Shown: positions 1 to 64,000 of the stretch, piece by piece | Layout of the letters: each line of letters starts with the position of its first letter | How positions within the stretch are numbered: position 1 is the stretch's first letter | Assembly (NCBI GenBank): GCA_019187085.1 | Contig: JABARS010000032.1 | Location: forward strand, 1 to 64,000 | From: Pseudorhodoplanes sp. | GTDB taxonomy: Bacteria; Pseudomonadota; Alphaproteobacteria; Rhizobiales; Xanthobacteraceae | Length of the DNA: 64,000 nucleotides | Direction: 5' to 3' | Program-made: the position numbers and the translations under genes | Notes under the pieces: generated by a model | Databases searched by the model: none | Told to the model about the DNA's origin: nothing | The model's input: the letters and a program-made list of their open reading frames with translations, nothing else

Positions 1-672
<672 letters not shown>

Positions 673-676
673 TCCG

Positions 677-768
677 CCTCATCCTGAGGAACTCGCCGCA
701 GGCGGGTGTCTCGAAGGTTGGGGCGGCCTCATGCTTCGAGACGCGCTTCGCGCTCCTCAGCATGAGGC
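677..768. repeat. REP-like palindromic repeat, family A
   Basis: Between odhB and lpdA lie two imperfect hairpin units built from cctcatcctgaggaa and ttcgagacgcgcttcgcgctcctcagcatgagg. The same words (TCGAGACGC, GCTCCTCA, GGATGAGG) recur near 2218-2321, 11595-11642 and 61081-61190, so this is a dispersed intergenic family. It is transcribed within the presumed odhB-lpdA unit. Confidence 0.75.
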
Positions 769-813
769 CGGGATACAGGCGCGCCTGGGGCGCAAGCAGC
801 GGAAACAAGAGTC

Positions 814-2214
814 ATGTCCTACGATCTCATCGTCATTGGTACCGGACCAGGCGGCTATGTTTGCGCCATTCGCGCAGCCCAGCTCGGCATGAAAGTCGCG
901 GTGGTCGAGAAGCGCGCGACGCACGGCGGCACCTGCCTCAATGTCGGCTGCATTCCCTCAAAAGCATTGCTGCATGCCTCCGAGCTGTTCGAGGAAGCCG
1001 GCCACGCGTTTGCGAAAATGGGTATCGGCGTCGGCAAGCCCAAGCTCGATCTAAAGGCGATGCTCGCCTTCAAGGACGAGGCGGTCGACGGCAACGTCAA
1101 GGGCGTGGATTTCCTGCTCAAGAAGAACAAGATCGATGCCTTTCACGGCACCGGCCGCATCGCGGCGGCGGGCAAGGTCGAAGTCAAAAGTGCGGACGGC
1201 AAGACCCAGGTGCTGGAGACCAAAAGCATTGTCATCGCCACCGGCTCCGATGTCGCGCGGCTGAAAGGCATCGAGATTGACGAGAAGCGCATCGTGTCGT
1301 CCACCGGCGCGCTGGCGCTCGACAAGGTGCCGGAAAAGCTGCTGGTGATCGGCGCCGGCGTCATCGGGCTTGAGCTTGGCTCGGTCTGGCGGCGTCTCGG
1401 CGCGCAGGTGACGGTGGTCGAATTCATGGATGGCATCCTGCCCGGCATGGATTCCGAAGTGCGCAAGCAGGCGCAGCGGCTGTTCGAGAAGCAGGGCATG
1501 AACTTCAAGCTCGGTGCGAAGGTCACCGCTGTCGACACCACCGGCAAGAAGCTGAAGGCGAAGGTCGAGCCGGCGAAAGGCGGCGCGGCGGAGACGGTCG
1601 AGGCGGACGTCGTGCTGGTTGCGATCGGACGCGTGCCCTACACGGAGGAACTCGGCCTGCAGAAGGCGGGCGTTGCGCAGGACGAGCGCGGCTGCGTGAA
1701 GACCGACGCGCATTTTGCGACCAGCGTCGCCGGCATCTACGCAATCGGGGATGCGATCGCGGGCCCGATGCTCGCCCACAAGGCGGAAGACGAGGGCGTT
1801 GCGGTGGCCGAAATCATCGCCGGCAAGGCCGGGCACGTGAACTACGACGTGATCCCGAACGTGGTCTATACCTATCCGGAGATCGCGTCGGTTGGGAAAT
1901 CCGAGGATGAGCTGAAAGCGGCCGGCATCACCTACAATGCCGGCAAGTTTCCGTTCACGGCTAACGGCCGCGCCAAGGCCAACCAGAAGACCGAAGGCTT
2001 TGTGAAGATCCTGGCCGACACGAAGACCGACCGCGTGCTCGGTGTCCATATCGTCGGCGCCGACGCTGGCAACATGATTGCCGAAGCCGCGGTCGCCATG
2101 GAGTTCGGTGCCTCGTCGGAAGACATCGCGCGCACCTGTCACGCGCATCCGACGTTGCCCGAGGCGGTGAAGGAAGCCGCGCTCGCGGTCGACAAGCGCG
2201 CGATTCATATGTGA
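814..2214 (+). CDS. lpdA: Dihydrolipoyl dehydrogenase (E3)
   Basis: This 466-residue flavoprotein re-oxidises dihydrolipoamide for 2-oxo acid dehydrogenase complexes, passing electrons through FAD to NAD+. The FAD-binding GTGPGG is at residues 9-14 and the redox-active disulfide is CLNVGC (Cys41, Cys46). A second dinucleotide-binding motif, [10 protein letters not shown], begins near residue 180, and the C-terminal His-Glu pair of the partner active site is H445-P-T-L-P-E450. Length is typical for the family. The start follows a purine-rich stretch ending in acaagagtc. It lies 141 bp after odhB, across a family A repeat. Confidence 0.95.
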
Positions 2215-2217
2215 GAA

Positions 2218-2321
2218 ACCTCGCCCCCTGGGGAGCGGACGACGTCCGCGTCTCGAAGGGTGAGGTTTATATGACGCCCATCCTTGGAGACGCGCGCTGC
2301 ACGCGCTCCTCAGGATGAGGC
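2218..2321. repeat. REP-like palindromic repeats, family A
   Basis: Two palindromic units lie between the convergent lpdA and DUF4337 genes. The first is centred on gcggacgacgtccgc (about 2235-2250), the second is gagacgcgcgctgcacgcgctcctc (cut here for length: arms GAGACGCG and CGCTCCTC) followed by AGGATGAGG. They share the words of the repeat at 677-768. As stable hairpins between convergent genes they may also end transcription or protect 3' ends. Confidence 0.7.
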
Positions 2322-2328
2322 TTTTTCT

Positions 2329-2919
2329 TTAAAACAGATGCACCGCGTGCGGCGCGACCATGGCAACGCCCATGAAGCCCAAGCCCGCCACCGCAAGCGC
2401 GCCCGCGATATAGCTCAGCACCAGCATGCCGGTGATAACGGCGGCGGAGCACAGCACGATCCCGATCTGGAACGCGGCCGAAGCGACCTCGTAGTGGTGA
2501 TACTTCGCCATGGCGGTGTCGCGCTTGTGCTCGGCGTCCTTTGCGCGCGCGGCAAGCTGCCTGCGGCCTTCGCCGGTCTCGGGCTCGTCGTTGTAGCGCG
2601 CGGCGGTCTTCTGCCAAGTATCGATCTGCTTCTCGAGCGAGCTTTTAAGCGCGGGATCGGCAACCGATATAGCGTCGAGCTTGCGCGTCTCGGCGGCGGT
2701 GCCGAGCGTGGTCATGCGGATGGTCTTGGCCTGGAAGAACGCCCACAGGTTCGAGGCCTCGACATTGTAGCTGATGGCCGCGGTCTGCGCGCTCTTGCCG
2801 AGCGTCTCGGAGAAGGCAAGAAACAGGGCGATCACCGCGATCAGAAGCGCGATGCGCTTGTTTTGCCCCGAGATATGCTCGATGTGTTCGGCGTGTTCGA
2901 CTTCCTTGTGCGCGGACAT
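2329..2919 (-). CDS. DUF4337 family membrane protein
   Basis: The product is 196 residues starting MSAHKEVEHAEH, chosen over an upstream in-frame ATG because agggagg sits just before it. A hydrophobic segment (IALLIAVIALFLAFSE) follows the His/Glu-rich N-terminus, then a soluble, charged middle with a predicted helical character, then two hydrophobic segments at the C-terminus. This arrangement and the sequence style match DUF4337, a family of inner-membrane proteins of unknown function. It ends convergently with lpdA and is downstream of xerC on the same strand. Confidence 0.8.
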   Translation of the reverse strand: MSAHKEVEHAEHIEHISGQNKRIALLIAVIALFLAFSETLGKSAQTAAISYNVEASNLWAFFQAKTIRMTTLGTAAETRKLDAISVADPALKSSLEKQIDTWQKTAARYNDEPETGEGRRQLAARAKDAEHKRDTAMAKYHHYEVASAAFQIGIVLCSAAVITGMLVLSYIAGALAVAGLGFMGVAMVAPHAVHLF

Positions 2920-3003
2920 GCGTCCTCCCTGCGGCCTGGTGTCGCTCTCATGCGCACAAGAATGCCCGCATGCAAGACGCAGGAAGGCCGATTTACGCAA
3001 AAT

Positions 3004-3942
3004 TTATGCGCGCGGATGCGCGGCCCGGTAGGCGTCCATCAGCCGCTCGGTGTCGACGGCGGTATAGATCTGCGTGGTCGAGAGCGAGGCGTGGCCGAGC
3101 AGCTCCTGGATCGCGCGCAGATCGCCGCCGCGCGAGAGAAGGTGCGTCGCGAAGGAATGGCGCAACGCGTGCGGCGTTGCGGTATCCGGCAAACCGAGCG
3201 CGCCGCGCAGCCGCTCCATCGCAAGCTGGATGATGCGCGGCGATAGCGGGCCGCCCTTGGCGCCGACGAACAGCGGGCTGTCCGCCGGCAGGTCGTAGGG
3301 GCAGGCGGCGACGTAATCGGCGACGAGCTGCAGCACGTTTTGCAGGACCGGCACCATGCGCGCCTTGTTGCCCTTGCCGGTCACGGTCAGCGTGTCGCCT
3401 TCACCGGGCTTGGGCACCTCGCCGCGTTTGAGCGACAGCGCCTCGGCGATGCGCAGGCCGGAGCCGTAAAGAAGCGCGAGCACGGCGGCGTCGCGCGCGA
3501 GAATCCAGGGTGCTCGTTCCTCGCCGGCGCGCAGATCGACGTCGGTGATGCGCTTTGCGGTCGGCACGGCGAGCGGCTTGGGTAGCGATCTTGCGATTTT
3601 CGGCGCGCGCACGGCGGCGAGCGCGGCAAGCTTACCGTTGCCGGCACGTTCGAGAAAGCGCGCGAAGGAGCGTACGCCGGCCAGCGCGCGCATGAGCGTG
3701 CGGGCACCGACATCCTGCGCACGCCGCGCAGCCATGAAGGCGCGCACGTCCTGCGGGGTCAGCGCCCCGAGGTTGGCAAGCGTCGGCGGGGTGCCGAGAT
3801 GGCCGGTGAGGAAGGTGAGGAACTGCGTGACGTCGCGCAGATAGGCCTCGCAGGTTTTCGGCGACATGCGTCGTTCTGCGCTCAGGGACGTGAGCCAGCG
3901 CTTTATTTCGGCAGCGACATCGGGGGAAAATTGATTAGTCAT
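3004..3942 (-). CDS. xerC: Tyrosine recombinase XerC
   Basis: This is a 312-residue tyrosine recombinase with an N-terminal SAM-like DNA-binding domain and a C-terminal catalytic domain. The catalytic set is complete: R164 (GSGLRIAEAL), K190 (TGKGNKAR), H258 and R261 (HALRHSF), H284 (LLGHASL) and Y293 (QIYT). Size and sequence fit the chromosome dimer resolution enzymes XerC/XerD that act at dif with FtsK; XerC is preferred over XerD from overall style and from its place beside priA, a common neighbourhood in this group. Start is uncertain between ATG at 3942 and ATG at 3948; neither has a good Shine-Dalgarno and a repeat abuts both. Confidence 0.88.
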   Translation of the reverse strand: MTNQFSPDVAAEIKRWLTSLSAERRMSPKTCEAYLRDVTQFLTFLTGHLGTPPTLANLGALTPQDVRAFMAARRAQDVGARTLMRALAGVRSFARFLERAGNGKLAALAAVRAPKIARSLPKPLAVPTAKRITDVDLRAGEERAPWILARDAAVLALLYGSGLRIAEALSLKRGEVPKPGEGDTLTVTGKGNKARMVPVLQNVLQLVADYVAACPYDLPADSPLFVGAKGGPLSPRIIQLAMERLRGALGLPDTATPHALRHSFATHLLSRGGDLRAIQELLGHASLSTTQIYTAVDTERLMDAYRAAHPRA

Positions 3943-3949
3943 GCTCATC

Positions 3950-4051
3950 GTCGTCCCGAGCGGGCGAGCGAAGCGAGCGCAAGCCGGGACCGGTAGCTGT
4001 CGCCCAAGGTCCCGGGTCGCGCGCCTTCGGCGCTTGCCCGGGACGACGATG
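3950..4051. repeat. Palindromic repeat, family B, between xerC and priA
   Basis: The divergent xerC-priA gap is filled by an inverted-repeat element with outer arms cgtcgtcccg and cgggacgacg. Inner hairpins are gcgagcgaagcgagcgc and gcgcgccttcggcgc. It differs from the TCGAGACGC-type repeats. The promoters of both flanking genes must lie in or beside it, which makes the element's position notable. Confidence 0.7.
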
Positions 4052-4104
4052 CCGTATGTTTCTTCACCCTTCCTTAAACGCACGGAATCGGGCGAACTGG
4101 GCCC

Positions 4105-6267
4105 ATGCGTATTGTCGATGTCGTCGTCCCGCTCGCGCTCGACCAAGCCTATTCCTATCGGGTTCCGAAGGACATGGCGCTGGCCGCGGGCGACGTCGTG
4201 AGCGTGCCGCTTGGTCAGGCGCATTATACCGGCGTCGTCTGGGGCGAGGGAAATCCGCGGCCCGGTCTGCATAACAGGCTGAAAGACGTCGCGGAGAAGC
4301 TCGATGTCCCGCCGCTGAAGGACGAACTGCGCGACTTCGTCGACTGGGTGTCTGGCTATACGCTCGGCGCACGCGGCACGGTGCTGCGCATGACGCTGCG
4401 CATGGGCGAGCATCTGGGCCCCGCGCGCGAACGCGTCGGCGTGCGCCTTGCCGGATCGCCGCCGCAGCGCATGACGGTAGCGCGCCGGCGTGCGCTCGCG
4501 CTTCTCGCCGACGGCATGCTGCGCGCAAAGGCCGATGCCGCGCAGGAAGCCGGCGTCTCGGTCGGAGTGATCGACGGGCTGATCGACGAGGGCACACTGG
4601 AGACGGTCGTGCTGCCGCCCGATCCGGTCGCCGCGCCGCCCGATCCGGCTTTTGCCGTGCCCGACCTCACCGATGCGCAGCGCGCTGCTGCCGATGCATT
4701 GCGCGCCGGCGTGCATGCAGGATTCTCCGCAACGCTCATCGACGGCGTGACCGGCTCCGGCAAGACGGAAGTCTATTTCGAGGCGGCGGCCGAAGCGCTG
4801 CGCGCCGGACGGCAATGCCTGATCCTGATGCCGGAGATCGCGCTCACCACGCAATTCCTCGACCGCTTCGCCGCGCGCTTCGGCGTGCCGCCTGCCGAAT
4901 GGCATTCGCAGCTTACCCCGCGCAAACGGGCGCGCACCTGGCGCGCGGTCGCCGACGGCGAGGTCAAGGTGATCACCGGCGCACGCTCGGCCTTGTTCCT
5001 GCCCTATGCCGATCTTGGGTTGATCGTCGTCGACGAAGAGCATGACCAGGCCTACAAACAGGAAGACGGCGTGCATTACCACGCGCGCGACATGGCGGTG
5101 GTGCGCGCGAGCCTGTGCCGGATTCCGGTGATCCTGTCGTCGGCGACGCCGGCGGTCGAAAGCGAGGTCAACGCGCGGCGCGGCCGCTACCGGCGGCTGC
5201 ATCTGCCGGAGCGGTTCGGCGGGCAGGCGATGCCGCAGGTCGAGGCGATTGATCTCACGCGCGAAGGCCCGCCGCGCGGGCGCTTCATTGCGCCGCGCCT
5301 TGCCGAAGCGATGACGGTCGCGCTTGAACGCGGTGAACAGGTGCTATTGTTTCTCAACCGCCGCGGCTATGCGCCGCTGACGCTGTGCCGCGCCTGCGGC
5401 TTTCGCCTCGCCTGTCCGAATTGCGACGCCTGGCTGGTCGATCACCGTTTCCGCCGCCGGCTGGTCTGCCATCATTGCGGCTTCGCGATGCCGCCGCCGG
5501 AGACCTGCCCGAAATGCGAAGCGAAGGATTCGTTCGCCGCCGTCGGTCCGGGCGTCGAGCGCCTGCATGAAGAGGTCGCCGCGCTGTTTCCCGGCAAGCG
5601 CATCATCGTCCTCTCCAGCGATCTCGTGGAATCGACGGAGCGGCTGCGCGCCGAACTCGACCAGGTGGCGGCCGGTGAGTTCGACATCGTCATCGGCACC
5701 CAGCTTGTCGCCAAGGGCCACCATTTCCCCAAGCTCAATCTCGCCGGCATCGTCGATGCCGATCTCGGGCTCGCCAATGGCGATCCGCGCGCCGCCGAGC
5801 GCACGTTCCAGCTTCTGCATCAGGTCGCCGGCCGCGCCGGCCGCGAAGCGGGTCGCGGCGTCGCCTATCTGCAGACGCACCAGCCCGAACATCCGGTGAT
5901 GCGCGCGCTCGTGCTCGGCGACCGTGCGGCCTTCTACGACACGCAGATCGAGGAACGCGAGCGCACCGGCTATCCGCCGTTCGGGCGGCTTGCCGCGCTG
6001 ATCGTCTCCGGCGGCGACAGGCACGAAACCGAAAGCTTCGCACGCAAGATCGCCGCCTGCACGCCGCTCGACGAGGCGGTGCGCGTGCTCGGGCCGGCTG
6101 AGGCTCCGCTCGCCATCGTGCGCGGGCGTTACCGGTTCCGCCTCTTGGTGAAATCGCCGCGCAATTACGACCTTTCCGGCTATCTGCGCGGCTGGCTCGC
6201 TGAGGCGCCGAAGACGCGCGGCACGCTCAAGCTGGAAGTGGACGTCGATCCGCAGAGCTTTTTGTGA
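4105..6267 (+). CDS. priA: Primosomal helicase PriA
   Basis: The 720-residue product is the 3'-5' helicase that restarts stalled replication forks by loading DnaB. An N-terminal 3' DNA-binding domain is followed by helicase lobes with Walker A GSGKT (residues 217-221) and Walker B DEEH (310-313). A zinc region with four C-x2-C pairs (eight cysteines, about residues 428-472) interrupts the helicase, as is diagnostic for PriA. The C-terminal domain is present and the length is normal. It is divergent from xerC; both proteins act in replication and chromosome maintenance. Confidence 0.96.
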   Translation: MRIVDVVVPLALDQAYSYRVPKDMALAAGDVVSVPLGQAHYTGVVWGEGNPRPGLHNRLKDVAEKLDVPPLKDELRDFVDWVSGYTLGARGTVLRMTLRMGEHLGPARERVGVRLAGSPPQRMTVARRRALALLADGMLRAKADAAQEAGVSVGVIDGLIDEGTLETVVLPPDPVAAPPDPAFAVPDLTDAQRAAADALRAGVHAGFSATLIDGVTGSGKTEVYFEAAAEALRAGRQCLILMPEIALTTQFLDRFAARFGVPPAEWHSQLTPRKRARTWRAVADGEVKVITGARSALFLPYADLGLIVVDEEHDQAYKQEDGVHYHARDMAVVRASLCRIPVILSSATPAVESEVNARRGRYRRLHLPERFGGQAMPQVEAIDLTREGPPRGRFIAPRLAEAMTVALERGEQVLLFLNRRGYAPLTLCRACGFRLACPNCDAWLVDHRFRRRLVCHHCGFAMPPPETCPKCEAKDSFAAVGPGVERLHEEVAALFPGKRIIVLSSDLVESTERLRAELDQVAAGEFDIVIGTQLVAKGHHFPKLNLAGIVDADLGLANGDPRAAERTFQLLHQVAGRAGREAGRGVAYLQTHQPEHPVMRALVLGDRAAFYDTQIEERERTGYPPFGRLAALIVSGGDRHETESFARKIAACTPLDEAVRVLGPAEAPLAIVRGRYRFRLLVKSPRNYDLSGYLRGWLAEAPKTRGTLKLEVDVDPQSFL

Positions 6268-6291
6268 GGCGAGGTGCCGTGAGGCCCGTCT

Positions 6292-6606
6292 TCACGCCAC
6301 AAGCTTCAGCCCGACGATCCCGGCCAGGATGAGCCCGATGCAGGCAAGCCGCAGCGCGGTCGTCGGTTCGTTGAACAGCACGATACTGAGAATGACCGTG
6401 CCCACGGCGCCGATGCCGGTCCACACCGCATAGGCCGTGCCGACCGGCAGGGATTTCAGCGCCAGGCCGAGGAAGGCGAGGCTCAGGACCATCGCCAGGA
6501 CGGTGCCGACGGACGGCCACAGGCGGGAGAAGCCTTCGGTGTATTTGAGGCCGATCGCCCAGCCGATTTCCAGAAGCCCGGCAACGAACAGATAGGTCCA
6601 CGCCAT
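6292..6606 (-). CDS. gdx: Guanidinium exporter Gdx (SugE), SMR family
   Basis: This is a 104-residue small multidrug resistance protein with four hydrophobic helices. Glu13 in the first helix is the conserved proton/substrate site. The segment [18 protein letters not shown] is the hallmark of the SugE/Gdx branch, which exports guanidinium in exchange for protons, rather than of the broad-spectrum EmrE branch. The start has aaggagag seven bases upstream. The guanidine-II riboswitch at 6653-6704 on the same strand independently supports the guanidinium assignment. The gene converges on priA with a 24-bp gap. Confidence 0.95.
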
Positions 6607-6652
6607 GACGGAACTCTCCTTTCAGGGTGTCCGCGAAAAGCAAACACGCGCT

Positions 6653-6704
6653 GGCAGGGTCGTCCCCACCGATGTCCGGAATTGAAGACGAGGTCGTCCC
6701 CGTC
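6653..6704 (-). promoter_or_regulatory. Guanidine-II (mini-ykkC) riboswitch
   Basis: On the minus strand two 7-bp hairpins each carry the tetraloop ACGA. The first is GACGGGG-ACGA-CCTCGTC (6704-6687) and the second GGTGGGG-ACGA-CCCTGCC (6670-6653), separated by 16 nt. Paired hairpins with ACGR loops are the defining structure of the guanidine-II class, whose loops dock through their CG bases around guanidinium. It lies 46 nt upstream of the gdx start codon, whose RBS is at about 6612-6619, consistent with translational control. The family and role are established knowledge; the match is by eye. Confidence 0.9.
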
Positions 6705-6710
6705 GCCGGG

Positions 6711-6738
6711 GATATAGGCCCGGGCGGGCCCGCTTCAA
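6711..6738 (-). promoter_or_regulatory. Candidate sigma-70 promoter for the guanidine-II/gdx transcript
   Basis: On the minus strand TTGAAG (6738-6733) and TATATC (6716-6711) are separated by 16 bp, each matching four of six consensus bases. Transcription would start about 7 nt downstream, near 6704, which is the first base of the first riboswitch hairpin. That agreement supports the call. Confidence 0.55.
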
Positions 6739-6816
6739 TCGCCGGTCCGGGAGCCGCTTGCGGCCAAAGGTCCCCGAAAAGCCCGCCCTTTCGATCAATT
6801 CCGGAGCGCCCCTGTG

Positions 6817-6845
6817 TTGCACCGCGGGTGCCCGTGTGTTAGCTA
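6817..6845 (+). promoter_or_regulatory. Weak candidate promoter for the atp operon
   Basis: TTGCAC (6817-6822) and TAGCTA (6840-6845) are 17 bp apart, 141 bp ahead of atpH. The -35 fits moderately and the -10 poorly. The operon promoter must lie between the gdx riboswitch and 6985, but this particular site is only a suggestion. Confidence 0.25.
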
Positions 6846-6985
6846 CCCGCTCGATTTCGCAAGGGTTCCGGGCCGCCCCCCGTGAGGTTCGGCGAAATCG
6901 GAATTCCCTCTTGGATTCCAATGGTTTGCGCCGCGCTTCCCCGCGATGGCGTCGGGCCTGCGGATTGCACATTTCTGGGCTCCCC

Positions 6986-9075
<2,090 letters not shown>

Positions 9076-9087
9076 GTGAAGGTTTTC

Positions 9088-9198
9088 ACCTTCCCCGCTT
9101 GCGGGGGAGGTCGACCGGCCGCAAGGCCGGTCGGGAGGGGGAAGTCCAGCACGAGTTTCGCCCCCTCCCTAACCCTCCCCCGCAAGCGGGGGAGGGGA
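9088..9198. repeat. Palindromic repeat, family C, inside the atp operon
   Basis: The atpA-atpG gap holds an inverted repeat with outer arms ccccgcttgcgggggagg and ccctcccccgcaagcggggg, enclosing a second hairpin accggccgcaaggccggt. It shows no coding potential and belongs to a different family from the TCGAGACGC and GTCGTCCCG repeats. Hairpins in an intercistronic mRNA region could adjust the relative amounts of subunits. Confidence 0.75.
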
Positions 9199-9231
9199 CA
9201 GGACTGAGTAAGAGGATAGACAGAGACCGAT

Positions 9232-10113
9232 ATGGCCAGCCTCAAGGACATGCGCGTGCGCATCGCCGCGACCAAGGCGACGCAGAAGATCACCAAGGCG
9301 ATGCAGATGGTCGCCGCCTCCAAGCTGCGGCGCGCGCAGGCCACCGCCGAGGCCGCGCGTCCCTTCGCCGAGCGCATGGAAAAGGTGCTGGGCAACATTG
9401 CATCGACCGTGACCGATCTTGAGTCCGCGCCGAAGCTGCTCGGCGGCACCGGCCGCGACCAGGTCCATCTGCTGGTCGTGTGCACCGGCGAGCGCGGCCT
9501 GTGCGGCCCGTTCAACTCGGCGATCGTGCGCCTTGCGCGCGAGCGCGCGACCGCGCTGATGAGCGAAGGTAAAGAGGTCAAGATTTTCTGCGTCGGCCGT
9601 AAGGGCCACGAGCAGCTGCGCCGCAACTTCGAAAAGCAGATCATCGAGACCGTCGATCTGCGCGGCGTGCGCAATCTGCAATTCGAGCACGCCGAGGGGA
9701 TCGCGAGCAAAGTCATCGCGCTGTTCGAGCAGGGCGGTTTCGACGTGGCGACGCTGTTCTTCTCCCGGTTCAAGTCGGTCATCGCGCAGGTGCCGACCGC
9801 GCTGCAGATCGTTCCGCCGGTGTTCGAGGCCAAAAAAGAAGCGGCTGCCGGCGCCGAGGCATCCTACGAATACGAGCCCGATGAGCTTGAGATTCTCGGC
9901 GAGCTTCTGCCGCGCAATCTCGCCGTGCAAGTATTCCGCGCGCTGCTCGAGAACAACGCTTCGTTCTACGGCGCGCAGATGACGGCGATGGACAACGCCA
10001 CGCGCAACGCCGGCGACATGATCCGCAAGCAGACCATCACCTATAACCGCACGCGCCAGGCGATGATCACGAAGGAACTCATCGAGATCATCTCCGGCGC
10101 CGAGGCGCTTTAA
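9232..10113 (+). CDS. atpG: F1F0 ATP synthase subunit gamma
   Basis: The 293-residue product is the rotating central stalk subunit. The N-terminal helix [20 protein letters not shown] and the C-terminal helix with [12 protein letters not shown] and [12 protein letters not shown] form the coiled-coil shaft that sits in the alpha3-beta3 ring. The length is normal. The start lies 156 bp after atpA, across the family C repeat, and atpD follows after 25 bp. Confidence 0.97.
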
Positions 10114-10126
10114 TTCGAGATTGTAG

Positions 10127-11587
<1,461 letters not shown>

Positions 11588-11594
11588 CGCAGTC

Positions 11595-11642
11595 GCCTCG
11601 CCCTTCGAGACGCCGGCCTGCGGCCGGCTCCTCAGGGTGAGG
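11595..11642. repeat. REP-like palindromic repeat, family A, between atpD and atpC
   Basis: A single hairpin unit, cctcgcccttcgagacgc / gctcctcagggtgagg around gccggcctgcggccggc, fills the atpD-atpC gap. It shares TCGAGACGC and GCTCCTCA with the repeats near 677, 2218 and 61081. It is the second repeat within the atp operon, and of a different family from the one at 9088. Confidence 0.75.
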
Positions 11643-11664
11643 AAAGAGACAAGCGAGAATATAC

Positions 11665-12075
11665 ATGACCACCTTCCAGTTCGATCTCGTCTCGCCGGAA
11701 AAGCTTTTGTTCTCGGATGAAGTCGAGCAGGTCGATGTGCCCGGCGCCGAAGGCGATTTCGGCGTGTTCGCGGGACACGCGCCGATGGTGTCGATGGTCC
11801 GCCCTGGCATCCTCACGGTGAGAGCCGGCGGCAGCGAGCAGAAGATCGTCGTGCTCGGCGGCTTCGCCGAAGTATCGGCCAAGGGCTTGACGGTGCTCGC
11901 CGACATCGCGAGCTCGGTCGAGGATCTCGATCGAGTCGCGCTCGCCGCGCAGATCAAGGCGGCGGAGGAGCGGATCGCGCAGATGGAGCAGGGCTCCGCG
12001 CTCGACAAGGAAATCTGGCGTCTCGATCATTTCAAGACCGTGCAGATGCAGCTTACCGGCACGGCGATGCATTGA
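11665..12075 (+). CDS. atpC: F1F0 ATP synthase subunit epsilon
   Basis: The 136-residue product is the regulatory epsilon subunit. The N-terminal beta-sandwich contains the conserved [19 protein letters not shown] segment, followed by a C-terminal helical region ([15 protein letters not shown]) that can inhibit ATP hydrolysis. It is the last gene of the operon, 77 bp after atpD, and is followed at once by a strong terminator. Confidence 0.96.
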
Positions 12076-12099
12076 TCGCGCCGACGGTTCGGAATTGAG

Positions 12100-12131
12100 A
12101 AGGCCGGGCAATGCCCGGCCTTTGTCTTTTT
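12100..12131 (+). terminator. Rho-independent terminator of the atp operon
   Basis: A 10-bp perfect stem AAGGCCGGGC / GCCCGGCCTT with an AAT loop is followed by TGTCTTTTT. It lies 25 bp after the atpC stop codon. Confidence 0.9.
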
Positions 12132-12255
12132 CCGAGCGGCGGAAACGACCCCGCCATTGCCGGATTTGCCGCCGGCACGGTCACGCCCTCGATTGTCGCA
12201 GTTTCATGGGCGGCTTCACGACTCGCCCTGCGACCAAACGCCCTGGGGACGCGCT

Positions 12256-12756
12256 TTAGACGAGATGCGCGAAGGCCTTCACGACCTCTTCGTAGACCGG
12301 TCTTTTGAACGGGATGATCAGGCGCGGCAAGTTCGCGACCGGTTCCCACCGCCAGGCGATGAATTCCGGCTTGTGATGTCCGCCGCCGGGATGCGCGATG
12401 TCGATCTCGCTGTCGTTGCCGGTGAAGCGCAGCGCGAACCATTTCTGCTTCTGGCCGCGATACCTGCCTTTCCAGACCTGCCCGACGATGTCGCGCGGAA
12501 TGTCGTAGGTGAGCCATTCTCCGATCTCGCCGAGCTTCTCGACCGACCGGACATTGGTCTCCTCGTAGAGTTCGCGCAAGGCCGCCGGCCAGGCATCCTC
12601 GCCTTCGTCGATACCACCCTGCGGCATCTGCCAGACATGCACTTCGTCGATGTGCTCGGGGCCGTCCTTGCGCCGTCCGATGAAGGCGAGGCCTTTGCGG
12701 TTGAGCAGCATCACGCCGACGCAGGGACGATAGGGCAGATCTTCGAACCGGGTCAT
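12256..12756 (-). CDS. rppH: RNA pyrophosphohydrolase (Nudix)
   Basis: At 166 residues this Nudix hydrolase removes pyrophosphate from mRNA 5' ends to begin decay. The Nudix box [20 protein letters not shown] fits G-x5-E-x7-R-E-x2-E-E; the usual glycine after this is asparagine (ETNV). The N-terminal [11 protein letters not shown] and the WQMPQGG lead-in are typical of RppH/IalA proteins. It is the last gene of a long minus-strand string and faces the atp operon terminator. Confidence 0.92.
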
Positions 12757-12839
12757 TGTGATTCCGACAGACAGGAAAGGAGGAATGCAGCCATCGTGAT
12801 AGCGGCAGGCACGGCGCGAATCGAGATCGTGCCTCGCGC

Positions 12840-14051
12840 TCAGCTCGATCTCGCCTTGAGCGCGATCACGCTGATCGGCACCAGCGCCACGCCGCGGCCG
12901 GCCAGCGTCTTCGACCAGCGCGCCACCCGTTCCACGGTCACCGGCAGGGCGGATGCGTAAGCCACCGCCGAGCCCCGCTCGCGGGCGAGCGATTCAAGCC
13001 GTACCAGCGCCTTGTCGATCTCCGCCGTGGTCGGAACGGCATCGACGACGATGTCGGCCTTGGCGAACGCGGTGCGGTTGGCGCCCGCGATCTGGCTGGC
13101 GAGGCTGCGCGGCGACGCTCCGTCGTCGACATAGATCAGGCCGCGCTTGGCGACCTCGCGCAGCACCGGCGAGATCGACTGTTCCGACGCGGTGAAGCGC
13201 GCGCCCATGAAATTCATCACCCCGACATAGCCCTGAAAGCGGCTCATCAGCCATTGCAGGCGGTCGATATTCTGCTCGCCGGACAATGACGACAGCAGCG
13301 TCTGCGGGCCTGGATCGTTGTCGGGATAATCGAATGGCTCCATCGGAATCTGCATCAGCACTTCGTGCCCGCCGGCGCGCGCGCGTCCGACATTCGATTC
13401 AAGGTCGGAGCCATAGGGCGCGAAAGCGAACGTCACCGGCCCCGGCAATTTCGACAGCGCGTCGGCGGTCGTGCTCGCGCTGATGCCGAGGCCGCCGATA
13501 ATGAGCGCAATGCGCGGCGCATCGGGGCGCTGGGCGCTGCCGGATTTCTGCGCATAGGCTTCGGCCGGCCGCGCGCCGTCCAGAGCGATGCGCGGGATCT
13601 GGCCATGGCGGGATGCTTCCAGCAGCCGCTGATCGACGCTGCCGGCCTTCGCCGCGCCGGAGCCGGGCACGACGATTTCCTGCCGCTTGCCGCTCGAGCC
13701 ATCGATGATGGTGATGGTCTGGGTTCCGGGCGGGGAACCGCGCGCGGCGCCCGCGTGCGGCTCGGGTCCGTCATAGCGCCCGGGTCCGATCGCCTTGCCG
13801 GGCGTGGCGTCGGTGCTGGCGGCCGGCGTAGAGGCGGCGGCGGGAGGCGCGTTCTGGCTCGGCAGCGCGGACACGATTGCGGTCGGCTCGCCGCCGAGCG
13901 GATCGCTCACGATCGCCGCCCAGCCGAGGAAGACGACCACGAACAAGCCGAGCAGCCCCGCAATCGCCTGAGGAATGACGAGCGGCACCTTGGCCGAGTG
14001 CTGAATTTTCAAGTTTTGGCCGAGTGGCTCGTTCAGGTCGTCCGTCGACAC
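12840..14051 (-). CDS. Divergent polysaccharide deacetylase family protein
   Basis: The 403-residue product has a cytoplasmic N-terminus, one membrane helix (residues about 24-45, [20 protein letters not shown]), an Ala/Pro-rich linker, then a domain starting [14 protein letters not shown]. That domain matches the divergent polysaccharide deacetylase family (YibQ-like, PF04748), which has the NodB barrel but usually lacks the full metal site. Substrate is unknown; a cell-envelope glycan is likely. It lies directly after ctpA and envC, a conserved arrangement that suggests an envelope role. Confidence 0.85.
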
Positions 14052-14127
14052 GGGGAACCCTCGCGAATCGTTTGCGAGAGACTAGCACGGGCCGCCGCCC
14101 CATTCGTGCCCGGATCCCTGATGCAAA

Positions 14128-14151
14128 CGGGGCGGTCGGAGGCCGCCCCGT
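14128..14151 (-). terminator. Possible terminator or processing hairpin after ctpA
   Basis: A strong stem ACGGGGCGG / CCGCCCCGT follows ctpA on the minus strand, but only TTTGC follows, so termination would be weak. It may be an attenuating or mRNA-protecting hairpin between ctpA and the deacetylase gene. Confidence 0.4.
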
Positions 14152-14178
14152 GCAATGTCGTCGTACGACGATCCGCCC

Positions 14179-15534
14179 TTACTGCTGCTGTTGCTGCGGC
14201 GGCAGGGCGGCTCGCTTCGGACTTGGCGGGAAGGCCGAATTGGTCACGACGCCGCGCAACAGGTCGGCGGCCATCTTGATGGCCTTGTCGTCCTTGGGGT
14301 CCGGCGGGATGTAGGACTGCGAGCCGGTCTGCTCCTCGCCGTCGCCCTTGAGATGGCCGCGCAGCGAGGATTCGCCCTTGGAATCGGCGCGCGCCTTCAG
14401 CTCCTCCGGCACGTCCTGCATCACCTCGATGTCGGGCGAGATGCCCTTGGCCTGGATCGAGCGGCCCGACGGCGTGTAGTAGCGCGCCGTCGTCAGCCGC
14501 AGCGCGCCGTTGCCGGAGCCAAGCGGGATGATCGTCTGCACCGAGCCCTTGCCGAACGAGCGCGTGCCGAGAACGGTCGCGCGCTTGTGGTCCTGCAGGG
14601 CGCCGGCGACGATCTCGGACGCGGACGCCGAGCCGCCATTGATCAGCACGATGACGTGCTTGCCCTTGGTGAGATCGCCGGGCTTGGCACCGAAGCGCTG
14701 GGTCTCCTCGGTGTTGCGGCCGCGCGTGGAGACGATCTCGCCCTTCTCCAGGAAGATGTCGGACACCGAGATCGCCTGATCGAGCAGGCCGCCCGGGTTG
14801 TTGCGCAGGTCGAGGATATAACCGCGCAGCTTGCCGTCCGTGATCTGGGTCGAAAGGTCGGCGATCGCCTTCTTGACGTTTTCGGTCGTCTGCTCGTTGA
14901 ACTGGGTGACGCGGATATAGGCGATATCCTCGCCTTCCATGCGCGAGCGGACCGCGCGCACCCGGATCAACTCGCGGGTGATCATGACCTCGACCGGCTT
15001 GGTCTGGCCCTTGCGCATGATGCGCAGGCGGATCTTGGTGTTGATCGGTCCGCGCATCTTCTCGACCGCCTGATTGAGCGTCAGGCCCTGCACGCTCTCG
15101 TCGTCGAGATGCGTGATGACGTCGTTGGCGAGGATGCCGGCCTTGGCCGCCGGCGTGTCGTCGATGGGTGCGACCACCTTGACGAGGCCGTCTTCCATCG
15201 TGACTTCAATGCCCAGGCCGCCGAACTCGCCGCGGGTCTGGACCTGCATGTCCTTGAAATTCTTCGCATCCATGAAGCTGGAATGCGGATCGAGACCCGC
15301 CAGCATCCCGTTGATCGCCGATTCGATCAGCTTGCCGTCTTCGGGCTTCTCGACATAGTCAGCGCGCACGCGCTCGAACACGTCGCCGAACAGGTTGAGC
15401 TGCCGGTAAGTGTCAGCCGAGCCGGCGGCATTGGCGCTCATTCCGGCAAAGATGACTCGCGGCTGCGAGATCGCCAGGGTCAGAGCCGCGCCGACCACCG
15501 CTCCAAGGAGCACCAGAAACGTCTTGCGCATCAT
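14179..15534 (-). CDS. ctpA: Carboxyl-terminal processing protease (S41)
   Basis: This 451-residue periplasmic serine protease has an N-terminal signal/anchor (FLVLLGAVVGAALTLAIS), a PDZ domain (about residues 100-190) and the S41 catalytic domain. The nucleophile serine lies in SASASE (302-307) and the catalytic lysine is K329 in FGKGSVQ. The C-terminus is low-complexity and Gln-rich. Family members trim periplasmic proteins and, with adaptors, peptidoglycan hydrolases. It overlaps the envC stop codon (ATGA), which links the two functionally. Confidence 0.95.
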   Translation of the reverse strand: MMRKTFLVLLGAVVGAALTLAISQPRVIFAGMSANAAGSADTYRQLNLFGDVFERVRADYVEKPEDGKLIESAINGMLAGLDPHSSFMDAKNFKDMQVQTRGEFGGLGIEVTMEDGLVKVVAPIDDTPAAKAGILANDVITHLDDESVQGLTLNQAVEKMRGPINTKIRLRIMRKGQTKPVEVMITRELIRVRAVRSRMEGEDIAYIRVTQFNEQTTENVKKAIADLSTQITDGKLRGYILDLRNNPGGLLDQAISVSDIFLEKGEIVSTRGRNTEETQRFGAKPGDLTKGKHVIVLINGGSASASEIVAGALQDHKRATVLGTRSFGKGSVQTIIPLGSGNGALRLTTARYYTPSGRSIQAKGISPDIEVMQDVPEELKARADSKGESSLRGHLKGDGEEQTGSQSYIPPDPKDDKAIKMAADLLRGVVTNSAFPPSPKRAALPPQQQQQ

Positions 15535-16874
15535 CCGCGAACCTTCTCACTTTCGCCTGCGGCCCACCATGGGCCCGGGTCGACGGGAGTCCCGTCCTTC
15601 CTAAATTCGACGTACAGAACCGATTGGCTGGATCCCACAGGGGCGGCGGCTGCAACCTGAGTCCCGCTACCCATCACAGCGACCGGTTCGCCGGTCAGCA
15701 CAAACTGGCCGAGATCGACGGTAATTCGCTCCATCCCCGCAAGCAAAACATGATACCCGCCGCCGGCGTTCAGGATCAAGAGTTGGCCGTAGGAGCGGAA
15801 CGGACCGGCATAGACGACCCATCCATCGCACGGTGCGGTGACCTGCGCGCCCGGGCGCGTCGCGACTGAAATGCCTTTTTCGGTTCCACCAAGCCCGTCG
15901 GTAGCGCCGAATTCCCTGATCCGGGCACCGTTCACCGGAAAAGGCAGATGGCCCCGCGCGGCCGCGAATGCAATAGCCGGCATGAGCCGGCCGGGGTCCC
16001 TGAGGGCGGCGAGGTCGGGCCGTTCGCCGGCTTTGGGCGCGGCCGGCGCCCGCGCCGCTTCGCGGGCGGCGCGCGCTGCCGCGTCGATGCCCTGCTCCAT
16101 GCGCCCGATCAGGTCCTGCAGATTGTCGACCTGACGGGCGAGCGCAATGGCGTTTCTGCGTTCGGCCTCGAGCGCCTGGACGGCGTCCGCCTGCCGGCGG
16201 TTGCGCTCCTCGATCAGGGCGGTCAGACGCGCGCGCTCGCTTTTCAGTGAGGCGATATTGGCGGTGAGCCGGTCGCGTTCCTCAGCAATGGTCTTGCGGA
16301 TGCGCACCAGTTCGCCGAGCTCGGCGGCCAATTGCTGGGCTTTGGCGCGCATGTCCGGAAGGACGGCGCCGAGCAGAATGGCGGTGCGGATCGATTGCAG
16401 CGCGTCCTCCGGGCTGACCAGAATGGCCGGCGGCGGCTGGCGTCCCATCCGCTGCAGCGACGCCAGAACCTCGGCAATCACCGCGCGGCGTTCGCGCAGC
16501 GAGTGGCGCAACGCGGTCTCCTGCCGTTCGAGCGGCGCAAGCCGTGCTTCGTTGGCGGCCAGCGTGTTCTCGGAGTTGCGGATGCTGGCGGCGCTGTCGA
16601 TCAGCGTCTGGTTGAAGCGCCGGCGGTCTTCCGCCAGCGTTTCAATTTCCGCGCGCAGCTTCTTTTCGGCCTCGGCGGCCTTGTCCCGCTCGGCTTTTGC
16701 CGCATCGAGCTCCTGGGTGCGTTTCTTGAGCAGCTCGTTGTCGGGGCTCGTGCGCGGCGGCGTATCGGACTGCGCGAGGGCGGCTGCGGCCCCGAGCGAG
16801 CAGACGAGCGAGCAGACGGCCCACCACGCCGCGCGGGCGGCGATCGGCATGGGCGTTGCGGCGGAATTCGTCAT
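15531..16874 (-). CDS. envC: Murein hydrolase activator EnvC-like (degenerate M23)
   Basis: The 447-residue product has a signal peptide (AWWAVCSLVCSLGAAAALAQ), a long coiled coil (about residues 45-260) and a C-terminal LytM domain. The LytM metal ligands appear lost: the usual H-x3-D is replaced in GGTEKGISVAT and the H-x-H by YHVLL. This is expected of EnvC, which activates amidases rather than cutting murein itself. ATG at 16874 is preferred over an upstream ATG because gggaagga precedes it. It is coupled to ctpA by an ATGA overlap. Confidence 0.9.
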   Translation of the reverse strand: MTNSAATPMPIAARAAWWAVCSLVCSLGAAAALAQSDTPPRTSPDNELLKKRTQELDAAKAERDKAAEAEKKLRAEIETLAEDRRRFNQTLIDSAASIRNSENTLAANEARLAPLERQETALRHSLRERRAVIAEVLASLQRMGRQPPPAILVSPEDALQSIRTAILLGAVLPDMRAKAQQLAAELGELVRIRKTIAEERDRLTANIASLKSERARLTALIEERNRRQADAVQALEAERRNAIALARQVDNLQDLIGRMEQGIDAAARAAREAARAPAAPKAGERPDLAALRDPGRLMPAIAFAAARGHLPFPVNGARIREFGATDGLGGTEKGISVATRPGAQVTAPCDGWVVYAGPFRSYGQLLILNAGGGYHVLLAGMERITVDLGQFVLTGEPVAVMGSGTQVAAAAPVGSSQSVLYVEFRKDGTPVDPGPWWAAGESEKVRG

Positions 16875-16954
16875 GGTCCTTCCCGGGATAGTGCTTGCGT
16901 CTGTGTGGACCGGATTCAAAGCAAATTCTGGGCGGCGCGGCTGTCCCTAGCCTC

Positions 16955-17437
16955 TCAATCGCGGTGATAAGGGTGGCCTGACAATATCGTGATCGCCCGA
17001 TAAATCTGCTCCAGAAGCATGATCCGCACCAGCTGATGCGGCCAGGTCGCCGCGCCGAAGGCGATCACGGTCTGGGCCCGGGCCCGCAGGGTTTCGGCCA
17101 GCCCGTCCGGGCCGCCGATGATGAAAACCACGGCAGGCCGCCCGTCGTCGCGCCAGCGACCGAGCCGCTCGGCGAAGACCGGACTGGTGACCACCTCGCC
17201 GCGGCCATCGAGCAGCACCGTCAATGCACCGTCGGGAATGACATTGGTCAGCGCGATCGATTCCTCGATCATACGTCGCTCCGGCTCGGCGGCCCGGCTT
17301 TCGCGGATTTCGATCACGTCGATGCCGCGCAGCCCGATCGCGCGACCGGCATCGGCGGCGCGCCGCAGGTAGCGCGCGCAGAGGTCCGTCTCGGGGCCCT
17401 TCTTCATGCGGCCAACCGCGAGCACGAGCACGCGCAT
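16955..17437 (-). CDS. rlmH: 23S rRNA pseudouridine-1915 N3-methyltransferase
   Basis: At 160 residues this SPOUT methyltransferase modifies pseudouridine 1915 of 23S rRNA using SAM. The knot motifs FIIGGPDGL and the C-terminal QLVRIMLLEQIYRA / ILSGHPYH are diagnostic. Start is either ATG 17437 or the GTG just before it (17440); the spacing from gagg favours the ATG. It sits between rsfS and envC, as in relatives. Confidence 0.94.
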   Translation of the reverse strand: MRVLVLAVGRMKKGPETDLCARYLRRAADAGRAIGLRGIDVIEIRESRAAEPERRMIEESIALTNVIPDGALTVLLDGRGEVVTSPVFAERLGRWRDDGRPAVVFIIGGPDGLAETLRARAQTVIAFGAATWPHQLVRIMLLEQIYRAITILSGHPYHRD

Positions 17438-17452
17438 CACCGCCTCGCGTGG

Positions 17453-17824
17453 TCAGCTCGTCCGGCGGCCCGTCCGGCCCGACGCCCACATCTTCTCGAT
17501 ATTGTAGAACGCGCGCACTTCCGGCCGGAACACATGGACGAGGACGTCGCCGGCATCAATAAGGACCCAGTCGCAATGCGGCTGGCCCTCGACGCGGATG
17601 TCCTTGAGGCCGGATTTCTTGAGATGCTCAACGACATTGTCGGCGAGCGAACCGACATGGCGGTTCGAGCGCCCAGAGGCGACAACCATCCTGTCCGCAA
17701 TCGTCGTCTTGCCGGTGAGGTCGATGGTGATGATGTCCTCGGCCTTCAGGTCATCCAGGCTTGCGAGGACGATGCGCAATGTCTCGTCGGCGCTCGGCGG
17801 CACCGGGGAGACCGCTCCGAGCAT
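17453..17824 (-). CDS. rsfS: Ribosomal silencing factor RsfS
   Basis: RsfS binds ribosomal protein uL14 and blocks subunit joining when nutrients are low. The 123-residue frame from ATG 17824 contains the family motifs MVVASGRSNRHVGSLADNV and GQPHCDWVLIDAGDVLVHVF. Relatives begin with M-A-T-T ahead of this ATG; here the matching segment starts LATTTISRAR with CTG at 17863, preceded by aaagga nine bases upstream. The true start may therefore be that CTG, giving 136 residues. It lies between nadD and rlmH. Confidence 0.9.
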   Translation of the reverse strand: MLGAVSPVPPSADETLRIVLASLDDLKAEDIITIDLTGKTTIADRMVVASGRSNRHVGSLADNVVEHLKKSGLKDIRVEGQPHCDWVLIDAGDVLVHVFRPEVRAFYNIEKMWASGRTGRRTS

Positions 17825-17940
17825 TGCGCGGGTGCGCGCCCGGGAAATCGTTGTTGTGGCCAGAGGAGCTTTTCCTTTCTGCCTTACCGGCTCGGAGCCA
17901 GACTCAACGAAATCAATGTAGGCACGCGTACCGGCGACTT

Positions 17941-18594
17941 TCAACCTCCAAGCATCCGCTTTTTTGCCTCGCGCAGGGCGGTCGACGACAGTGTCGATTT
18001 GATCCCGTGCAGGTAGACCCAGGCGGGAGGGTTCCGGTCCGGCAGCGTGCGCGCCTGGCTTTCGGCGATGCGGGTGCGCGCGAACCGGTGCGCGGCCGGA
18101 CCCGAGGTCGCCTGCAGGCTCAATCCGCCGCGATCGACGACGGCAATCGGAACCAGCATGAAAATCTCGCGCCAGTTCTTCCAGCGGTGGAAGCCCTTCA
18201 GATTGTCCGCCCCCATGATCCAGACGAACCGCACCCCGGGACACTCGCCGAGCAGCCACTTGATGGTGTCATGGGAGTATTGCGTGCCAATGACGGATTC
18301 GACCCCGGTCACCGCGATGCGGGGATGGTTGGCGAGCTTCTCGGATTCGGCGATCCGTTCGGCGACCGGCGGCAGGCCGGATGGCGATTTCAGCGGGTTG
18401 CCGGGCGTGACCAGCCACCAGACCCGGTCAAGACCGAGCTTCTTGAGCGCGAGCAGGGAGACCGCGCGGTGCGAGGCGTGCGGGGGGTTGAAGGTGCCGC
18501 CGAACAGGCCGACCCGCAGCCCGGGCGTATGCGCGGGAAGGGGATTGCGGGGCGGGCGGACGCTTTTGACCAAAGTCCGTTGCGGTCCGTTCAC
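17941..18594 (-). CDS. nadD: Nicotinate-nucleotide adenylyltransferase
   Basis: The 217-residue enzyme makes nicotinate adenine dinucleotide from NaMN and ATP in NAD synthesis. The nucleotidyltransferase motif is [14 protein letters not shown], where the usual H-x-G-H reads HASH; relatives in this order show similar substitutions, so this is not a sign of loss. The motif [14 protein letters not shown] and the ISSTALRE-like [10 protein letters not shown] near the C-terminus are also present. It starts with GTG overlapping the proA stop (GTGA). Confidence 0.93.
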
Positions 18595-19883
18595 GGCCGC
18601 GTCTGTCCCGTTCCGTGCACGCGATACTTGAACGAGGTGAGCTGCTCGAGTCCGACCGGACCGCGCGCATGCATCTTGCCGGTGGCGATGCCGATCTCCG
18701 CACCAAATCCGAACTCGCCGCCGTCGGCAAACTGCGTTGAGGCGTTGTGCAGGACGATGGCGGAATCGACGCCGCGCAGGAACTTGTCAGCGGCCGCCTG
18801 ATCGGCGGTCACGATCGCATCGGTGTGATGCGAACCGTAGCGCTCGATATGCGCGATCGCGCCGTCGACACCGTCGACCACTTTCGCGGCGATGATGGCG
18901 TCGAGATATTCCTTCGGCCAGTCCTCTTCGGAAGCGGGCCTGACGCGTCTGTCGGCCGCGCACACCGCCTCGTCGCCGCGCACTTCGCAGCCGGCCTCGA
19001 TCAGCATGGCGACCAGCGGCTTGAGCAGGCGGTCGGCTGCGCCGCTGTCCACGAGCAGCGTCTCCGCCGCCCCGCAGACCCCGGTGCGGCGCATCTTGGC
19101 GTTGAGGACGATCTTCTTCGCCATGTCGAGATCGGCGGCGCGATCGACATAGACGTGACAGACGCCTTCCAGGTGCGCGAACACCGGCACGCGCGCTTCC
19201 TCCTGCACGCGCGCCACCAGGCTCTTGCCGCCGCGCGGCACGATCACGTCGATATTGCCGTCGAGACCACGCAGCATCAGCCCGACGGCTTCACGGTCGC
19301 GCGTCGGCACGAGCTGGATGCAGTCCTCCGGCAGGCGCGCGTCGCGCAGGCCCGCAACGAGCGCGGCATGGATCGCGCGCGAGGAGCGGTAGGAATCGGA
19401 GCCGCCGCGCAGGATCGCTGCATTTCCGGATTTAAGGCACAGCGCACCGGCGTCCGCAGTCACGTTCGGGCGGCTCTCGTAGATGATCCCGATCACGCCG
19501 AGCGGCACCCGCACGCGCTCGATGGTCATGTCGTTGGGTCGCGTCCACCGCTCGGTGACCTGGCCGACCGGGTCGGGCAGCGCCCGGATCGCATCGAGGC
19601 CATCGGCGACGCCGCCGATGCCGGCCTGTGTCAGGGTCAGCCGGTCGAGGAAGGCGCCCGTTGCGCCGTTGCCGCGCGCCTCGTCGATGTCGCGGCCGTT
19701 GGCGAGCAGGATTTCGGGGGCGGCGACGCGAATGGCTTTCGCCATCGCGGCCAGCGCCCGGTTCTTCTGGTCGGTCGGAGCGAGCGCCAGCACCCGCGCG
19801 GCCGCGCGCGCGCGGGTACCGATCCCGCGCATCAGGGCGACCACGTCGGCATTAGTTTCGATCGATTTCAGTGGTGCGGTCAC
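18591..19883 (-). CDS. proA: Gamma-glutamyl phosphate reductase
   Basis: ProA reduces gamma-glutamyl phosphate to glutamate semialdehyde in proline synthesis, using NADPH. The product from GTG 19883 ([18 protein letters not shown]) is 430 residues; longer upstream ATG starts add sequence with no family match. The catalytic cysteine is in [10 protein letters not shown], and [11 protein letters not shown]-like [17 protein letters not shown] is conserved. It is coupled to nadD. Its partner gene proB is about 4 kb away rather than adjacent. Confidence 0.94.
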
Positions 19884-20090
19884 GAAATTGCTCTCGGTTT
19901 CAGAGGCTTCTATCACGGACGCTTCCGGCGCGGGAGGCCGCGGTCGCCGGCACAAGCCGAGGGGTGCCGGCCGGCGCCCCCGGGTCCTGCGGAGGGGTCT
20001 GGGGACAGCGGGGAAAACGGCCCGCTTTTGCGCCGGCCCAAGGAACCGGTAGCAGGGCCGTAACATTAAGCCGGCACAAAGGGGCGCAGC

Positions 20091-20351
20091 ATGGAGATTG
20101 CCGCTATGGCCCGTTCATTTGTGTTGCCCCGCGAGCTTCCGGAGGGGACCCGCTACGTCGTCGAAGGCAGGCCGACCCCCGAGGGGACCACGCGCATCGT
20201 TTCGCGCTACCTCGTCTTTCCGGACGGGCGGCGGGTGGATCTTCCGGCCATGCCCCGATTCCCGGCAGCGGCCATCCGCAAGCGGCGCCGGGTTCGAAAC
20301 CACGCCCGCAGCCTCAAGACGGCACGCGCGCGGCCGTTCCTCCTGCAATAA
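20091..20351 (+). CDS. Hypothetical small basic protein
   Basis: An 86-residue frame follows aaagggg at a good distance from its ATG. The middle, [32 protein letters not shown], looks like a small beta-rich fold, and the C-terminal 35 residues are strongly basic ([13 protein letters not shown]), suggesting nucleic-acid contact. An internal ATG at 20106 is an alternative start. I do not recognise the family. It is divergent from proA. Confidence 0.5.
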
Positions 20352-20560
20352 CCGCCGGCAAATCGGCGTTTCGGCCATTGGCCGAGCTGAGCGCGCACGG
20401 ATATAAAGCATAATAATACCGTTACCTTGCCGCTGCGGCCAAATCCCTGGACCGACTTACAAAATCGCAAAAATTCTCCGTTCCGTCCGGAACGGAGCGG
20501 TCCGGCTTGCGTTTGATCGACGCAGGATATGGGGACGAAATAATTGGGGACGACATACTG

Positions 20561-20764
20561 ATGCCCAACGCGAGCTATTTCCGGCAGCAGGCGGAACGTT
20601 GTCTGCGCCTTGCGCGGATGTGCGCGGACACAACCGTAGCGAAGCGGCTGAACGCGATGGCGGCGGAATTCATCGAGCAGGCCGAGGGGTACGGGCCTGA
20701 CAATGCTATGGCGGGTCGCAGCCTGCCGCTGGGTGGGGCGGCCGGCGGAGAAAACACCGGCTGA
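20561..20764 (+). CDS. Hypothetical small protein of a Bradyrhizobium-type family
   Basis: The 67-residue product begins MPNASYFRQQAERCLRLARMC. Many alphaproteobacterial genomes encode short proteins of this style (S/A-YFRRQAE-x-CLRLA... followed by an Arg-Leu-Met-Ala helix), of unknown function. GGGGA lies about 10 bases before the ATG. An upstream in-frame ATG at 20507 is less likely. The C-terminus is Gly-rich and probably disordered. Confidence 0.6.
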   Translation: MPNASYFRQQAERCLRLARMCADTTVAKRLNAMAAEFIEQAEGYGPDNAMAGRSLPLGGAAGGENTG

Positions 20765-20933
20765 CGCCGGGACCACGTACGGGCGACGCAGAAGACGGTC
20801 ATATCGGCCATTGGCTGAGTACGCGGCTGGTTCTCCGTGACGCTGAATTGCCTCCAAATATTGCTCTTCCACCATGCCGGGTTATGACGAGCGGGGCCTG
20901 TCTGAGTGACGCCGGCCCGGCCGGGGGAAGGCA

Positions 20934-21653
20934 ATGCGCCATGTGCTGGCCGCCATCGGATCGATGGCGGGATCGATCTTGGGGTTCGTTGTGGCCGCAG
21001 CCTTGAACGTATCGGCATCGGCGCAGGATCTGCCTCGCGGCTTCGTGGACGCGGCCGACGTCGTTCCCGGATTGCAGGTCGACATGCGTTATGCCGGCCG
21101 GGACAATTTCGTCGGGGTTGTCATCGATGGCTACGAAAAGCCGCGCTGCATTCTCACCCGGCAGGCCGCCGATGCGCTTGCCAAAGTGCAGATCGAACTC
21201 GCCTCAAGCGGTGCCGGCCTGAAGGTTTTGGATTGCTATCGCCCGACGCGCGCGGTCGCACATTTCGTGCGCTGGGGGCGCGATCTGAAGGACGTGCGTA
21301 CCAAAGGCCATCATTATCCCGACCTCGACAAGGCGAGCCTGTTTCGCGAAGGCTATATCGCGTCGCGCTCCGCACATTCGCGCGGCTCGACCGTCGACCT
21401 GACCCTCGTCGACATCCTGCCCGGGCCGGACGGCAAGGTGCCGCAGCGCGAGATGGGCACGCCGTTCGATTATTTCTCGCCGCTGTCATGGCCGTCGAAT
21501 CAGCGCGTCGACGACATCGCGCGCCGCAACCGGCAGATTCTTGCTGATGCGATGAAGAAGAACGGCTTCATTCCCTACGGCAAGGAATGGTGGCATTTCA
21601 CGCTCGCGAACGAGCCGTTCCCGGACAGCTATTTTGATTTTCCGGTGAAGTGA
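20934..21653 (+). CDS. D-Ala-D-Ala dipeptidase (M15D, VanX/DdpX-like)
   Basis: The 239-residue product has a signal peptide ending near SASAQ (residue 31), so it is exported. The zinc site is S-x-H-x2-G-x3-D in SAHSRGSTVD plus E-W-W-H near the C-terminus, and the substrate arginine lies in DCYRPTRA. VanX-type enzymes cleave D-Ala-D-Ala; with a signal peptide the role is more likely peptide or murein-fragment recycling, as in DdpX, than vancomycin resistance. No van or ddp genes are beside it. Confidence 0.88.
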   Translation: MRHVLAAIGSMAGSILGFVVAAALNVSASAQDLPRGFVDAADVVPGLQVDMRYAGRDNFVGVVIDGYEKPRCILTRQAADALAKVQIELASSGAGLKVLDCYRPTRAVAHFVRWGRDLKDVRTKGHHYPDLDKASLFREGYIASRSAHSRGSTVDLTLVDILPGPDGKVPQREMGTPFDYFSPLSWPSNQRVDDIARRNRQILADAMKKNGFIPYGKEWWHFTLANEPFPDSYFDFPVK

Positions 21654-21675
21654 GTCCGGGCGCGCGACACAGCGC

Positions 21676-21879
21676 TTACGCCATCGCCCAGGTGCGCGCG
21701 GCGAAATCCACGAAAGCGTCGCTGGCCTTCACGCGGTGGCTGTCCTTGCAATGCGGGCACCACAGCGACAATTCCATCCGGTGCATCGTTCCGAGCGTGA
21801 CTTCGTCGGTCTGGATCGACGTCTGCACTTCGCGCCGGGTGACGGGGCAGTGATACTTCAACGCACTCACGCTACTCAT
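21676..21879 (-). CDS. Small zinc-ribbon-like protein
   Basis: The 67-residue product contains YHCPVTRREV near the N-terminus and SLWCPHCKDSHRV in the middle, giving single Cys and C-x2-C groups that could bind zinc. Similar short proteins of unknown function are common in Bradyrhizobiaceae. It lies convergent to the dipeptidase gene with a 22-bp gap and starts after aaagaga. Confidence 0.65.
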   Translation of the reverse strand: MSSVSALKYHCPVTRREVQTSIQTDEVTLGTMHRMELSLWCPHCKDSHRVKASDAFVDFAARTWAMA

Positions 21880-22371
21880 TCTCTTTACGTCTCCGGATAT
21901 TGCGGTGGGACGTTGCCCGAACGCCGCGCATCAATGACGGTAGGATGCGCTGCGATCCACAGGTTTCGTCCGCGGGGCAGGCATGCACGAATCGGGGGCA
22001 ACCAGAGCGCGCAGCAATTGCTGCGTCGTCGCAAGCACCGGACGAGTGATGTGCCGCGATGATACATGCCGAAGTCCGTAGCCGGCCCGCAAAGCGGTGG
22101 TGGTGGCGTATCGGACCGAAGGTCGTCGAAAGCACCGAACCCGACGCCGGCGCGACCACGAGGGACTTCGATGGCCGCCGGAATCGATATCGGCTGTCCG
22201 TCGTTACACAAACACACCGCCGGCCGTGGGGAACCGGCGGCAGGACGACCCATACGCCCCACCCACCGGGGCCGATCGTAGCGAGAGAGGCCCGCAGGCT
22301 GCGGTATCGGAGAGTCCAGCCACAATTCGTCCACAGCCGCGGAGGTTCCGCGCCGTCGCAATGAAACCGTG
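21880..22371. other. Intergenic region without recognised gene
   Basis: This 492-bp stretch separates the small zinc-ribbon gene from the MFS gene, both on the minus strand. Several open frames cross it but none shows a recognisable protein or RBS. No clear repeat or terminator was found. It should contain the promoter of the zinc-ribbon gene at its left end. Confidence 0.5.
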
Positions 22372-23592
22372 TCAGACCGCGTTGGTCTTGCGCTGCGCGA
22401 CCGTGAGCATCACCGTCGGGATCGAAATCAGCGCGCAGAGCGCCGCACCGAGAAACACCCAGTGCGGCACGCCGTGATCCATCATGGTGCCGAAGAACGG
22501 CGGTGCGATCACGCCGCCGATATTGAAGCCGGTGGTGACGAAACCGAAAACCTTGCCGTACGCGCCAGGCGGCGTCACTGCGCGTACGATCATGTCGCGC
22601 GAGGGCTGAAGCACGCCGTTGAAGAATCCCGACAGCCCCATCAGGCCGAGCAGTGCGGCCGTGCCGAGATCGAAGAACGCGATCGGAACGAGCGACAGCG
22701 CATTGATCGACAATCCGACGACCGCGACCAGATCGTGACGGCTGCTGCGTGCGCTGATGAAGCCGCCGACCAGAACGGCGACGGCGCTCATCGCCAGATA
22801 GGCGGTGAGGGCGCTGGTTGCGAGCGACAGCGGCATGTTCCACAGGGCTTCCAGTGCCACGATGCCATAGGTCTGAAGACTGCCGGTCATGGCGAGCAGA
22901 ACGTAAAAGAGCAGGCTCAGCAGCACCGGCATGGATGATAAAAGGCGCCATCCGGGCTCCGGAGAGGCACCGGGCTGGCTGCGGCTGGCGCGGGCGGGAT
23001 CGCGCCCGGCCATGGCGCTGCCGAACAGGATGATTGCCGCGGCAACGGCGATGCCGAGCACCGCGGCGGCAAGGAACGCGCCGCGCCATCCAAACTCGGT
23101 CGCGAGCAACAAGGTGGCGGCCGGTGTCACGGCGGTCCCGGTGAAGCCCGCAAAAATGTGCACCGAATAGGCCTGGCTCATGCGCGCCGGCGAGACGCGC
23201 GCGGACAGAAGCGAATAATCCGCCGGGTGGTAGACGGCATTGGCGACGCCGCAGAGCGCGAACATCACAATGAAGATGTAATAGGAACCCGCGGCCGCCG
23301 CGCCGGCGAGCGCGAACGCGCCTAGAAACAGCCCGCCGATCAGCACGGCGCGTGCGCTCGTGCGGTCGACCAGGAACCCGGCCGGCGTCTGGAGGATCGC
23401 GGTCAGGATGTTGAAGATCGCGATTGCGATGCCGAGCTCGGTATAGCTCACGGCAAATTCCGCGCGCACGAACGGAAACAGCGGCGGCAGCACGAAGATA
23501 TAGATGTGGCTGACGAAATGTGCGGCGCCGACCAGTGCGATCACGCGGACATCGGTTCCGCGCGCGTGGGCGGCCATCGTAAGCGGTGTCAT
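22372..23592 (-). CDS. MFS transporter
   Basis: The 406-residue product has about 12 hydrophobic segments. The loop 2-3 motif reads GFLVDRTSARAVLIGG, a major facilitator signature. Charged residues and hydrophobic spacing fit the two six-helix bundles. The substrate cannot be told from sequence; the pattern YTELGIAIAIFNILTAILQTPAG is common in a broad group of uncharacterised exporters. It is 94 bp beyond a terminator that ends the upstream small gene, so it probably has its own promoter. Confidence 0.88.
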   Translation of the reverse strand: MTPLTMAAHARGTDVRVIALVGAAHFVSHIYIFVLPPLFPFVRAEFAVSYTELGIAIAIFNILTAILQTPAGFLVDRTSARAVLIGGLFLGAFALAGAAAAGSYYIFIVMFALCGVANAVYHPADYSLLSARVSPARMSQAYSVHIFAGFTGTAVTPAATLLLATEFGWRGAFLAAAVLGIAVAAAIILFGSAMAGRDPARASRSQPGASPEPGWRLLSSMPVLLSLLFYVLLAMTGSLQTYGIVALEALWNMPLSLATSALTAYLAMSAVAVLVGGFISARSSRHDLVAVVGLSINALSLVPIAFFDLGTAALLGLMGLSGFFNGVLQPSRDMIVRAVTPPGAYGKVFGFVTTGFNIGGVIAPPFFGTMMDHGVPHWVFLGAALCALISIPTVMLTVAQRKTNAV

Positions 23593-23678
23593 CGGGGCGT
23601 CCCGGGTTGGAGGCCGAACCTAGCTGAACCGGCCGACGGCGATCCAATTCTTTCGCGCATTGGTGCAATGCGTTCGCC

Positions 23679-23710
23679 AAAAAAGAAAGCCCGGCCGAAG
23701 CCGGGCTTTC
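23679..23710 (-). terminator. Rho-independent terminator after the glycine-zipper gene
   Basis: On the minus strand the 11-bp stem GAAAGCCCGGC / GCCGGGCTTTC with a TTCG loop is followed by TTTTTT. It lies about 40 bp after the stop of the gene at 23750-23998. Confidence 0.9.
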
Positions 23711-23749
23711 CTGCGCATCGGACAGCGGTGTGTGGATCAGGACCGCTAT

Positions 23750-23998
23750 TCAGCGCCAGCGACAATGACGATGACCGTCGCGGTCGTACCAGCATTCCCG
23801 GTATTTGCGGCTGAAGCGCGGGCCGCCGACCCAGGCGCCGATCGCGCCGCCAGCAACCGCGCCGACCGGACCCGCTACGATGGCGCCCGCGCCCGCGCCG
23901 ATCGCGGCGCCGGTCAGCGTGCGTTGCTGGGCCTGCGCGGACGTGCCGGCAATGATCAGAGCGGCGCCGACGGCGCCCATCATCAAGAATTTGCGCAT
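23750..23998 (-). CDS. Small exported glycine-zipper protein
   Basis: The 82-residue product starts MRKFLMMGAVGAALIIAGTS, with a signal peptide cleaved near AQAQQ. A glycine-zipper segment follows (GAAIGAGAGAIVAGPVGAVAGG), of the kind found in envelope-associated proteins such as YMGG/OmpA-linked families. The tail RKYRECWYDRDGHRHCRWR has two cysteines. GGAGG lies eight bases before this ATG, which rules out the slightly longer upstream start. Function is unknown. Confidence 0.75.
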   Translation of the reverse strand: MRKFLMMGAVGAALIIAGTSAQAQQRTLTGAAIGAGAGAIVAGPVGAVAGGAIGAWVGGPRFSRKYRECWYDRDGHRHCRWR

Positions 23999-24086
23999 CG
24001 GCGCATCCTCCATCGTCCTTCAGCCGGGCTGAGTGTCTCGGATGCCGATTACAGGGTATTAAGCTTAAGAAATGGTGGACGCGCGT

Positions 24087-25226
24087 TCAGCGCTCTTCGC
24101 TTCCGCTGATGACGAGGTCATCGCGGTGCACAATCTCCGAGCGGCCGTCGAATCCGAGGATCATTTTGACGTCGGTGGTCGAGCGGCCGATCACCTGCAT
24201 GGCGTCGCCCGAGTCGTAGGCGACGAGGCCGCGGCCGATTTCCTCGCCGTCCAGATCGCGGATGCGCACGGCGTCGCCGCGCGCGAATTCCCCGTCCACG
24301 CGCCGCACGCCCGCCGGCAACAGGCTCTTGCCGCGCCGCAGGGCTGCGACCGCGCCGCTGTCGATATAGAGGACGCCCTTGGGCTCGAGCGTGCCGGCGA
24401 TCCATTTCTTGCGCGCGGTCACAGGATTGGCCGGCGTCAGAAACCAGGTGCAGGGCCCGCCCCGTGCGATGGCCATCAAGGCATGATCGCGGTGGCCGGA
24501 AGCGATCACCATATGGGTGCCGGCGCTGGTTGCGATGCGCGCGGCCTCGATCTTAGTCATCATGCCGCCGCGCGAAAGCTCCGAGCCCGAAGCGCCCGCC
24601 ATTGCGGCGATCTCCGGCGTGATGCGTTCGACCACGGGGACGAGCGTCGCCGTGCGCCCGCTGGCGGGCGGCGCGTCATAGAGGCCGTCGACGTCGGACA
24701 GGAGCACCAGCAGGTCCGCGCTCACCATGGTGGCGACGCGGGCGGCCAGGCGATCGTTGTCGCCATAGCGGATCTCGTTGGTGGCGACGGTGTCGTTCTC
24801 GTTGATCACCGGCACGCTGCGCCATTCCAGCAGCTTGTCGATGGTCTCGCGAGCGTTGAGATAGCGCCGGCGTTCCTCGGTGTCGCCGAGCGTGACGAGC
24901 ACCTGCCCGGCCGTGATGCCGTGACGGCCGAGCGTCTCCGCCCATAGTCGGGCGAGCGCGATCTGGCCGACGGCGGCCGCGGCCTGCGATTCCTCCAGCC
25001 GCAACGCTCCGCGCGGCAACTTGAGGACCGAGCGGCCGAGCGCGATCGCCCCCGACGAGACCACCAGAATATCGCGCTTGTCGCGATGCAGCGCTGCAAT
25101 GTCCTCGGCCAGGGCGTCCAGCCAGTCCGCACGCGGCTGCCCGGCCGGCGAATCGACCAGCAGCGAGGATCCGACCTTGACGACGATCCGGCGGAAATCG
25201 GTGAGCGCAGGAAGCTTCTGGGGCAT
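24087..25226 (-). CDS. proB: Glutamate 5-kinase
   Basis: ProB phosphorylates glutamate at the first step of proline synthesis and is usually feedback-inhibited by proline. The 379 residues comprise an amino acid kinase domain (about 1-265; [34 protein letters not shown]) and a C-terminal PUA domain (about 285-379). The length is normal. It lies downstream of obgE but separated from it by a DUF72 gene on the other strand. Confidence 0.95.
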
Positions 25227-25307
25227 GGTTTTGGCTCGTGCGCCCGAACCCTCGTGCGCCGCGGGCGTTGTCTAGCAGGGTCTCGGGTGCATCGCCAAGG
25301 CGCTTCG

Positions 25308-26046
25308 ATGGCCAAAATCCGGATCGGCACGTCATGCTGGAATTACGACTCATGGCGCGGGCGTTTCTTCCCGCGCGAACTGATGCGCAAGCATCCGCTC
25401 CGCTACGACGCCACGCAGTTCGATACCATCGAGCTCGACGGCGTGTTCTACCGCACGCCGTCCGTTGCCTCCGTCCGCGCCTGGCGCGAGCAGATCGCAG
25501 ACGATTTCGTGTTCGCATGGAAGGCGTCAAAATTCATTACGCACTGGAAACGGCTGGCTCCCACGTCGCGCAGTTCGATCGCCCTGATGGAGCGCCGCCT
25601 GCGGGTGCTCGGCGACAAGGCGGGCCCGGTCCTCTTTCAATTGCCGCCGCACCTGCAGGCCGACGACGAGCGCCTTGCGGCTTTTCTCAGACTTCTGAAA
25701 GCGCCGTGTCTCTATGTGTTCGAATTCCGTCACGAGAGCTGGTATGTGAAGAATATCTTCCGGCTGCTGCGCGCCCACAATGCCACGCTCTGCCTGTCCG
25801 ACCACCACGACGCTCCGGCGCCCTGGGTCGTCACCGCGCGCCATGTCTATGTGCGCGGGCATGGACCGGGCGGGCGATATCACGGGCATTATTCCGCGCC
25901 GATGTTGCGCGAATGGGCGCGCAAGATCCGTGCATGGCACCGCCATGCGTCGCGACGTCTATGTCTATTTCGATAACGACCAGAAAAGCACGGCGCCCGC
26001 CGATGCGATGCGGCTCAAGGCGCTGCTTGCGTCCGCACGCGCCTGA
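25308..26046 (+). pseudogene. DUF72 family protein, frameshifted near the 3' end
   Basis: The first frame (25308-25976) gives 222 residues with DUF72 motifs: IRIGTSCWNYDSWRG, the YDATQFDTIELDGVFYRTP segment and FEFRHESWY. It then runs into an unrelated RRLCLFR tail. The missing end, RRDVYVYFDNDQKSTAPADA, is in the +1 frame up to 26046. One extra base within 25944-25947 (catg where cag would restore the frame) explains this. The cause could be a recent mutation or a sequencing error. DUF72 is a TIM-barrel family of uncertain function. Confidence 0.85.
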
Positions 26047-26067
26047 GTCCGCCCGGCCGCGGCGCCT

Positions 26068-27796
<1,729 letters not shown>

Positions 27797-27815
27797 GGTC
27801 GGGCTCCTTGGGTTG

Positions 27816-27855
27816 AAAAGCGAGAGGGGGAGCCGGTTCATCCGTCTCCCCCTCG
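27816..27855 (-). terminator. Rho-independent terminator of rplU-rpmA
   Basis: On the minus strand the arms GCGAGGGGGAG and CTCCCCCTCTCGC pair around a 12-nt loop and are followed by TTTTC. It lies about 70 bp after the rpmA stop and just ahead of the GNAT gene. Confidence 0.75.
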
Positions 27856-27923
27856 CATTCCGGGCCCGCTATGCGCCCGCCGGGTTTGACGTGAACCGGC
27901 GGACCTCAAGAGAGATTCGCCGT

Positions 27924-28196
27924 TTACTCTGCCGCAGCCTCCGTCATCGGGACGACGGATACGTAGGTGCGGCCTTTTGCTTTGGTATTGAACTGAACGC
28001 GACCCTGCGCGAGGGCGAAAAGGGTGTGGTCCTTGCCCATGCCGACATTGTGGCCGGCATGCCACTTGGTGCCACGCTGGCGCACGAGAATATTGCCGGC
28101 AGCCACGCTTTCGCCGCCGAACGCCTTGATGCCGAGGCGACGGCCCGCGGTGTCGCGGCCGTTGCGGGAAGAACCGCCTGCCTTTTTGTGTGCCAT
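27924..28196 (-). CDS. rpmA: 50S ribosomal protein L27
   Basis: At 90 residues this is bL27, whose N-terminal tail ([16 protein letters not shown]) reaches the peptidyl transferase centre. The body [20 protein letters not shown] and [20 protein letters not shown] is unmistakable. The N-terminus shows no Firmicutes-type cleavage extension. It follows rplU by 73 bp in the standard ribosomal pair. Confidence 0.98.
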
Positions 28197-28269
28197 TGTC
28201 GAATTCCTTCGTCGTTTGTCTTGTAACGCGATTCAGCCCCGGAATCACGTCACTTCTTTTTATCAATCG

Positions 28270-28770
28270 TTACTTCTTGGCTTTTCCTTTGGCGGCTGGC
28301 TTTTTTGCAACCGTTTTCGTCTTTGCCGCGGTCTTCATTGTTTTGGCTTTGGCCTTGGATTTGGCTTTCGGCTTGCCCTCCGCCGGCGCCTCGCCAGCGG
28401 TGCTTTCCGCCTTGGGCTTGGGAGCCGGCCGGCCCTTGGCCTTCTTGGTCGGCATCTTGCCGTCGGTCAGGATTTCCGACACCCGGACCATGGTGTAATC
28501 CTGACGGTGACCGCGCTTGCGCCGCGAATTCTTGCGCCGGCGCTTCTTGAAGGCGATCACCTTCGGTCCGCGACTCTGGCTCAGGATCTCGACCGCGACG
28601 GACGCGCCTGGAACCAGTGGGGTTCCGAGTTGAGGTGTCTCGCCGCCGACCAGCAGCACGTCGCCAATCTGCACGATCTCGCCGGCCTCGCCCTTCAGGC
28701 GGCCGACGCGGATGACATCGTCCTCGGCGACGCGATACTGCAGGCCGCCGGTTTTGATGACTGCGAACAT
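28270..28770 (-). CDS. rplU: 50S ribosomal protein L21 with long basic C-terminal tail
   Basis: The first 103 or so residues are ordinary bL21 ([20 protein letters not shown] ... [19 protein letters not shown]). A further 60 residues form a low-complexity Lys/Ala/Pro tail ending [11 protein letters not shown], giving 166 residues against about 103 in E. coli. Such tails occur in alphaproteobacterial L21 and are probably disordered and RNA-binding. It is the first gene of rplU-rpmA. Confidence 0.96.
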
Positions 28771-28887
28771 CTTTCTTGTCCTCGTGTTCGTTTCCGGCGC
28801 TGGGAGGACCCGGACCGGCTTCTTTCAGTCTGGTTTTGCTAAGTCGTTGGGCCAGAACGAGAAAATCGTTCCATGCGGCCACAACTA

Positions 28888-28916
28888 AAGGGCGCGGACC
28901 GCAAGGCCCGCGCCTT
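28888..28916 (-). terminator. Candidate terminator after the small membrane protein gene
   Basis: On the minus strand AAGGCGCGG pairs with CCGCGCCCTT (one bulged base) and is followed by TAGTTGT. The T-run is short, so strength is uncertain. It lies about 75 bp beyond the stop at 28992. Confidence 0.45.
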
Positions 28917-28991
28917 GGCGATGCTTATGGCCCTGCCCAGGAAGCCTGTCAAGAAACCGGAACAGGCGGGGCGCCGGACCGCCGCGCGCCG

Positions 28992-29174
28992 TCAGCGGAA
29001 AAACAGGCCGACGACCATCAGCGCCATGCCCGCCGCGAGGCCGATCGTGATCGTCACGGCGATCGTCATTTCGACGAAGGGCATGGCCCACAGCCGTCCG
29101 TCGCGCGGTTTGAAATAAAGCGCGGCACCGACCGCTATGCCGACAATGGCAAGACCGGAAACGAAAGCGAGCAT
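28992..29174 (-). CDS. Small two-helix membrane protein
   Basis: The frame from ATG 29174 encodes 60 residues with two hydrophobic helices (MLAFVSGLAIVGIAVGAALYF and AVTITIGLAAGMALMVVGLFF) joined by a short charged loop, KPRDGRLWAMPFVEM. The codon use is like its neighbours and a hairpin follows it. The Shine-Dalgarno is weak. I do not recognise a characterised family. Confidence 0.55.
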   Translation of the reverse strand: MLAFVSGLAIVGIAVGAALYFKPRDGRLWAMPFVEMTIAVTITIGLAAGMALMVVGLFFR

Positions 29175-29296
29175 GGACGATCCAATGGCGTCGTCGCCAG
29201 GAATCCGCTTGCACGGAAAGCTAGGTCCGAACGCTGCCCGCAATCGCGTAATGAATGACTGACATGCCGTAAAATCCCTGTAATTGCAGGCCTGCG

Positions 29297-30004
29297 TCAG
29301 GTCGGTTCGAGCCCGCTTTCCGGCGATGTTTGCGCGAGCCGGTATCCGACGCCGAGCTCGGTCGCGAGGATCTTCGGCTGGGTCGGATCGGCCTCTATCT
29401 TCTTGCGCAGCTTGCGCACGAAAATCCGCAAATAATGGGGGTCGTCGATATGCGCCGCTCCCCACACTTCGCGCAGCAAATGCTGGTGGGTGACGACATT
29501 GCCCGCATGCTGGGCCAGAATCTGAAGAAGACGGTATTCCTTCGGCGTGAGCGACAGTCGTTCGCCATTGAGCGAAACGGTGCGCGTGGCAAGGTCGATG
29601 CTGAGCGGGCCGGCATGGACCACGGGCTCGCCGGTCGCCGCGCGTTGACGGCGGCGCAGCGCGGCTTTGGCGCGCGCCAGCAATTCGGCCATGCCGAAGG
29701 GTTTGACGACATAATCGTCGGCGCCGAGCTCGAGCAGGCGCACTTTCTCCGCCTCGTTCGATCGCACCGACAGAATGATGATCGGAACATCCGACCAGCC
29801 GCGAACGCGCTCGACCACCTGACCGCCATCGATATCCGGCAGACCGATATCGAGGATAATGAGATCGTGCGCCCGCAAGGTCGCGTCGCGAATTGCAGCG
29901 GCGCCGGTCTCGGCCTCGTGGATCGCAAATCCCTGCAATTCAAATCCGGCCCGCACGAAACGGCGGATCTGTGCCTCGTCGTCCACGATGAGAATGTCGA
30001 GCAT
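29297..30004 (-). CDS. kdpE: KdpE-like response regulator (OmpR family)
   Basis: The 235-residue regulator has a receiver domain with acidic pair D8-D9, phospho-acceptor D52 (LDIGLPDIDG) and K101 (VVKPFG). An OmpR-type winged helix follows (LSLTPKEYRLLQILAQHAGNVV ... VWG). The sequence is closest in style to KdpE, which activates the high-affinity potassium pump genes. No kdpFABC genes are nearby. It lies directly after the sensor kinase; in-frame ATGs at 30046 and 30055 would overlap that gene and are alternative starts. Confidence 0.85.
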   Translation of the reverse strand: MLDILIVDDEAQIRRFVRAGFELQGFAIHEAETGAAAIRDATLRAHDLIILDIGLPDIDGGQVVERVRGWSDVPIIILSVRSNEAEKVRLLELGADDYVVKPFGMAELLARAKAALRRRQRAATGEPVVHAGPLSIDLATRTVSLNGERLSLTPKEYRLLQILAQHAGNVVTHQHLLREVWGAAHIDDPHYLRIFVRKLRKKIEADPTQPKILATELGVGYRLAQTSPESGLEPT

Positions 30005-30035
30005 ATTCGTTGCGGCCCGTTCGCCGCTTTTGTAA

Positions 30036-31133
30036 TCAGTCGTCATTGCGAGCATTGGCAGATTCCAGACGGTCGGTCGTTTCCTTGGCGGATGGCAGGG
30101 TCATGATCACCGTACTGCCGCGGCCCGGTCCCGCGCTTTCGATTGTAAGCACTCCATTGTTTGCCGCAATGAAAGCGTTTGCAATCCATAGCCCAAGGCC
30201 GGAACCGGTCACCAGGGTATGGCGGTGGCCCCGAAAGAAACGCTCGCGCGCTCCGCGGATTTCCTCGGCGGTGAAGCCCGCGCCCTGGTCGGTAACCGTG
30301 ATCGTAACGTGATTGTTACTGGCGCGTGCATCGACGCGAATATGCGACGATGAGGGTGAATATTTGCCGGCATTGTCGACGATCTGGACCAGGGCCTGTT
30401 CGATCATCGCGCTGTCGACAAAGACGAACGGCATATCCTCGGCGATCTCCAGTTCCAGGCTGTGTCCGGAAATATGCCGGCGGCGGCGGACGATTGCCGA
30501 ATTGATGATGTCGGCCGGATCGGCAAGATCCTTCTTGGGCTCGATCCGGTCCACGCTGACGCGCGAGGCGTCGAGCAGCATCTGGATTTCGCGGTCGAGA
30601 CGTTCGGCTTCTTCGCGGATGCCATGGACAAGGCCGGCCAGACGCCGGTCGTTTGCGACCGGCTCCGCCGAATCGAGCACGGTCGCCGACCCCAGGATCG
30701 AGGCGAGCGGGGTCCGCAATTCGTGCGAAACCGAATCGACCACCGCCTGCCGGAGAACGTTGGCCTCGGCCCGCACGCGCGCCTCGCTCAACTGAGCCGC
30801 CAGCCGGCTGACGACGACCGCGACAAAGACATAGAGCCCGAGATCGAGAACCTGCTGCGGGTCGGAAACCTTCAGGTCGTAGATCGGGTCATACAGCAGG
30901 AACACCATAGGGACCACGCCGGTGATCGTGGCGGCCATGGCGGCGACCGGACCCCAGCGGATGGCCGCGATGACGACCGGCAGCAGGAAGGCGACCGAGG
31001 CGCGGGTGACGCCGCCATAATGGACGAGCAGGAAAACGGCGAACGATACGATCGCCACCAGCAGAAGGGCAGAGAGGATTTTCCTCATTTCCGGCCACAG
31101 CCATTCCCAGGCTTTCAGCATCCATTTGTCCAT
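30036..31133 (-). CDS. KdpD-like sensor histidine kinase lacking the N-terminal KdpD domain
   Basis: From ATG 31133 the product is 365 residues. Residues about 20-110 are hydrophobic and match the DUF4118 membrane region of KdpD. The kinase core follows: H137 in SVSHELRTPLAS, the N box QIVDNAGKYSP, and G boxes DQGAGF and GSGLGLWIA. KdpD proper is about 900 residues with cytoplasmic Usp and KdpD domains ahead of the membrane part; these are missing. A longer frame to 31328 reads through the antisense of tRNA-Ser (MAEREGFEPP) and is rejected. Confidence 0.85.
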   Translation of the reverse strand: MDKWMLKAWEWLWPEMRKILSALLLVAIVSFAVFLLVHYGGVTRASVAFLLPVVIAAIRWGPVAAMAATITGVVPMVFLLYDPIYDLKVSDPQQVLDLGLYVFVAVVVSRLAAQLSEARVRAEANVLRQAVVDSVSHELRTPLASILGSATVLDSAEPVANDRRLAGLVHGIREEAERLDREIQMLLDASRVSVDRIEPKKDLADPADIINSAIVRRRRHISGHSLELEIAEDMPFVFVDSAMIEQALVQIVDNAGKYSPSSSHIRVDARASNNHVTITVTDQGAGFTAEEIRGARERFFRGHRHTLVTGSGLGLWIANAFIAANNGVLTIESAGPGRGSTVIMTLPSAKETTDRLESANARNDD

Positions 31134-31237
31134 CGGCCGTACGTCCCTGCCGCACAATAGCGCGTACCGGTCTTGTTTGTCCGTGCTTCCTTGGCTAAAC
31201 AGACGCGCCTGCAGGGCTTGGGCCCTGCCGCCGCCGT

Positions 31238-31327
31238 GGAGAGGTGGCTGAGTGGTTGAAAGCACCGCACTCGAAATGCGGCATACTCGCAAGGGTATCG
31301 GGGGTTCGAATCCCTCCCTCTCCGCCA
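31238..31327 (+). tRNA. tRNA-Ser (CGA)
   Basis: The acceptor arms GGAGAGG and CCTCTCC pair, followed by G and an encoded CCA. The anticodon loop CTCGAAA between CCGCA and TGCGG gives anticodon CGA, reading UCG. A long variable arm (TACTCGCAAGGGTA) and the T arm GGGGGTTCGAATCCC confirm a serine class II tRNA. Confidence 0.97.
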
Positions 31328-31391
31328 TTTTATGTTGCGCGCGGCCGGTTCCGAACCTCGGGCGTAGGTCTCTTGCCGGCTCAGGCCGCGT

Positions 31392-32228
31392 TCACTCCAG
31401 CGAAAAACCCTTGGCCCGGATGAAAGCGCCGAAATCCGCGCGCTCCGGTTTTGCATACTGACGGGCCTTGTCTTCCGACCAGCCGTAATCGGGGCAAAGT
31501 CCGAAATCGGCAGCAAAGCGCTGTTCCGCATAGGGCTGACTGGCGGCGCGGCGGCGGTCATAGACGCTGACCTGTTCTTCGATTTTCGTTTCGTCAAAGG
31601 CGTCCGTATGGACCGTTGCCGCAAGCGGCAGGCGATGGCTGACCGTAGCCGGCTGTATCGGCCAGCCGACGGCAAGGCCGGCTACCGGAAAGACATGTTG
31701 CGGCAATTTCAGGGCGTCGCTCACCTGCGCGGCGCGATTGCGTATGGCGCTGAGCGGGCAGGTGCCGAGCCCCGCCAGAGCAGCCGCGCTCACGAACGCC
31801 GACAGTGCGATCGCGGCATCGACGGCCGCATTGAAAAAGGCGTCGAGATGGTCGTTGGCGAAAGCCTTGCCACGCCAGGCATGGATCTGGCGCTGACGTC
31901 GGTTATTGCCACAGAAGACGAGAAGAGCCGGCGCCTCCGGCAGCCAGTCCTGTGTCGGCATCAACGCATCGAGCCGCGCGCGCTGGGCGGGGTCGCGCAC
32001 GATCACGATATCGCGCTGTTGCAGGTCGCTCTTAGTCGGCGACGACAGGGCCACCGCGCACAGGAGCCCGATCAGGCCGGGATCGACCGGCTCCACCCGG
32101 AAGGCCCTGGTCGCCCCGCGCATAGCGAGCACGGCAAGGGCGTCGAGCCCGCGAAGGCTGGGTGGGAGCGGAACATTTTCGCCGAAGCGTTCCCGAATAA
32201 CGTTGGCGAGCAAAGTGCGCTGATCCAT
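31392..32228 (-). CDS. Nitroreductase family protein
   Basis: The 278-residue product starts MDQRTLLANVIRERFG after gggaagg. It has the FMN-binding nitroreductase pattern: RGATRAFRVEPVDPGLIGLL at the N-terminal side, SSPTKSDLQQRDIVIV, and AALAGLGTCPLSAIR followed by FPVAGLAVGWP. Family members reduce nitro groups, quinones or flavins with NAD(P)H. The length and the C-terminal region (VYDRRRAA...DYGWSEDKARQYAKPER) match the NfsA/NADPH-oxidoreductase-like branch. Substrate unknown. Confidence 0.85.
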   Translation of the reverse strand: MDQRTLLANVIRERFGENVPLPPSLRGLDALAVLAMRGATRAFRVEPVDPGLIGLLCAVALSSPTKSDLQQRDIVIVRDPAQRARLDALMPTQDWLPEAPALLVFCGNNRRQRQIHAWRGKAFANDHLDAFFNAAVDAAIALSAFVSAAALAGLGTCPLSAIRNRAAQVSDALKLPQHVFPVAGLAVGWPIQPATVSHRLPLAATVHTDAFDETKIEEQVSVYDRRRAASQPYAEQRFAADFGLCPDYGWSEDKARQYAKPERADFGAFIRAKGFSLE

Positions 32229-32402
32229 GACCTTCCCCGGGCTGCCGCGTCGGGCCAATCTAGCGGCGCGCCGCTGCGCGCGACAGGGCACGCGCAATAG
32301 GCGAGTACCAAGTCCGGCTGCGTTGCCGCCGGCACAGCGCTGCGCCATTGCATTGCGGCCTTCGAGGCCGCACTCTCGCTCGGTCCTTCCCGCGCCGGTC
32401 TC

Positions 32403-33176
32403 ATGATGATCCCGATCGACCTGACCGCCATCTCCACGCCGATCGCGGCTGCCGTGGCGGGAAGCGTGCTCGCCGCCGCCATCCTGCGCGGGCTGACCGG
32501 GTTCGGATTTGCCATCGCGGCCGTGCCGCTGCTCAGCCTGTTTCTGTCTCCGGTGGTTGCCGTGCCGCTGGTCATATGTCTCCAGCTTTTCGGCAACCTG
32601 TTCGAAATCTGCAGTTCGCTCAAAACCTGCCATTGGTCCTCGCTCGGCGGGCTGACGGCGGGCGCGCTGATCGGCGTGCCGGCGGGCCTTCTGGGGCTGA
32701 GCGTGCTGTCGCCGGATGTCGCGCGTCTTTTGATCGCCGCCGCAACGCTCGTGGCGGTTCTGCTCCTGAGCGGCGGCTTTGCTTTCTCAAGGCAGCCCGG
32801 CCTGCGCCTGACCATCCCTGTCGGCATCCTGGCCGGGGTGTTCAACGGGCTTGCGGCCATGCCGGGGCCGCCGGTGATCACGTATTACCTGTCGATGCCG
32901 GTCTCGCGCGCGGTAATGCGCGCCTCGCTGAACGTGTTCTTTCTCGCAAACGCCGGCATCGCGCTCGCGAGCGCGTTAAGTCTGAGCCTGATCGACTGGA
33001 CCATCGTGCTCTATACGCTGCTGACGCTGCCGCTCATGTTCGTCGGCCAGCACATCGGCCTTCGCTTCTTTCATCTCGGCAGCGACCGCACCCACCGGCT
33101 GATCGCGATCGGGTGTCTTTCGGCGATTGCCGTCGGTGCGGCGATCAAGGGGCTGAGCGGCGTATTGGCGAACTGA
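32403..33176 (+). CDS. TauE/SafE family permease (TSUP)
   Basis: The 257-residue product has eight or so hydrophobic helices. RGLTGFGFAIAAVPLLSLF and the later GVFNGLAAMPGPPVITYYL form the two related halves typical of the TSUP family. Members carry sulfite, sulfonates or other small organic anions. No clear Shine-Dalgarno precedes the ATG at 32403, and ATG 32406 is equally possible. It converges on the ABC binding protein gene and shares the terminator between them. Confidence 0.85.
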   Translation: MMIPIDLTAISTPIAAAVAGSVLAAAILRGLTGFGFAIAAVPLLSLFLSPVVAVPLVICLQLFGNLFEICSSLKTCHWSSLGGLTAGALIGVPAGLLGLSVLSPDVARLLIAAATLVAVLLLSGGFAFSRQPGLRLTIPVGILAGVFNGLAAMPGPPVITYYLSMPVSRAVMRASLNVFFLANAGIALASALSLSLIDWTIVLYTLLTLPLMFVGQHIGLRFFHLGSDRTHRLIAIGCLSAIAVGAAIKGLSGVLAN

Positions 33177-33182
33177 CGCGGC

Positions 33183-33214
33183 AAACAAAAACGTCCGCCC
33201 CGAAGGGCGGACGT
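33183..33214 (-). terminator. Rho-independent terminator between convergent genes
   Basis: The 10-bp stem ACGTCCGCCC / GGGCGGACGT with a TTCG loop is followed on the minus strand by TTTTTGTTT. It ends the ABC binding protein transcript; the same hairpin could also affect the opposing permease transcript. Confidence 0.9.
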
Positions 33215-33239
33215 CGTGCTCGGTTCCGAGCGGCCGGTC

Positions 33240-34424
33240 TTACTTCTTCATCTTCTCCTTGACGGGATCCTTCACGCGCTCGATCTTGTCGAACTCGACA
33301 TTGACGAGATCGCTGCCCTTCTTCTCGACGCGGCGCAGATAGACCGTCTGGATGATGTCACGCGTCTCCGGATCGATCTCGACCGGGCCGCGCGGACTTT
33401 CCCATTTCATGCCTTTCGCAGCGCTTACGAGGCTCTCGGCATCGGTCTTGCCGCCGGCTTTCTTGATCGCCTCGTAGATCAGGTGCATGCCGTCATAGCC
33501 GCCGGCTGCGAGGAAGTTCGGATTGAGACCGCCATATTCCTTCCGGAACGCGGCAACGAACTCCTTGTTGGGGGCGGAGTCATGGTTGTGGTCGTAGTGC
33601 CAGGCCGAGAGGATGCCGATGCCCGCGTCGCCCATGTTCTTGAGCGCGGAATCGTCGGTGATCTCGCCCGTCCCCATGACCTTGATGGTTTTCGGATTCA
33701 CGCCGCGTTCCGCCAGAGCCTTGCCGAACGCCGCCGGCTGCGCGCCCGCCGGCACGAAGACGAAGATCGATTCAGGATTGATATCCTTGGCGCGCTGGAC
33801 GAAAGCGGAAAAGTCCGGATTGGCGACCGGCATGCGGACGGCGCCGACCACTTCGCCGCCGGCCTCCTTGAACGCGGTCGAGAAAGAGCCTTCGCAGTCA
33901 TGGCCGGGACCGTAGTCGGATGCGAGCGTGTAGGTCTTTTTCGTATTGCCCTGCTTCACCGCCCAGCTCCCGAGCGTCGAGCAGACCTGCGGCAGCGTGA
34001 GCGACGTGCGCACGGAATAGTTCGATTTCGTCGTGATGATCGCGGTCGCCGCATTCATGATGACCATGAACTTCTTGGCCTGCTCCGAAATGTCGGAAGC
34101 GGCGAGCGCGTTCGGCGTCAGAACGAAGCCCGCCAGGATGTCGACGCCGTCGCGCACGACCAGTTCCTGGGCGAGGCGCTTGGCGACGTCCGGGGCGACG
34201 CCGCCGGTATCCTTGCGGATGATTTCGATCTTCTTGCCGGCGACGGCGTCCCCCTTCTGCTTCATGTAAAGCTTGATCGCATTGTCGATCTGCGTCGCGG
34301 TATCTGCGAATTGCCCCGAATAGGGCATGATGATGCCGATCTTGATCGTCTGCTGCGCGTTCGCCGGAGCAGCGACAAAGGCCGCGGTCGAAAGGACAGC
34401 GGCACTCAGAAACAATCTTCGCAT
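33240..34424 (-). CDS. ABC transporter substrate-binding protein (LivK-like)
   Basis: The 394-residue product starts MRRLFLSAAVLSTAAFVAAP with a signal peptide cleaved near ANAQQ, after agggagga. The mature protein has the type I periplasmic-binding fold of the branched-chain amino acid (HAAT) group: IKIGIIMPYSGQFAD, GVAPDVAKRLAQELV, and GGYDGMHLIYEAIKKAGG. The ligand may be an amino acid, urea, amide or aromatic acid. No permease or ATPase genes are adjacent, so it is an orphan binding protein using a remote transporter. Confidence 0.9.
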   Translation of the reverse strand: MRRLFLSAAVLSTAAFVAAPANAQQTIKIGIIMPYSGQFADTATQIDNAIKLYMKQKGDAVAGKKIEIIRKDTGGVAPDVAKRLAQELVVRDGVDILAGFVLTPNALAASDISEQAKKFMVIMNAATAIITTKSNYSVRTSLTLPQVCSTLGSWAVKQGNTKKTYTLASDYGPGHDCEGSFSTAFKEAGGEVVGAVRMPVANPDFSAFVQRAKDINPESIFVFVPAGAQPAAFGKALAERGVNPKTIKVMGTGEITDDSALKNMGDAGIGILSAWHYDHNHDSAPNKEFVAAFRKEYGGLNPNFLAAGGYDGMHLIYEAIKKAGGKTDAESLVSAAKGMKWESPRGPVEIDPETRDIIQTVYLRRVEKKGSDLVNVEFDKIERVKDPVKEKMKK

Positions 34425-34741
34425 TCTCGTCCTCCCTGATTGATTATTTTTCGGAACGGTATCGGCGGGTGCTGGCAAGGTCAATTCGATGAGGGCCGCA
34501 GATCGTACGGGTGAAAGGGAAACAGCAGCGCTTGCGCGCTGTCCGTCGTTTCCAGTAGGCTGACGCGACGTCATGGCGCGGCTTCGGATGAGCGGTCTGC
34601 AGAAAATTGGCGTGCAGAGTGGGCGCGGGCCCATGCGAAAGCGCGCGAGATGGTCACTCTCGCAACCATCGCGCCGTGCGAGCTGTCCAAAAGAAATGGG
34701 CGCCTCACGGCGCCCATCGAGCACGCTCGCAGCGAAACGTT
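34425..34741. other. Intergenic region upstream of the ABC binding protein gene
   Basis: This 317-bp gap contains the ompW terminator (34689-34717) and a hairpin cagcgcttgcgcgctg near 34532. Near 34435-34450 an A/T-rich patch ahead of the binding protein gene may hold its promoter. No gene is supported. Confidence 0.5.
34689..34717 (-). terminator. Rho-independent terminator of ompW
   Basis: On the minus strand the 9-bp stem ATGGGCGCC / GGCGCCCAT with loop GTGA is followed by TTTCTTTT. It lies 25 bp after the ompW stop. Confidence 0.9.
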
Positions 34742-35464
34742 TCAGAACTTGTAGGTGAACCCCGCGCCGACAAGCCACGGATCGAGCTTGGCCGTTCCGG
34801 TCAGCGGGATGGCGCCGTTATCGGCGGCCGCCTCGAAGTCGGGACGCAGATACAGTTTCTTGACGTCGACATTGAAGCCCCAGTGGCGGTCCAGCATATA
34901 GTCGAAGCCCACCTGGAATGCGGCGCCGAACGTATTGTGGAATTTGAGGCTCGTGATCGTCAGCCCGTTATTTGGCGTGTTGCCGGGCGACTGATTGAAG
35001 AATACCGTGTAGTTCACGCCGGCGCCGACATAAGGCTTGAACGCACCGAAATTGGTGAAGTGATACTGGAGCGTCAGCGTCGGCGGCAGCAGCCAGGATT
35101 TTCCGACATTGAGGCCGTTGAGGTTCGCGCCGGCATAAGTGCCGCTATTGACGATTCCGTTTCCGGTCGCATGGTGCCGCGTCACGCCGAGAATGAGTTC
35201 GGCGGCGAGATTCGGCGTGAAATGGTAAGTGATGTCGAGCTCCGGCACGACCGAGGTGTTCCAGTCGGCGCTCGTTCCCGGCAATTGATCGAATACGACC
35301 TTGTCGTTCGGCTCGACCACCAGGGCGCGCAGGCGGATTTGCCACGGATTCCACATGGTCACGGCCGGTGCCTTGGCCGGCATCGATATATCGGCCGCAT
35401 ACGCCGGAATTGCCAATAATGCGAACGTCAGCGCCATTGCTGCACGGTTCACTTTCCCCATCAT
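34742..35464 (-). CDS. ompW: OmpW family outer membrane protein
   Basis: The 240-residue product has a signal peptide ending near AYAAD and a mature part with alternating beta strands. It ends in F (AGFTYKF), the C-terminal aromatic needed for outer-membrane barrel assembly. Motifs such as LPPTLTLQYHF and FKPYVGAGVNYTVFF are typical of the eight-stranded OmpW barrel, thought to pass small hydrophobic compounds. In enterobacteria OmpW is under FNR control; here an FNR-like gene is the upstream neighbour. ATG 35464 or 35461 could be the start. Confidence 0.9.
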   Translation of the reverse strand: MMGKVNRAAMALTFALLAIPAYAADISMPAKAPAVTMWNPWQIRLRALVVEPNDKVVFDQLPGTSADWNTSVVPELDITYHFTPNLAAELILGVTRHHATGNGIVNSGTYAGANLNGLNVGKSWLLPPTLTLQYHFTNFGAFKPYVGAGVNYTVFFNQSPGNTPNNGLTITSLKFHNTFGAAFQVGFDYMLDRHWGFNVDVKKLYLRPDFEAAADNGAIPLTGTAKLDPWLVGAGFTYKF

Positions 35465-35545
35465 CGCCTTAGCCCCGTCTCGATTTCTGTTATCCGGCGT
35501 CTTTGCCGGCGGGATCACGAAAGGGCAGAAATGCTGCGTTGAAAC

Positions 35546-35559
35546 TGATTTGCGTCAGT
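35546..35559 (-). promoter_or_regulatory. Imperfect FNR-like palindrome upstream of ompW
   Basis: CTGAT-TTGC-GTCAG is a symmetrical site with one mismatch per half against TTGAT-N4-ATCAA. It is centred about 88 bp before the ompW start. No convincing -10 element is at the matching distance, so this is only a candidate. Confidence 0.3.
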
Positions 35560-35628
35560 TCGGATTTGTTTGATTTTTTGCGATGGAGATTGACGCGATC
35601 TGTTGTGACGCGACAACAGCCGGCGTGG

Positions 35629-36402
35629 TCAGTGTGGTATCCGCCGCAGGCCGTCGGCATATCCGAATGCTTCGCGTTCGCCGCCCATCCCTTCGGCCAG
35701 CTCCAGAAGCGCCGGCATATCGGTGAGTTGCACCAGCCGCTTGCGGGTGACGCGGATCAGTCCGCCGACCTTGAGCCGCGTGAAGGTGCGTGACACTGTT
35801 TCTCCGGTCAGCCCGAGATAATCGGCGATGTCGGTGCGCGGCATCGGCAGCGAAATGGTCGTCGGCGCAACGCCCCGGCGTTCGTTGCGCCGTGATAGCC
35901 ACAGAAGAAACGATGCGACGGCGGCGGTCGAGTTGCGCTGGCCGATGGTCAGCGCCAGATCGTGCGCGGCGGCAAGCTCGAGCGTCGTGGCTTCGTAAAG
36001 CCGGAAGGCAAAGCGCGGGATTTCGAGGGCGAGCTTATGGAACGTTCCGCGCGGCAGGCAGCGGACCTCGCTGCGGCCGATCGATTGTGCGTTGTAGGGA
36101 AATTCCGGACCGATCCCGAACCCGATGAAATCGCCCGCAAACGAGAACCCGATGACCTGGCGGCGGCCGTTGCCCAGCGTCTTGTAGAGCCGCAGGCAGC
36201 CGGAATGGACGTAGTAGATGTAGCGCTGCTCGTCGCCGTGGGTGAACAGATGCTGTTTGGCGGCCAAGGCCCGCTGCGTGCAATGGGTGCATGCCGTACT
36301 CTCACAGCCGTTACTGCAGGCGACGGCTGCCTTGTCTTCAATGTCCATGCCGGCAACACCGAGCATGGCAACGCAGGGTGGCGGATTATTCAAAAAGCCC
36401 AT
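35629..36402 (-). CDS. fnr: FNR-type Crp family regulator with N-terminal cysteine cluster
   Basis: The 257-residue product has a cysteine group C29-x3-C33-x4-C38-x2-C41 and a central C115 (SEVRCLPRG), the set needed for an oxygen-sensitive [4Fe-4S] cluster as in FNR/FnrN. A cNMP-like beta-roll (about 50-140) and a winged HTH follow. The recognition helix contains GETVSR, where E-x2-S-R is the FNR pattern that reads TTGAT. A perfect TTGAT-N4-ATCAA box lies just upstream, suggesting autoregulation. ATG 36348 is an alternative start that would keep all the cysteines. Confidence 0.9.
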   Translation of the reverse strand: MGFLNNPPPCVAMLGVAGMDIEDKAAVACSNGCESTACTHCTQRALAAKQHLFTHGDEQRYIYYVHSGCLRLYKTLGNGRRQVIGFSFAGDFIGFGIGPEFPYNAQSIGRSEVRCLPRGTFHKLALEIPRFAFRLYEATTLELAAAHDLALTIGQRNSTAAVASFLLWLSRRNERRGVAPTTISLPMPRTDIADYLGLTGETVSRTFTRLKVGGLIRVTRKRLVQLTDMPALLELAEGMGGEREAFGYADGLRRIPH

Positions 36403-36449
36403 CCTATCGAAATATTTTTACAAATTATCCGCGCCCGTGCGTTTGGATT

Positions 36450-36463
36450 TTGATGTCGATCAA
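36450..36463 (-). promoter_or_regulatory. Perfect FNR/FixK box upstream of fnr
   Basis: TTGAT-GTCG-ATCAA is an exact match to the FNR/FixK consensus. It is centred 54 bp before the fnr start. GATAAT at 36429-36424 is 20 bp beyond the box, near class II activator spacing. The only gene it can serve directly is fnr, since xdhB ends at 36544 and points the same way. Confidence 0.8.
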
Positions 36464-36543
36464 TATTCCGGCCGGTGGATGAATCTTCGAAACATCGAAT
36501 CGAGCTTTTTCGCCGTCCGGCGACCTTTCGCTCTGGGATGCTT

Positions 36544-38859
36544 TCAGGCGCGACTGCGCTGATCAGCGACGGCGACGAGAATCCGTTCGGGGGTTGCGGG
36601 CGCATCGAGGTTCACGGCCCGCTCCCCGCCCGACACGCTTGCGATGGCGTCGCGAATCGCAAGCCACACCGAGATCGCTAGCATTAGCGGCGGCTCGCCG
36701 ACGGCCTTGGAGCGGAAGACCGTCTCCTCGCGGTTGGGCGAGTCCTCAAGGATGCGCACGTTAAAGACCGGCGGCACGTCGCGGCTGCCCGGGATTTTGT
36801 AGGTCGAGGGGCCGTGGGTGCGCAGCCGGCCTTTGCCGTCCCACCACAATTCTTCCGACGTCAGCCAGCCCATGCCCTGCACGAAGGCGCCTTCGATCTG
36901 TCCGAGATCGATGGCCGGATTGAGCGAGCGCCCGCAGTCCTGCAGCAGCTCGGCGCGCAGCACGCGCATCTCGCCGGTCAGTGTGTCGATGGCGACTTCG
37001 GAGGCGGCGATGCCGTAGGCGAAGTAATAGAATGGCCGGCCCTTATTGGTGGCTAAGTCCCAGTGGATTTTCGGCGTGCGGTAGAATCCGGTCGCCGACA
37101 GCGAAACGCGCTTTTCCCAGCACAGGGCGGCAAGCTCGGGAAAGCGGATGCTGCGGTTGCCCGCGAAGACGTGGTTGGCGGCGAACGTGATCTCCGCTTT
37201 GGGAACGTCGAAATGCTCGGCGGCGACGTCGGCCATGCGCGACTTGATCTGCTCGGCGGCGTTGAGCGCGGCCATGCCGTTGAGATCGGAACCGGAAGAG
37301 GCCGCGGTCGGCGAGGTGTTCGGCACCTTGCCGGTGGTCGTTGCCGTCATGCGCACGTGATCGATATCGATCTGGAACGCCTCGGCGACCACCTGGGCGA
37401 CCTTAATGAAAAGACCCTGGCCCATCTCGGTGCCGCCGTGATTGAGTGTGACGCTGCCGTCCGTATAGACATGGACCAGCGCGCCAGCTTGATTGAGCGC
37501 CGGCCGGTTGAACGAGATGCCGAACTTGACCGGCATCGTCGCCAGTCCCTTCTTGACGACGTCGTTCGCGCGGTTGAAGGCGTCGGTCTCGCGGCGCCAT
37601 GATGCCATGTCGGCGGCACGCTCCAGCTCGTCGACAAGGCGGTCGATAATATTGTCCTCGACCGTCATGTCGTAGGGCGTGACGTCGTTGCGGCCGACAC
37701 GATAGAAATTCTTCGCGCGCACGTCTTCGAGTGGTTCGCCGAGATGCCGCGCGATCGCGTCGATGATCGTCTCGATGGCGATCATGCCCTGCGGGCCGCC
37801 ATAGCCGCGGAACGCGGTGTTGGAGACCGTGTGCGTCTTGCAGGGCAGGCCGCGGAAGCGCAGCGCGGGCAGCCAGTAGCAATTGTCGGCATGGCAGAGC
37901 GCGCGGGTGATGACGGCCGGCGTGTGGTCGGCCACGTTGCCGCCGTTGGCGGCGAGCGTGAGATCGAGCCCGCGGATCGTTCCGTCGGCGTCGAAGCCGA
38001 CATCGTAGCGGATGAGAAACGGATGCCGCTTGCCGGTTGCGCGCATGTCGTCGTCGCGCGGCAGCCGCAATTTCACCGGCCGCCGGGCCTTCCAGGCGAG
38101 TACGGCGGCGATGCCGGCGATGATCGTCGCCTGGCTCTCCTTGCCGCCGAACGCCCCGCCCATGCGCCGCACCTCGACGGTGACGGCGTTGAACGGGATG
38201 CCGAGCAGGTGCGCGACGCCGTGCTGGACCTCGGTTGGATGCTGGGTCGAGCTGAAAATCTGGAAGTCGCCGCTGTCGCCGGGAACAGCGAGCGCGATCT
38301 GGCCTTCGAGATAGAAATGATCCTGTCCGCCGCAATGGAATGCGCCGCTCAGCCGATGCGTTGCTGTAGCGAGCGCGGCGTTGACGTCGCCGCGCGTCAT
38401 GGTCTGGGGCGGCGAGACGTACATCTCGCGCGCCATCGCCTCTTCGATCGTGAGCACCGGCTCGAGGACGTCGTATTCGATCTCCACGAGCTTCGCCGCG
38501 GCGCGCGCCTGGTCGAGCGTCAGCGCCGCGATGGCGGCGACCGGCTGGCCTTCATACTCGACAATGTCCACCGCCAACAGCGGCTCGTCGGTGCGGATCG
38601 GAGCGATGTCGTTCTTGCCGGGGATGTCGCGCGCCGCGATCACCGCAACGACGCCGGGCACTGCGCGCGCGCGCTCCAAATCCATGCGCGCTATGCGGGC
38701 ATGCGCATGCGGGCTGAGCACCAGCGCCGCCTCCAGCGTGCCGGTGACGGTCGGCATGTCGTCGAGATAGAGCGCGCGTCCGGTCACATGGCCTTCGGCG
38801 CTGTCGTGACGGTGTGCCGTATGCACGCCGCCGCGGATGCGGTCGAGGCGCTCGCTCAT
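36544..38859 (-). CDS. xdhB: Xanthine dehydrogenase, molybdopterin-binding subunit
   Basis: At 771 residues this is the large subunit that carries the molybdenum cofactor and oxidises hypoxanthine and xanthine to urate. N-terminal GHVTGRALYLDDMP, the cofactor-region motif MGGAFGGKESQA and the C-terminal AVGEPPLMLAISVW (active-site glutamate) are typical of XdhB. It overlaps xdhA by ATGA. An XdhC cofactor-insertion gene is not adjacent. Confidence 0.95.
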   Translation of the reverse strand: MSERLDRIRGGVHTAHRHDSAEGHVTGRALYLDDMPTVTGTLEAALVLSPHAHARIARMDLERARAVPGVVAVIAARDIPGKNDIAPIRTDEPLLAVDIVEYEGQPVAAIAALTLDQARAAAKLVEIEYDVLEPVLTIEEAMAREMYVSPPQTMTRGDVNAALATATHRLSGAFHCGGQDHFYLEGQIALAVPGDSGDFQIFSSTQHPTEVQHGVAHLLGIPFNAVTVEVRRMGGAFGGKESQATIIAGIAAVLAWKARRPVKLRLPRDDDMRATGKRHPFLIRYDVGFDADGTIRGLDLTLAANGGNVADHTPAVITRALCHADNCYWLPALRFRGLPCKTHTVSNTAFRGYGGPQGMIAIETIIDAIARHLGEPLEDVRAKNFYRVGRNDVTPYDMTVEDNIIDRLVDELERAADMASWRRETDAFNRANDVVKKGLATMPVKFGISFNRPALNQAGALVHVYTDGSVTLNHGGTEMGQGLFIKVAQVVAEAFQIDIDHVRMTATTTGKVPNTSPTAASSGSDLNGMAALNAAEQIKSRMADVAAEHFDVPKAEITFAANHVFAGNRSIRFPELAALCWEKRVSLSATGFYRTPKIHWDLATNKGRPFYYFAYGIAASEVAIDTLTGEMRVLRAELLQDCGRSLNPAIDLGQIEGAFVQGMGWLTSEELWWDGKGRLRTHGPSTYKIPGSRDVPPVFNVRILEDSPNREETVFRSKAVGEPPLMLAISVWLAIRDAIASVSGGERAVNLDAPATPERILVAVADQRSRA

Positions 38860-40274
38860 AGCGCGTCCACCCGCGTCAGCGCGGCGGGTTGCGTCGTCTC
38901 GATCTGGAAGCGCCGCAGCAGGTTGGCGGCCGCATCCAACCGATAGGCTCCGCTGCCGCGCTGGTCGGTCATCGGCTTGAAATCACGCGTCATGAGCGCG
39001 CCAATCCCGGCCAGCGAGGACGCGGCCCATGGCTGGCCGGTCAATGCCGCTTCGACCGCATGGGCGCGTGCGGTGGTCGCCGCCATGCCGCCATAGACTA
39101 AGCGCAATGCGTGAACAATCCCGTCTTTGGTGCGCAGCCGGAAAGCTGCGACCACGGTCGAAATGTCCTGGTCGAACCGCTTGGAGAGCTTGTAGGCGGC
39201 GAATTGATCGCCTTCCGGCAGGAAGGGGATGCGGATGGCGGCGATGATCTCGTCCGGCTGCAGGGCGGTCTTGCGATAACCGGTGATGAAGTCTTCGACC
39301 GGCAGCGTCCGGCTCTTCGTATCCGAATGCAGCGCGACGCTGGCCCCGAGCGCGATGAGGCAGGGCGTCGTATCGCCGATCGGCGAGGCGGTGGCGAGGT
39401 TTCCCGCAAACGTGCCGAGATTGCGGATCTGGCGCGATCCGATCCGCCGCACCAATGCCGCGAACGCGGGAAAGTGCCTGTCGAGATGCGGCAGCGCCTC
39501 GCTGTAGGTGACCGCGCCGCCAAGCGACAGCGCCCCGTCGCCGGCCGATATCTTCTTCATCTCGGAGACGCGGCTTGTGAGAATCACCCCGGGCAGCGTC
39601 TTGCGCTCCTTGCTCAGGAGCAGTCCAAGGTCGGTGCCGCCGCCGAGAATGATCGCGTGCGGATGCTGCACGCGCAATGTCGTCAGCGCCGGCAGCGAGC
39701 GTGGCAGGAACCAGTGCTGATCGCCTGCGCGGTAATCCTCGCAAGGATGAGGCTGCGCGGCCGGATGACGCTCGCCCGCGGCGTCGTTCGGCAGGCCGGC
39801 GACCTGCCGGCATGCCTCGACGATCGGCCGATAGCCGGTACAGCGACACAGGTTGCCAGCGAGCGCTTCGTGAATGGTTGTGTCGTCCGCAGGCTCGCCG
39901 CCATGGGCGAACGCGAACATGGTCATGACGAAGCCCGGCGTGCAGAAGCCGCATTGGGTCGCGTCGGCATCGATCAGTGCGCGCTGGACGGGATGCAGCG
40001 CGCCGTCGCGCGACAGGCCTTCCACCGTGAGTAGGGAACAGCCGTCGAGCTGGGCGACCGACATCAGACACGAATTGACGGCGCGATAGTGCGCGGCCTC
40101 GTCATGGGCATCGGCAATTGCCACCGTGCAGGCCCCGCAATCGCCTTCCGCGCAGCCTTCCTTCGTTCCGGTGAAGCGGGCGATGCCGCGCAAGTAATCC
40201 AGCACGGTCATGGACGGCGAAACCGCGCTTTCGATGCGCAATTCGCCGTTCAGGAGAAATTGAAGGGAAGCCAT
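38856..40274 (-). CDS. xdhA: Xanthine dehydrogenase, FeS/FAD subunit
   Basis: The 472-residue small subunit carries two [2Fe-2S] clusters and FAD and passes electrons to NAD+. The plant-type cluster is GCAEGDCGACTV and the second cluster uses QCGFCTPGF and NLCRCTGYRP (about residues 105-150). The FAD domain follows with ILGGGTDLGLL and GTFAGNLATASPIGD. It is first of the xdhAB pair and divergent from the dehydratase gene, with 75 bp between them. Confidence 0.95.
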   Translation of the reverse strand: MASLQFLLNGELRIESAVSPSMTVLDYLRGIARFTGTKEGCAEGDCGACTVAIADAHDEAAHYRAVNSCLMSVAQLDGCSLLTVEGLSRDGALHPVQRALIDADATQCGFCTPGFVMTMFAFAHGGEPADDTTIHEALAGNLCRCTGYRPIVEACRQVAGLPNDAAGERHPAAQPHPCEDYRAGDQHWFLPRSLPALTTLRVQHPHAIILGGGTDLGLLLSKERKTLPGVILTSRVSEMKKISAGDGALSLGGAVTYSEALPHLDRHFPAFAALVRRIGSRQIRNLGTFAGNLATASPIGDTTPCLIALGASVALHSDTKSRTLPVEDFITGYRKTALQPDEIIAAIRIPFLPEGDQFAAYKLSKRFDQDISTVVAAFRLRTKDGIVHALRLVYGGMAATTARAHAVEAALTGQPWAASSLAGIGALMTRDFKPMTDQRGSGAYRLDAAANLLRRFQIETTQPAALTRVDAL

Positions 40275-40349
40275 GCCCGACCCTTGCTGCCTTATTGACC
40301 TTCTCGCCGTTTCGCTGCCAATGGTGCATGAAAGGGGCGCGGTGGCAAA

Positions 40350-42053
40350 GTGACAAAAGGGCTACGCAAGGGTCTGACGAGCTACGGCGATGCGGGCTTT
40401 TCGCTTTTCCTGCGTAAGGCTTTCATCAAGGCGATGGGTTATTCGGACGACGCGCTCGATCGTCCGATCGTCGGCATCAGCAACACCTATTCCGACTTCA
40501 ATCCCTGCCACGGCAACGTCCCGCAACTGATCGAGGCGGTGAAGCGCGGCGCCATGCTGGCCGGCGCCATGCCGATGGTGTTCCCCACCATCTCGATCCA
40601 CGAATCCTTCGCCTATCCAACCTCGATGTTCCTGCGCAACCTGATGGCGATGGACACCGAGGAAATGATCCGCGCGCTACCGGTCGATTCGGTGGTGCTG
40701 ATCGGAGGCTGCGACAAGACCACGCCGGCCCAGGTCATGGGCGCCATCAGCGCCGATCGGCCGGCCATCGTGTTGCCGGTCGGTCCGATGCTGGTCGGGC
40801 ATTTTCGCGGCGAGGTGCTCGGTGCCTGCACCGATTGCCGGCGGCTGTGGGGCGAGTTCCGCGGCGGTCGCCTGAGCGAGGCCGAGATCGATGTGGCGAA
40901 CGAGCGGCTGGTGCCTTCGATCGGCACCTGCGGCGTGATGGGGACCGCGAGCACGATCGCCTGCATGATGGAGGCGCTCGGCCTGGCATTGCCGGGCAGC
41001 GCCACGATACCCGCCACCCATGCCGATCGCGTCCGGATCGCGGAAGCCACCGGCCGGCGCGCCGCGGAGATGGCCAAAGGCGACGGACCTGCGCCGTCCG
41101 AGATCCTGACGCCGGCATCGTTGCACAACGCCATCGTCATGCTGCAGGCGATCGGCGGCTCGACCAACGGCGTCGTGCATCTGTCGGCCATCGCCGGGCG
41201 CACGCGCCATCCGCTCGCGCTCGATACGTTCGACGAGATCGGACGCCGCACGCCGGTCCTTGTCGATCTGAAACCGTCCGGCGATCATTATATGGAGCAT
41301 TTCCATCAGGCCGGCGGCGTGCCGCGCCTGATGCAGGAGCTGAAAGACCTGCTGGCGCTCGACGCCGGGCATGTGATGGGCGGTACGCTCGGCGATGCGA
41401 TCAAGACTTTCGAGGATGTCCCGGGTCAGGACGTGATCCGGCCGCGGAACAATCCGCTCAAGAAAGAGGGCGGGCTTGCGGTGTTGCGTGGAAACCTTGC
41501 ACCGCGCGGCGCGGTCATCAAGCAGGCGGCGGCATCGCCCGCCCTCATGCAACACGAAGGGCGCGCCGTCGTGTTCGAGTCCGTCGAGGACATGACGAAC
41601 CGTATCGACAATCCGGCGCTCGACGTGAAGGCCGACGACGTTCTCGTGCTGCGCAATGCCGGGCCGGTCGGTGCGCCCGGCATGCCGGAGGCGGGCTATC
41701 TGCCGATCCCCAAAAAGCTCGCGCAGGCCGGCGTCAAGGACATGGTGCGCATGTCGGACGGGCGCATGAGCGGCACCGCCTTCGGTACCATCGTGCTGCA
41801 TATTGCGCCGGAAGCGGCCGCCGGCGGGCCGCTTGCGCTCGTGCGCAACGGCGACCGCATCCGGCTTGATGTCGCGGCGCGGCGGATCGATATGCTCGTC
41901 GAGGACGCCGAGCTGACAAGACGAAAGCAGGCGTGGAAAGCTCCGCCGGTGCCGGAAGCCACGCAGCGCGGTTATGCGTGGCTTTATCGCGAGCACGTTC
42001 AGCAGGCGGACGAAGGCTGCGATTTCGATTTTCTGGTGGCGGTGAGGCAATAA
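40350..42053 (+). CDS. IlvD/Edd family dehydratase
   Basis: The 567-residue product starts with GTG. The three iron-sulfur cysteines of the family are present: FNPCHGN, GGCDKTTPA and GTCGVMGTAS. It resembles dihydroxy-acid and sugar-acid dehydratases (L-arabinonate/D-xylonate type) more than a housekeeping IlvD, since ACTDCRRLWGEFRGG and the overall layout fit the sugar-acid branch. The substrate is not certain. No sugar operon surrounds it; xdhAB is divergent. Confidence 0.85.
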   Translation: MTKGLRKGLTSYGDAGFSLFLRKAFIKAMGYSDDALDRPIVGISNTYSDFNPCHGNVPQLIEAVKRGAMLAGAMPMVFPTISIHESFAYPTSMFLRNLMAMDTEEMIRALPVDSVVLIGGCDKTTPAQVMGAISADRPAIVLPVGPMLVGHFRGEVLGACTDCRRLWGEFRGGRLSEAEIDVANERLVPSIGTCGVMGTASTIACMMEALGLALPGSATIPATHADRVRIAEATGRRAAEMAKGDGPAPSEILTPASLHNAIVMLQAIGGSTNGVVHLSAIAGRTRHPLALDTFDEIGRRTPVLVDLKPSGDHYMEHFHQAGGVPRLMQELKDLLALDAGHVMGGTLGDAIKTFEDVPGQDVIRPRNNPLKKEGGLAVLRGNLAPRGAVIKQAAASPALMQHEGRAVVFESVEDMTNRIDNPALDVKADDVLVLRNAGPVGAPGMPEAGYLPIPKKLAQAGVKDMVRMSDGRMSGTAFGTIVLHIAPEAAAGGPLALVRNGDRIRLDVAARRIDMLVEDAELTRRKQAWKAPPVPEATQRGYAWLYREHVQQADEGCDFDFLVAVRQ

Positions 42054-42066
42054 CCGGGAGCGCCGG

Positions 42067-43236
42067 CTACTGGCTCGCCACGCGCGGTGTGCGTGGGCGT
42101 TCCTGTTCGATCGGCTCGCTCGGCGAGCGCTGCCACATCTGGCCGCTGCGCGCGCGCTCGTAGCCGTATTCGAACAGGCTCTTCATATAGGCGGTATCGA
42201 AACCCGGCTTTTCCTGGTTGGGGACGCTGTCGTCGATGGCGGCGAGATTAAGGTCCCAGCCGCGCCGTCTTACGAACTCGTGGGAAGCGAGCAGCGTATT
42301 GCGCGTGTTCGAGCGCACGGACGTTGCGAAGGCGCGCACCGCGATCTGCAAGGTGTTCGGCTTGACAACCTCGAAATACGGGCTGAGCTTGCCGTTGATG
42401 ATCGCGTAGAATTTCGGCTTCACGCTCGCGGGAAGGACCGGCTTCTTGGCGAGCAGGATGGCTTCGGGCACGACCAGGATATTGGCGGTGACGCCGCCGT
42501 CCACGTGCATCTCGGCGAATTTCTTGCCGCTCGCCTCCACGTCGATCAGCACCGGCGAGAAAATGCCGGGAATGCTGGCAGACGCCTCCATGATGCGGCG
42601 GAATAGGTCGAGCGCCTGTGGATTGCCGCTCGATGCGATGCGGCCCATGTCCCAGATGGCGGTGCGCTGCGAATCGAGATCGGTGGTGACGATGAAGAGC
42701 TTGCGGCCGGTGCGATATTCGGCGGCGATGGCTTCGAGCGTCGCCGCATCGACATATTTCGCGATCAGCGCCCGCAGCGGTCCGGCTTTGAACAGGCCGG
42801 TTCCGAACAGACCGCTGACGCCTTCGAACTGGAGGAAGTTCTCCATCTCGCCGCTGGCGAAAACCTGCCGCAGCACCTGGTCGTAGCCGGAACCGAGAAA
42901 TGCGAATGGCGCCATCAGCGCGCCGGCGCTGGCCCCGGTCACGACATGGAATTGCGGACGCGTGCCACGCTCGCTCCAGCCGGTGAGAAAGCCTGCGCCG
43001 AAGGCGCCGTCGGCGCCGCCGCCCGACAGCGCCAGCATGATCGGCTGGCGGGTATTGATGCCGGCATAGCGCGCGGTGATGTTGGGATCGTCGGCCCATA
43101 CCCGGGCATCGGCAAAGCCCGGGACCATGGCTTCGGACTTCTCTTCCGCGGTGTAGGGGATGCGCTGTACGGTCGCGCACGCCGCAAGCGACAGCGCGCA
43201 GAACGCAAGCACAATCGATGATGCCACCGATCTCAA
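42067..43236 (-). CDS. Patatin-like phospholipase lipoprotein
   Basis: The 389-residue product has a lipoprotein signal (SIVLAFCALSLAAC, lipobox LAAC), so it is membrane-anchored. The patatin catalytic features are the oxyanion loop SGGGADGAFG, nucleophile GASAG and the aspartate in HVDGG. The family hydrolyses phospholipid or other acyl esters. The start used is TTG 43236 (gagg upstream); GTG 43227 is an alternative. It converges on the dehydratase gene. Confidence 0.87.
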   Translation of the reverse strand: MRSVASSIVLAFCALSLAACATVQRIPYTAEEKSEAMVPGFADARVWADDPNITARYAGINTRQPIMLALSGGGADGAFGAGFLTGWSERGTRPQFHVVTGASAGALMAPFAFLGSGYDQVLRQVFASGEMENFLQFEGVSGLFGTGLFKAGPLRALIAKYVDAATLEAIAAEYRTGRKLFIVTTDLDSQRTAIWDMGRIASSGNPQALDLFRRIMEASASIPGIFSPVLIDVEASGKKFAEMHVDGGVTANILVVPEAILLAKKPVLPASVKPKFYAIINGKLSPYFEVVKPNTLQIAVRAFATSVRSNTRNTLLASHEFVRRRGWDLNLAAIDDSVPNQEKPGFDTAYMKSLFEYGYERARSGQMWQRSPSEPIEQERPRTPRVASQ

Positions 43237-43349
43237 CGCAACCTCGTCCCCATCCGGCCGGTCAGTCTGTGCCGGGCCCCAGCCGCCCCGCCTCCTTAAA
43301 GAAACAGGCCGGCGTTGGCTTCAGCTTAAATTGAGGCGATCTCGTGAGG

Positions 43350-43368
43350 TATCGTTAATAAAACGATA
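43350..43368. promoter_or_regulatory. Perfect 7-bp inverted repeat upstream of the BKACE gene
   Basis: TATCGTTAATAAAACGATA has arms TATCGTT and AACGATA around AATAA. It lies 70 bp before the BKACE start in an A/T-rich patch that stands out from the surrounding GC. This is a plausible operator for a dimeric regulator, although the regulator is not identified. Confidence 0.4.
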
Positions 43369-43438
43369 AGATGCAATCGATGCGAGCGGCAGCCTTCGCA
43401 GGCAGGCTGACCGGAACAATGCGGGCAGAGGAGCGACC

Positions 43439-44374
43439 ATGGTCAAACCGCGAAAGGTGATCATTACCTGTGCCGTCACGGGTTCGATCCATACGCCTTC
43501 GATGTCGCCGCATCTACCGGTCACGGCGGAAGAGATCGCTGACGCGGCGATCGGGGCGGCGGAAGCGGGTGCGGCCATCGTGCATCTGCATGCCCGCAAT
43601 CGGAACGACGGCCGGCCAGACCAGACGCCGGAGGCGTTCCTGCCGTTTCTGAAGGTCATCAAGCAGCGCTCGAACGTGGTCGTCAACATCACCACGGGCG
43701 GCGCGCCGACCATGACCGTGGAAGAGCGCGTGCGTCCGGCGGCGACCTTCAAGCCTGAGGTCGCCTCGTTGAACATGGGCACGATGAACTTCGGACTTTA
43801 TCCCATGCTCGACCGCTTCAAGTCGTTCCGACACGACTGGGAGCAGCCCTATCTGGAGGGGACGCGCAAAGGCTTCTTCAAGAACACCTTCGCCGATATC
43901 GAATACATCCTGACCACCTGCGCCGAGAACGGAACCCGGTTCGAGATCGAGTGCTACGACATCGGGCATCTCTACACGCTGAAGCATTTTCTCGACCGCG
44001 GCGTGGTCAAGCCGCCGCTGTTCGTGCAGTCGGTGTTCGGCATCCTCGGCGGCATCGGGGCCCACCCCGAGGATGTCCTGCACATGAAGCGCACGGCCGA
44101 TCGCCTGCTCGGCCCGGAAAATTACCATTGGTCGGTGCTCGGGGCGGGCCGCAATCAGTTGCCGGTGGCGGCGACGGCGGCAGCCATGGGAGGCAATGTC
44201 CGTGTCGGCATGGAGGATTCGCTGTGGATCGCGCCGGGAACGCTGGCGCAGTCCAATGCCGAACAGGTCGCCAAGGCGCGTCAGATCGTCGAGGGCCTCG
44301 GGCTCCAGATCGCCGATCCCGACGAGGCGCGTGAAATTCTCTCCCTGAAGGGCGGCGACAAGGTCGCATTTTGA
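43439..44374 (+). CDS. BKACE family beta-keto acid cleavage enzyme
   Basis: The 311-residue product belongs to the zinc-dependent family of 3-keto-5-aminohexanoate cleavage enzymes, which condense a beta-keto acid with acetyl-CoA to release acetoacetate and a new acyl-CoA. Zinc ligands H49 and H51 lie in AIVHLHARN and a glutamate in RVGMEDSLW. PSIGTAMVYG-type SLNMGTMNFG is also recognisable. Substrate specificity differs within the family and cannot be assigned. agaggag precedes the ATG. Confidence 0.9.
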   Translation: MVKPRKVIITCAVTGSIHTPSMSPHLPVTAEEIADAAIGAAEAGAAIVHLHARNRNDGRPDQTPEAFLPFLKVIKQRSNVVVNITTGGAPTMTVEERVRPAATFKPEVASLNMGTMNFGLYPMLDRFKSFRHDWEQPYLEGTRKGFFKNTFADIEYILTTCAENGTRFEIECYDIGHLYTLKHFLDRGVVKPPLFVQSVFGILGGIGAHPEDVLHMKRTADRLLGPENYHWSVLGAGRNQLPVAATAAAMGGNVRVGMEDSLWIAPGTLAQSNAEQVAKARQIVEGLGLQIADPDEAREILSLKGGDKVAF

Positions 44375-44458
44375 GGTAATTGCGCCGCATCGTCGCGGCC
44401 GGATTTTCCGATGCATTGAATGGTCGCCAGAGCGAATTGTGGTCGCTAAAAAAGGATC

Positions 44459-46159
44459 ATGAGTCACCACACCCCCCTTATTTCCATGGTCGTGATCGGC
44501 CTGGTGCTGGCTTTTGCACTGGGCGCGGTGGCCCACCGGCTGCGCATTTCGCCGCTGGTCGGTTATCTGCTCGCCGGCGTCGTGGTTGGCCCCTTCACGC
44601 CCGGTTACGTGGCCGATCAGGCTTTGGCCCACGAACTGGCCGAAATCGGCGTCATCCTGCTGATGTTCGGCGTCGGCCTGCACTTCTCGCTGAAAGACCT
44701 GCTGTCGGTCAAAGCCATCGCCATACCCGGCGCGATCGTTCAGATCGCCATCGCTACGCTTCTGGGCATGGTCCTTTCCTGGTTGCTCGGCTGGTCGCTT
44801 GGCGCCGGACTGGTCTTCGGCCTGGCGCTGTCGGTGGCTTCGACCGTCGTGCTGTTGCGCGCATTGCAGGAGCGCCGGCTGGTCGAAACCGAGCGCGGCC
44901 GGATCGCGGTCGGCTGGCTGATCGTCGAGGACATCGCGATGGTCCTCACCCTGGTGCTGCTGCCGGTCGCGGCCAATATCTTGAAGGGCGGCGGCGGGGC
45001 GAGCTGGACCGACCTGGTCTTTCCGCTTGCGGTGACGCTCGGAAAGGTCGGCGCCTTCGTTTTCTTCATGCTGGTGGTGGGACGGATCGTCATTCCTCGC
45101 CTGCTGCACTACGTTGCCCATACCGGCTCGCGCGAATTGTTCCGGCTGTCGGTGCTGGCGATCGCGCTCGGGGTGGCGTTCGGCGCGACGACATTGTTCG
45201 ACGTGTCCTTCGCGCTCGGCGCATTCTTCGCGGGCATGATTCTCAGCGAATCCGAGTTGAGCCAGCGGGCGGCCAATGAGACGCTGCCGCTGCGGGACGC
45301 GTTCGCGGTCCTGTTTTTTGTTTCCGTCGGCATGCTGGTGGACCCGATGATCGTGGTGCGCGACATCGGCCCGGTGCTGGCTACCTTGCTGATCATCGTG
45401 ATCGGAAAATCGATCGCCGCTTACGCCATCGTCCGGCTGTTCGGCCATCCGCAATCGACGGCGCTGACCATTTCGGCGAGTCTTGCCCAGATCGGCGAGT
45501 TTTCCTTCATCCTCGCCGGCTTCGGCGTGACACTCGCGCTGCTGCCCGAGCGCGCCCGCGACCTCATCCTGGCCGGCGCGATTCTTTCGATCATGCTCAA
45601 TCCGCTGCTGTTCACGGCACTGGACTGGTGGACGGCGCGGACCGCCCAGAAAACGCAAAAGGACGGCGCCGGAACGGTCGCCGAGCCCGGGCAGGCGAGC
45701 CGGCCGAGCCGCGAACCCATCCCGGTCACGACGCTGTCCGACCACATCGTGCTGATCGGGCACGGACGGGTCGGGAAGTTCATCAGCCCGGCCGTGAAGG
45801 CTGTGGGCGTGCCGTTATTGGTGATCGAGGACAATACCGACGCCGTCGCGCAGCTGCGGGCGGAGGGGGTCGAAACGATTACCGGCAACGCGGCCGATGC
45901 CGAGGTCATCAAGGCGGCGAACATACCCGCCGCCCGCTGTCTCCTGGTGGCGATCCCGGACGCCTTCGAGGGCGGCATGGTGGTGCAGCGCGCCCGCACC
46001 GAGAATGCCACATTGCCGATCATCGCCCGCTCGCATTCGGAAGCCGAGAACGAGCACCTCCTCAAGCACGGGGCGTCGCAGGTGATCATGGGCGAGCATG
46101 AGATCGCCAAGGCCATGGTCGCCGCCGCCTTGCCCTCGAAAATCGCCGAGGCGTCCTGA
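44459..46159 (+). CDS. YbaL/Kef-type cation:proton antiporter
   Basis: The 566-residue product has a CPA2 antiporter membrane domain (about 1-390; LIGYLLAGVVVGPFTPG-like RISPLVGYLLAGVVVGPF, FDVSFALGAFFAGMI) and a cytoplasmic RCK N domain from DHIVLIGHGRVGKFI. The RCK nucleotide motif G-x-G-x2-G is GHGRVG. It matches the YbaL/RosB branch of potassium efflux antiporters. A second antiporter follows after 89 bp, probably in one transcript. Confidence 0.9.
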   Translation: MSHHTPLISMVVIGLVLAFALGAVAHRLRISPLVGYLLAGVVVGPFTPGYVADQALAHELAEIGVILLMFGVGLHFSLKDLLSVKAIAIPGAIVQIAIATLLGMVLSWLLGWSLGAGLVFGLALSVASTVVLLRALQERRLVETERGRIAVGWLIVEDIAMVLTLVLLPVAANILKGGGGASWTDLVFPLAVTLGKVGAFVFFMLVVGRIVIPRLLHYVAHTGSRELFRLSVLAIALGVAFGATTLFDVSFALGAFFAGMILSESELSQRAANETLPLRDAFAVLFFVSVGMLVDPMIVVRDIGPVLATLLIIVIGKSIAAYAIVRLFGHPQSTALTISASLAQIGEFSFILAGFGVTLALLPERARDLILAGAILSIMLNPLLFTALDWWTARTAQKTQKDGAGTVAEPGQASRPSREPIPVTTLSDHIVLIGHGRVGKFISPAVKAVGVPLLVIEDNTDAVAQLRAEGVETITGNAADAEVIKAANIPAARCLLVAIPDAFEGGMVVQRARTENATLPIIARSHSEAENEHLLKHGASQVIMGEHEIAKAMVAAALPSKIAEAS

Positions 46160-46248
46160 CGAATTTCGAGAAAATTTGATCGTCCGGCGCAATTTCCGAT
46201 TGCCGACCTGCCGGCCAGCCCTTCTTATAGGCCGACGCAAGGCCGGCA

Positions 46249-48024
46249 ATGGAAGCGCTCGATTCTGTCAGCATTCTGATTTTTTTCAGCGCCCTGCTGG
46301 TGCTGGTCGGCATTCTGTCGAGCCTCATAGCGCTTCGCTTTGGCGCCCCGCTGCTGCTCATCTTCCTTCTGGTCGGTATGCTGGCGGGCGAGTCCGGTCC
46401 CGGCGGCATCCGCTTCGACGACGTCCGGCTTACCTATATGGTCGGCTCGGTCGCGCTGGCGCTGATCCTGTTCGACGGCGGCTTGCGGACCCGTTTCGCG
46501 ACCTTTCGCAACGTCATGGCGCCGGCCGGAACGCTGGCGACAGCCGGCGTGGTCGTGACGTCGCTGCTGGTTGCGCCGGTCGCAGTTCTGGTGCTGCATC
46601 TGAGCTGGCTGGAAGGCCTGCTGTTGGGGACGATCGTCGCCTCGACCGACGCGGCGGCGGTCTTCTTCCTGATGCATTCGCGCGGCCTTCGCCTGCGGCC
46701 GCGCGTGGGCGCCACCATCGAGGTCGAGTCGGGGACCAACGATCCGATCGCGATCTTTCTGACCATCGTGCTGGTTGAAATCCTGCTCGGCGGCCAGAAG
46801 CCGCCGATCGAAGTCGTCTCGATGCTCGCCCGGCAGGCAGTGTTTGGCACGATCCTGGGCGTTGCCGGCGGTATCGCGATCGCCTTCGTGATGAACCGCG
46901 CCGCGCTGCCGCAAGGCCTGATCGCGCCGTTCGCGGCGACGGCGGCCCTGGTGATTTTCGGCTTCTCTGCGGTACTCGGCGCGTCCGGTTTTCTCGCCGT
47001 CTATCTGGCGGGGCTGCTCGTCGGCAATCGCTCGTCGCGCACGCAGGGCACGGTACTCGATTTTCTGGATGCCGTCACCTGGCTCGGGCAGATACTGATG
47101 TTCGTCCTGCTGGGGCTACTGGCGTGGCCGGACCGCGTGCCCGGAATTCTTCTGCCGGCACTGGCGGTCGCATTGACGCTGATGCTGATCGCCCGCCCGG
47201 CGGCCGTCTTTCTGTGCCTCGTTCCGTTCGGTTTCAGCTTTCGGGAAAAACTCTTCATCTCGTGGGTCGGTCTGCGCGGCGCGGTCGGGATTTTCCTGGC
47301 GTCGATTCCATTGCTGGTCGAACTGCCGAACGCGCACATTTTCTTCGATGTGGGATTCGTCGTCGTGGTGACGTCGCTCCTCGTTCAGGGCTGGTCGGTC
47401 GCCTTTGCCGCGCGCCAGCTGCGGATTGCGAAAAGGCGGCCGGAAACCTTTCGTCCACGCGTGGAATTGGCTTTGCCGGGGCAGGTTGCGCAGGAGCTTG
47501 TCGGCTATCCGGTGGTCTCGGGCAGTCCGTTCCTGCGCCGCGGCATCACGCCGTCCTGGGCCAAACTCACGCTCGTCGTGCGCGACCAGCAGGTGATGAC
47601 GCCGGAAGAGGCCCGCGGCATTCACGAGGGCGACCACGTCTATCTGCTGGCGCCGCCGGACAAGGCGCAGGCGCTCGACCGCTTCTTTGCCGATCTTCCC
47701 CCACCTTCGTCGCCTGATCCGCGGCTGCTCGGCGATTTCTTCGTCGGCGGCGATGTCACGCTCGGGGCCTTGACCGAATTGTACGGTGTCGAGTTTCCCG
47801 GCGCCGACAGGGACAGGACCGTTGCGGACCTGTTCGCCGAACGGTTCGGACGCAAGGTGCAGCCCGGTGCGACCATCACAATTGGCGCGGTCGCGCTCGT
47901 CACGCACCGGGTGAAGGACGGCAGCGTCCTGACCGTGGGCCTCCAGCTTGCCGAGCAGGAAGCGGTGAGCTGGTGGACCCGGATGTCCGATCGTGTCGAG
48001 TGGGCGTTCGGCCGCCGCCGCTAA
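46249..48024 (+). CDS. Potassium/proton antiporter (CvrA/NhaP2 family)
   Basis: The 591-residue product has a CPA1-type membrane domain (about 1-395; ALILFDGGLRTRF, ASTDAAAVFFL, ESGTNDPIAIFL), then a TrkA-C domain and a C-terminal CorC/HlyC-like domain. This three-part architecture is that of CvrA/NhaP2, which expel potassium in exchange for protons and protect against low osmolarity or high internal K+. It is downstream of the YbaL-type antiporter. Confidence 0.92.
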   Translation: MEALDSVSILIFFSALLVLVGILSSLIALRFGAPLLLIFLLVGMLAGESGPGGIRFDDVRLTYMVGSVALALILFDGGLRTRFATFRNVMAPAGTLATAGVVVTSLLVAPVAVLVLHLSWLEGLLLGTIVASTDAAAVFFLMHSRGLRLRPRVGATIEVESGTNDPIAIFLTIVLVEILLGGQKPPIEVVSMLARQAVFGTILGVAGGIAIAFVMNRAALPQGLIAPFAATAALVIFGFSAVLGASGFLAVYLAGLLVGNRSSRTQGTVLDFLDAVTWLGQILMFVLLGLLAWPDRVPGILLPALAVALTLMLIARPAAVFLCLVPFGFSFREKLFISWVGLRGAVGIFLASIPLLVELPNAHIFFDVGFVVVVTSLLVQGWSVAFAARQLRIAKRRPETFRPRVELALPGQVAQELVGYPVVSGSPFLRRGITPSWAKLTLVVRDQQVMTPEEARGIHEGDHVYLLAPPDKAQALDRFFADLPPPSSPDPRLLGDFFVGGDVTLGALTELYGVEFPGADRDRTVADLFAERFGRKVQPGATITIGAVALVTHRVKDGSVLTVGLQLAEQEAVSWWTRMSDRVEWAFGRRR

Positions 48025-48034
48025 AGCAGAATGC

Positions 48035-48804
<770 letters not shown>

Positions 48805-48808
<4 letters not shown>

Positions 48809-49815
48809 GACGGCGATCCTTCCAGCATCCGGCGCTCGCTGAAAATCATGGCGAGGAAGAACGGCACCCCGATCAGCGCGGTGACGACGCCGACCTTGAG
48901 CTCGATCGCGGCTGGAATGATCCGCACCGAAATGTCGGCGGCAAGGAGGAGCGCGGCGCCGGCGAGCGCGGCCGGCAGCATCACGTGCGCCGGATCGGAG
49001 TCGGCATACCGGCGCACCAGATGCGGGGCAACGAGGCCGACAAAGCCGATCGATCCCGCGACCGCCACGGCCGCGCCGACGCCGAGCGCGACGCCGACCA
49101 CGACCAGGAGACGCGTCCGGAACAGATCGACCCCGAGCGAGGCGGCCGCATCCTCGCCGAGCGTGAGCGCACGGAACGCGCGGGCATTGAGCATCAGCAC
49201 GATCCAGCTCGCGACCAGGAACGGTGCCGAAATGACGAGGTGATCCACGGACCGGTCTTCCAGCGAGCCGAGCAGCCAGAACGCCACCTCGAGCGCGATG
49301 AAGGGGTTCGGCGCGAGATTGAGAATGAGTGCGGTGGCTGCGCCGGCAAAGCTCGCCAGCGCGAGGCCGGCGAGCAGGATCACCGTCAGGCTTGCGCGCC
49401 GTCCGGCGATCGCAACCAGCCCGCCGATCGAGACCAAGGCGCCGGCGATGCCGGCGAGCGGGACGACGGTCGAGGTCGCCGACAGGAAACCGAAGGCGAT
49501 CACAAACGACGAGGCCGCCGCCGCCGCCTGCGGGGCGCCGAACAAAGCCGGCTCGGCAAGCGGATTGCGCAAAAGTCCCTGCAACGCCGCGCCGGATAGG
49601 CCGAGCGTCGCTCCGATCGACGCCGCAAGCAGCGTGCGCGGCAGCCGGATGTCGCGCGCGATGATGCTGGCCGGTCCTTCTCCAGACCATAGCGCGACGA
49701 GGGCGTCGACGGGCGACAGTCCGGCCGCGCCCACCATCAGCGACGCGAGCATCAGCAGCGGAACGAGCGCGGCGAGCGCGATGGTCAGGCGGAGGGGAAA
49801 GCCGGGCATTGTCAC
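48805..49815 (-). CDS. FecCD/BtuC family ABC permease
   Basis: The 336-residue product has about ten membrane helices. RDIRLPRTLLAASIGATLGL and GSIGFVGLVAPHLVRRYAD are the hallmarks of the FecCD/BtuC permeases that import iron complexes, haem or cobalamin. The start is GTG 49815 or ATG 49809, with no strong Shine-Dalgarno. Only about 40 bp separate it from the divergent binding protein gene, leaving no room for a cobalamin riboswitch. Confidence 0.9.
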
Positions 49816-49855
49816 AATGGTTGCGGGGCCGATCGTGGCGCGCGACTATGCCCCG

Positions 49856-50698
49856 ATGATGCAGCGATTGCCAATGGTGCTTTGGCTTGTGTGCGCGCTT
49901 GGCCTGTCCGGCGCGGCGGATGCGGACGTCCCGCGTCGCGTGGTGTCCTTCAATCTGTGCGCCGATCAGCTTGTCGTTGCGCTTGCCGATCCGTCGCAGA
50001 TTGCCGGGCTGTCGCCTTATGCCGCCGACGCGGGCCTGTCGGTGGTCGCCGAAGAAGCCAGACGCTTCCGCCGCCTCGATTGGCAGGCCGAGGCGACCAT
50101 TCTGCTGCAACCCGATCTCGTCTTTGTCGGGCCGAACGATCGGCCGGTGACGCGGCGCGTCCTGGCGGCGCAGGGACTGCGCGTCGTCGAGACCGCGTTC
50201 GTCACCGACTTGGAATCGGCGCGCCGGCAGATCGTCAAAGTCGCGGACCTGCTCGGGCAGTCCGAGCGCGGCGCGCGTCTGGTCGAGAAACTCGATGCCG
50301 CGCGCGCGCGTCTGGCGGCGCGCCGGCAGAAACAGCCGCTAACGGCGCTCGTCGTGGAGCGCGGCGGCTACACGCAGGGTCCGTCGAGTTTGGCGGCGAC
50401 ACTGCTTGCAACGGCCGGGCTCGTTCCGCCGCCCGGCGCGCCGGCCGGTTACGGCGGCTTCATTCCGCTGGAGAAGCTGCTCACGCTGAAGCCGGATATT
50501 CTGTTTGTGAAAGACCCGCCGCAATATCCGCAGGATCAGGGCGCGCTCTATTTCATGCATCCGGCCGTGCAAGCGCTTTATCCGCCGGAACGCAGGATCG
50601 CGCTGCCGACGCGCTATACGATGTGCGGCGGTCCGGCGCTCGTGGCGGCGTTCGATTATCTTGCCGACGCGCTGGGACGAATGCCGCCTGCACGTTGA
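49856..50698 (+). CDS. ABC transporter substrate-binding protein (BtuF/FecB-like)
   Basis: The 280-residue product has a signal peptide (MVLWLVCALGLSGAADA) and the type III binding fold: RRVVSFNLCADQLVVALADP near the N-terminus and KPDILFVKDPPQYP later. It is divergent from the FecCD-type permease and ATPase and most likely serves them. Its 3' end overlaps the last 43 bp of the opposing gene. No clear Shine-Dalgarno is seen; ATG 49859 is an alternative. Confidence 0.85.
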   Translation: MMQRLPMVLWLVCALGLSGAADADVPRRVVSFNLCADQLVVALADPSQIAGLSPYAADAGLSVVAEEARRFRRLDWQAEATILLQPDLVFVGPNDRPVTRRVLAAQGLRVVETAFVTDLESARRQIVKVADLLGQSERGARLVEKLDAARARLAARRQKQPLTALVVERGGYTQGPSSLAATLLATAGLVPPPGAPAGYGGFIPLEKLLTLKPDILFVKDPPQYPQDQGALYFMHPAVQALYPPERRIALPTRYTMCGGPALVAAFDYLADALGRMPPAR

Positions 50699-51480
50699 GC
50701 GGACCAGCCGGCGATAAGGACGACGAGCGCGTCGAGGCCGTCGGTCAGCGCGGCCGGACCCGGCTGCAGGATGATGCTGGATTTGATTTCGGAGAGGGCG
50801 CCGTCGCGGACCGCCGGGACGCTTTCGAATCCGGGGCGCGCCGCGACTTTCTTCGGCACGAATTTCTTGCCGCACCATGAGCCGACGATCATGTCTGGTT
50901 GCGCTGCAATCACCTGTTCCGGCGTCACGATGCGGCCGGTCGCGCGCGCTTCGCCTGACAACGCGGAAAAGACATCAATGCCGCCCGCGATGTCGGTCAG
51001 CTCGGAGATCCATCCGATACCCGAAATCATTGGATCGTCCCATTCCTCGAAATAGACGCGCGGCCGGGCCGGCAGCGCCCGGCTGCGGGCACGGACAGCC
51101 GCGACGCGTTCGTCGAGGCGCTGCGCCAATGCTTCGGCCTTGTCGCCTGCATCGACCAGCGCGCCGAGCGTGCGGATCATCGCAAGGATGCCGGCGACGC
51201 TGCGCTGGTTGAAGGCATGGACGGCAACGCCATGCCGGATGAGCTCGGCGACGATGTCGGCCTGCAGATCCGAGAAAGCCAGCACGAGGTCCGGGTCGAG
51301 GGCGAGAATTTTCGGGATGTCGGCGCTGACGAATGCCGATACGCGCGGCTTTTCCTTGCGTACCCGCGGCGGCCGCACGGCATAGCCGGAGACGCCGGCG
51401 ATGCGGTCCTGCTCGCCGAGGAGATAGAGCGTCTCCACGGTTTCTTCGGTAAGGCAGACGATGCGGCGCGGCGGGAACAT
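50656..51480 (-). CDS. BtuF/FecB-fold binding protein without signal peptide
   Basis: The 274-residue product has the same fold as periplasmic cobalamin or iron-complex binding proteins: RRIVCLTEETVETLYLLGEQDRIAGVSGYA, PDLVLAFSDLQADIVAELIRHG and PRVYFEEWDDPMISG. It begins MFPPRRIVCLTEE with no hydrophobic leader, and no ATG upstream adds one. Such cytoplasmic forms occur widely and are annotated as cobalamin-binding, but their role is not settled. It follows modD on the same strand and overlaps the opposing gene's 3' end by 43 bp. Confidence 0.8.
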   Translation of the reverse strand: MFPPRRIVCLTEETVETLYLLGEQDRIAGVSGYAVRPPRVRKEKPRVSAFVSADIPKILALDPDLVLAFSDLQADIVAELIRHGVAVHAFNQRSVAGILAMIRTLGALVDAGDKAEALAQRLDERVAAVRARSRALPARPRVYFEEWDDPMISGIGWISELTDIAGGIDVFSALSGEARATGRIVTPEQVIAAQPDMIVGSWCGKKFVPKKVAARPGFESVPAVRDGALSEIKSSIILQPGPAALTDGLDALVVLIAGWSAQRAGGIRPSASAR

Positions 51481-51565
51481 GCGCCGCAGCCTATCCGAGG
51501 ATTGCGGGCCTGCAAAAATGCGCGAGCTGGAATGCCGTCTTTGCCGTCAAGCGCCGAAGGAACTT

Positions 51566-52411
51566 TCAGGCACGGGCGAGGTCAACCTTCACGTCGCACG
51601 GGCGGGCGGTGTGCGGCCAGGAGGTGACGACGATATCGGCGCCCGCCGCGATATAGCTCGCCACGTTGTCGGGATTGATCCCGGCCGTCGCCGCAATCAG
51701 CGTCCGCGGCCGCACGCGCGCAAGCTTTGCGGACAGTTTCGCGATCATGTCGGGCGAAAATCGTTCGGCCTGGATGACGTCGAAGCCGGCGGCCGCGGCC
51801 TGCATCGCCTGGTTCATGTCGGTGACTTCAACCACGAGCTTCTTTTCCGGCGCCTCGTCACGCAACCTTTGCGCCGTGACCACCCAGTCCTCGTCTAGGA
51901 ACGCGCGATGCTCCGCGAAAACCAGGCTGGTCTCCGACAGGCCGAGGCGGTGCATGATCGCACCGCCGGCGCGGATTGCCTTGACCGCCATCGCCTTGGT
52001 GCCCGGTACGTTCTTGCGCGTGCAGGCGACCTTCGCCGCCGGGTCCGCGGCGCTGGCTCGCTCGGCGATGCTGCGCGCGGCGGTGGCGATGCCGGACCAG
52101 ATTTCGGTGAATGTCTGCGCGACCTTGTACGTGCGATGCAGGGCTGCCGCGCTGCCCTCAGCGGTCAACAATGTCGTGCCGGCCACGGTTTTGTCGCCGG
52201 AGGCGGTTTGCTGCCGCGCGGTCGCACCGGCAAGGAACATGCGCTCGGCCTCCTCGATGCCCGCCACCACCATGTCGTCGCGCGCCCGGAAGCTCAGCCT
52301 ACCGGCAAAACTTCCGATACCGAGCGATGTCGTCGTCAGATCGCCGTACAGGCAGTCTTCGGCCAGGAGGCGCCGCAATTCCGCGTCGTCGAGCGTGCAC
52401 GATCCGGTCAT
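51566..52411 (-). CDS. modD: ModD, quinolinate phosphoribosyltransferase-like protein of molybdate operons
   Basis: The 281-residue product has the type II phosphoribosyltransferase fold of NadC: LLAEDCLYGDLTTTSLGI at the start, CTRKNVPGTKAMAVKAIRAGG in the middle and AATAGINPDNVASYIAAGADIVV at the end. Fourth-position genes of this kind in mod operons are called modD. The function is unclear. It overlaps modC by ATGA, so the two are co-translated. Confidence 0.9.
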   Translation of the reverse strand: MTGSCTLDDAELRRLLAEDCLYGDLTTTSLGIGSFAGRLSFRARDDMVVAGIEEAERMFLAGATARQQTASGDKTVAGTTLLTAEGSAAALHRTYKVAQTFTEIWSGIATAARSIAERASAADPAAKVACTRKNVPGTKAMAVKAIRAGGAIMHRLGLSETSLVFAEHRAFLDEDWVVTAQRLRDEAPEKKLVVEVTDMNQAMQAAAAGFDVIQAERFSPDMIAKLSAKLARVRPRTLIAATAGINPDNVASYIAAGADIVVTSWPHTARPCDVKVDLARA

Positions 52412-53091
52412 GCGAACTCGCTATGAGATGCGCCGAGGATTTCGGTGCCGCCGATACGGGCGACGCGGCCATTATCGAGCAGAACCACGACGGTCGCGAT
52501 CCGTCGGATCTCCTCCGGCGAGTGGCTGACATAGATCATCGGCACGCCGGCTTCGTCGCGCAGCCGCTCGAGATAGGGAAATATCTCGGCCTTGCGGTCG
52601 GAATCGAGTGATGCGAGCGGTTCATCGAGCAGGAGCAGGCGCGGCTGCATCAACAGTGCGCGGCCGATGGCGATGCGCTGGCGTTCGCCACCCGACAATC
52701 CGCCGGGCCGCCGCGCGAGCAGATGTCCGATCCCGAGCAGTTCGACCACGCGCTCGAATACCGCCTTGTGGCGTTTGCGTCCGGACATCCAGCGGCCGTA
52801 ATCGAGATTGGCGCGCACATTCATGTGCGGGAACAGCCGGCCTTCCTGGAATACGTAACCGATGCCGCGGCGGTGCGGTGGCTGATCGATCCTCGCTTCG
52901 GAATCGAACAGGACGTCGCCGTCGATCTCGATGCGTCCGCGGTCCGGCCGCAGCAGGCCGGCGACCATGTTGACCACCGTGGTCTTGCCCGAGCCGGAGG
53001 AACCGAACAGGGCGCCGGCGCCATGCGCGATCTCGAATTTGGCCGAAAGGGAAAAAGCCCCCAGTTGCTTGTCGACATCCACCCGGAGCAT
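52408..53091 (-). CDS. modC: Molybdate ABC transporter ATPase, short form without TOBE domain
   Basis: The 227-residue ATPase has Walker A GSSGSGKT (30-37), signature LSGGERQR and Walker B LLLLDEPLASLDSD. Standard ModC is about 350 residues with a C-terminal molybdate-binding TOBE domain; here the protein ends right after the ATPase core (GGTEILGASHSEFA) and the modD start codon overlaps the stop. No leftover TOBE-like sequence is seen in another frame. ATPase activity should persist, but feedback through TOBE would be absent. Confidence 0.9.
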   Translation of the reverse strand: MLRVDVDKQLGAFSLSAKFEIAHGAGALFGSSGSGKTTVVNMVAGLLRPDRGRIEIDGDVLFDSEARIDQPPHRRGIGYVFQEGRLFPHMNVRANLDYGRWMSGRKRHKAVFERVVELLGIGHLLARRPGGLSGGERQRIAIGRALLMQPRLLLLDEPLASLDSDRKAEIFPYLERLRDEAGVPMIYVSHSPEEIRRIATVVVLLDNGRVARIGGTEILGASHSEFA

Positions 53092-53092
53092 G

Positions 53093-53788
53093 TCAGCTTC
53101 CGTGATAACGCTGGCCGGCGCGGCGGGCGAACCATTCCGACACGATCAGCGCCACCAGCGCGAGTGCGATGGCGATGAGGACCAGCCGACCGGCGGCGGC
53201 GTCCCCTCCGGGAATGTTGGTGTAGGTATAGATCGCAGCCGAGATCGTCTGCGTCTCGCCCGGGATGTTGGAGACGAAGGTGATGGTCGCGCCGAACTCA
53301 CCGAGCGCCTTGGCGAAGCACAGCACCATGCCGGCGATGAGACCCGACATGGCGAGCGGCAGCGTCACCGTGGCGAAGACCCAGATCGAGCTTGCGCCGA
53401 GCGTCGAGGCGGCTGCTTCCAGTCTCTGGTCGATCGCTTCGATCGACAGGCGGATCGCCCGCACCATGAGCGGAAAGCCCATGACGCCGCAGGCGAGCGC
53501 GGCCCCGGTCCAGCGGAACGAGAACGCGAACCCGAACCAGTCATAGAGGAAGGAGCCGATGAAGCCGCGCCGTCCGAAGGAGATGAGCAGCAGATAGCCG
53601 GTGACGACGGGCGGCAGCACCAGCGGCAGATGCACGATGCTGTCGAGCAGCGACTTGCCCCAGAAGTCCTTGCGGGCGAGCAGCCACCCGGTCGCGATGC
53701 CGAACGGCAGCGCCGCGAACGTCGCCACTGCGGCGATCCGGAGCGAAAGCCGGATCGCCGTCCATTCCTCGGCCGTAAGCTCGAACAC
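53093..53788 (-). CDS. modB: Molybdate ABC transporter permease
   Basis: The 231-residue permease has five to six helices and the ATPase-coupling EAA loop AASTLGASSIWVFATVTLPL. PLVLPPVVTGYLLLI and AKALGEFGATITF are strongly conserved in ModB. It starts with GTG, eight bases after modA, and its stop directly abuts the modC ATG. Confidence 0.95.
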   Translation of the reverse strand: MFELTAEEWTAIRLSLRIAAVATFAALPFGIATGWLLARKDFWGKSLLDSIVHLPLVLPPVVTGYLLLISFGRRGFIGSFLYDWFGFAFSFRWTGAALACGVMGFPLMVRAIRLSIEAIDQRLEAAASTLGASSIWVFATVTLPLAMSGLIAGMVLCFAKALGEFGATITFVSNIPGETQTISAAIYTYTNIPGGDAAAGRLVLIAIALALVALIVSEWFARRAGQRYHGS

Positions 53789-53795
53789 GGAATTC

Positions 53796-54593
53796 TTACG
53801 AGGTTAGCCTGATCAGGAAGGTGAAGCCATATTTCTCGAAAACCGCCTTGGCGGCGGCGCTGCGCAGGAAGTTGAGATAGGCGGCCGCTTCGGACCTGGC
53901 ATTCGCGGTCGCAGCCACCGGATAAGTGACCGGCGGATGCGAGCCTTCCGGGAACGTGCCGACGATCTTCACGCCGGGATCGACCTTCGCGTCGGTTTCG
54001 TAGACGATTCCGAGAACGGCCTCCCCGCGTGACACGAGCAGCAGCGCGGCGCGTACATTATCGGCCATCGCGAATTTCGGTTCGGCCGCGGCCCACGAAC
54101 CGAGCTTTTCCAGCGCCGCCTTGGCATAGAGGCCGACCGGCACCGCCTTCACGTCACCGGTCGCAATCCGGCCGTCGCCGGCAAGCTTGGCGAGGTCGAA
54201 ACCCTGACCGATGGCGACATTGCCGATTTTGGAATCCTTGGGTGCGATCAGAACGAGTTTGTTGCCGAGCAGATTGACGCGGGTATCCTGCTTGATCGTC
54301 TTCTTTTCGGCGACGTAATCCATCCATTTCAGGTCGGCGGACACGAACACGTCGGCCGGCGCGCCGCCTTCGATCTGGCGCGCGAGCGCCGAGCTCGCGG
54401 CATAGCTCGCAACGACCTTGACGCCGCTCTGCTTGGTGAAGGCCGCGTTGACGTCGTCGAGCGCATTCTTCATCGAGGCGGCGGCGAAGACCGTAAGTGT
54501 TTTGTCCTGCGCAGAGGCGCCTTGCGGCGCGAGGCAGGCCGCGGCGGACAGCAGTGCGACAACAAGTCCGGTGTTGAAAGATCGTCTCAGCAT
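53796..54593 (-). CDS. modA: Molybdate-binding periplasmic protein
   Basis: The 265-residue product has a signal peptide ending near GASAQ and the ModA ligand-site sequence [16 protein letters not shown], with [26 protein letters not shown] following. It binds molybdate or tungstate with high affinity. The start follows ggaga. It is the first gene of modABCD; no ModE site was recognised upstream. Confidence 0.95.
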
Positions 54594-54821
54594 GGCGGTT
54601 CTCCAGACGTCGCGTTCCGGCCGCGCGCGAAAGCGCGTGCCGGTACAGGCAACAGGGATCAGGTCGGGTGCGACAGGGTCCGGAACCGCCGTTCCGTCGG
54701 GTCGGGGACGCGCGCAGCGCCCCCGGATCGCGGCGGGACTTTAGCAAGCTCGCAGGATTTGCCAAGATCAATGATCAATCGCGCCGGCGCGGCCATACCG
54801 GACGGCGCGGTGGGGAGAAAC

Positions 54822-56483
54822 ATGAACGCACCTGCGCCGATCGAGGGCGAATTCGATTACATCGTCGTCGGCGCAGGCTCTGCCGGATGCGTGCTGGCCA
54901 ATCGCCTCTCGGCCGATTCCCGTAACAGGGTCCTGCTGCTGGAAGCCGGCGGACCGGACAACTGGATCTGGTTTCACATTCCGGTCGGCTATCTGTTCGC
55001 GATCGGCAATCCGCGGTCAGACTGGATGTTCCGGACCGAGCCGGTCCCCGGCCTCAACGGCCGCGCGCTGAATTATCCGCGCGGCAAGGTGCTCGGCGGC
55101 TCTTCGGCGATCAACGCCATGATCTACATGCGCGGTCAGGCCGCCGATTACGATCACTGGCGCCAGCTCGGCCTGGCCGGCTGGGGCTGGGCCGACGTGC
55201 GCGCGATCTTCCGCAGGCAGGTCAGCCATTTTCTCGGCGCAGGCGAGCATCACGGCGCGGACGGGGAATGGCGCGTCGAATATCCGCGCGTGCGCTGGGA
55301 CATCACCGACGCATTCCGCGAGGCGGCGGCGCAGTACGGCATTCCGAAGGTCGACGATTTCAATACCGGCGATAACGAGGGCTGCGCCTATTTCCACGTC
55401 AACCAGAAGCGGGGCCGCCGCTGGTCGTCGGCGCGCGGCTTTCTCAAGCCGGCGCTCGGCCGCTCCAACCTGCGGATCGAAACCGGATGTCTGGCGCAGA
55501 GCATCGTGTTCGAAGGCAAGCGCGCCGCCGGCGTCCGCTATCGCCAGAATGGCCGTGACTGCCTGGCGCGCTGCCGCGGCGAAGTCGTGCTGTCGGCCGG
55601 CGCGATCGGCTCGGTGCAGTTGCTGCTTCTGTCGGGCGTCGGGCCGCGCCCGCATCTCGACGAGATGGGAATCGTGCCGCTTCACGACTTGCCGGGTGTC
55701 GGCAACAATCTGCAGGACCATCTGCAGCTTCGCCTGATCTACAAGGTGTCGGGCGTGCGCACGCTGAACGAGACCTACGGCTCGGTCCTGCGCCGCATCG
55801 GCATGGGCCTCGATTATGCGCTGCGGCGGCGCGGACCGCTGACCATGGCGCCCTCGCAGCTCGGCGCTTTCACCCGTTCCGATCTGCATCAGGACCGCCC
55901 CAACATCCAGTTCCACGTGCAGCCTTTGTCGCTCGACAAGTTCGGCGATCCGCTGCACCCGTTTCCCGCCTTCACGGTCAGCGTGGCCAACCTGCGGCCG
56001 ACCAGCCGGGGATACATCCGGCTGCGCTCGCGCGATCCCGCCGACAAGCCGGTGATCCAGCCGAACTATTTGTCCACCGAAGAGGACCGCCGCGTCGCCG
56101 CCGATTCCCTTCGCGTGGCGCGCCGTATCGTTGTGCAGCCGGCATTGCAGCAATTCCGGCCGATCGAATATCTGCCGGGCGAAACCGTGCGCGACGACGA
56201 CGAGGCCGGTCTCGTGAAGGCGGCGGGCGATATCGGAACCACGATCTTCCATCCGGTCGGAACGGCGAAAATGGGACGCCGCGACGATGCGGCGGCCGTC
56301 GTCGACGAGCGTCTGCGCGTCTTCGGCCTGTCGGGGCTTCGTGTCGTCGACGCGTCGGTCATGCCGACAATTACTTCCGGCAACACCAATTCACCGACCA
56401 TCATGATTGCGGAAAAGGGAGCGGCCATGATTTTGGAGGATGCGCGGGGGACGAACCCGGTTACGCTTTCTGCGGCGGAATGA
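54822..56483 (+). CDS. GMC family oxidoreductase (choline dehydrogenase-like)
   Basis: The 553-residue flavoenzyme has the FAD motif [16 protein letters not shown] (GAGSAG at 17-22) and both GMC signatures, [18 protein letters not shown] and [15 protein letters not shown]. Catalytic-site residues appear in [10 protein letters not shown] and [13 protein letters not shown]. Members oxidise alcohols; the substrate is unknown. The start has tggggaga upstream and is preferred over ATG 54771. It overlaps the Yip1 gene by ATGA. Confidence 0.92.
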
Positions 56484-57073
56484 TCGAAAATGGAAATGCG
56501 GCGATGACACTGATTGAACGCGTGAAGAACATCATTCTCAATCCCGACCGGGAATGGCCGGTGATCGAGCGCGAGCCGGCCGACGCGCGGGGCTTGCTGA
56601 TCGGCTACGTCGCGGTGCTGGCGGCTATCCCTGCGGTTGCCGGCTTCATCGGGACGTCGCTTGTGGGCGTATCGGTCTCCGCCGGAACGTTCCGTGTTCC
56701 GTTCGTGATGGGCCTTCTCAATGCGGCGATCAGCTACGCTTTCTCCTTTGTGCTTGTTTATGTCGTCGCCCTGATCATCGACTGGCTGGCGCCGGTTTTC
56801 CGCGCGATGCGCAGTTTCCCGCACGCGCTGAAATTGTCCGCCTATTCCTTCACGCCGAGCTGGCTCGCCGGCATTTTCCTGCTGATTCCCGGCCTGCGCT
56901 TCCTGACCATTCTCGGACTTTACGGACTTTATCTTTTGTGGACGGGCTTACCGCCGCTGATGGACGCCGCCCGCGACCGCTCTCTGCTCTATGCCGCTGC
57001 CGTCGTCTTCGCGGCACTGATCGTCACCGTCGGGCTCGCCTTGATCCAGTCGATGATCGTGACGGTTCCCTAG
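56480..57073 (+). CDS. Yip1 family membrane protein
   Basis: The 197-residue product starts with a short amphipathic region, [19 protein letters not shown], that is characteristic of bacterial Yip1-domain proteins. Five hydrophobic helices follow. Function is unknown. It is coupled to the oxidoreductase gene by ATGA overlap. Confidence 0.88.
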
Positions 57074-57118
57074 CGCCGATCGCGCCCTCGCTCCCGTCCC
57101 CTTTATCCGGTTGATTTC

Positions 57119-57877
57119 ATGGATTTCATCACAAGCGACATCCTGGTTCTGATCCTGATCGGCTTTATCGCGCAGACCATCGACGGCGCGCTCGGCATGG
57201 CCTTCGGCCTGATTTCAACGTCCTTCATGCTGGCGATCGGCATGCTGCCAGCGCAGGCGAGCGCCGCGGTCCATACCGCAGAGATATTCACGACCGGCGC
57301 CTCGGCCGCCTCCCATATCTACAATCGCAACATCGACTGGCGGATGGTGCGCCGGCTCGGGATCGCCGGCGCGCTCGGCGCGGCGCTTGGCGCCTGGGTG
57401 CTGTCGAATGTCGATGCCGGCGTCGCGCGCCCCTATGTGTCGGCATATCTGCTCGTTGTCGGCATCTATATTCTGATCAAGTCGGTGAGAATGGCCGCCG
57501 CCCGCGCGGCGCCCGCGCGCTGGCTTTCACCGGTCGGCTTCGTGGCCGGTTTCCTCGATGCCAGCGGCGGCGGCGGCTGGGGTCCGGTCGCGACCTCGAC
57601 ACTGATCGGGACCGGCCACTCGCCCCGCCATACGATCGGCTCGGTCAATGTGACCGAATTCTTCGTGACGGTCGCGGCGTCGGCGACGTTTTTCATCGAG
57701 CTTGGCGCGTCCCCGCTCCTGCACCTCGCCGCCCTTGTGATCGGCGGCATTGCGGCCGCGCCGTTTGGCGGCTTCATCGTGCGCCTCGTTCCGCCGCGTG
57801 TCCTGATGGTCTTTGTCGGTCTTTTGATCGTCGGGCTGGCCGTGTGGCAGCTCGCCCGCGCGTTCAAACTGGTCTGA
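57119..57877 (+). CDS. TauE/SafE family permease (TSUP)
   Basis: The 252-residue product has about eight hydrophobic helices and the internal duplication of TSUP transporters: QTIDGALGMAFGLISTSFML in the first half and GFLDASGGGGWGPVATSTL in the second. These segments match the sulfite exporter branch better than the permease at 32403 does. It is the last gene of a short plus-strand run after the oxidoreductase and Yip1 genes. Confidence 0.9.
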   Translation: MDFITSDILVLILIGFIAQTIDGALGMAFGLISTSFMLAIGMLPAQASAAVHTAEIFTTGASAASHIYNRNIDWRMVRRLGIAGALGAALGAWVLSNVDAGVARPYVSAYLLVVGIYILIKSVRMAAARAAPARWLSPVGFVAGFLDASGGGGWGPVATSTLIGTGHSPRHTIGSVNVTEFFVTVAASATFFIELGASPLLHLAALVIGGIAAAPFGGFIVRLVPPRVLMVFVGLLIVGLAVWQLARAFKLV

Positions 57878-57913
57878 GGCACTCTACGGCAACGTCTTCA
57901 GATGGCGGATCGG

Positions 57914-58033
57914 TCATCCGGGCGCGATCGACTGCGCAGCGGCCACGATGGCGTTCGCGTCGATGCCGTAATGCCGGTAGAGGTCCGGCAGCAGCCTGCC
58001 GCTCGCGGAGACGTGACGTGCGGATCGATCCAT
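57914..58033 (-). pseudogene. Possible remnant of a transketolase C-terminus
   Basis: A 39-codon frame reads MDRSARHVSASGRLLPDLYR then HYGIDANAIVAAAQSIAPG. The pattern of a small-residue turn, then L-Y-x-H-Y-G-I-D and I-V-A-A-A resembles the extreme C-terminus of transketolase-type enzymes. Nothing upstream continues it, since the FAH-family gene ends 14 bp away in the same orientation. It is probably a 3' leftover of a deleted gene. Confidence 0.4.
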
Positions 58034-58046
58034 GCGAGAGGCGGTC

Positions 58047-58904
58047 TCACGCGGCGCGCACGGCAACGCGCATGTGTCCGATCTTTTCGATCGTTGCGTC
58101 GAGGACGTCGCCGGGCCGGATCGGTCCGACGCCCTCCGGCGTGCCGGTCAGGAGCACGTCGCCGGGCATCAACGTGTAATAGGACGACGCCCATTCGATC
58201 AGCGCCGGCACGTCGATCAGGAGGTCGCGCGTATTGGCTTTCTGGCGCGTCTCGCCGTTGACCGACAGATGCAGGTCGAGGCCCGAAGGGTTGCCGATCT
58301 CGTCGGCGGTGACGAGCCACGGCCCGAGCACCGTATAGCTGTCGATCGACTTGCGCAGCGAACGCTCCTCCGGCCCGCGCACGGTGATATCGAAGCCGAT
58401 GCAATAGCCGGCCACATGATCGAGCGCGTCCTTGCGGCTGACGCGGTCCGCGCGCCGCCCGATGATCGCGGCAAGCTCGATCTCGTGATCGGTGCGCCGG
58501 TCGGGATGGCGGACGGCGATGCCGTCGGCCGGTCCCACGATCGAACTGGTTGCCTTCAGGAACAGGCCGACATTCTGGATTTCCGCAATCCGGTTCTGGT
58601 GATGGATTTCGGCGTCGGCGCGCGCCTCGTCGAGATGCTTCTTGTAGTTGACCGGAGCGGCAACGACTTTCCCCGCATTCGCCACCGGGCTCTGCAGCCG
58701 GACTTCGTCGAGCGGGAGTGCCGGCGCGGATTGCGCCGCATCCGCGATGACCGCGCGCAGTCCGGGGAGATTCTCGATGAAGACGTCGTGCGCCGGGAAC
58801 GGATAACGCTGCGCGGAGAGCGACGCGAGCGCGGCGGTGACGTCGCGCACGTGCTCGCCGTCGACAAGGCCGATACGCTGATCGGGAAACCGGCACAGGC
58901 GCAT
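58047..58904 (-). CDS. Fumarylacetoacetate hydrolase family protein
   Basis: The 285-residue product has the short N-terminal domain MRLCRFPDQRIGLVDGEHV and the FAH catalytic barrel. Metal ligands are expected in DHEIELAAIIG and in GYCIGFDITVRG; LMPGDVLLTGTPEGVGPIRPGD is the classic FAH-family C-terminal motif. Members hydrolyse or decarboxylate C-C bonds in aromatic and sugar-acid breakdown. The particular substrate is unknown. Confidence 0.9.
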   Translation of the reverse strand: MRLCRFPDQRIGLVDGEHVRDVTAALASLSAQRYPFPAHDVFIENLPGLRAVIADAAQSAPALPLDEVRLQSPVANAGKVVAAPVNYKKHLDEARADAEIHHQNRIAEIQNVGLFLKATSSIVGPADGIAVRHPDRRTDHEIELAAIIGRRADRVSRKDALDHVAGYCIGFDITVRGPEERSLRKSIDSYTVLGPWLVTADEIGNPSGLDLHLSVNGETRQKANTRDLLIDVPALIEWASSYYTLMPGDVLLTGTPEGVGPIRPGDVLDATIEKIGHMRVAVRAA

Positions 58905-58941
58905 GTCTGAAAGTCCCGGATGAAGGCCGGCGCGTGGGTGC

Positions 58942-59868
58942 TTACGGCGACAGCGCGACGGTGCGGCAGGCCGGCGGCAATTCGGCCATGGTGATGGGCG
59001 GTTTCGGCTTGGGCGGGAACAATGGCGGCGGCGGATTGAGAATCGAATCCCGGAACCAGTAATCGAGCTCCTTGCCGCAGCCCTCGCCCTCGGGCGCCGG
59101 ATCCTGCGGTTTGCATTCGGGGCTGTCGGCCGGGCATCCGATGCGGATGTGCATGTGGTAATTGTGGCCCCACCACGGACGCACCTTGCGCAGCCAGGCG
59201 CGATCGGTCCCGGCGTCGCGGCACAGCGCTTTCTTGATAGCGGCATTCACCAATACGCGCTCGACCTCGGGATCGGAGGCGGCGGCGCGGATGACGGCGA
59301 CATGATGCGGCGTCCATGCCGCGGGATCGATGTCGCGCTTGTCGGTCCGCACCACATTGACGGCCGACATCTCCTCGCGCTCCTGGCGCGTCAACTCGCG
59401 CTTGGGCATCGGGGTGAGCCAGATGTCGGCGTCGAGCCCGACCTGGTGGCTGGCATGTCCGGTGAGCATCGGCCCGCCGCGCGGCTGGGCGAGGTCGCCG
59501 ACGAGGATTCCGGGCCAGCCGGCTTTCGGCGCCCTGGCCGCGAAGCGTTCGAGAAACGTGATCAGCGCGGGATGGCCCCAGTTGCGGTTGCGCGACAGCC
59601 GCATGACCTGCCAGGTCTTGCCGTTGACCGGCAGCGCAATCGCGCCGGCGAGGCAGCCGCGCGTATAGAAACCGATCGAACGCGCGGCGAGCGGCAGCGG
59701 GGCCGCCTTGCGGCCGAACAACTCCTTCGCCGGCGTCTTGGGGTCGGCGGGATTTGCGAGCGGCGGCAGCGGCGCCGGCTCGAGCGTCCCGCGTTCCTGC
59801 GCGACCGCGAAAGGAGACCCGGCTGCGACCAGGAACGCAACCAGGGGCATGGCGCGTCGAATCGTCAT
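58942..59868 (-). CDS. mepA: Penicillin-insensitive murein endopeptidase
   Basis: The 308-residue product has a signal peptide ending near AVAQE. The LAS-type zinc site is G-H-A-S-H-Q-V-G-L-D-A-D together with HNYHMHIRIG. MepA cuts D-Ala-meso-DAP cross-links in peptidoglycan. The C-terminus is Pro-rich with paired cysteines. It is divergent from an L,D-transpeptidase gene, so the two murein enzymes share a control region. Confidence 0.94.
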   Translation of the reverse strand: MTIRRAMPLVAFLVAAGSPFAVAQERGTLEPAPLPPLANPADPKTPAKELFGRKAAPLPLAARSIGFYTRGCLAGAIALPVNGKTWQVMRLSRNRNWGHPALITFLERFAARAPKAGWPGILVGDLAQPRGGPMLTGHASHQVGLDADIWLTPMPKRELTRQEREEMSAVNVVRTDKRDIDPAAWTPHHVAVIRAAASDPEVERVLVNAAIKKALCRDAGTDRAWLRKVRPWWGHNYHMHIRIGCPADSPECKPQDPAPEGEGCGKELDYWFRDSILNPPPPLFPPKPKPPITMAELPPACRTVALSP

Positions 59869-60035
59869 GGTTTTGCTCTCTAGCGATCTTGCGGCGTTGT
59901 GTCAGCTTTCATTTTAGGGATTTCGCCCGGCGGCGGCTTTACAATATCGGTGTGGTTTTGGAATGCTGTCGCACCGGCGCTTCGCCTAGCCTTGTTTTAT
60001 GGCCGTGTTTTGTCTCTGCCTTCGGGGGAAATTGC

Positions 60036-60527
60036 ATGACCGCACTGAGAATCGTCCTGGCCGCAGCCTTTCTTCTCGGTCTCGCCGTCTGGGCGGATCG
60101 GGCGCAGGCCGAGATCGAGATCCGGGTCGACAAGGCCGAGCAGCGCATGGCCGTGACGGTGAACGGCCTGTTCATGCATTCCTGGGCGGTCTCCACCGGC
60201 CTCGGCGGCGGCCCGCGCACGGGACTTTACCGTCCGCAACGGATGGAGCGGAAATGGTTCTCGCGCAAATACAACATGGCGCCGATGCCCTACTCGATCT
60301 TCTTCCATGAAGGCTATGCGATCCACGGCACCATCCATGTGAAGAATCTCGGCCGGCGCGCGTCGAAAGGCTGCGTGCGCCTGCATCCGGCGAACGCCGC
60401 CATCCTGTTCGATCTCGTCAAGCAACACGGCATGGGCAACACCCGCATCGTCGTCGAATCCGGTGTGGCGCAGGCGCCGCGCAGGAGCCGTATCGCCGAT
60501 TCCGCAGGTTCTCCACGCATCCGGTAA
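60036..60527 (+). CDS. L,D-transpeptidase (YkuD domain)
   Basis: The 163-residue product has a signal peptide (IVLAAAFLLGLAVWADRAQA) and a YkuD domain. The active site is H97 (AIHGT) and C113 in ASKGCVRLHPAN. Such enzymes form 3-3 cross-links or attach outer-membrane proteins to peptidoglycan. ggggga precedes the ATG at 60036. The basic tail is short and probably disordered. Confidence 0.93.
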   Translation: MTALRIVLAAAFLLGLAVWADRAQAEIEIRVDKAEQRMAVTVNGLFMHSWAVSTGLGGGPRTGLYRPQRMERKWFSRKYNMAPMPYSIFFHEGYAIHGTIHVKNLGRRASKGCVRLHPANAAILFDLVKQHGMGNTRIVVESGVAQAPRRSRIADSAGSPRIR

Positions 60528-60850
60528 GAGCCCGCGGCTGCAGCAGTCCACCGCGCGTGCATGGCGACGATCACGGCGCGCATGTTGTCTTTCAGGATGA
60601 TTTCCGGGCGCACGCAGGCTGACGGACCGCGGCAACCCGTTCACCGGATTCCTTGCCTTGTCGCGGCGCGCTGAGCGGACGCGCGCGTGAGGGTTTGCGA
60701 CTTGCGTATTGCGGGGCGCTCATAATGAGCGCGCGGCATCAACATGAGCGTGCGGGATCAACGTGCGGCGAATGGCGCGCAGGCTTCGCCGGCCCTGTCG
60801 TTTAAAGACGCGGGCGCGTCTTGCGGTCCCGTTCTCATCCTTCGCGGGAT

Positions 60851-61011
60851 GAAGCGCCGGGAGGCGCCAGGGGTTGGCGAGACCCCTTTGGCGGTGCCTT
60901 GCGATCGGCCCCGCCGCGCGCCTCGGAGAAACTCTCGCGACGCGTTCCGCGAGAATTTCCCGGAGGCGCGCGAGCCCTCAAGGCGGAGGGCCCGGCGCCT
61001 CCCGGCGCTTC
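60851..61011. repeat. 161-nt nested inverted-repeat element
   Basis: The ends are perfect 18-bp inverted repeats, gaagcgccgggaggcgcc (60851-60868) and ggcgcctcccggcgcttc (60994-61011). Inside are AGGGGT-N7-ACCCCT (60869-60887), a 24-bp hairpin with three mismatches (60916-60939 against 60948-60971, 8-nt loop) and GCCCT/AGGGC (about 60974-60991). It would fold as a multi-branched RNA or cruciform. It may be a MITE-like dispersed repeat or a structured RNA. Confidence 0.65.
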
Positions 61012-61080
61012 ACCGGACTCTGCCTAGCGGAATATAGGAATAAAGTCAAGATCGGATATTGCGGCAAGCACCCTCTTTGA

Positions 61081-61190
61081 TCCTCATGCTGAGGAGCCGA
61101 CCGAAGGTCGGCGTCTCGAAGGATGAGGCCACAAACAAGGGGCCGCCTCCTCCTTCGAGACGCGTCCTGCGGACGCTCCTCAGGATGAGG
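61081..61190. repeat. REP-like palindromic repeats, family A
   Basis: Two units, tcctcatgctgaggag ... ggcgtctcgaaggatgagg and cctccttcgagacgc ... gctcctcaggatgagg, match the repeats at 677-768, 2218-2321 and 11595-11642. Their inner hairpins are ccgaccgaaggtcgg and gcgtcctgcggacgc. Confidence 0.8.
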
Positions 61191-61219
61191 GCGGAGAAAG
61201 GCGGAGCGGGCTACATGCA

Positions 61220-61256
61220 GCCCGCATGGAGCGAAGCGGAATGCGGGATGGCGTGC
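61220..61256 (+). repeat. 37-bp direct repeat, left copy
   Basis: A 37-bp sequence beginning gcccgcatggagcgaagcgg is identical to 61864-61900. It contains the inverted arms CCCGCAT and ATGCGGG. The two copies bracket the DUF4160/DUF2442 gene pair. Confidence 0.85.
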
Positions 61257-61322
61257 GGCAACATCGGCCCGGATTTCGCCGGCGCGCCATCCGGGGTACG
61301 CTTTCTCGATGTGGGGGATAGA

Positions 61323-61595
61323 ATGCCGACAATCGCGTATTTTCTCGGCATTGCGGTTGCGATGTATTATCGCGACCACAATCCGCCGCATATTCATGTG
61401 ATCTATCAGGGCTATGAGGCGTTGATCACGATCGAGGATGCGCGTGTGCTGCGCGGCAAGCTGCCGCCGACCGCGTTGCTGATCGTGAGGCGATGGGTAA
61501 CGATGCGGCGAGACGCACTGCTGGCAAACTGGGAGCGGGCGCGGACACATCAGGCGCTTGAGCGGATCGCAGGACCGGACGACGATGCTGATTAA
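61323..61595 (+). CDS. DUF4160 family protein
   Basis: The 90-residue product starts MPTIAYFLGIAVAMYYRDHN after gggggata. The segment YYRDHNPPHIHVIYQGYEALI is diagnostic of DUF4160. These genes are usually paired with DUF2442, as here, and are suspected toxin-antitoxin-like modules without firm proof. It overlaps the DUF2442 gene by 11 bp. The longer frame from 61059 runs through repeats and is not used. Confidence 0.9.
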   Translation: MPTIAYFLGIAVAMYYRDHNPPHIHVIYQGYEALITIEDARVLRGKLPPTALLIVRRWVTMRRDALLANWERARTHQALERIAGPDDDAD

Positions 61596-61860
61596 GGTGC
61601 GGAAGGCAAAACCGCTTGGCGGCTATCGGCTGTGCATTGAATTCTCCGATGATACCATCGGCGAACGCGACTTTGCCTTTCTCACGCACGAAACCGGACC
61701 GATGCTCGAACTGCTGAAGGACCCGGCCTATTTCCAGCGCGTGTTCGTCGAGGACGGCGTGCTGACCTGGCCGAACGGCTACGACTGGGACCCGATCGCG
61801 CTGCATGACGCGATGAAGGATGCGGGTGAATTGCGGCCGGTCGGGGACGCCGCGGAGTAG
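61585..61860 (+). CDS. DUF2442 family protein
   Basis: The 91-residue product starts MLIKVRKAKPLGGYRLCIEF and contains GVLTWPNGYDWDPIALHD, the DUF2442 hallmark ending in W-P-N-G-x-D. It overlaps the DUF4160 stop by 11 bp, so translation is coupled. The 37-bp direct repeat begins four bases after its stop codon. An in-frame upstream ATG at 61558 is less likely. Confidence 0.9.
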   Translation: MLIKVRKAKPLGGYRLCIEFSDDTIGERDFAFLTHETGPMLELLKDPAYFQRVFVEDGVLTWPNGYDWDPIALHDAMKDAGELRPVGDAAE

Positions 61861-61863
61861 GTA

Positions 61864-61900
61864 GCCCGCATGGAGCGAAGCGGAATGCGGGATGGCGTGC
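61864..61900 (+). repeat. 37-bp direct repeat, right copy
   Basis: This is identical to 61220-61256. It abuts the first piece of the duplicated lepA 3' sequence, which begins at its last base. Confidence 0.85.
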
Positions 61901-61948
61901 TTGCCGAATTGCCGCATCTTCTTGTTATCTTCCTCTGCTTCTCCAGAG
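61900..61948 (-). pseudogene. Degenerate copy of the lepA 3' end, piece 1
   Basis: The sequence cttgccgaattgccgcatct and on to tctgcttctccaga matches the true lepA at about 62968-63016 with a few substitutions and one indel. It corresponds to the region encoding [14 protein letters not shown]. It is too short and broken to be expressed as protein. Confidence 0.75.
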
Positions 61949-62051
61949 AAAGCGCCTGCAAGTGATGTCACCTGATATTCAAAGGATGTCCACCCGGCAG
62001 CAATGAGCGGATCGCGCTGTAAAGCGCGTGGCCCGCATGGGCTGCATTCAT

Positions 62052-62234
62052 TCAGCCTGTCTGATCGTCGATCGTCGCGCCGGGCGCGTTTTTCTTGATC
62101 GATTCGATGGCGCTCATGGCAGAGGCCTTCGACTTGTAGCCTTCGGATGCGCACATGGCCTCGCCGTTGGACGCTCTGAAGCGAAAACGGAATTCACCGG
62201 CCCTGTCCTTGTAGACTTCAAATTTGTACGCCAT
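62052..62234 (-). CDS. DUF1508 (YegP family) protein
   Basis: The 60-residue product MAYKFEVYKDRAGEFRFRFR ... EGYKSKASAMSAIESIKKN is a clear single DUF1508 repeat. YegP-type proteins usually have one or two such units and their role is unknown. It lies between two pieces of a duplicated lepA fragment, so it probably arrived by insertion. Confidence 0.92.
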   Translation of the reverse strand: MAYKFEVYKDRAGEFRFRFRASNGEAMCASEGYKSKASAMSAIESIKKNAPGATIDDQTG

Positions 62235-62328
62235 GACGCCCCTCCCTTAGATCAATTCGGAAAAGTTCGACATTTATTGCCGGGAGTCAACGGGCGCGCG
62301 CCGCCTGCGTCGACTTGCCGATCGTCCG

Positions 62329-62391
62329 TGGCGTCGCCGCCGTAGCATTTGGCGGTCACGTCCTTGCGCAGCGCGCGCACGGTCTCGCGCG
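62329..62391 (-). pseudogene. Copy of the lepA 3' region, piece 2
   Basis: These 63 bp match lepA positions 63032-63094 with a single mismatch (tttggcgg against tttcgcgg). They correspond to [21 protein letters not shown]. Together with piece 1 they keep the lepA order, separated by about 380 bp that include the DUF1508 gene. Confidence 0.85.
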
Positions 62392-62402
62392 ATTACTCGT
62401 CT

Positions 62403-62597
62403 TCAGGCCGCCTCAACCAGCAACTCGGGAGAAAGTTGGGCGCGTGCATCGAGCAATTCGATGCCGACGATGCGTCCCTCTGCGTCGTAATCGAATACGA
62501 CGCCGGGGGCGATTTCGGCGCTATCAAGAATATTCTGCTGCGACAAGCGGATGTAAGCCGCGTTGTCCTCAGATCGGTATTTGATTGTCGGCTTCAT
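62403..62597 (-). CDS. DUF2283 family protein
   Basis: The 64-residue product MKPTIKYRSEDNAAYIRLSQ ... VFDYDAEGRIVGIELLDA is typical of DUF2283, short proteins often found beside a DUF4258 gene as a presumed antitoxin-toxin pair. Its ATG overlaps the DUF4258 stop (ATGA). Confidence 0.92.
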   Translation of the reverse strand: MKPTIKYRSEDNAAYIRLSQQNILDSAEIAPGVVFDYDAEGRIVGIELLDARAQLSPELLVEAA

Positions 62598-62857
62598 AAT
62601 GGTCTCCGTGCGTTTCTGTCGAAGAACACGGTCAGAACGCGAATCTCTTCATCACTTTCGACGCAGGCTGTGCGGAGCACACGATTACCGAACTCTGGAA
62701 TCCTGCAAAACCTGAGTTCCACGCCGGCCCGCTTCGGATCGCGGTGAGACCATTCCGGGCTTCTCGCCGCACTCTCGATCCAGCTTCGTTTCAGTTTGCG
62801 TTCTAAAATAACGTCTTCGGCGTGCTTTGTGAACCGCAGGGGTTCGGGGGTAGGCAT
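62594..62857 (-). CDS. DUF4258 family protein
   Basis: The 87-residue product has LRFTKHAEDVILERKLKRSW near the N-terminus and VLRTACVESDEEIRVLTVFF near the C-terminus, matching DUF4258. The family has a RelE/BrnT-like small fold and is suspected to be the toxin of DUF4258/DUF2283 pairs. It is first in the pair and lies 60 bp beyond the lepA stop in the same direction. Confidence 0.88.
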   Translation of the reverse strand: MPTPEPLRFTKHAEDVILERKLKRSWIESAARSPEWSHRDPKRAGVELRFCRIPEFGNRVLRTACVESDEEIRVLTVFFDRNARRPL

Positions 62858-62916
62858 CTTGTCGTCGCCGAAGTCCGCTCACACATCCACCTTCAGCCAT
62901 CATCTGACGCGAAGCG

Positions 62917-64000
62917 TCAGACATCCACCTTCAATGCCGCGATGAAGGCTTCCTGCGGAATATCGACCTTGCCGTATTGCCGCATCTTCTTCTTGCCTTC
63001 CTTCTGCTTCTCCAGAAGCTTGCGTTTTCGGGTGGCGTCGCCGCCGTAGCATTTCGCGGTCACGTCCTTGCGCAGCGCGCGCACGGTCTCGCGCGCGATC
63101 ACCTTGCCGCCGATGGCGGCCTGGATCGGCACCTGGAACATGTGCGGCGGGATCAGCTCCTTCAGCTTCTCCACCATGGCGCGGCCGCGGCTCTCCGCGC
63201 GCGAGCGGTGCACCAGCATGGCGAGCGCATCGACCGGCTCGGTATTGACGAGGATCTGCATCTTCACGAGGTCGGAGGGCTTGTAGTCGGTCAGGTGATA
63301 GTCGAACGAGGCATAGCCCTTCGACACCGATTTCAGCCGGTCGTAGAAATCGAACACCACCTCGTTGAGCGGCAGGTCGTATTTCACCAGCGCGCGGTTG
63401 CCGACATAGGTCAGCTCCTTCTGCGTGCCGCGCCGGTCCTGGCAGAGCTTGAGCACCGCGCCGAGATATTCGTCGGGCGTGAGGATGGTGGCCTCGATCC
63501 ACGGTTCCTGGATTTCGGCGATCTTGACCACGTCAGGCATGTCGACCGGATTGTGAATCTCGATCTCCTTGCCGTCGGTCAGCGTCATTCTGTAGATGAC
63601 GCTCGGCGCGGTCGCGATCAGGTCGAGATTGAATTCGCGCTCCAGCCGCTCCTGAATGATCTCCAGATGCAGGAGGCCGAGGAAGCCGCAGCGGAAGCCG
63701 AAGCCGAGCGCGGCCGAGGTCTCCATCTCGAAGGAGAAGCTCGCGTCGTTGAGCCGCAGCTTGCCCATGGCCGCGCGCAGGTCCTCGAACTGCGCGGCAT
63801 CGACCGGGAACAGGCCGCAGAACACGACGGGGATGGCGGGGCGGAAGCCGGGCAGCGGCTCGGTCACCGGCTTGCGGTCGTCGGTGATGGTATCGCCGAC
63901 GCGCGTGTCCGCCACTTCCTTGATCGAGGCGGTGAGAAAGCCGATCTCACCGGGGCCGAGCCGGTCGATCTCCAGCTTCTTGGGCGTGAACACGCCGACG
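62917..64000 (-). CDS. lepA: Elongation factor 4 (LepA), 3' part
   Basis: About 360 C-terminal residues are in the window and the gene continues past base 64000. LepA/EF4 is a ribosome-associated GTPase linked to back-translocation and initiation. The C-terminal unique domain is clear: [42 protein letters not shown] and [20 protein letters not shown], ending [20 protein letters not shown]. The apparent start at 63993 is an internal GTG. Two pieces of its 3' sequence recur at 61900-61948 and 62329-62391. Confidence 0.96.

Follow-up and report, generated by a model that had tools for sequence, protein, structure and literature searches.

In the window (the whole stretch of 64,000 nucleotides that was analysed), the minus-strand gene gdx (sugE) sits between priA and atpH, both on the plus strand, and is preceded by a promoter, two hairpins with ACGA loops, a third hairpin and a Shine-Dalgarno sequence. 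The features are as follows.

4105-6267, plus strand: priA, divergent neighbour (NF004070)
6292..6606, minus strand: gdx (sugE), predicted SMR guanidinium exporter, 104 aa (PF00893, 1.1e-29; NF008512; PDB 6wk5)
6616..6620, minus strand: Shine-Dalgarno AGGAG, 9 nt 5' of the ATG (sequence)
6627..6647, minus strand: hairpin P3, GTGTTTGC-TTTTC-GCGGACAC, 8 bp including two G-U pairs, between P2 and the Shine-Dalgarno (sequence, leader fold)
6653..6670, minus strand: hairpin P2, GGTGGGG-ACGA-CCCTGCC, 7 bp, loop ACGA at 6663-6660 (sequence, stem count, models)
6687..6704, minus strand: hairpin P1, GACGGGG-ACGA-CCTCGTC, 7 bp, loop ACGA at 6697-6694 (sequence, stem count, models)
6652..6705, minus strand: guanidine-II aptamer pair, i.e. 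P1, a 16-nt linker and P2 (RF01068, 29.9 bits; R1, 45.2 bits)
6711..6716, minus strand: -10-like box TATATC, predicted transcript start about 6704 (sequence, relatives' register, genus alignment)
6733..6738, minus strand: -35-like box TTGAAG (sequence; conserved TTG box in gdx loci)
from 6986, plus strand: atpH, divergent neighbour

The gene downstream of the riboswitch is gdx/sugE, predicted to encode a guanidine exporter. Its protein scores 133.8 bits against the SugE equivalog NF008512 (cut-off 126), and its best structure match is Gdx-Clo (6wk5), with which it aligns ungapped over residues 1-102 (E 1.1e-30); the match to EmrE is much weaker (E 5.9e-13). This bears out the original prediction, which had named a SugE/Gdx-type target gene. 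According to the available excerpt of PMC7695847, Gdx and Qac pumps are told apart by W16, and guanidinium exchange is reduced or abolished by S42A and W62F. All five residues E13, W16, S42, Y59 and W62 (Gdx-Clo numbering) are present in the gdx protein, as expected of the Gdx subtype. Guanidine is a nitrogen compound with toxic effects. The likely function of gdx is guanidine-induced export, whereas the general annotation is that of a quaternary-ammonium efflux pump. A second gdx-like gene, 60% identical, is found elsewhere in the window's own genome (locus L139, G000 contig C40:12092-12400); it keeps the Gdx residues, and no guanidine-II element was found upstream of it.

Two ACGR-tetraloop hairpins are a feature of the guanidine-II class, and both P1 and P2 carry the loop ACGA. 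Their coordinates, loops and 7-bp stems (a count that includes G-U pairs) are as originally predicted. The linker between them is 16 nt long (6686-6671), within the range of 7-40 nt given for the class in the available excerpt of PMC7544219, and 46 nt of the minus strand separate P2 from the gdx start. When both strands of the 64-kb window were scanned for hairpin pairs with ACGR loops, stems of at least 4 bp and a spacing of 16-70 nt, P1 and P2 were the only pair.

At the Rfam gathering threshold, a search of the whole window missed the riboswitch and reported only a tRNA. The original prediction had proposed a scan of the leader with the mini-ykkC model (RF01068), and at a relaxed threshold this model gave the best match, spanning 6655-6705 with 29.9 bits (E 0.00018 in 251 nt). 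The score falls short of the gathering score of 32 bits, which is the curators' detection threshold and not a structural feature. Across the genome, RF01068 ranks the riboswitch first (E 6.4e-4), the runner-up having an E of 0.44. The Rfam cut-off is also failed by the copies in G007 and G024, so that in this lineage it misses sound members of the class. Two other RNA matches were taken as chance: one to DUF3577 in the 251-nt region (20.5 bits, cut-off 42.6) and a lone guanidine-I match in the window's own genome (20.7 bits, cut-off 63).

A covariance model designated R1 was built from the leaders of 35 relatives, with the window and its genus excluded. Of 110 loci, 80 come from named genome contigs and 30 from relatives, the window's own locus among the latter. 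A double hairpin lies upstream of gdx in 61 of the 110, a count that replaces one of 45 of 80 from a different hairpin search; the 35 leaders were hand-chosen from these 61 for spread and short linkers. R1 gives the window's copy 45.2 bits, with an E of 3.3e-8 in 90 kb of sequence, and scores those of G005, G004 and G007 at 49.7, 42.6 and 36.8 bits, respectively. In a search of the genome (3.68 Mb) it found one convincing site (E 1.3e-6; next E 0.125). The stems are conserved: P1/P2 covariation in the 35 leaders is 0.507, as against 0.192 +/- 0.019 when shuffled and no more than 0.248 when the partners are slid, and 11 of 14 P1/P2 pairs show changes on both sides, the inner pairs being biased because loci were selected on a GGACGRYC-like core plus at least 3-4 inner pairs. 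The guanidine-II identity claimed for the element is thus upheld by RF01068, as its best match, and by the 45.2 bits of R1.

A promoter, TTGAAG-N16-TATATC, had been predicted to start transcription at the first base of P1. A strict sigma-70 consensus scan (E. coli) of 6250-7050 reported no promoter, and the promoter was therefore judged by conservation. In the 50 bases 5' of P1, 29 of 61 gdx loci carry the pattern TTGNNN-N16-18-[CT]AT[AC][ACT], devised after inspection of the sequences, and 32 do not. The 29 matches are not independent events, since the loci include several near relatives; shuffling of the same windows gave a mean of 0.66 and a maximum of 4 (200 rounds), and control windows 100-150 bases upstream gave 0 of 61. 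In 25 of the 29 matches the five-letter box ends 6-9 nt 5' of P1, which points to a start at or close to P1; the remaining distances are 5 nt (the window, in an overlapping register), 12, 20 and 22 nt. For the window, the pattern search reported that overlapping register with a spacer of 18 nt, and the predicted boxes with their 16-nt spacer also fit. Moreover, TATATC lies in the same register as the CATATC/TATCT boxes of relatives, and TTGA boxes stand in about equal columns in G000, G004, G005, G007 and G024 in the genus alignment. The conservation supports the predicted promoter, and transcription probably starts at, or one to two bases from, P1. A promoter directly 5' of P1, seen across the locus set, is a testable detail of leader design.

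The leader of the window is long. The gap from the R1 edge to the gdx start codon is 45 nt, and the median over 92 RNA-gdx pairs is 17 nt, with gaps of at most 29 nt in 72 pairs and of at least 34 nt in 20. P3 lies within this gap; folded alone, it has a z of -0.9 relative to shuffles. Three of eight genus genomes (G000, G005 and G007) carry an additional hairpin 3' of P2 and 5' of the Shine-Dalgarno, with differing sequences, and G004 is without one. The P2-to-Shine-Dalgarno interval was folded in 16 of the 20 long leaders, those of G118, G204, G222 and G246 being left out. In 14 of the 16, 11 of which come from two genera and are not independent, the interval folds better than the shuffled mean (z -4.2 to +1.1, mean about -1.55); G148 (z +1.1) and G213 (z +0.2) go against the trend. 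Most likely, P3 takes up inserted leader sequence by folding it, which would hold P2 and the Shine-Dalgarno close together; such a spacer role is a fair conjecture that has modest backing. More doubtful is the wider proposal that in longer leaders a third hairpin, with more than one origin, contributes to the working of the guanidine-II expression platform, for which the chances are rather low. If true, the hairpin would fold the insert away or stack between P2 and the ribosome site, and the switch would still work over a larger distance. P3 is a testable detail of how guanidine-II leaders are built.

Still longer intervals between P2 and gdx, of about 84-98 nt, are present in Rhodopseudomonas (L022) and in genus g29 (L099, L172, L174 and L191-L193), where a large branched hairpin ends just 5' of the Shine-Dalgarno. 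In locus L190 (G148), ACGACCCTCCA, the P2 loop with its 3' strand, occurs a second time downstream of P2, in what looks like a half-P2 duplication ahead of the Shine-Dalgarno.

In the proposed mechanism, a leader transcript would run from P1 into gdx under the gene's own sigma-70-type promoter. By analogy with the class, as guanidinium rises P1 and P2 would bind it through their ACGA loops, and kissing of these loops would hold P2 formed. Without ligand, P2 would tend to open, leaving its strands to pair around the ribosome site. Ligand would release that site, and the exporter would be made. Folding supports these two steps for the set of relatives and not for the window's copy. The guanidine-II class is described as translational, guanidine exposing the Shine-Dalgarno, in the available excerpts of PMC12186494, PMC7544219 and PMC5486947, and no intrinsic terminator was found in 6250-7050. 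On account of this family precedent and of the missing terminator, translational control of gdx is likely and is the best guess for the window's copy.

Folding was carried out on 60 leaders, L081 (match starting at residue 13) being excluded; they include near relatives and are not independent, and loop kissing is outside the fold model. In unconstrained folds the mean probability of being formed was 0.74 for P1 and 0.25 for P2. With both hairpins forced, the ribosome site became cheaper to open in 56 of the 60 leaders, with a mean gain of 3.23 kcal/mol as against 1.75 in leaders in which the region 3' of P2 was shuffled and the Shine-Dalgarno and AUG retained (P 6.6e-6, 60 loci), and the gain exceeded the leader's own shuffled mean in 45 of 60. 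The window's copy gained 0.74 kcal/mol, which was equalled or beaten by 51 of 150 shuffled leaders; the real gain was reached by 6 of 150 shuffles for G005 and for G007, 1 of 150 for G004 and 43 of 150 for G024. The mean unpaired probability of the Shine-Dalgarno, for which the opening energy with shuffled leaders is the stricter control, rose in 44 of 60 loci, and in the window's copy only from 0.46 to 0.51. Taken as a whole, the window's leader does not fold better than its shuffles (z -0.35). In L103 and L108, the bases just 5' of the ATG have an exact complement in the P2 loop region and 3' strand (9 and 8 bases, respectively), a clear anti-Shine-Dalgarno alternative of a kind that the window's copy is without.

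The alternative that survives best accepts the aptamer as real and has control act mainly on RNA stability or on transcription (e.g. through Rho), P3 then being part of the platform. In its favour, release of the ribosome site in the window's fold is not above shuffles, and the gap from P2 to the start is longer than usual and holds a third hairpin. The original prediction had taken the gap between switch and Shine-Dalgarno as a sign of translational control, and that argument does not stand, since it needs P2 near the ribosome site and the gap of 45 nt exceeds the family median of 17. Nevertheless, no terminator-like site is present, P2 competes with the ribosome site in relatives, and published accounts of the class have it act on translation (PMC12186494 and PMC7544219, in excerpt), so that control other than translational is considered unlikely.

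Across 248 family genomes, R1 gave 145 matches in 117 genomes at E <=0.001, and gdx was found at E <=1e-35 in 136. By coordinates, 92 of the 145 matches lie at most 300 nt upstream of a same-strand gdx match, the gdx rows having been taken only from genomes with an RNA match and picked by eye. The riboswitch occupies the equivalent position in G004, G005, G007 and G024. In the G007 copy (L091:1847-1899), the P1 loop is GCGG and not ACGR, and P2 keeps ACGG; this could be either a tolerated variant or a damaged P1. Of the eight genus genomes, two (G001 and G002) have gdx in the equivalent place, divergent from atpH, and lack the riboswitch. The G001 gene (L097) keeps all five Gdx residues, with no guanidine-II element between it and atpH. 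In G002 (L106), AtpH is 95% identical to that of the window, and the frame of the syntenic, riboswitch-less gdx has TTG at the aligned ATG start and R in place of the transport-critical W62; it seems to be a decaying gene, switch and transporter decaying together. In G006, gdx lies 1.1 kb from atpH, again with the riboswitch absent.

The absence of the element from G001 and G002, together with the score under the Rfam cut-off, could suggest that the window's own guanidine-II copy has decayed and lost its response. However, both loops are ACGA, both 7-bp stems are unbroken, and the promoter, the Shine-Dalgarno and the key residues of the exporter are intact, all of which makes decay very improbable. 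A chance hairpin pair in GC-rich DNA, with no riboswitch at all, could appeal to the sub-threshold Rfam score and has a negligible probability, being refuted by the R1 score (E 3.3e-8) and by 200 dinucleotide shuffles of the window, which had on average 0.005 hairpin pairs when stems of at least 6 bp were required and none at 7 bp, and the element stands in the equivalent place in four relatives. It is almost certain that gdx is controlled by a riboswitch of the guanidine-II (mini-ykkC) class and that this riboswitch has a sigma-70-type promoter of its own. Apart from one small additional hairpin, the riboswitch is ordinary: it adds a member to a class that is already well described, and it lies where such elements are usually found.

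The window's system can be compared with three known ones. Gdx-Clo (6wk5), a guanidinium/H+ antiporter, shares with the window's protein, a predicted guanidinium transporter, an ungapped alignment over residues 1-102 and the same E13, W16, S42, Y59 and W62. With the guanidine-II class (mini-ykkC, RF01068), the leader has in common the ACGR loops, G-C closing pairs, the 16-nt linker and a Gdx-type SMR gene downstream; it differs in a distance from P2 to the start above the family median, in the extra hairpin inside this distance and in its score just under the Rfam cut-off. The E. coli gdx (sugE) leader carries the same RNA class upstream of the same exporter. There, positions -30 to -11 take in P2, whereas in the window the start codon comes 57 nt after the beginning of the P2 loop. 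According to the available excerpt of PMC13064478, deletion of this P2 region (-30 to -11) in E. coli strain ZX-1 makes gdx expression constitutive, which, by analogy, is consistent with P2 as part of the off state.

Follow-up and report, generated by a model that had tools for sequence, protein, structure and literature searches.

A dispersed, multi-branched candidate non-coding RNA gene family in Xanthobacteraceae, represented by an intergenic locus of Pseudorhodoplanes

REP/BIME elements and the rhizobial palindromic intergenic mosaics are dispersed, palindromic and intergenic. HEARO/IscB and TnpB guide RNAs are large, structured RNAs with a pseudoknot and a mobile side, and standalone guide RNAs are known in IscB/TnpB systems. 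OLE, GOLLD, ROOL and raiA/ModT are large structured RNAs with independent non-coding RNA (ncRNA) genes; they are multi-branched, contain pseudoknots and are mostly of unexplained function (PMC12286853, PMC11706538). In the CsrB/RsmZ sponge RNAs, several hairpins repeat one loop motif, GGA (PMC7652899). Here, we describe an element of Pseudorhodoplanes sp. that, on comparative sequence grounds, is likely a minus-strand ncRNA gene acting in trans and amplified in some lineages as a DNA unit of promoter plus RNA.

The element lies in the window, by which we mean the whole 64,000-nucleotide stretch of DNA that was analyzed, within a gap without genes of ~796 bp between the end of an L,D-transpeptidase-like gene (60527) and a DUF4160-like gene (61324). 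The first-pass annotation had reported at 60851-61011 perfect 18-bp terminal repeats that enclose at least three further hairpins, one of them long with three mismatches, in a 795-bp region without a gene. Each of these observations was borne out: the terminal inverted repeat, which forms the closing stem P1, is perfect across 19 bp, so the claimed 18 bp hold; four internal hairpins are predicted within this stem; and the arms of the longest (60915-60939/60948-60972), 25 nt each, are 88% complementary, that is, with 3 mismatches. The folding check proposed at that stage placed the element far below chance, with fold energy z scores relative to dinucleotide shuffles of -8.6 (plus strand) and -10.8 (minus strand), and 0 shuffles folding equally well. 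The 161-nt interval itself is real, but it is the central domain only, since it appears to be the middle of a minus-strand predicted transcription unit, ~61049 to 60780, that extends to both sides. This unit consists, in order, of a promoter-like sequence, a five-way junction, a 3' hairpin and an H-type pseudoknot with an A-rich linker, the last two parts together occupying 60851-60782 on the minus strand (Table 1).

Table 1. Predicted parts of the minus-strand unit, with window coordinates and the evidence for each part
Feature	Position	Strand	Details and basis
Promoter-like region	61021..61049	-	-35 TTGACT (61049-61044), 17-nt spacer, weak -10 TAGGCA (61026-61021); sequence
ATTCCTATATTCC in promoter spacer	61041-61029	-	Sequence
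P1 5' strand, TGAAGCGCCGGGAGGCGCC	60994..61012	-	Fold; 17/19 P1 pairs invariant in 14 copies
Arm d', 8-bp hairpin	60972..60993	-	Folds of window and ortholog L005; covariation
Arm c', long hairpin (9 + 15 bp)	60916..60971	-	Fold; 5 basal pairs changed on both sides
Arm b', hairpin, loop GAUCGCAA	60890..60915	-	Fold; loop analysis
Arm a', hairpin, loop CUCGCCA	60869..60887	-	Fold; loop analysis; arm permutation test
P1 3' strand, GGCGCCTCCCGGCGCTTCA	60850..60868	-	Fold
3' hairpin H3 (CATCC...GGATG)	60836..60851	-	Sequence; counterpart visible in most aligned copies
H-type pseudoknot	60792..60822	-	S1 AAGACGC/GCGTCTT, S2 GCCC (loop)/GGGC, A-rich linker TAAACGACA; permutation test 0/5000
3' domain matched by covariance model R1	60756..60856	-	24.3 bits, E = 5.7e-7 in 2 kb; 90.6% identity to G002 ortholog

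Across the family, the sequence downstream of the core runs through a hairpin, GGAAAAAGGGA, a second hairpin pseudoknotted with sequence beyond it, and the tail GCGGAGCGTTGGCT. The window copy has the promoter-like, core and 3' parts; given its poor -10 box and diverged 3' tail, it may be weakly expressed. A simple permutation test of H3 arm complementarity among the family copies was not significant. Each strand of P1 is also itself a hairpin, GCGCC-GGGA-GGCGC, with a GNRA-type loop on the 5' strand, so that the two strands could alternate between pairing as one long helix and folding into two short hairpins that kiss.

The BLASTN search suggested by the first-pass annotation found relatives in the same genome, genus and family. 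These relatives number more than 100 and occur within Xanthobacteraceae in Pseudorhodoplanes, Afipia, Tardiphaga, Rhodoplanes, Pseudolabrys and relatives, the named genera coming from a search of named genomes with a 20-nt version of the stem sequence; 106 elements were extracted for comparison. In a complete-genome tally, the 16-nt stem sequence GAGCGCCGGGAGGCGC was present in 64 of 198 family genomes and 22 of 47 sampled genera, mostly as facing pairs 100-200 nt apart, and a reversed control pattern was almost absent. P1 is common to the extracted elements and the four-arm order is kept in most of them, with exactly four hairpins in 28 of 35 non-redundant copies. Once copies are read in one orientation (minus in the window), their flanks are conserved on both sides.

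Copies were also counted with covariance model R1, which is mostly a sequence profile because RNAalifold's own structure keeps just a short tail hairpin. The model reports 9 copies in the window genome, where family members number about a dozen, 12-14 in three complete genomes, 20 in G160, 35 in G208 (a metagenome assembly with 9% contamination, so that this count may be inflated) and 0 in two other genera tested; the richer genomes hold 9-35 copies each. Weak R1 matches in other families of the order (25-28 bits) were treated as unproven. A plasmid or phage origin was rejected, as a search of plasmids, phages and viral contigs gave no match to the element. A longer class of ~520 nt (L293 at C2:295926 and L299 at C14:3136 in the window's own genome, plus L297 and L291) has the same promoter motif and pseudoknot and a larger middle. 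The site between tatC and serS carries the longer class (L299) in the window genome and the short class (L027) in genome G004, which suggests that the two classes are variants of a single family.

The two strands of these elements differ in ways that bear on function at the RNA level. On the RNA strand, 96 of 135 hairpin loops contain the motif CGYMA, compared with 1 of 134 loops on the complement; the motif recurs on several hairpins, as in CsrB/RsmZ-type RNAs, and the loops carry it in place of the GGA motif for CsrA binding. Among the 35 non-redundant copies, 26 have the more stable fold on the RNA strand (p = 0.006), and the set of 35 contains 11 A-C mismatches on the RNA strand versus 41 on the complement, an asymmetry that is the expected trace of G-U pairs. 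As the G-U count alone is not significantly biased (133 vs 105; sign test p = 0.34), the strand bias rests on the energies, the A-C mismatches and the loops. Mimicry of the tRNA-Ala anticodon arm, suggested by the loop CUCGCAA, was dropped because the genome pattern matches were not tRNAs.

The pairing itself is conserved with covariation, as in ncRNA genes. In a 14-sequence alignment, 96% of cells pair and eight pairs change on both sides, which are the compensatory changes in the arms that the first-pass annotation had proposed to look for; they exceed those in shuffles, of which 0-1 of 500 reach any of the covariation measures, and slid controls drop to 39-53% paired. Complementarity of arm a' was 21 of 33 with its own partner and at most 13 in 2000 permutations, and that of arm d' beat all permutations at most offsets. 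P1, by comparison, does not vary in sequence, a constancy beyond what pairing alone would demand. Since the core is GC-biased, matching exact 4-mers at fixed positions gave no information on the pseudoknot, and we used an energy permutation test instead: S2 has a mean energy of -9.5 kcal/mol with its own partner and -6.9 (sd 0.36) with permuted partners, with 0 of 5000 permutations reaching the former.

A promoter-like site of the element's own, of sigma-70-like form and another feature of an ncRNA gene, is found family-wide and is weak in the window copy. Of 92 copies, 57 have TTGAC in the upstream region, against 12 for a downstream control region and 8 for the reverse strand; several copies have a near-consensus TTGACA-17-TATATT, and L019, L027, L293 and L297 have better versions of the -10 box than the window copy. 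The sequence GTTC-N7-GTTC or its complement, which we take to be the alphaproteobacterial LexA-box form, is found at the promoters of 24 of 26 G208 copies and in 0 of 101 downstream control windows; it is absent from the promoter of the window copy. In the window's genus, TAGGANTATATTCC, which differs from the LexA-like element, overlaps the -10 box, and a search of eight genomes with this sequence returned mostly members of the RNA family, the longer class included. The promoter motif AGGAATATATTCC was also seen beside IS1595-like transposase sequences (L296 and L298, at C9:50316 and C9:52530 of the window's own genome), ~0.4-2.6 kb from the RNA copy at C9:49906.

At the orthologous locus of genome G002, identity is 96.9% for the RNA core, 90.6% for the 3' domain, 83.8% for the adjacent gene stretch and 70.6% for the rest of the gap. 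This comparison points to purifying selection on the RNA core, which is conserved above the neighboring protein gene, and because of this stronger conservation the element very probably does a job as an RNA. The RNA is found next to lepA in the window's genus and in Afipia, Tardiphaga, Pseudolabrys and one further genus, and at the tatC-serS site in three genera, some loci at either site being judged by one neighboring gene. As both sites keep the RNA across genera, inheritance there is, on this distribution, vertical.

Other copies have spread. Recent duplicates such as L103 and L104, which are 97.6% identical, have in common exactly the promoter-to-tail unit, with divergence at both ends, and they span -178 to +76 relative to P1, so that the inverted repeats are not the ends of the unit. 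The copied unit starts just upstream of the promoter and its 3' end is a constant ...GCGTTGGCT, beyond which the sequence varies. No target-site duplication was seen at the L103/L104 boundaries, which were inspected without an exact empty site for comparison; in sister genomes, the RNA is absent from the L103 site, for one genome as judged with an empty-site query of joined flanks. As the promoter is included in the copied unit, we infer that some genomes amplify the whole promoter-plus-RNA unit as DNA and not by reverse transcription of a transcript. The copy numbers of 9-35 and the presence/absence site show a mobile, possibly selfish side of the family.

This behavior could be that of a selfish DNA unit with its own RNA gene, in which the RNA would aid the spread of the unit (for instance by guiding or scaffolding a nuclease or HUH transposase provided in trans) and would have no host function. 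Such a unit would account for the copying of promoter plus RNA with a constant 3' end and variable sequence after it, for copy numbers that range from 0 to 35, and it would have a parallel in the standalone guide RNAs of IscB/TnpB systems; we nevertheless consider it rather unlikely, as there is no Rfam HEARO match, no common neighboring protein, and deep conservation at fixed sites.

The first-pass annotation had offered a structured RNA or a MITE as candidates and had held that many copies would favor the latter. The RNA half of this proposal is well supported by the strand-specific loops, the covariation, the pseudoknot, the promoter enrichment and the purifying selection, whereas the MITE half is not, because the terminal repeats form the closing stem P1 of an RNA domain rather than the ends of a copied unit; multiple copies do exist, but they appear to be multiple RNA genes. 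If the element were a MITE or other non-autonomous DNA element, a transposase would recognize its hairpins as DNA and the transcript would be incidental. That is unlikely even though a genome can hold up to 34-35 copies at various intergenic positions, recent duplicates are sharply bounded, the L103 site lacks the RNA in sister genomes, and P1 is invariant. Against it stand the lack of a visible target-site duplication (with the limit on that comparison given above), the 96 versus 1 loop motifs on the two strands, and an orthologous copy conserved above the neighboring gene. We rejected a plain MITE on two grounds: the copied unit exceeds the repeats, ending outside them, and fixed sites, lepA and tatC-serS, are kept across genera.

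Template switching during replication can create and maintain hairpins without selection (PMC8794818), and the arms are long and nearly perfect. It is nevertheless very improbable that the elements are functionless palindromes kept perfect in this way, with covariation of mutational origin, as template switching predicts no strand bias, whereas loops, fold energies and A-C mismatches are all strand-biased, and it leaves unexplained the conserved loops on variable stems, the interleaved pseudoknot, the promoter and the purifying selection. A cis-acting terminator, mRNA-end stabilizer or leader of the downstream gene would suit stable hairpins near gene ends and the upstream gene, which is co-oriented in most copies, but is hardly credible when 51 of 90 copies have their downstream gene on the other strand, no neighboring gene family is shared beyond the conserved loci, a promoter-like site precedes the element and no U-run follows it.

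We rejected a leader or riboswitch on the grounds of the varied neighboring genes and of the downstream gene often facing the other way, and an intrinsic terminator on gene orientation; no such terminator was identified for the unit. No partner protein or target of the RNA family was found. Several other features of the surroundings were observed. In the window (61324-61860) and in G004 (L005), a DUF4160/DUF2442-like gene pair separates the RNA from lepA/DUF1508; no such pair was noticed there in Afipia-type loci. The pair in the window is flanked by the direct repeat AGCCCGCATGGAGCGAAGCGGAATGCGGGATGGCGTGC at 61219-61256 and 61863-61900. A second palindromic repeat at 61082-61190 (CCTCATGCTGAGGAGC ... 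GCTCCTCAGGATGAGG), upstream of the promoter, is of a dispersed intergenic type and unrelated to the RNA. In copy L151 (G208:C147), the loop of the first arm (arm d') holds a ~180-bp insertion flanked by the repeat CTGCGTCACTG, which looks as if another small element targets the loop. A boxA-like sequence (GCTGTTTGACA...GAATC) is found downstream of many copies (L142, L148, L150, L154, L084, L105 and others).

The favored ncRNA gene would produce a transcript of ~235 nt that acts in trans. Because the stems vary under constant loops, the repeated loops are suggested to be the part displayed, and the arms would present the identical loop several times to a protein, or to an RNA partner by loop pairing. 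P1 may be bound specifically, since it is constant in sequence, and would be a sequence-specific grip, and the pseudoknot would protect or anchor the 3' end. Expression would be gated by a repressor, through LexA-like sites in one lineage and the TAGGANTATATTCC operator-like element in others. We therefore propose that the RNA works in trans through multivalent loops, in principle as CsrB does but with another motif. A bolder proposal, which we regard as possible rather than probable, is an amplified repressor-gated RNA of a new kind: a multivalent scaffold or decoy whose arms are interchangeable and whose single grip is invariant, with dosage set by copy number and, in one lineage, induction by DNA damage; it might assemble into an as yet unrecognized RNA-protein particle or RNA oligomer.

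Rfam gave no match to the element, where even at E up to 10 nothing came near a gathering score, and none to its full-length relatives or the longer class; the weak microRNA matches were generic hairpins, and Rfam membership was rejected. A literature search, which covered one library, found no paper describing the RNA family, and the main text of two large ncRNA surveys does not mention these genera. The family is therefore best described as a new, previously undescribed one within a known kind, the large structured bacterial ncRNAs, for which its amplification and arm turnover are unusual. It indicates that large structured RNAs outside Rfam remain in bacterial genomes, and it shows structured RNA genes expanding and swapping domains at a fixed locus. 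With its spread over sampled Xanthobacteraceae genera, many copies, strong covariation and pseudoknot, it is accessible in culturable isolates (Afipia, Tardiphaga, Rhodoplanes), and the repeated loop and damage-type promoters make its partner protein and regulation directly testable.

In comparison with OLE, GOLLD, ROOL and raiA, the family is also large, multi-branched and pseudoknotted, and is also a predicted independent ncRNA gene; it differs in having no covariance-model match, a length of ~235-520 nt, dispersal in up to ~35 copies per genome, and variable arms that share one repeated loop motif. With the HEARO/IscB and TnpB guide RNAs, it shares a large, structured, pseudoknotted RNA with a mobile side, whereas it lacks a Rfam HEARO match and an adjacent nuclease, and its copied unit includes the promoter. 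Like REP/BIME elements and the rhizobial mosaics, it is dispersed, palindromic and intergenic; unlike them, it has a promoter, a fixed arm order, strand-specific loops, a pseudoknot and conserved loci. Finally, like CsrB/RsmZ, it repeats one loop motif on several hairpins, which is consistent with multivalent protein binding, but its motif is CGYMA and not GGA, and it has a single closed multi-branch domain plus a pseudoknot.
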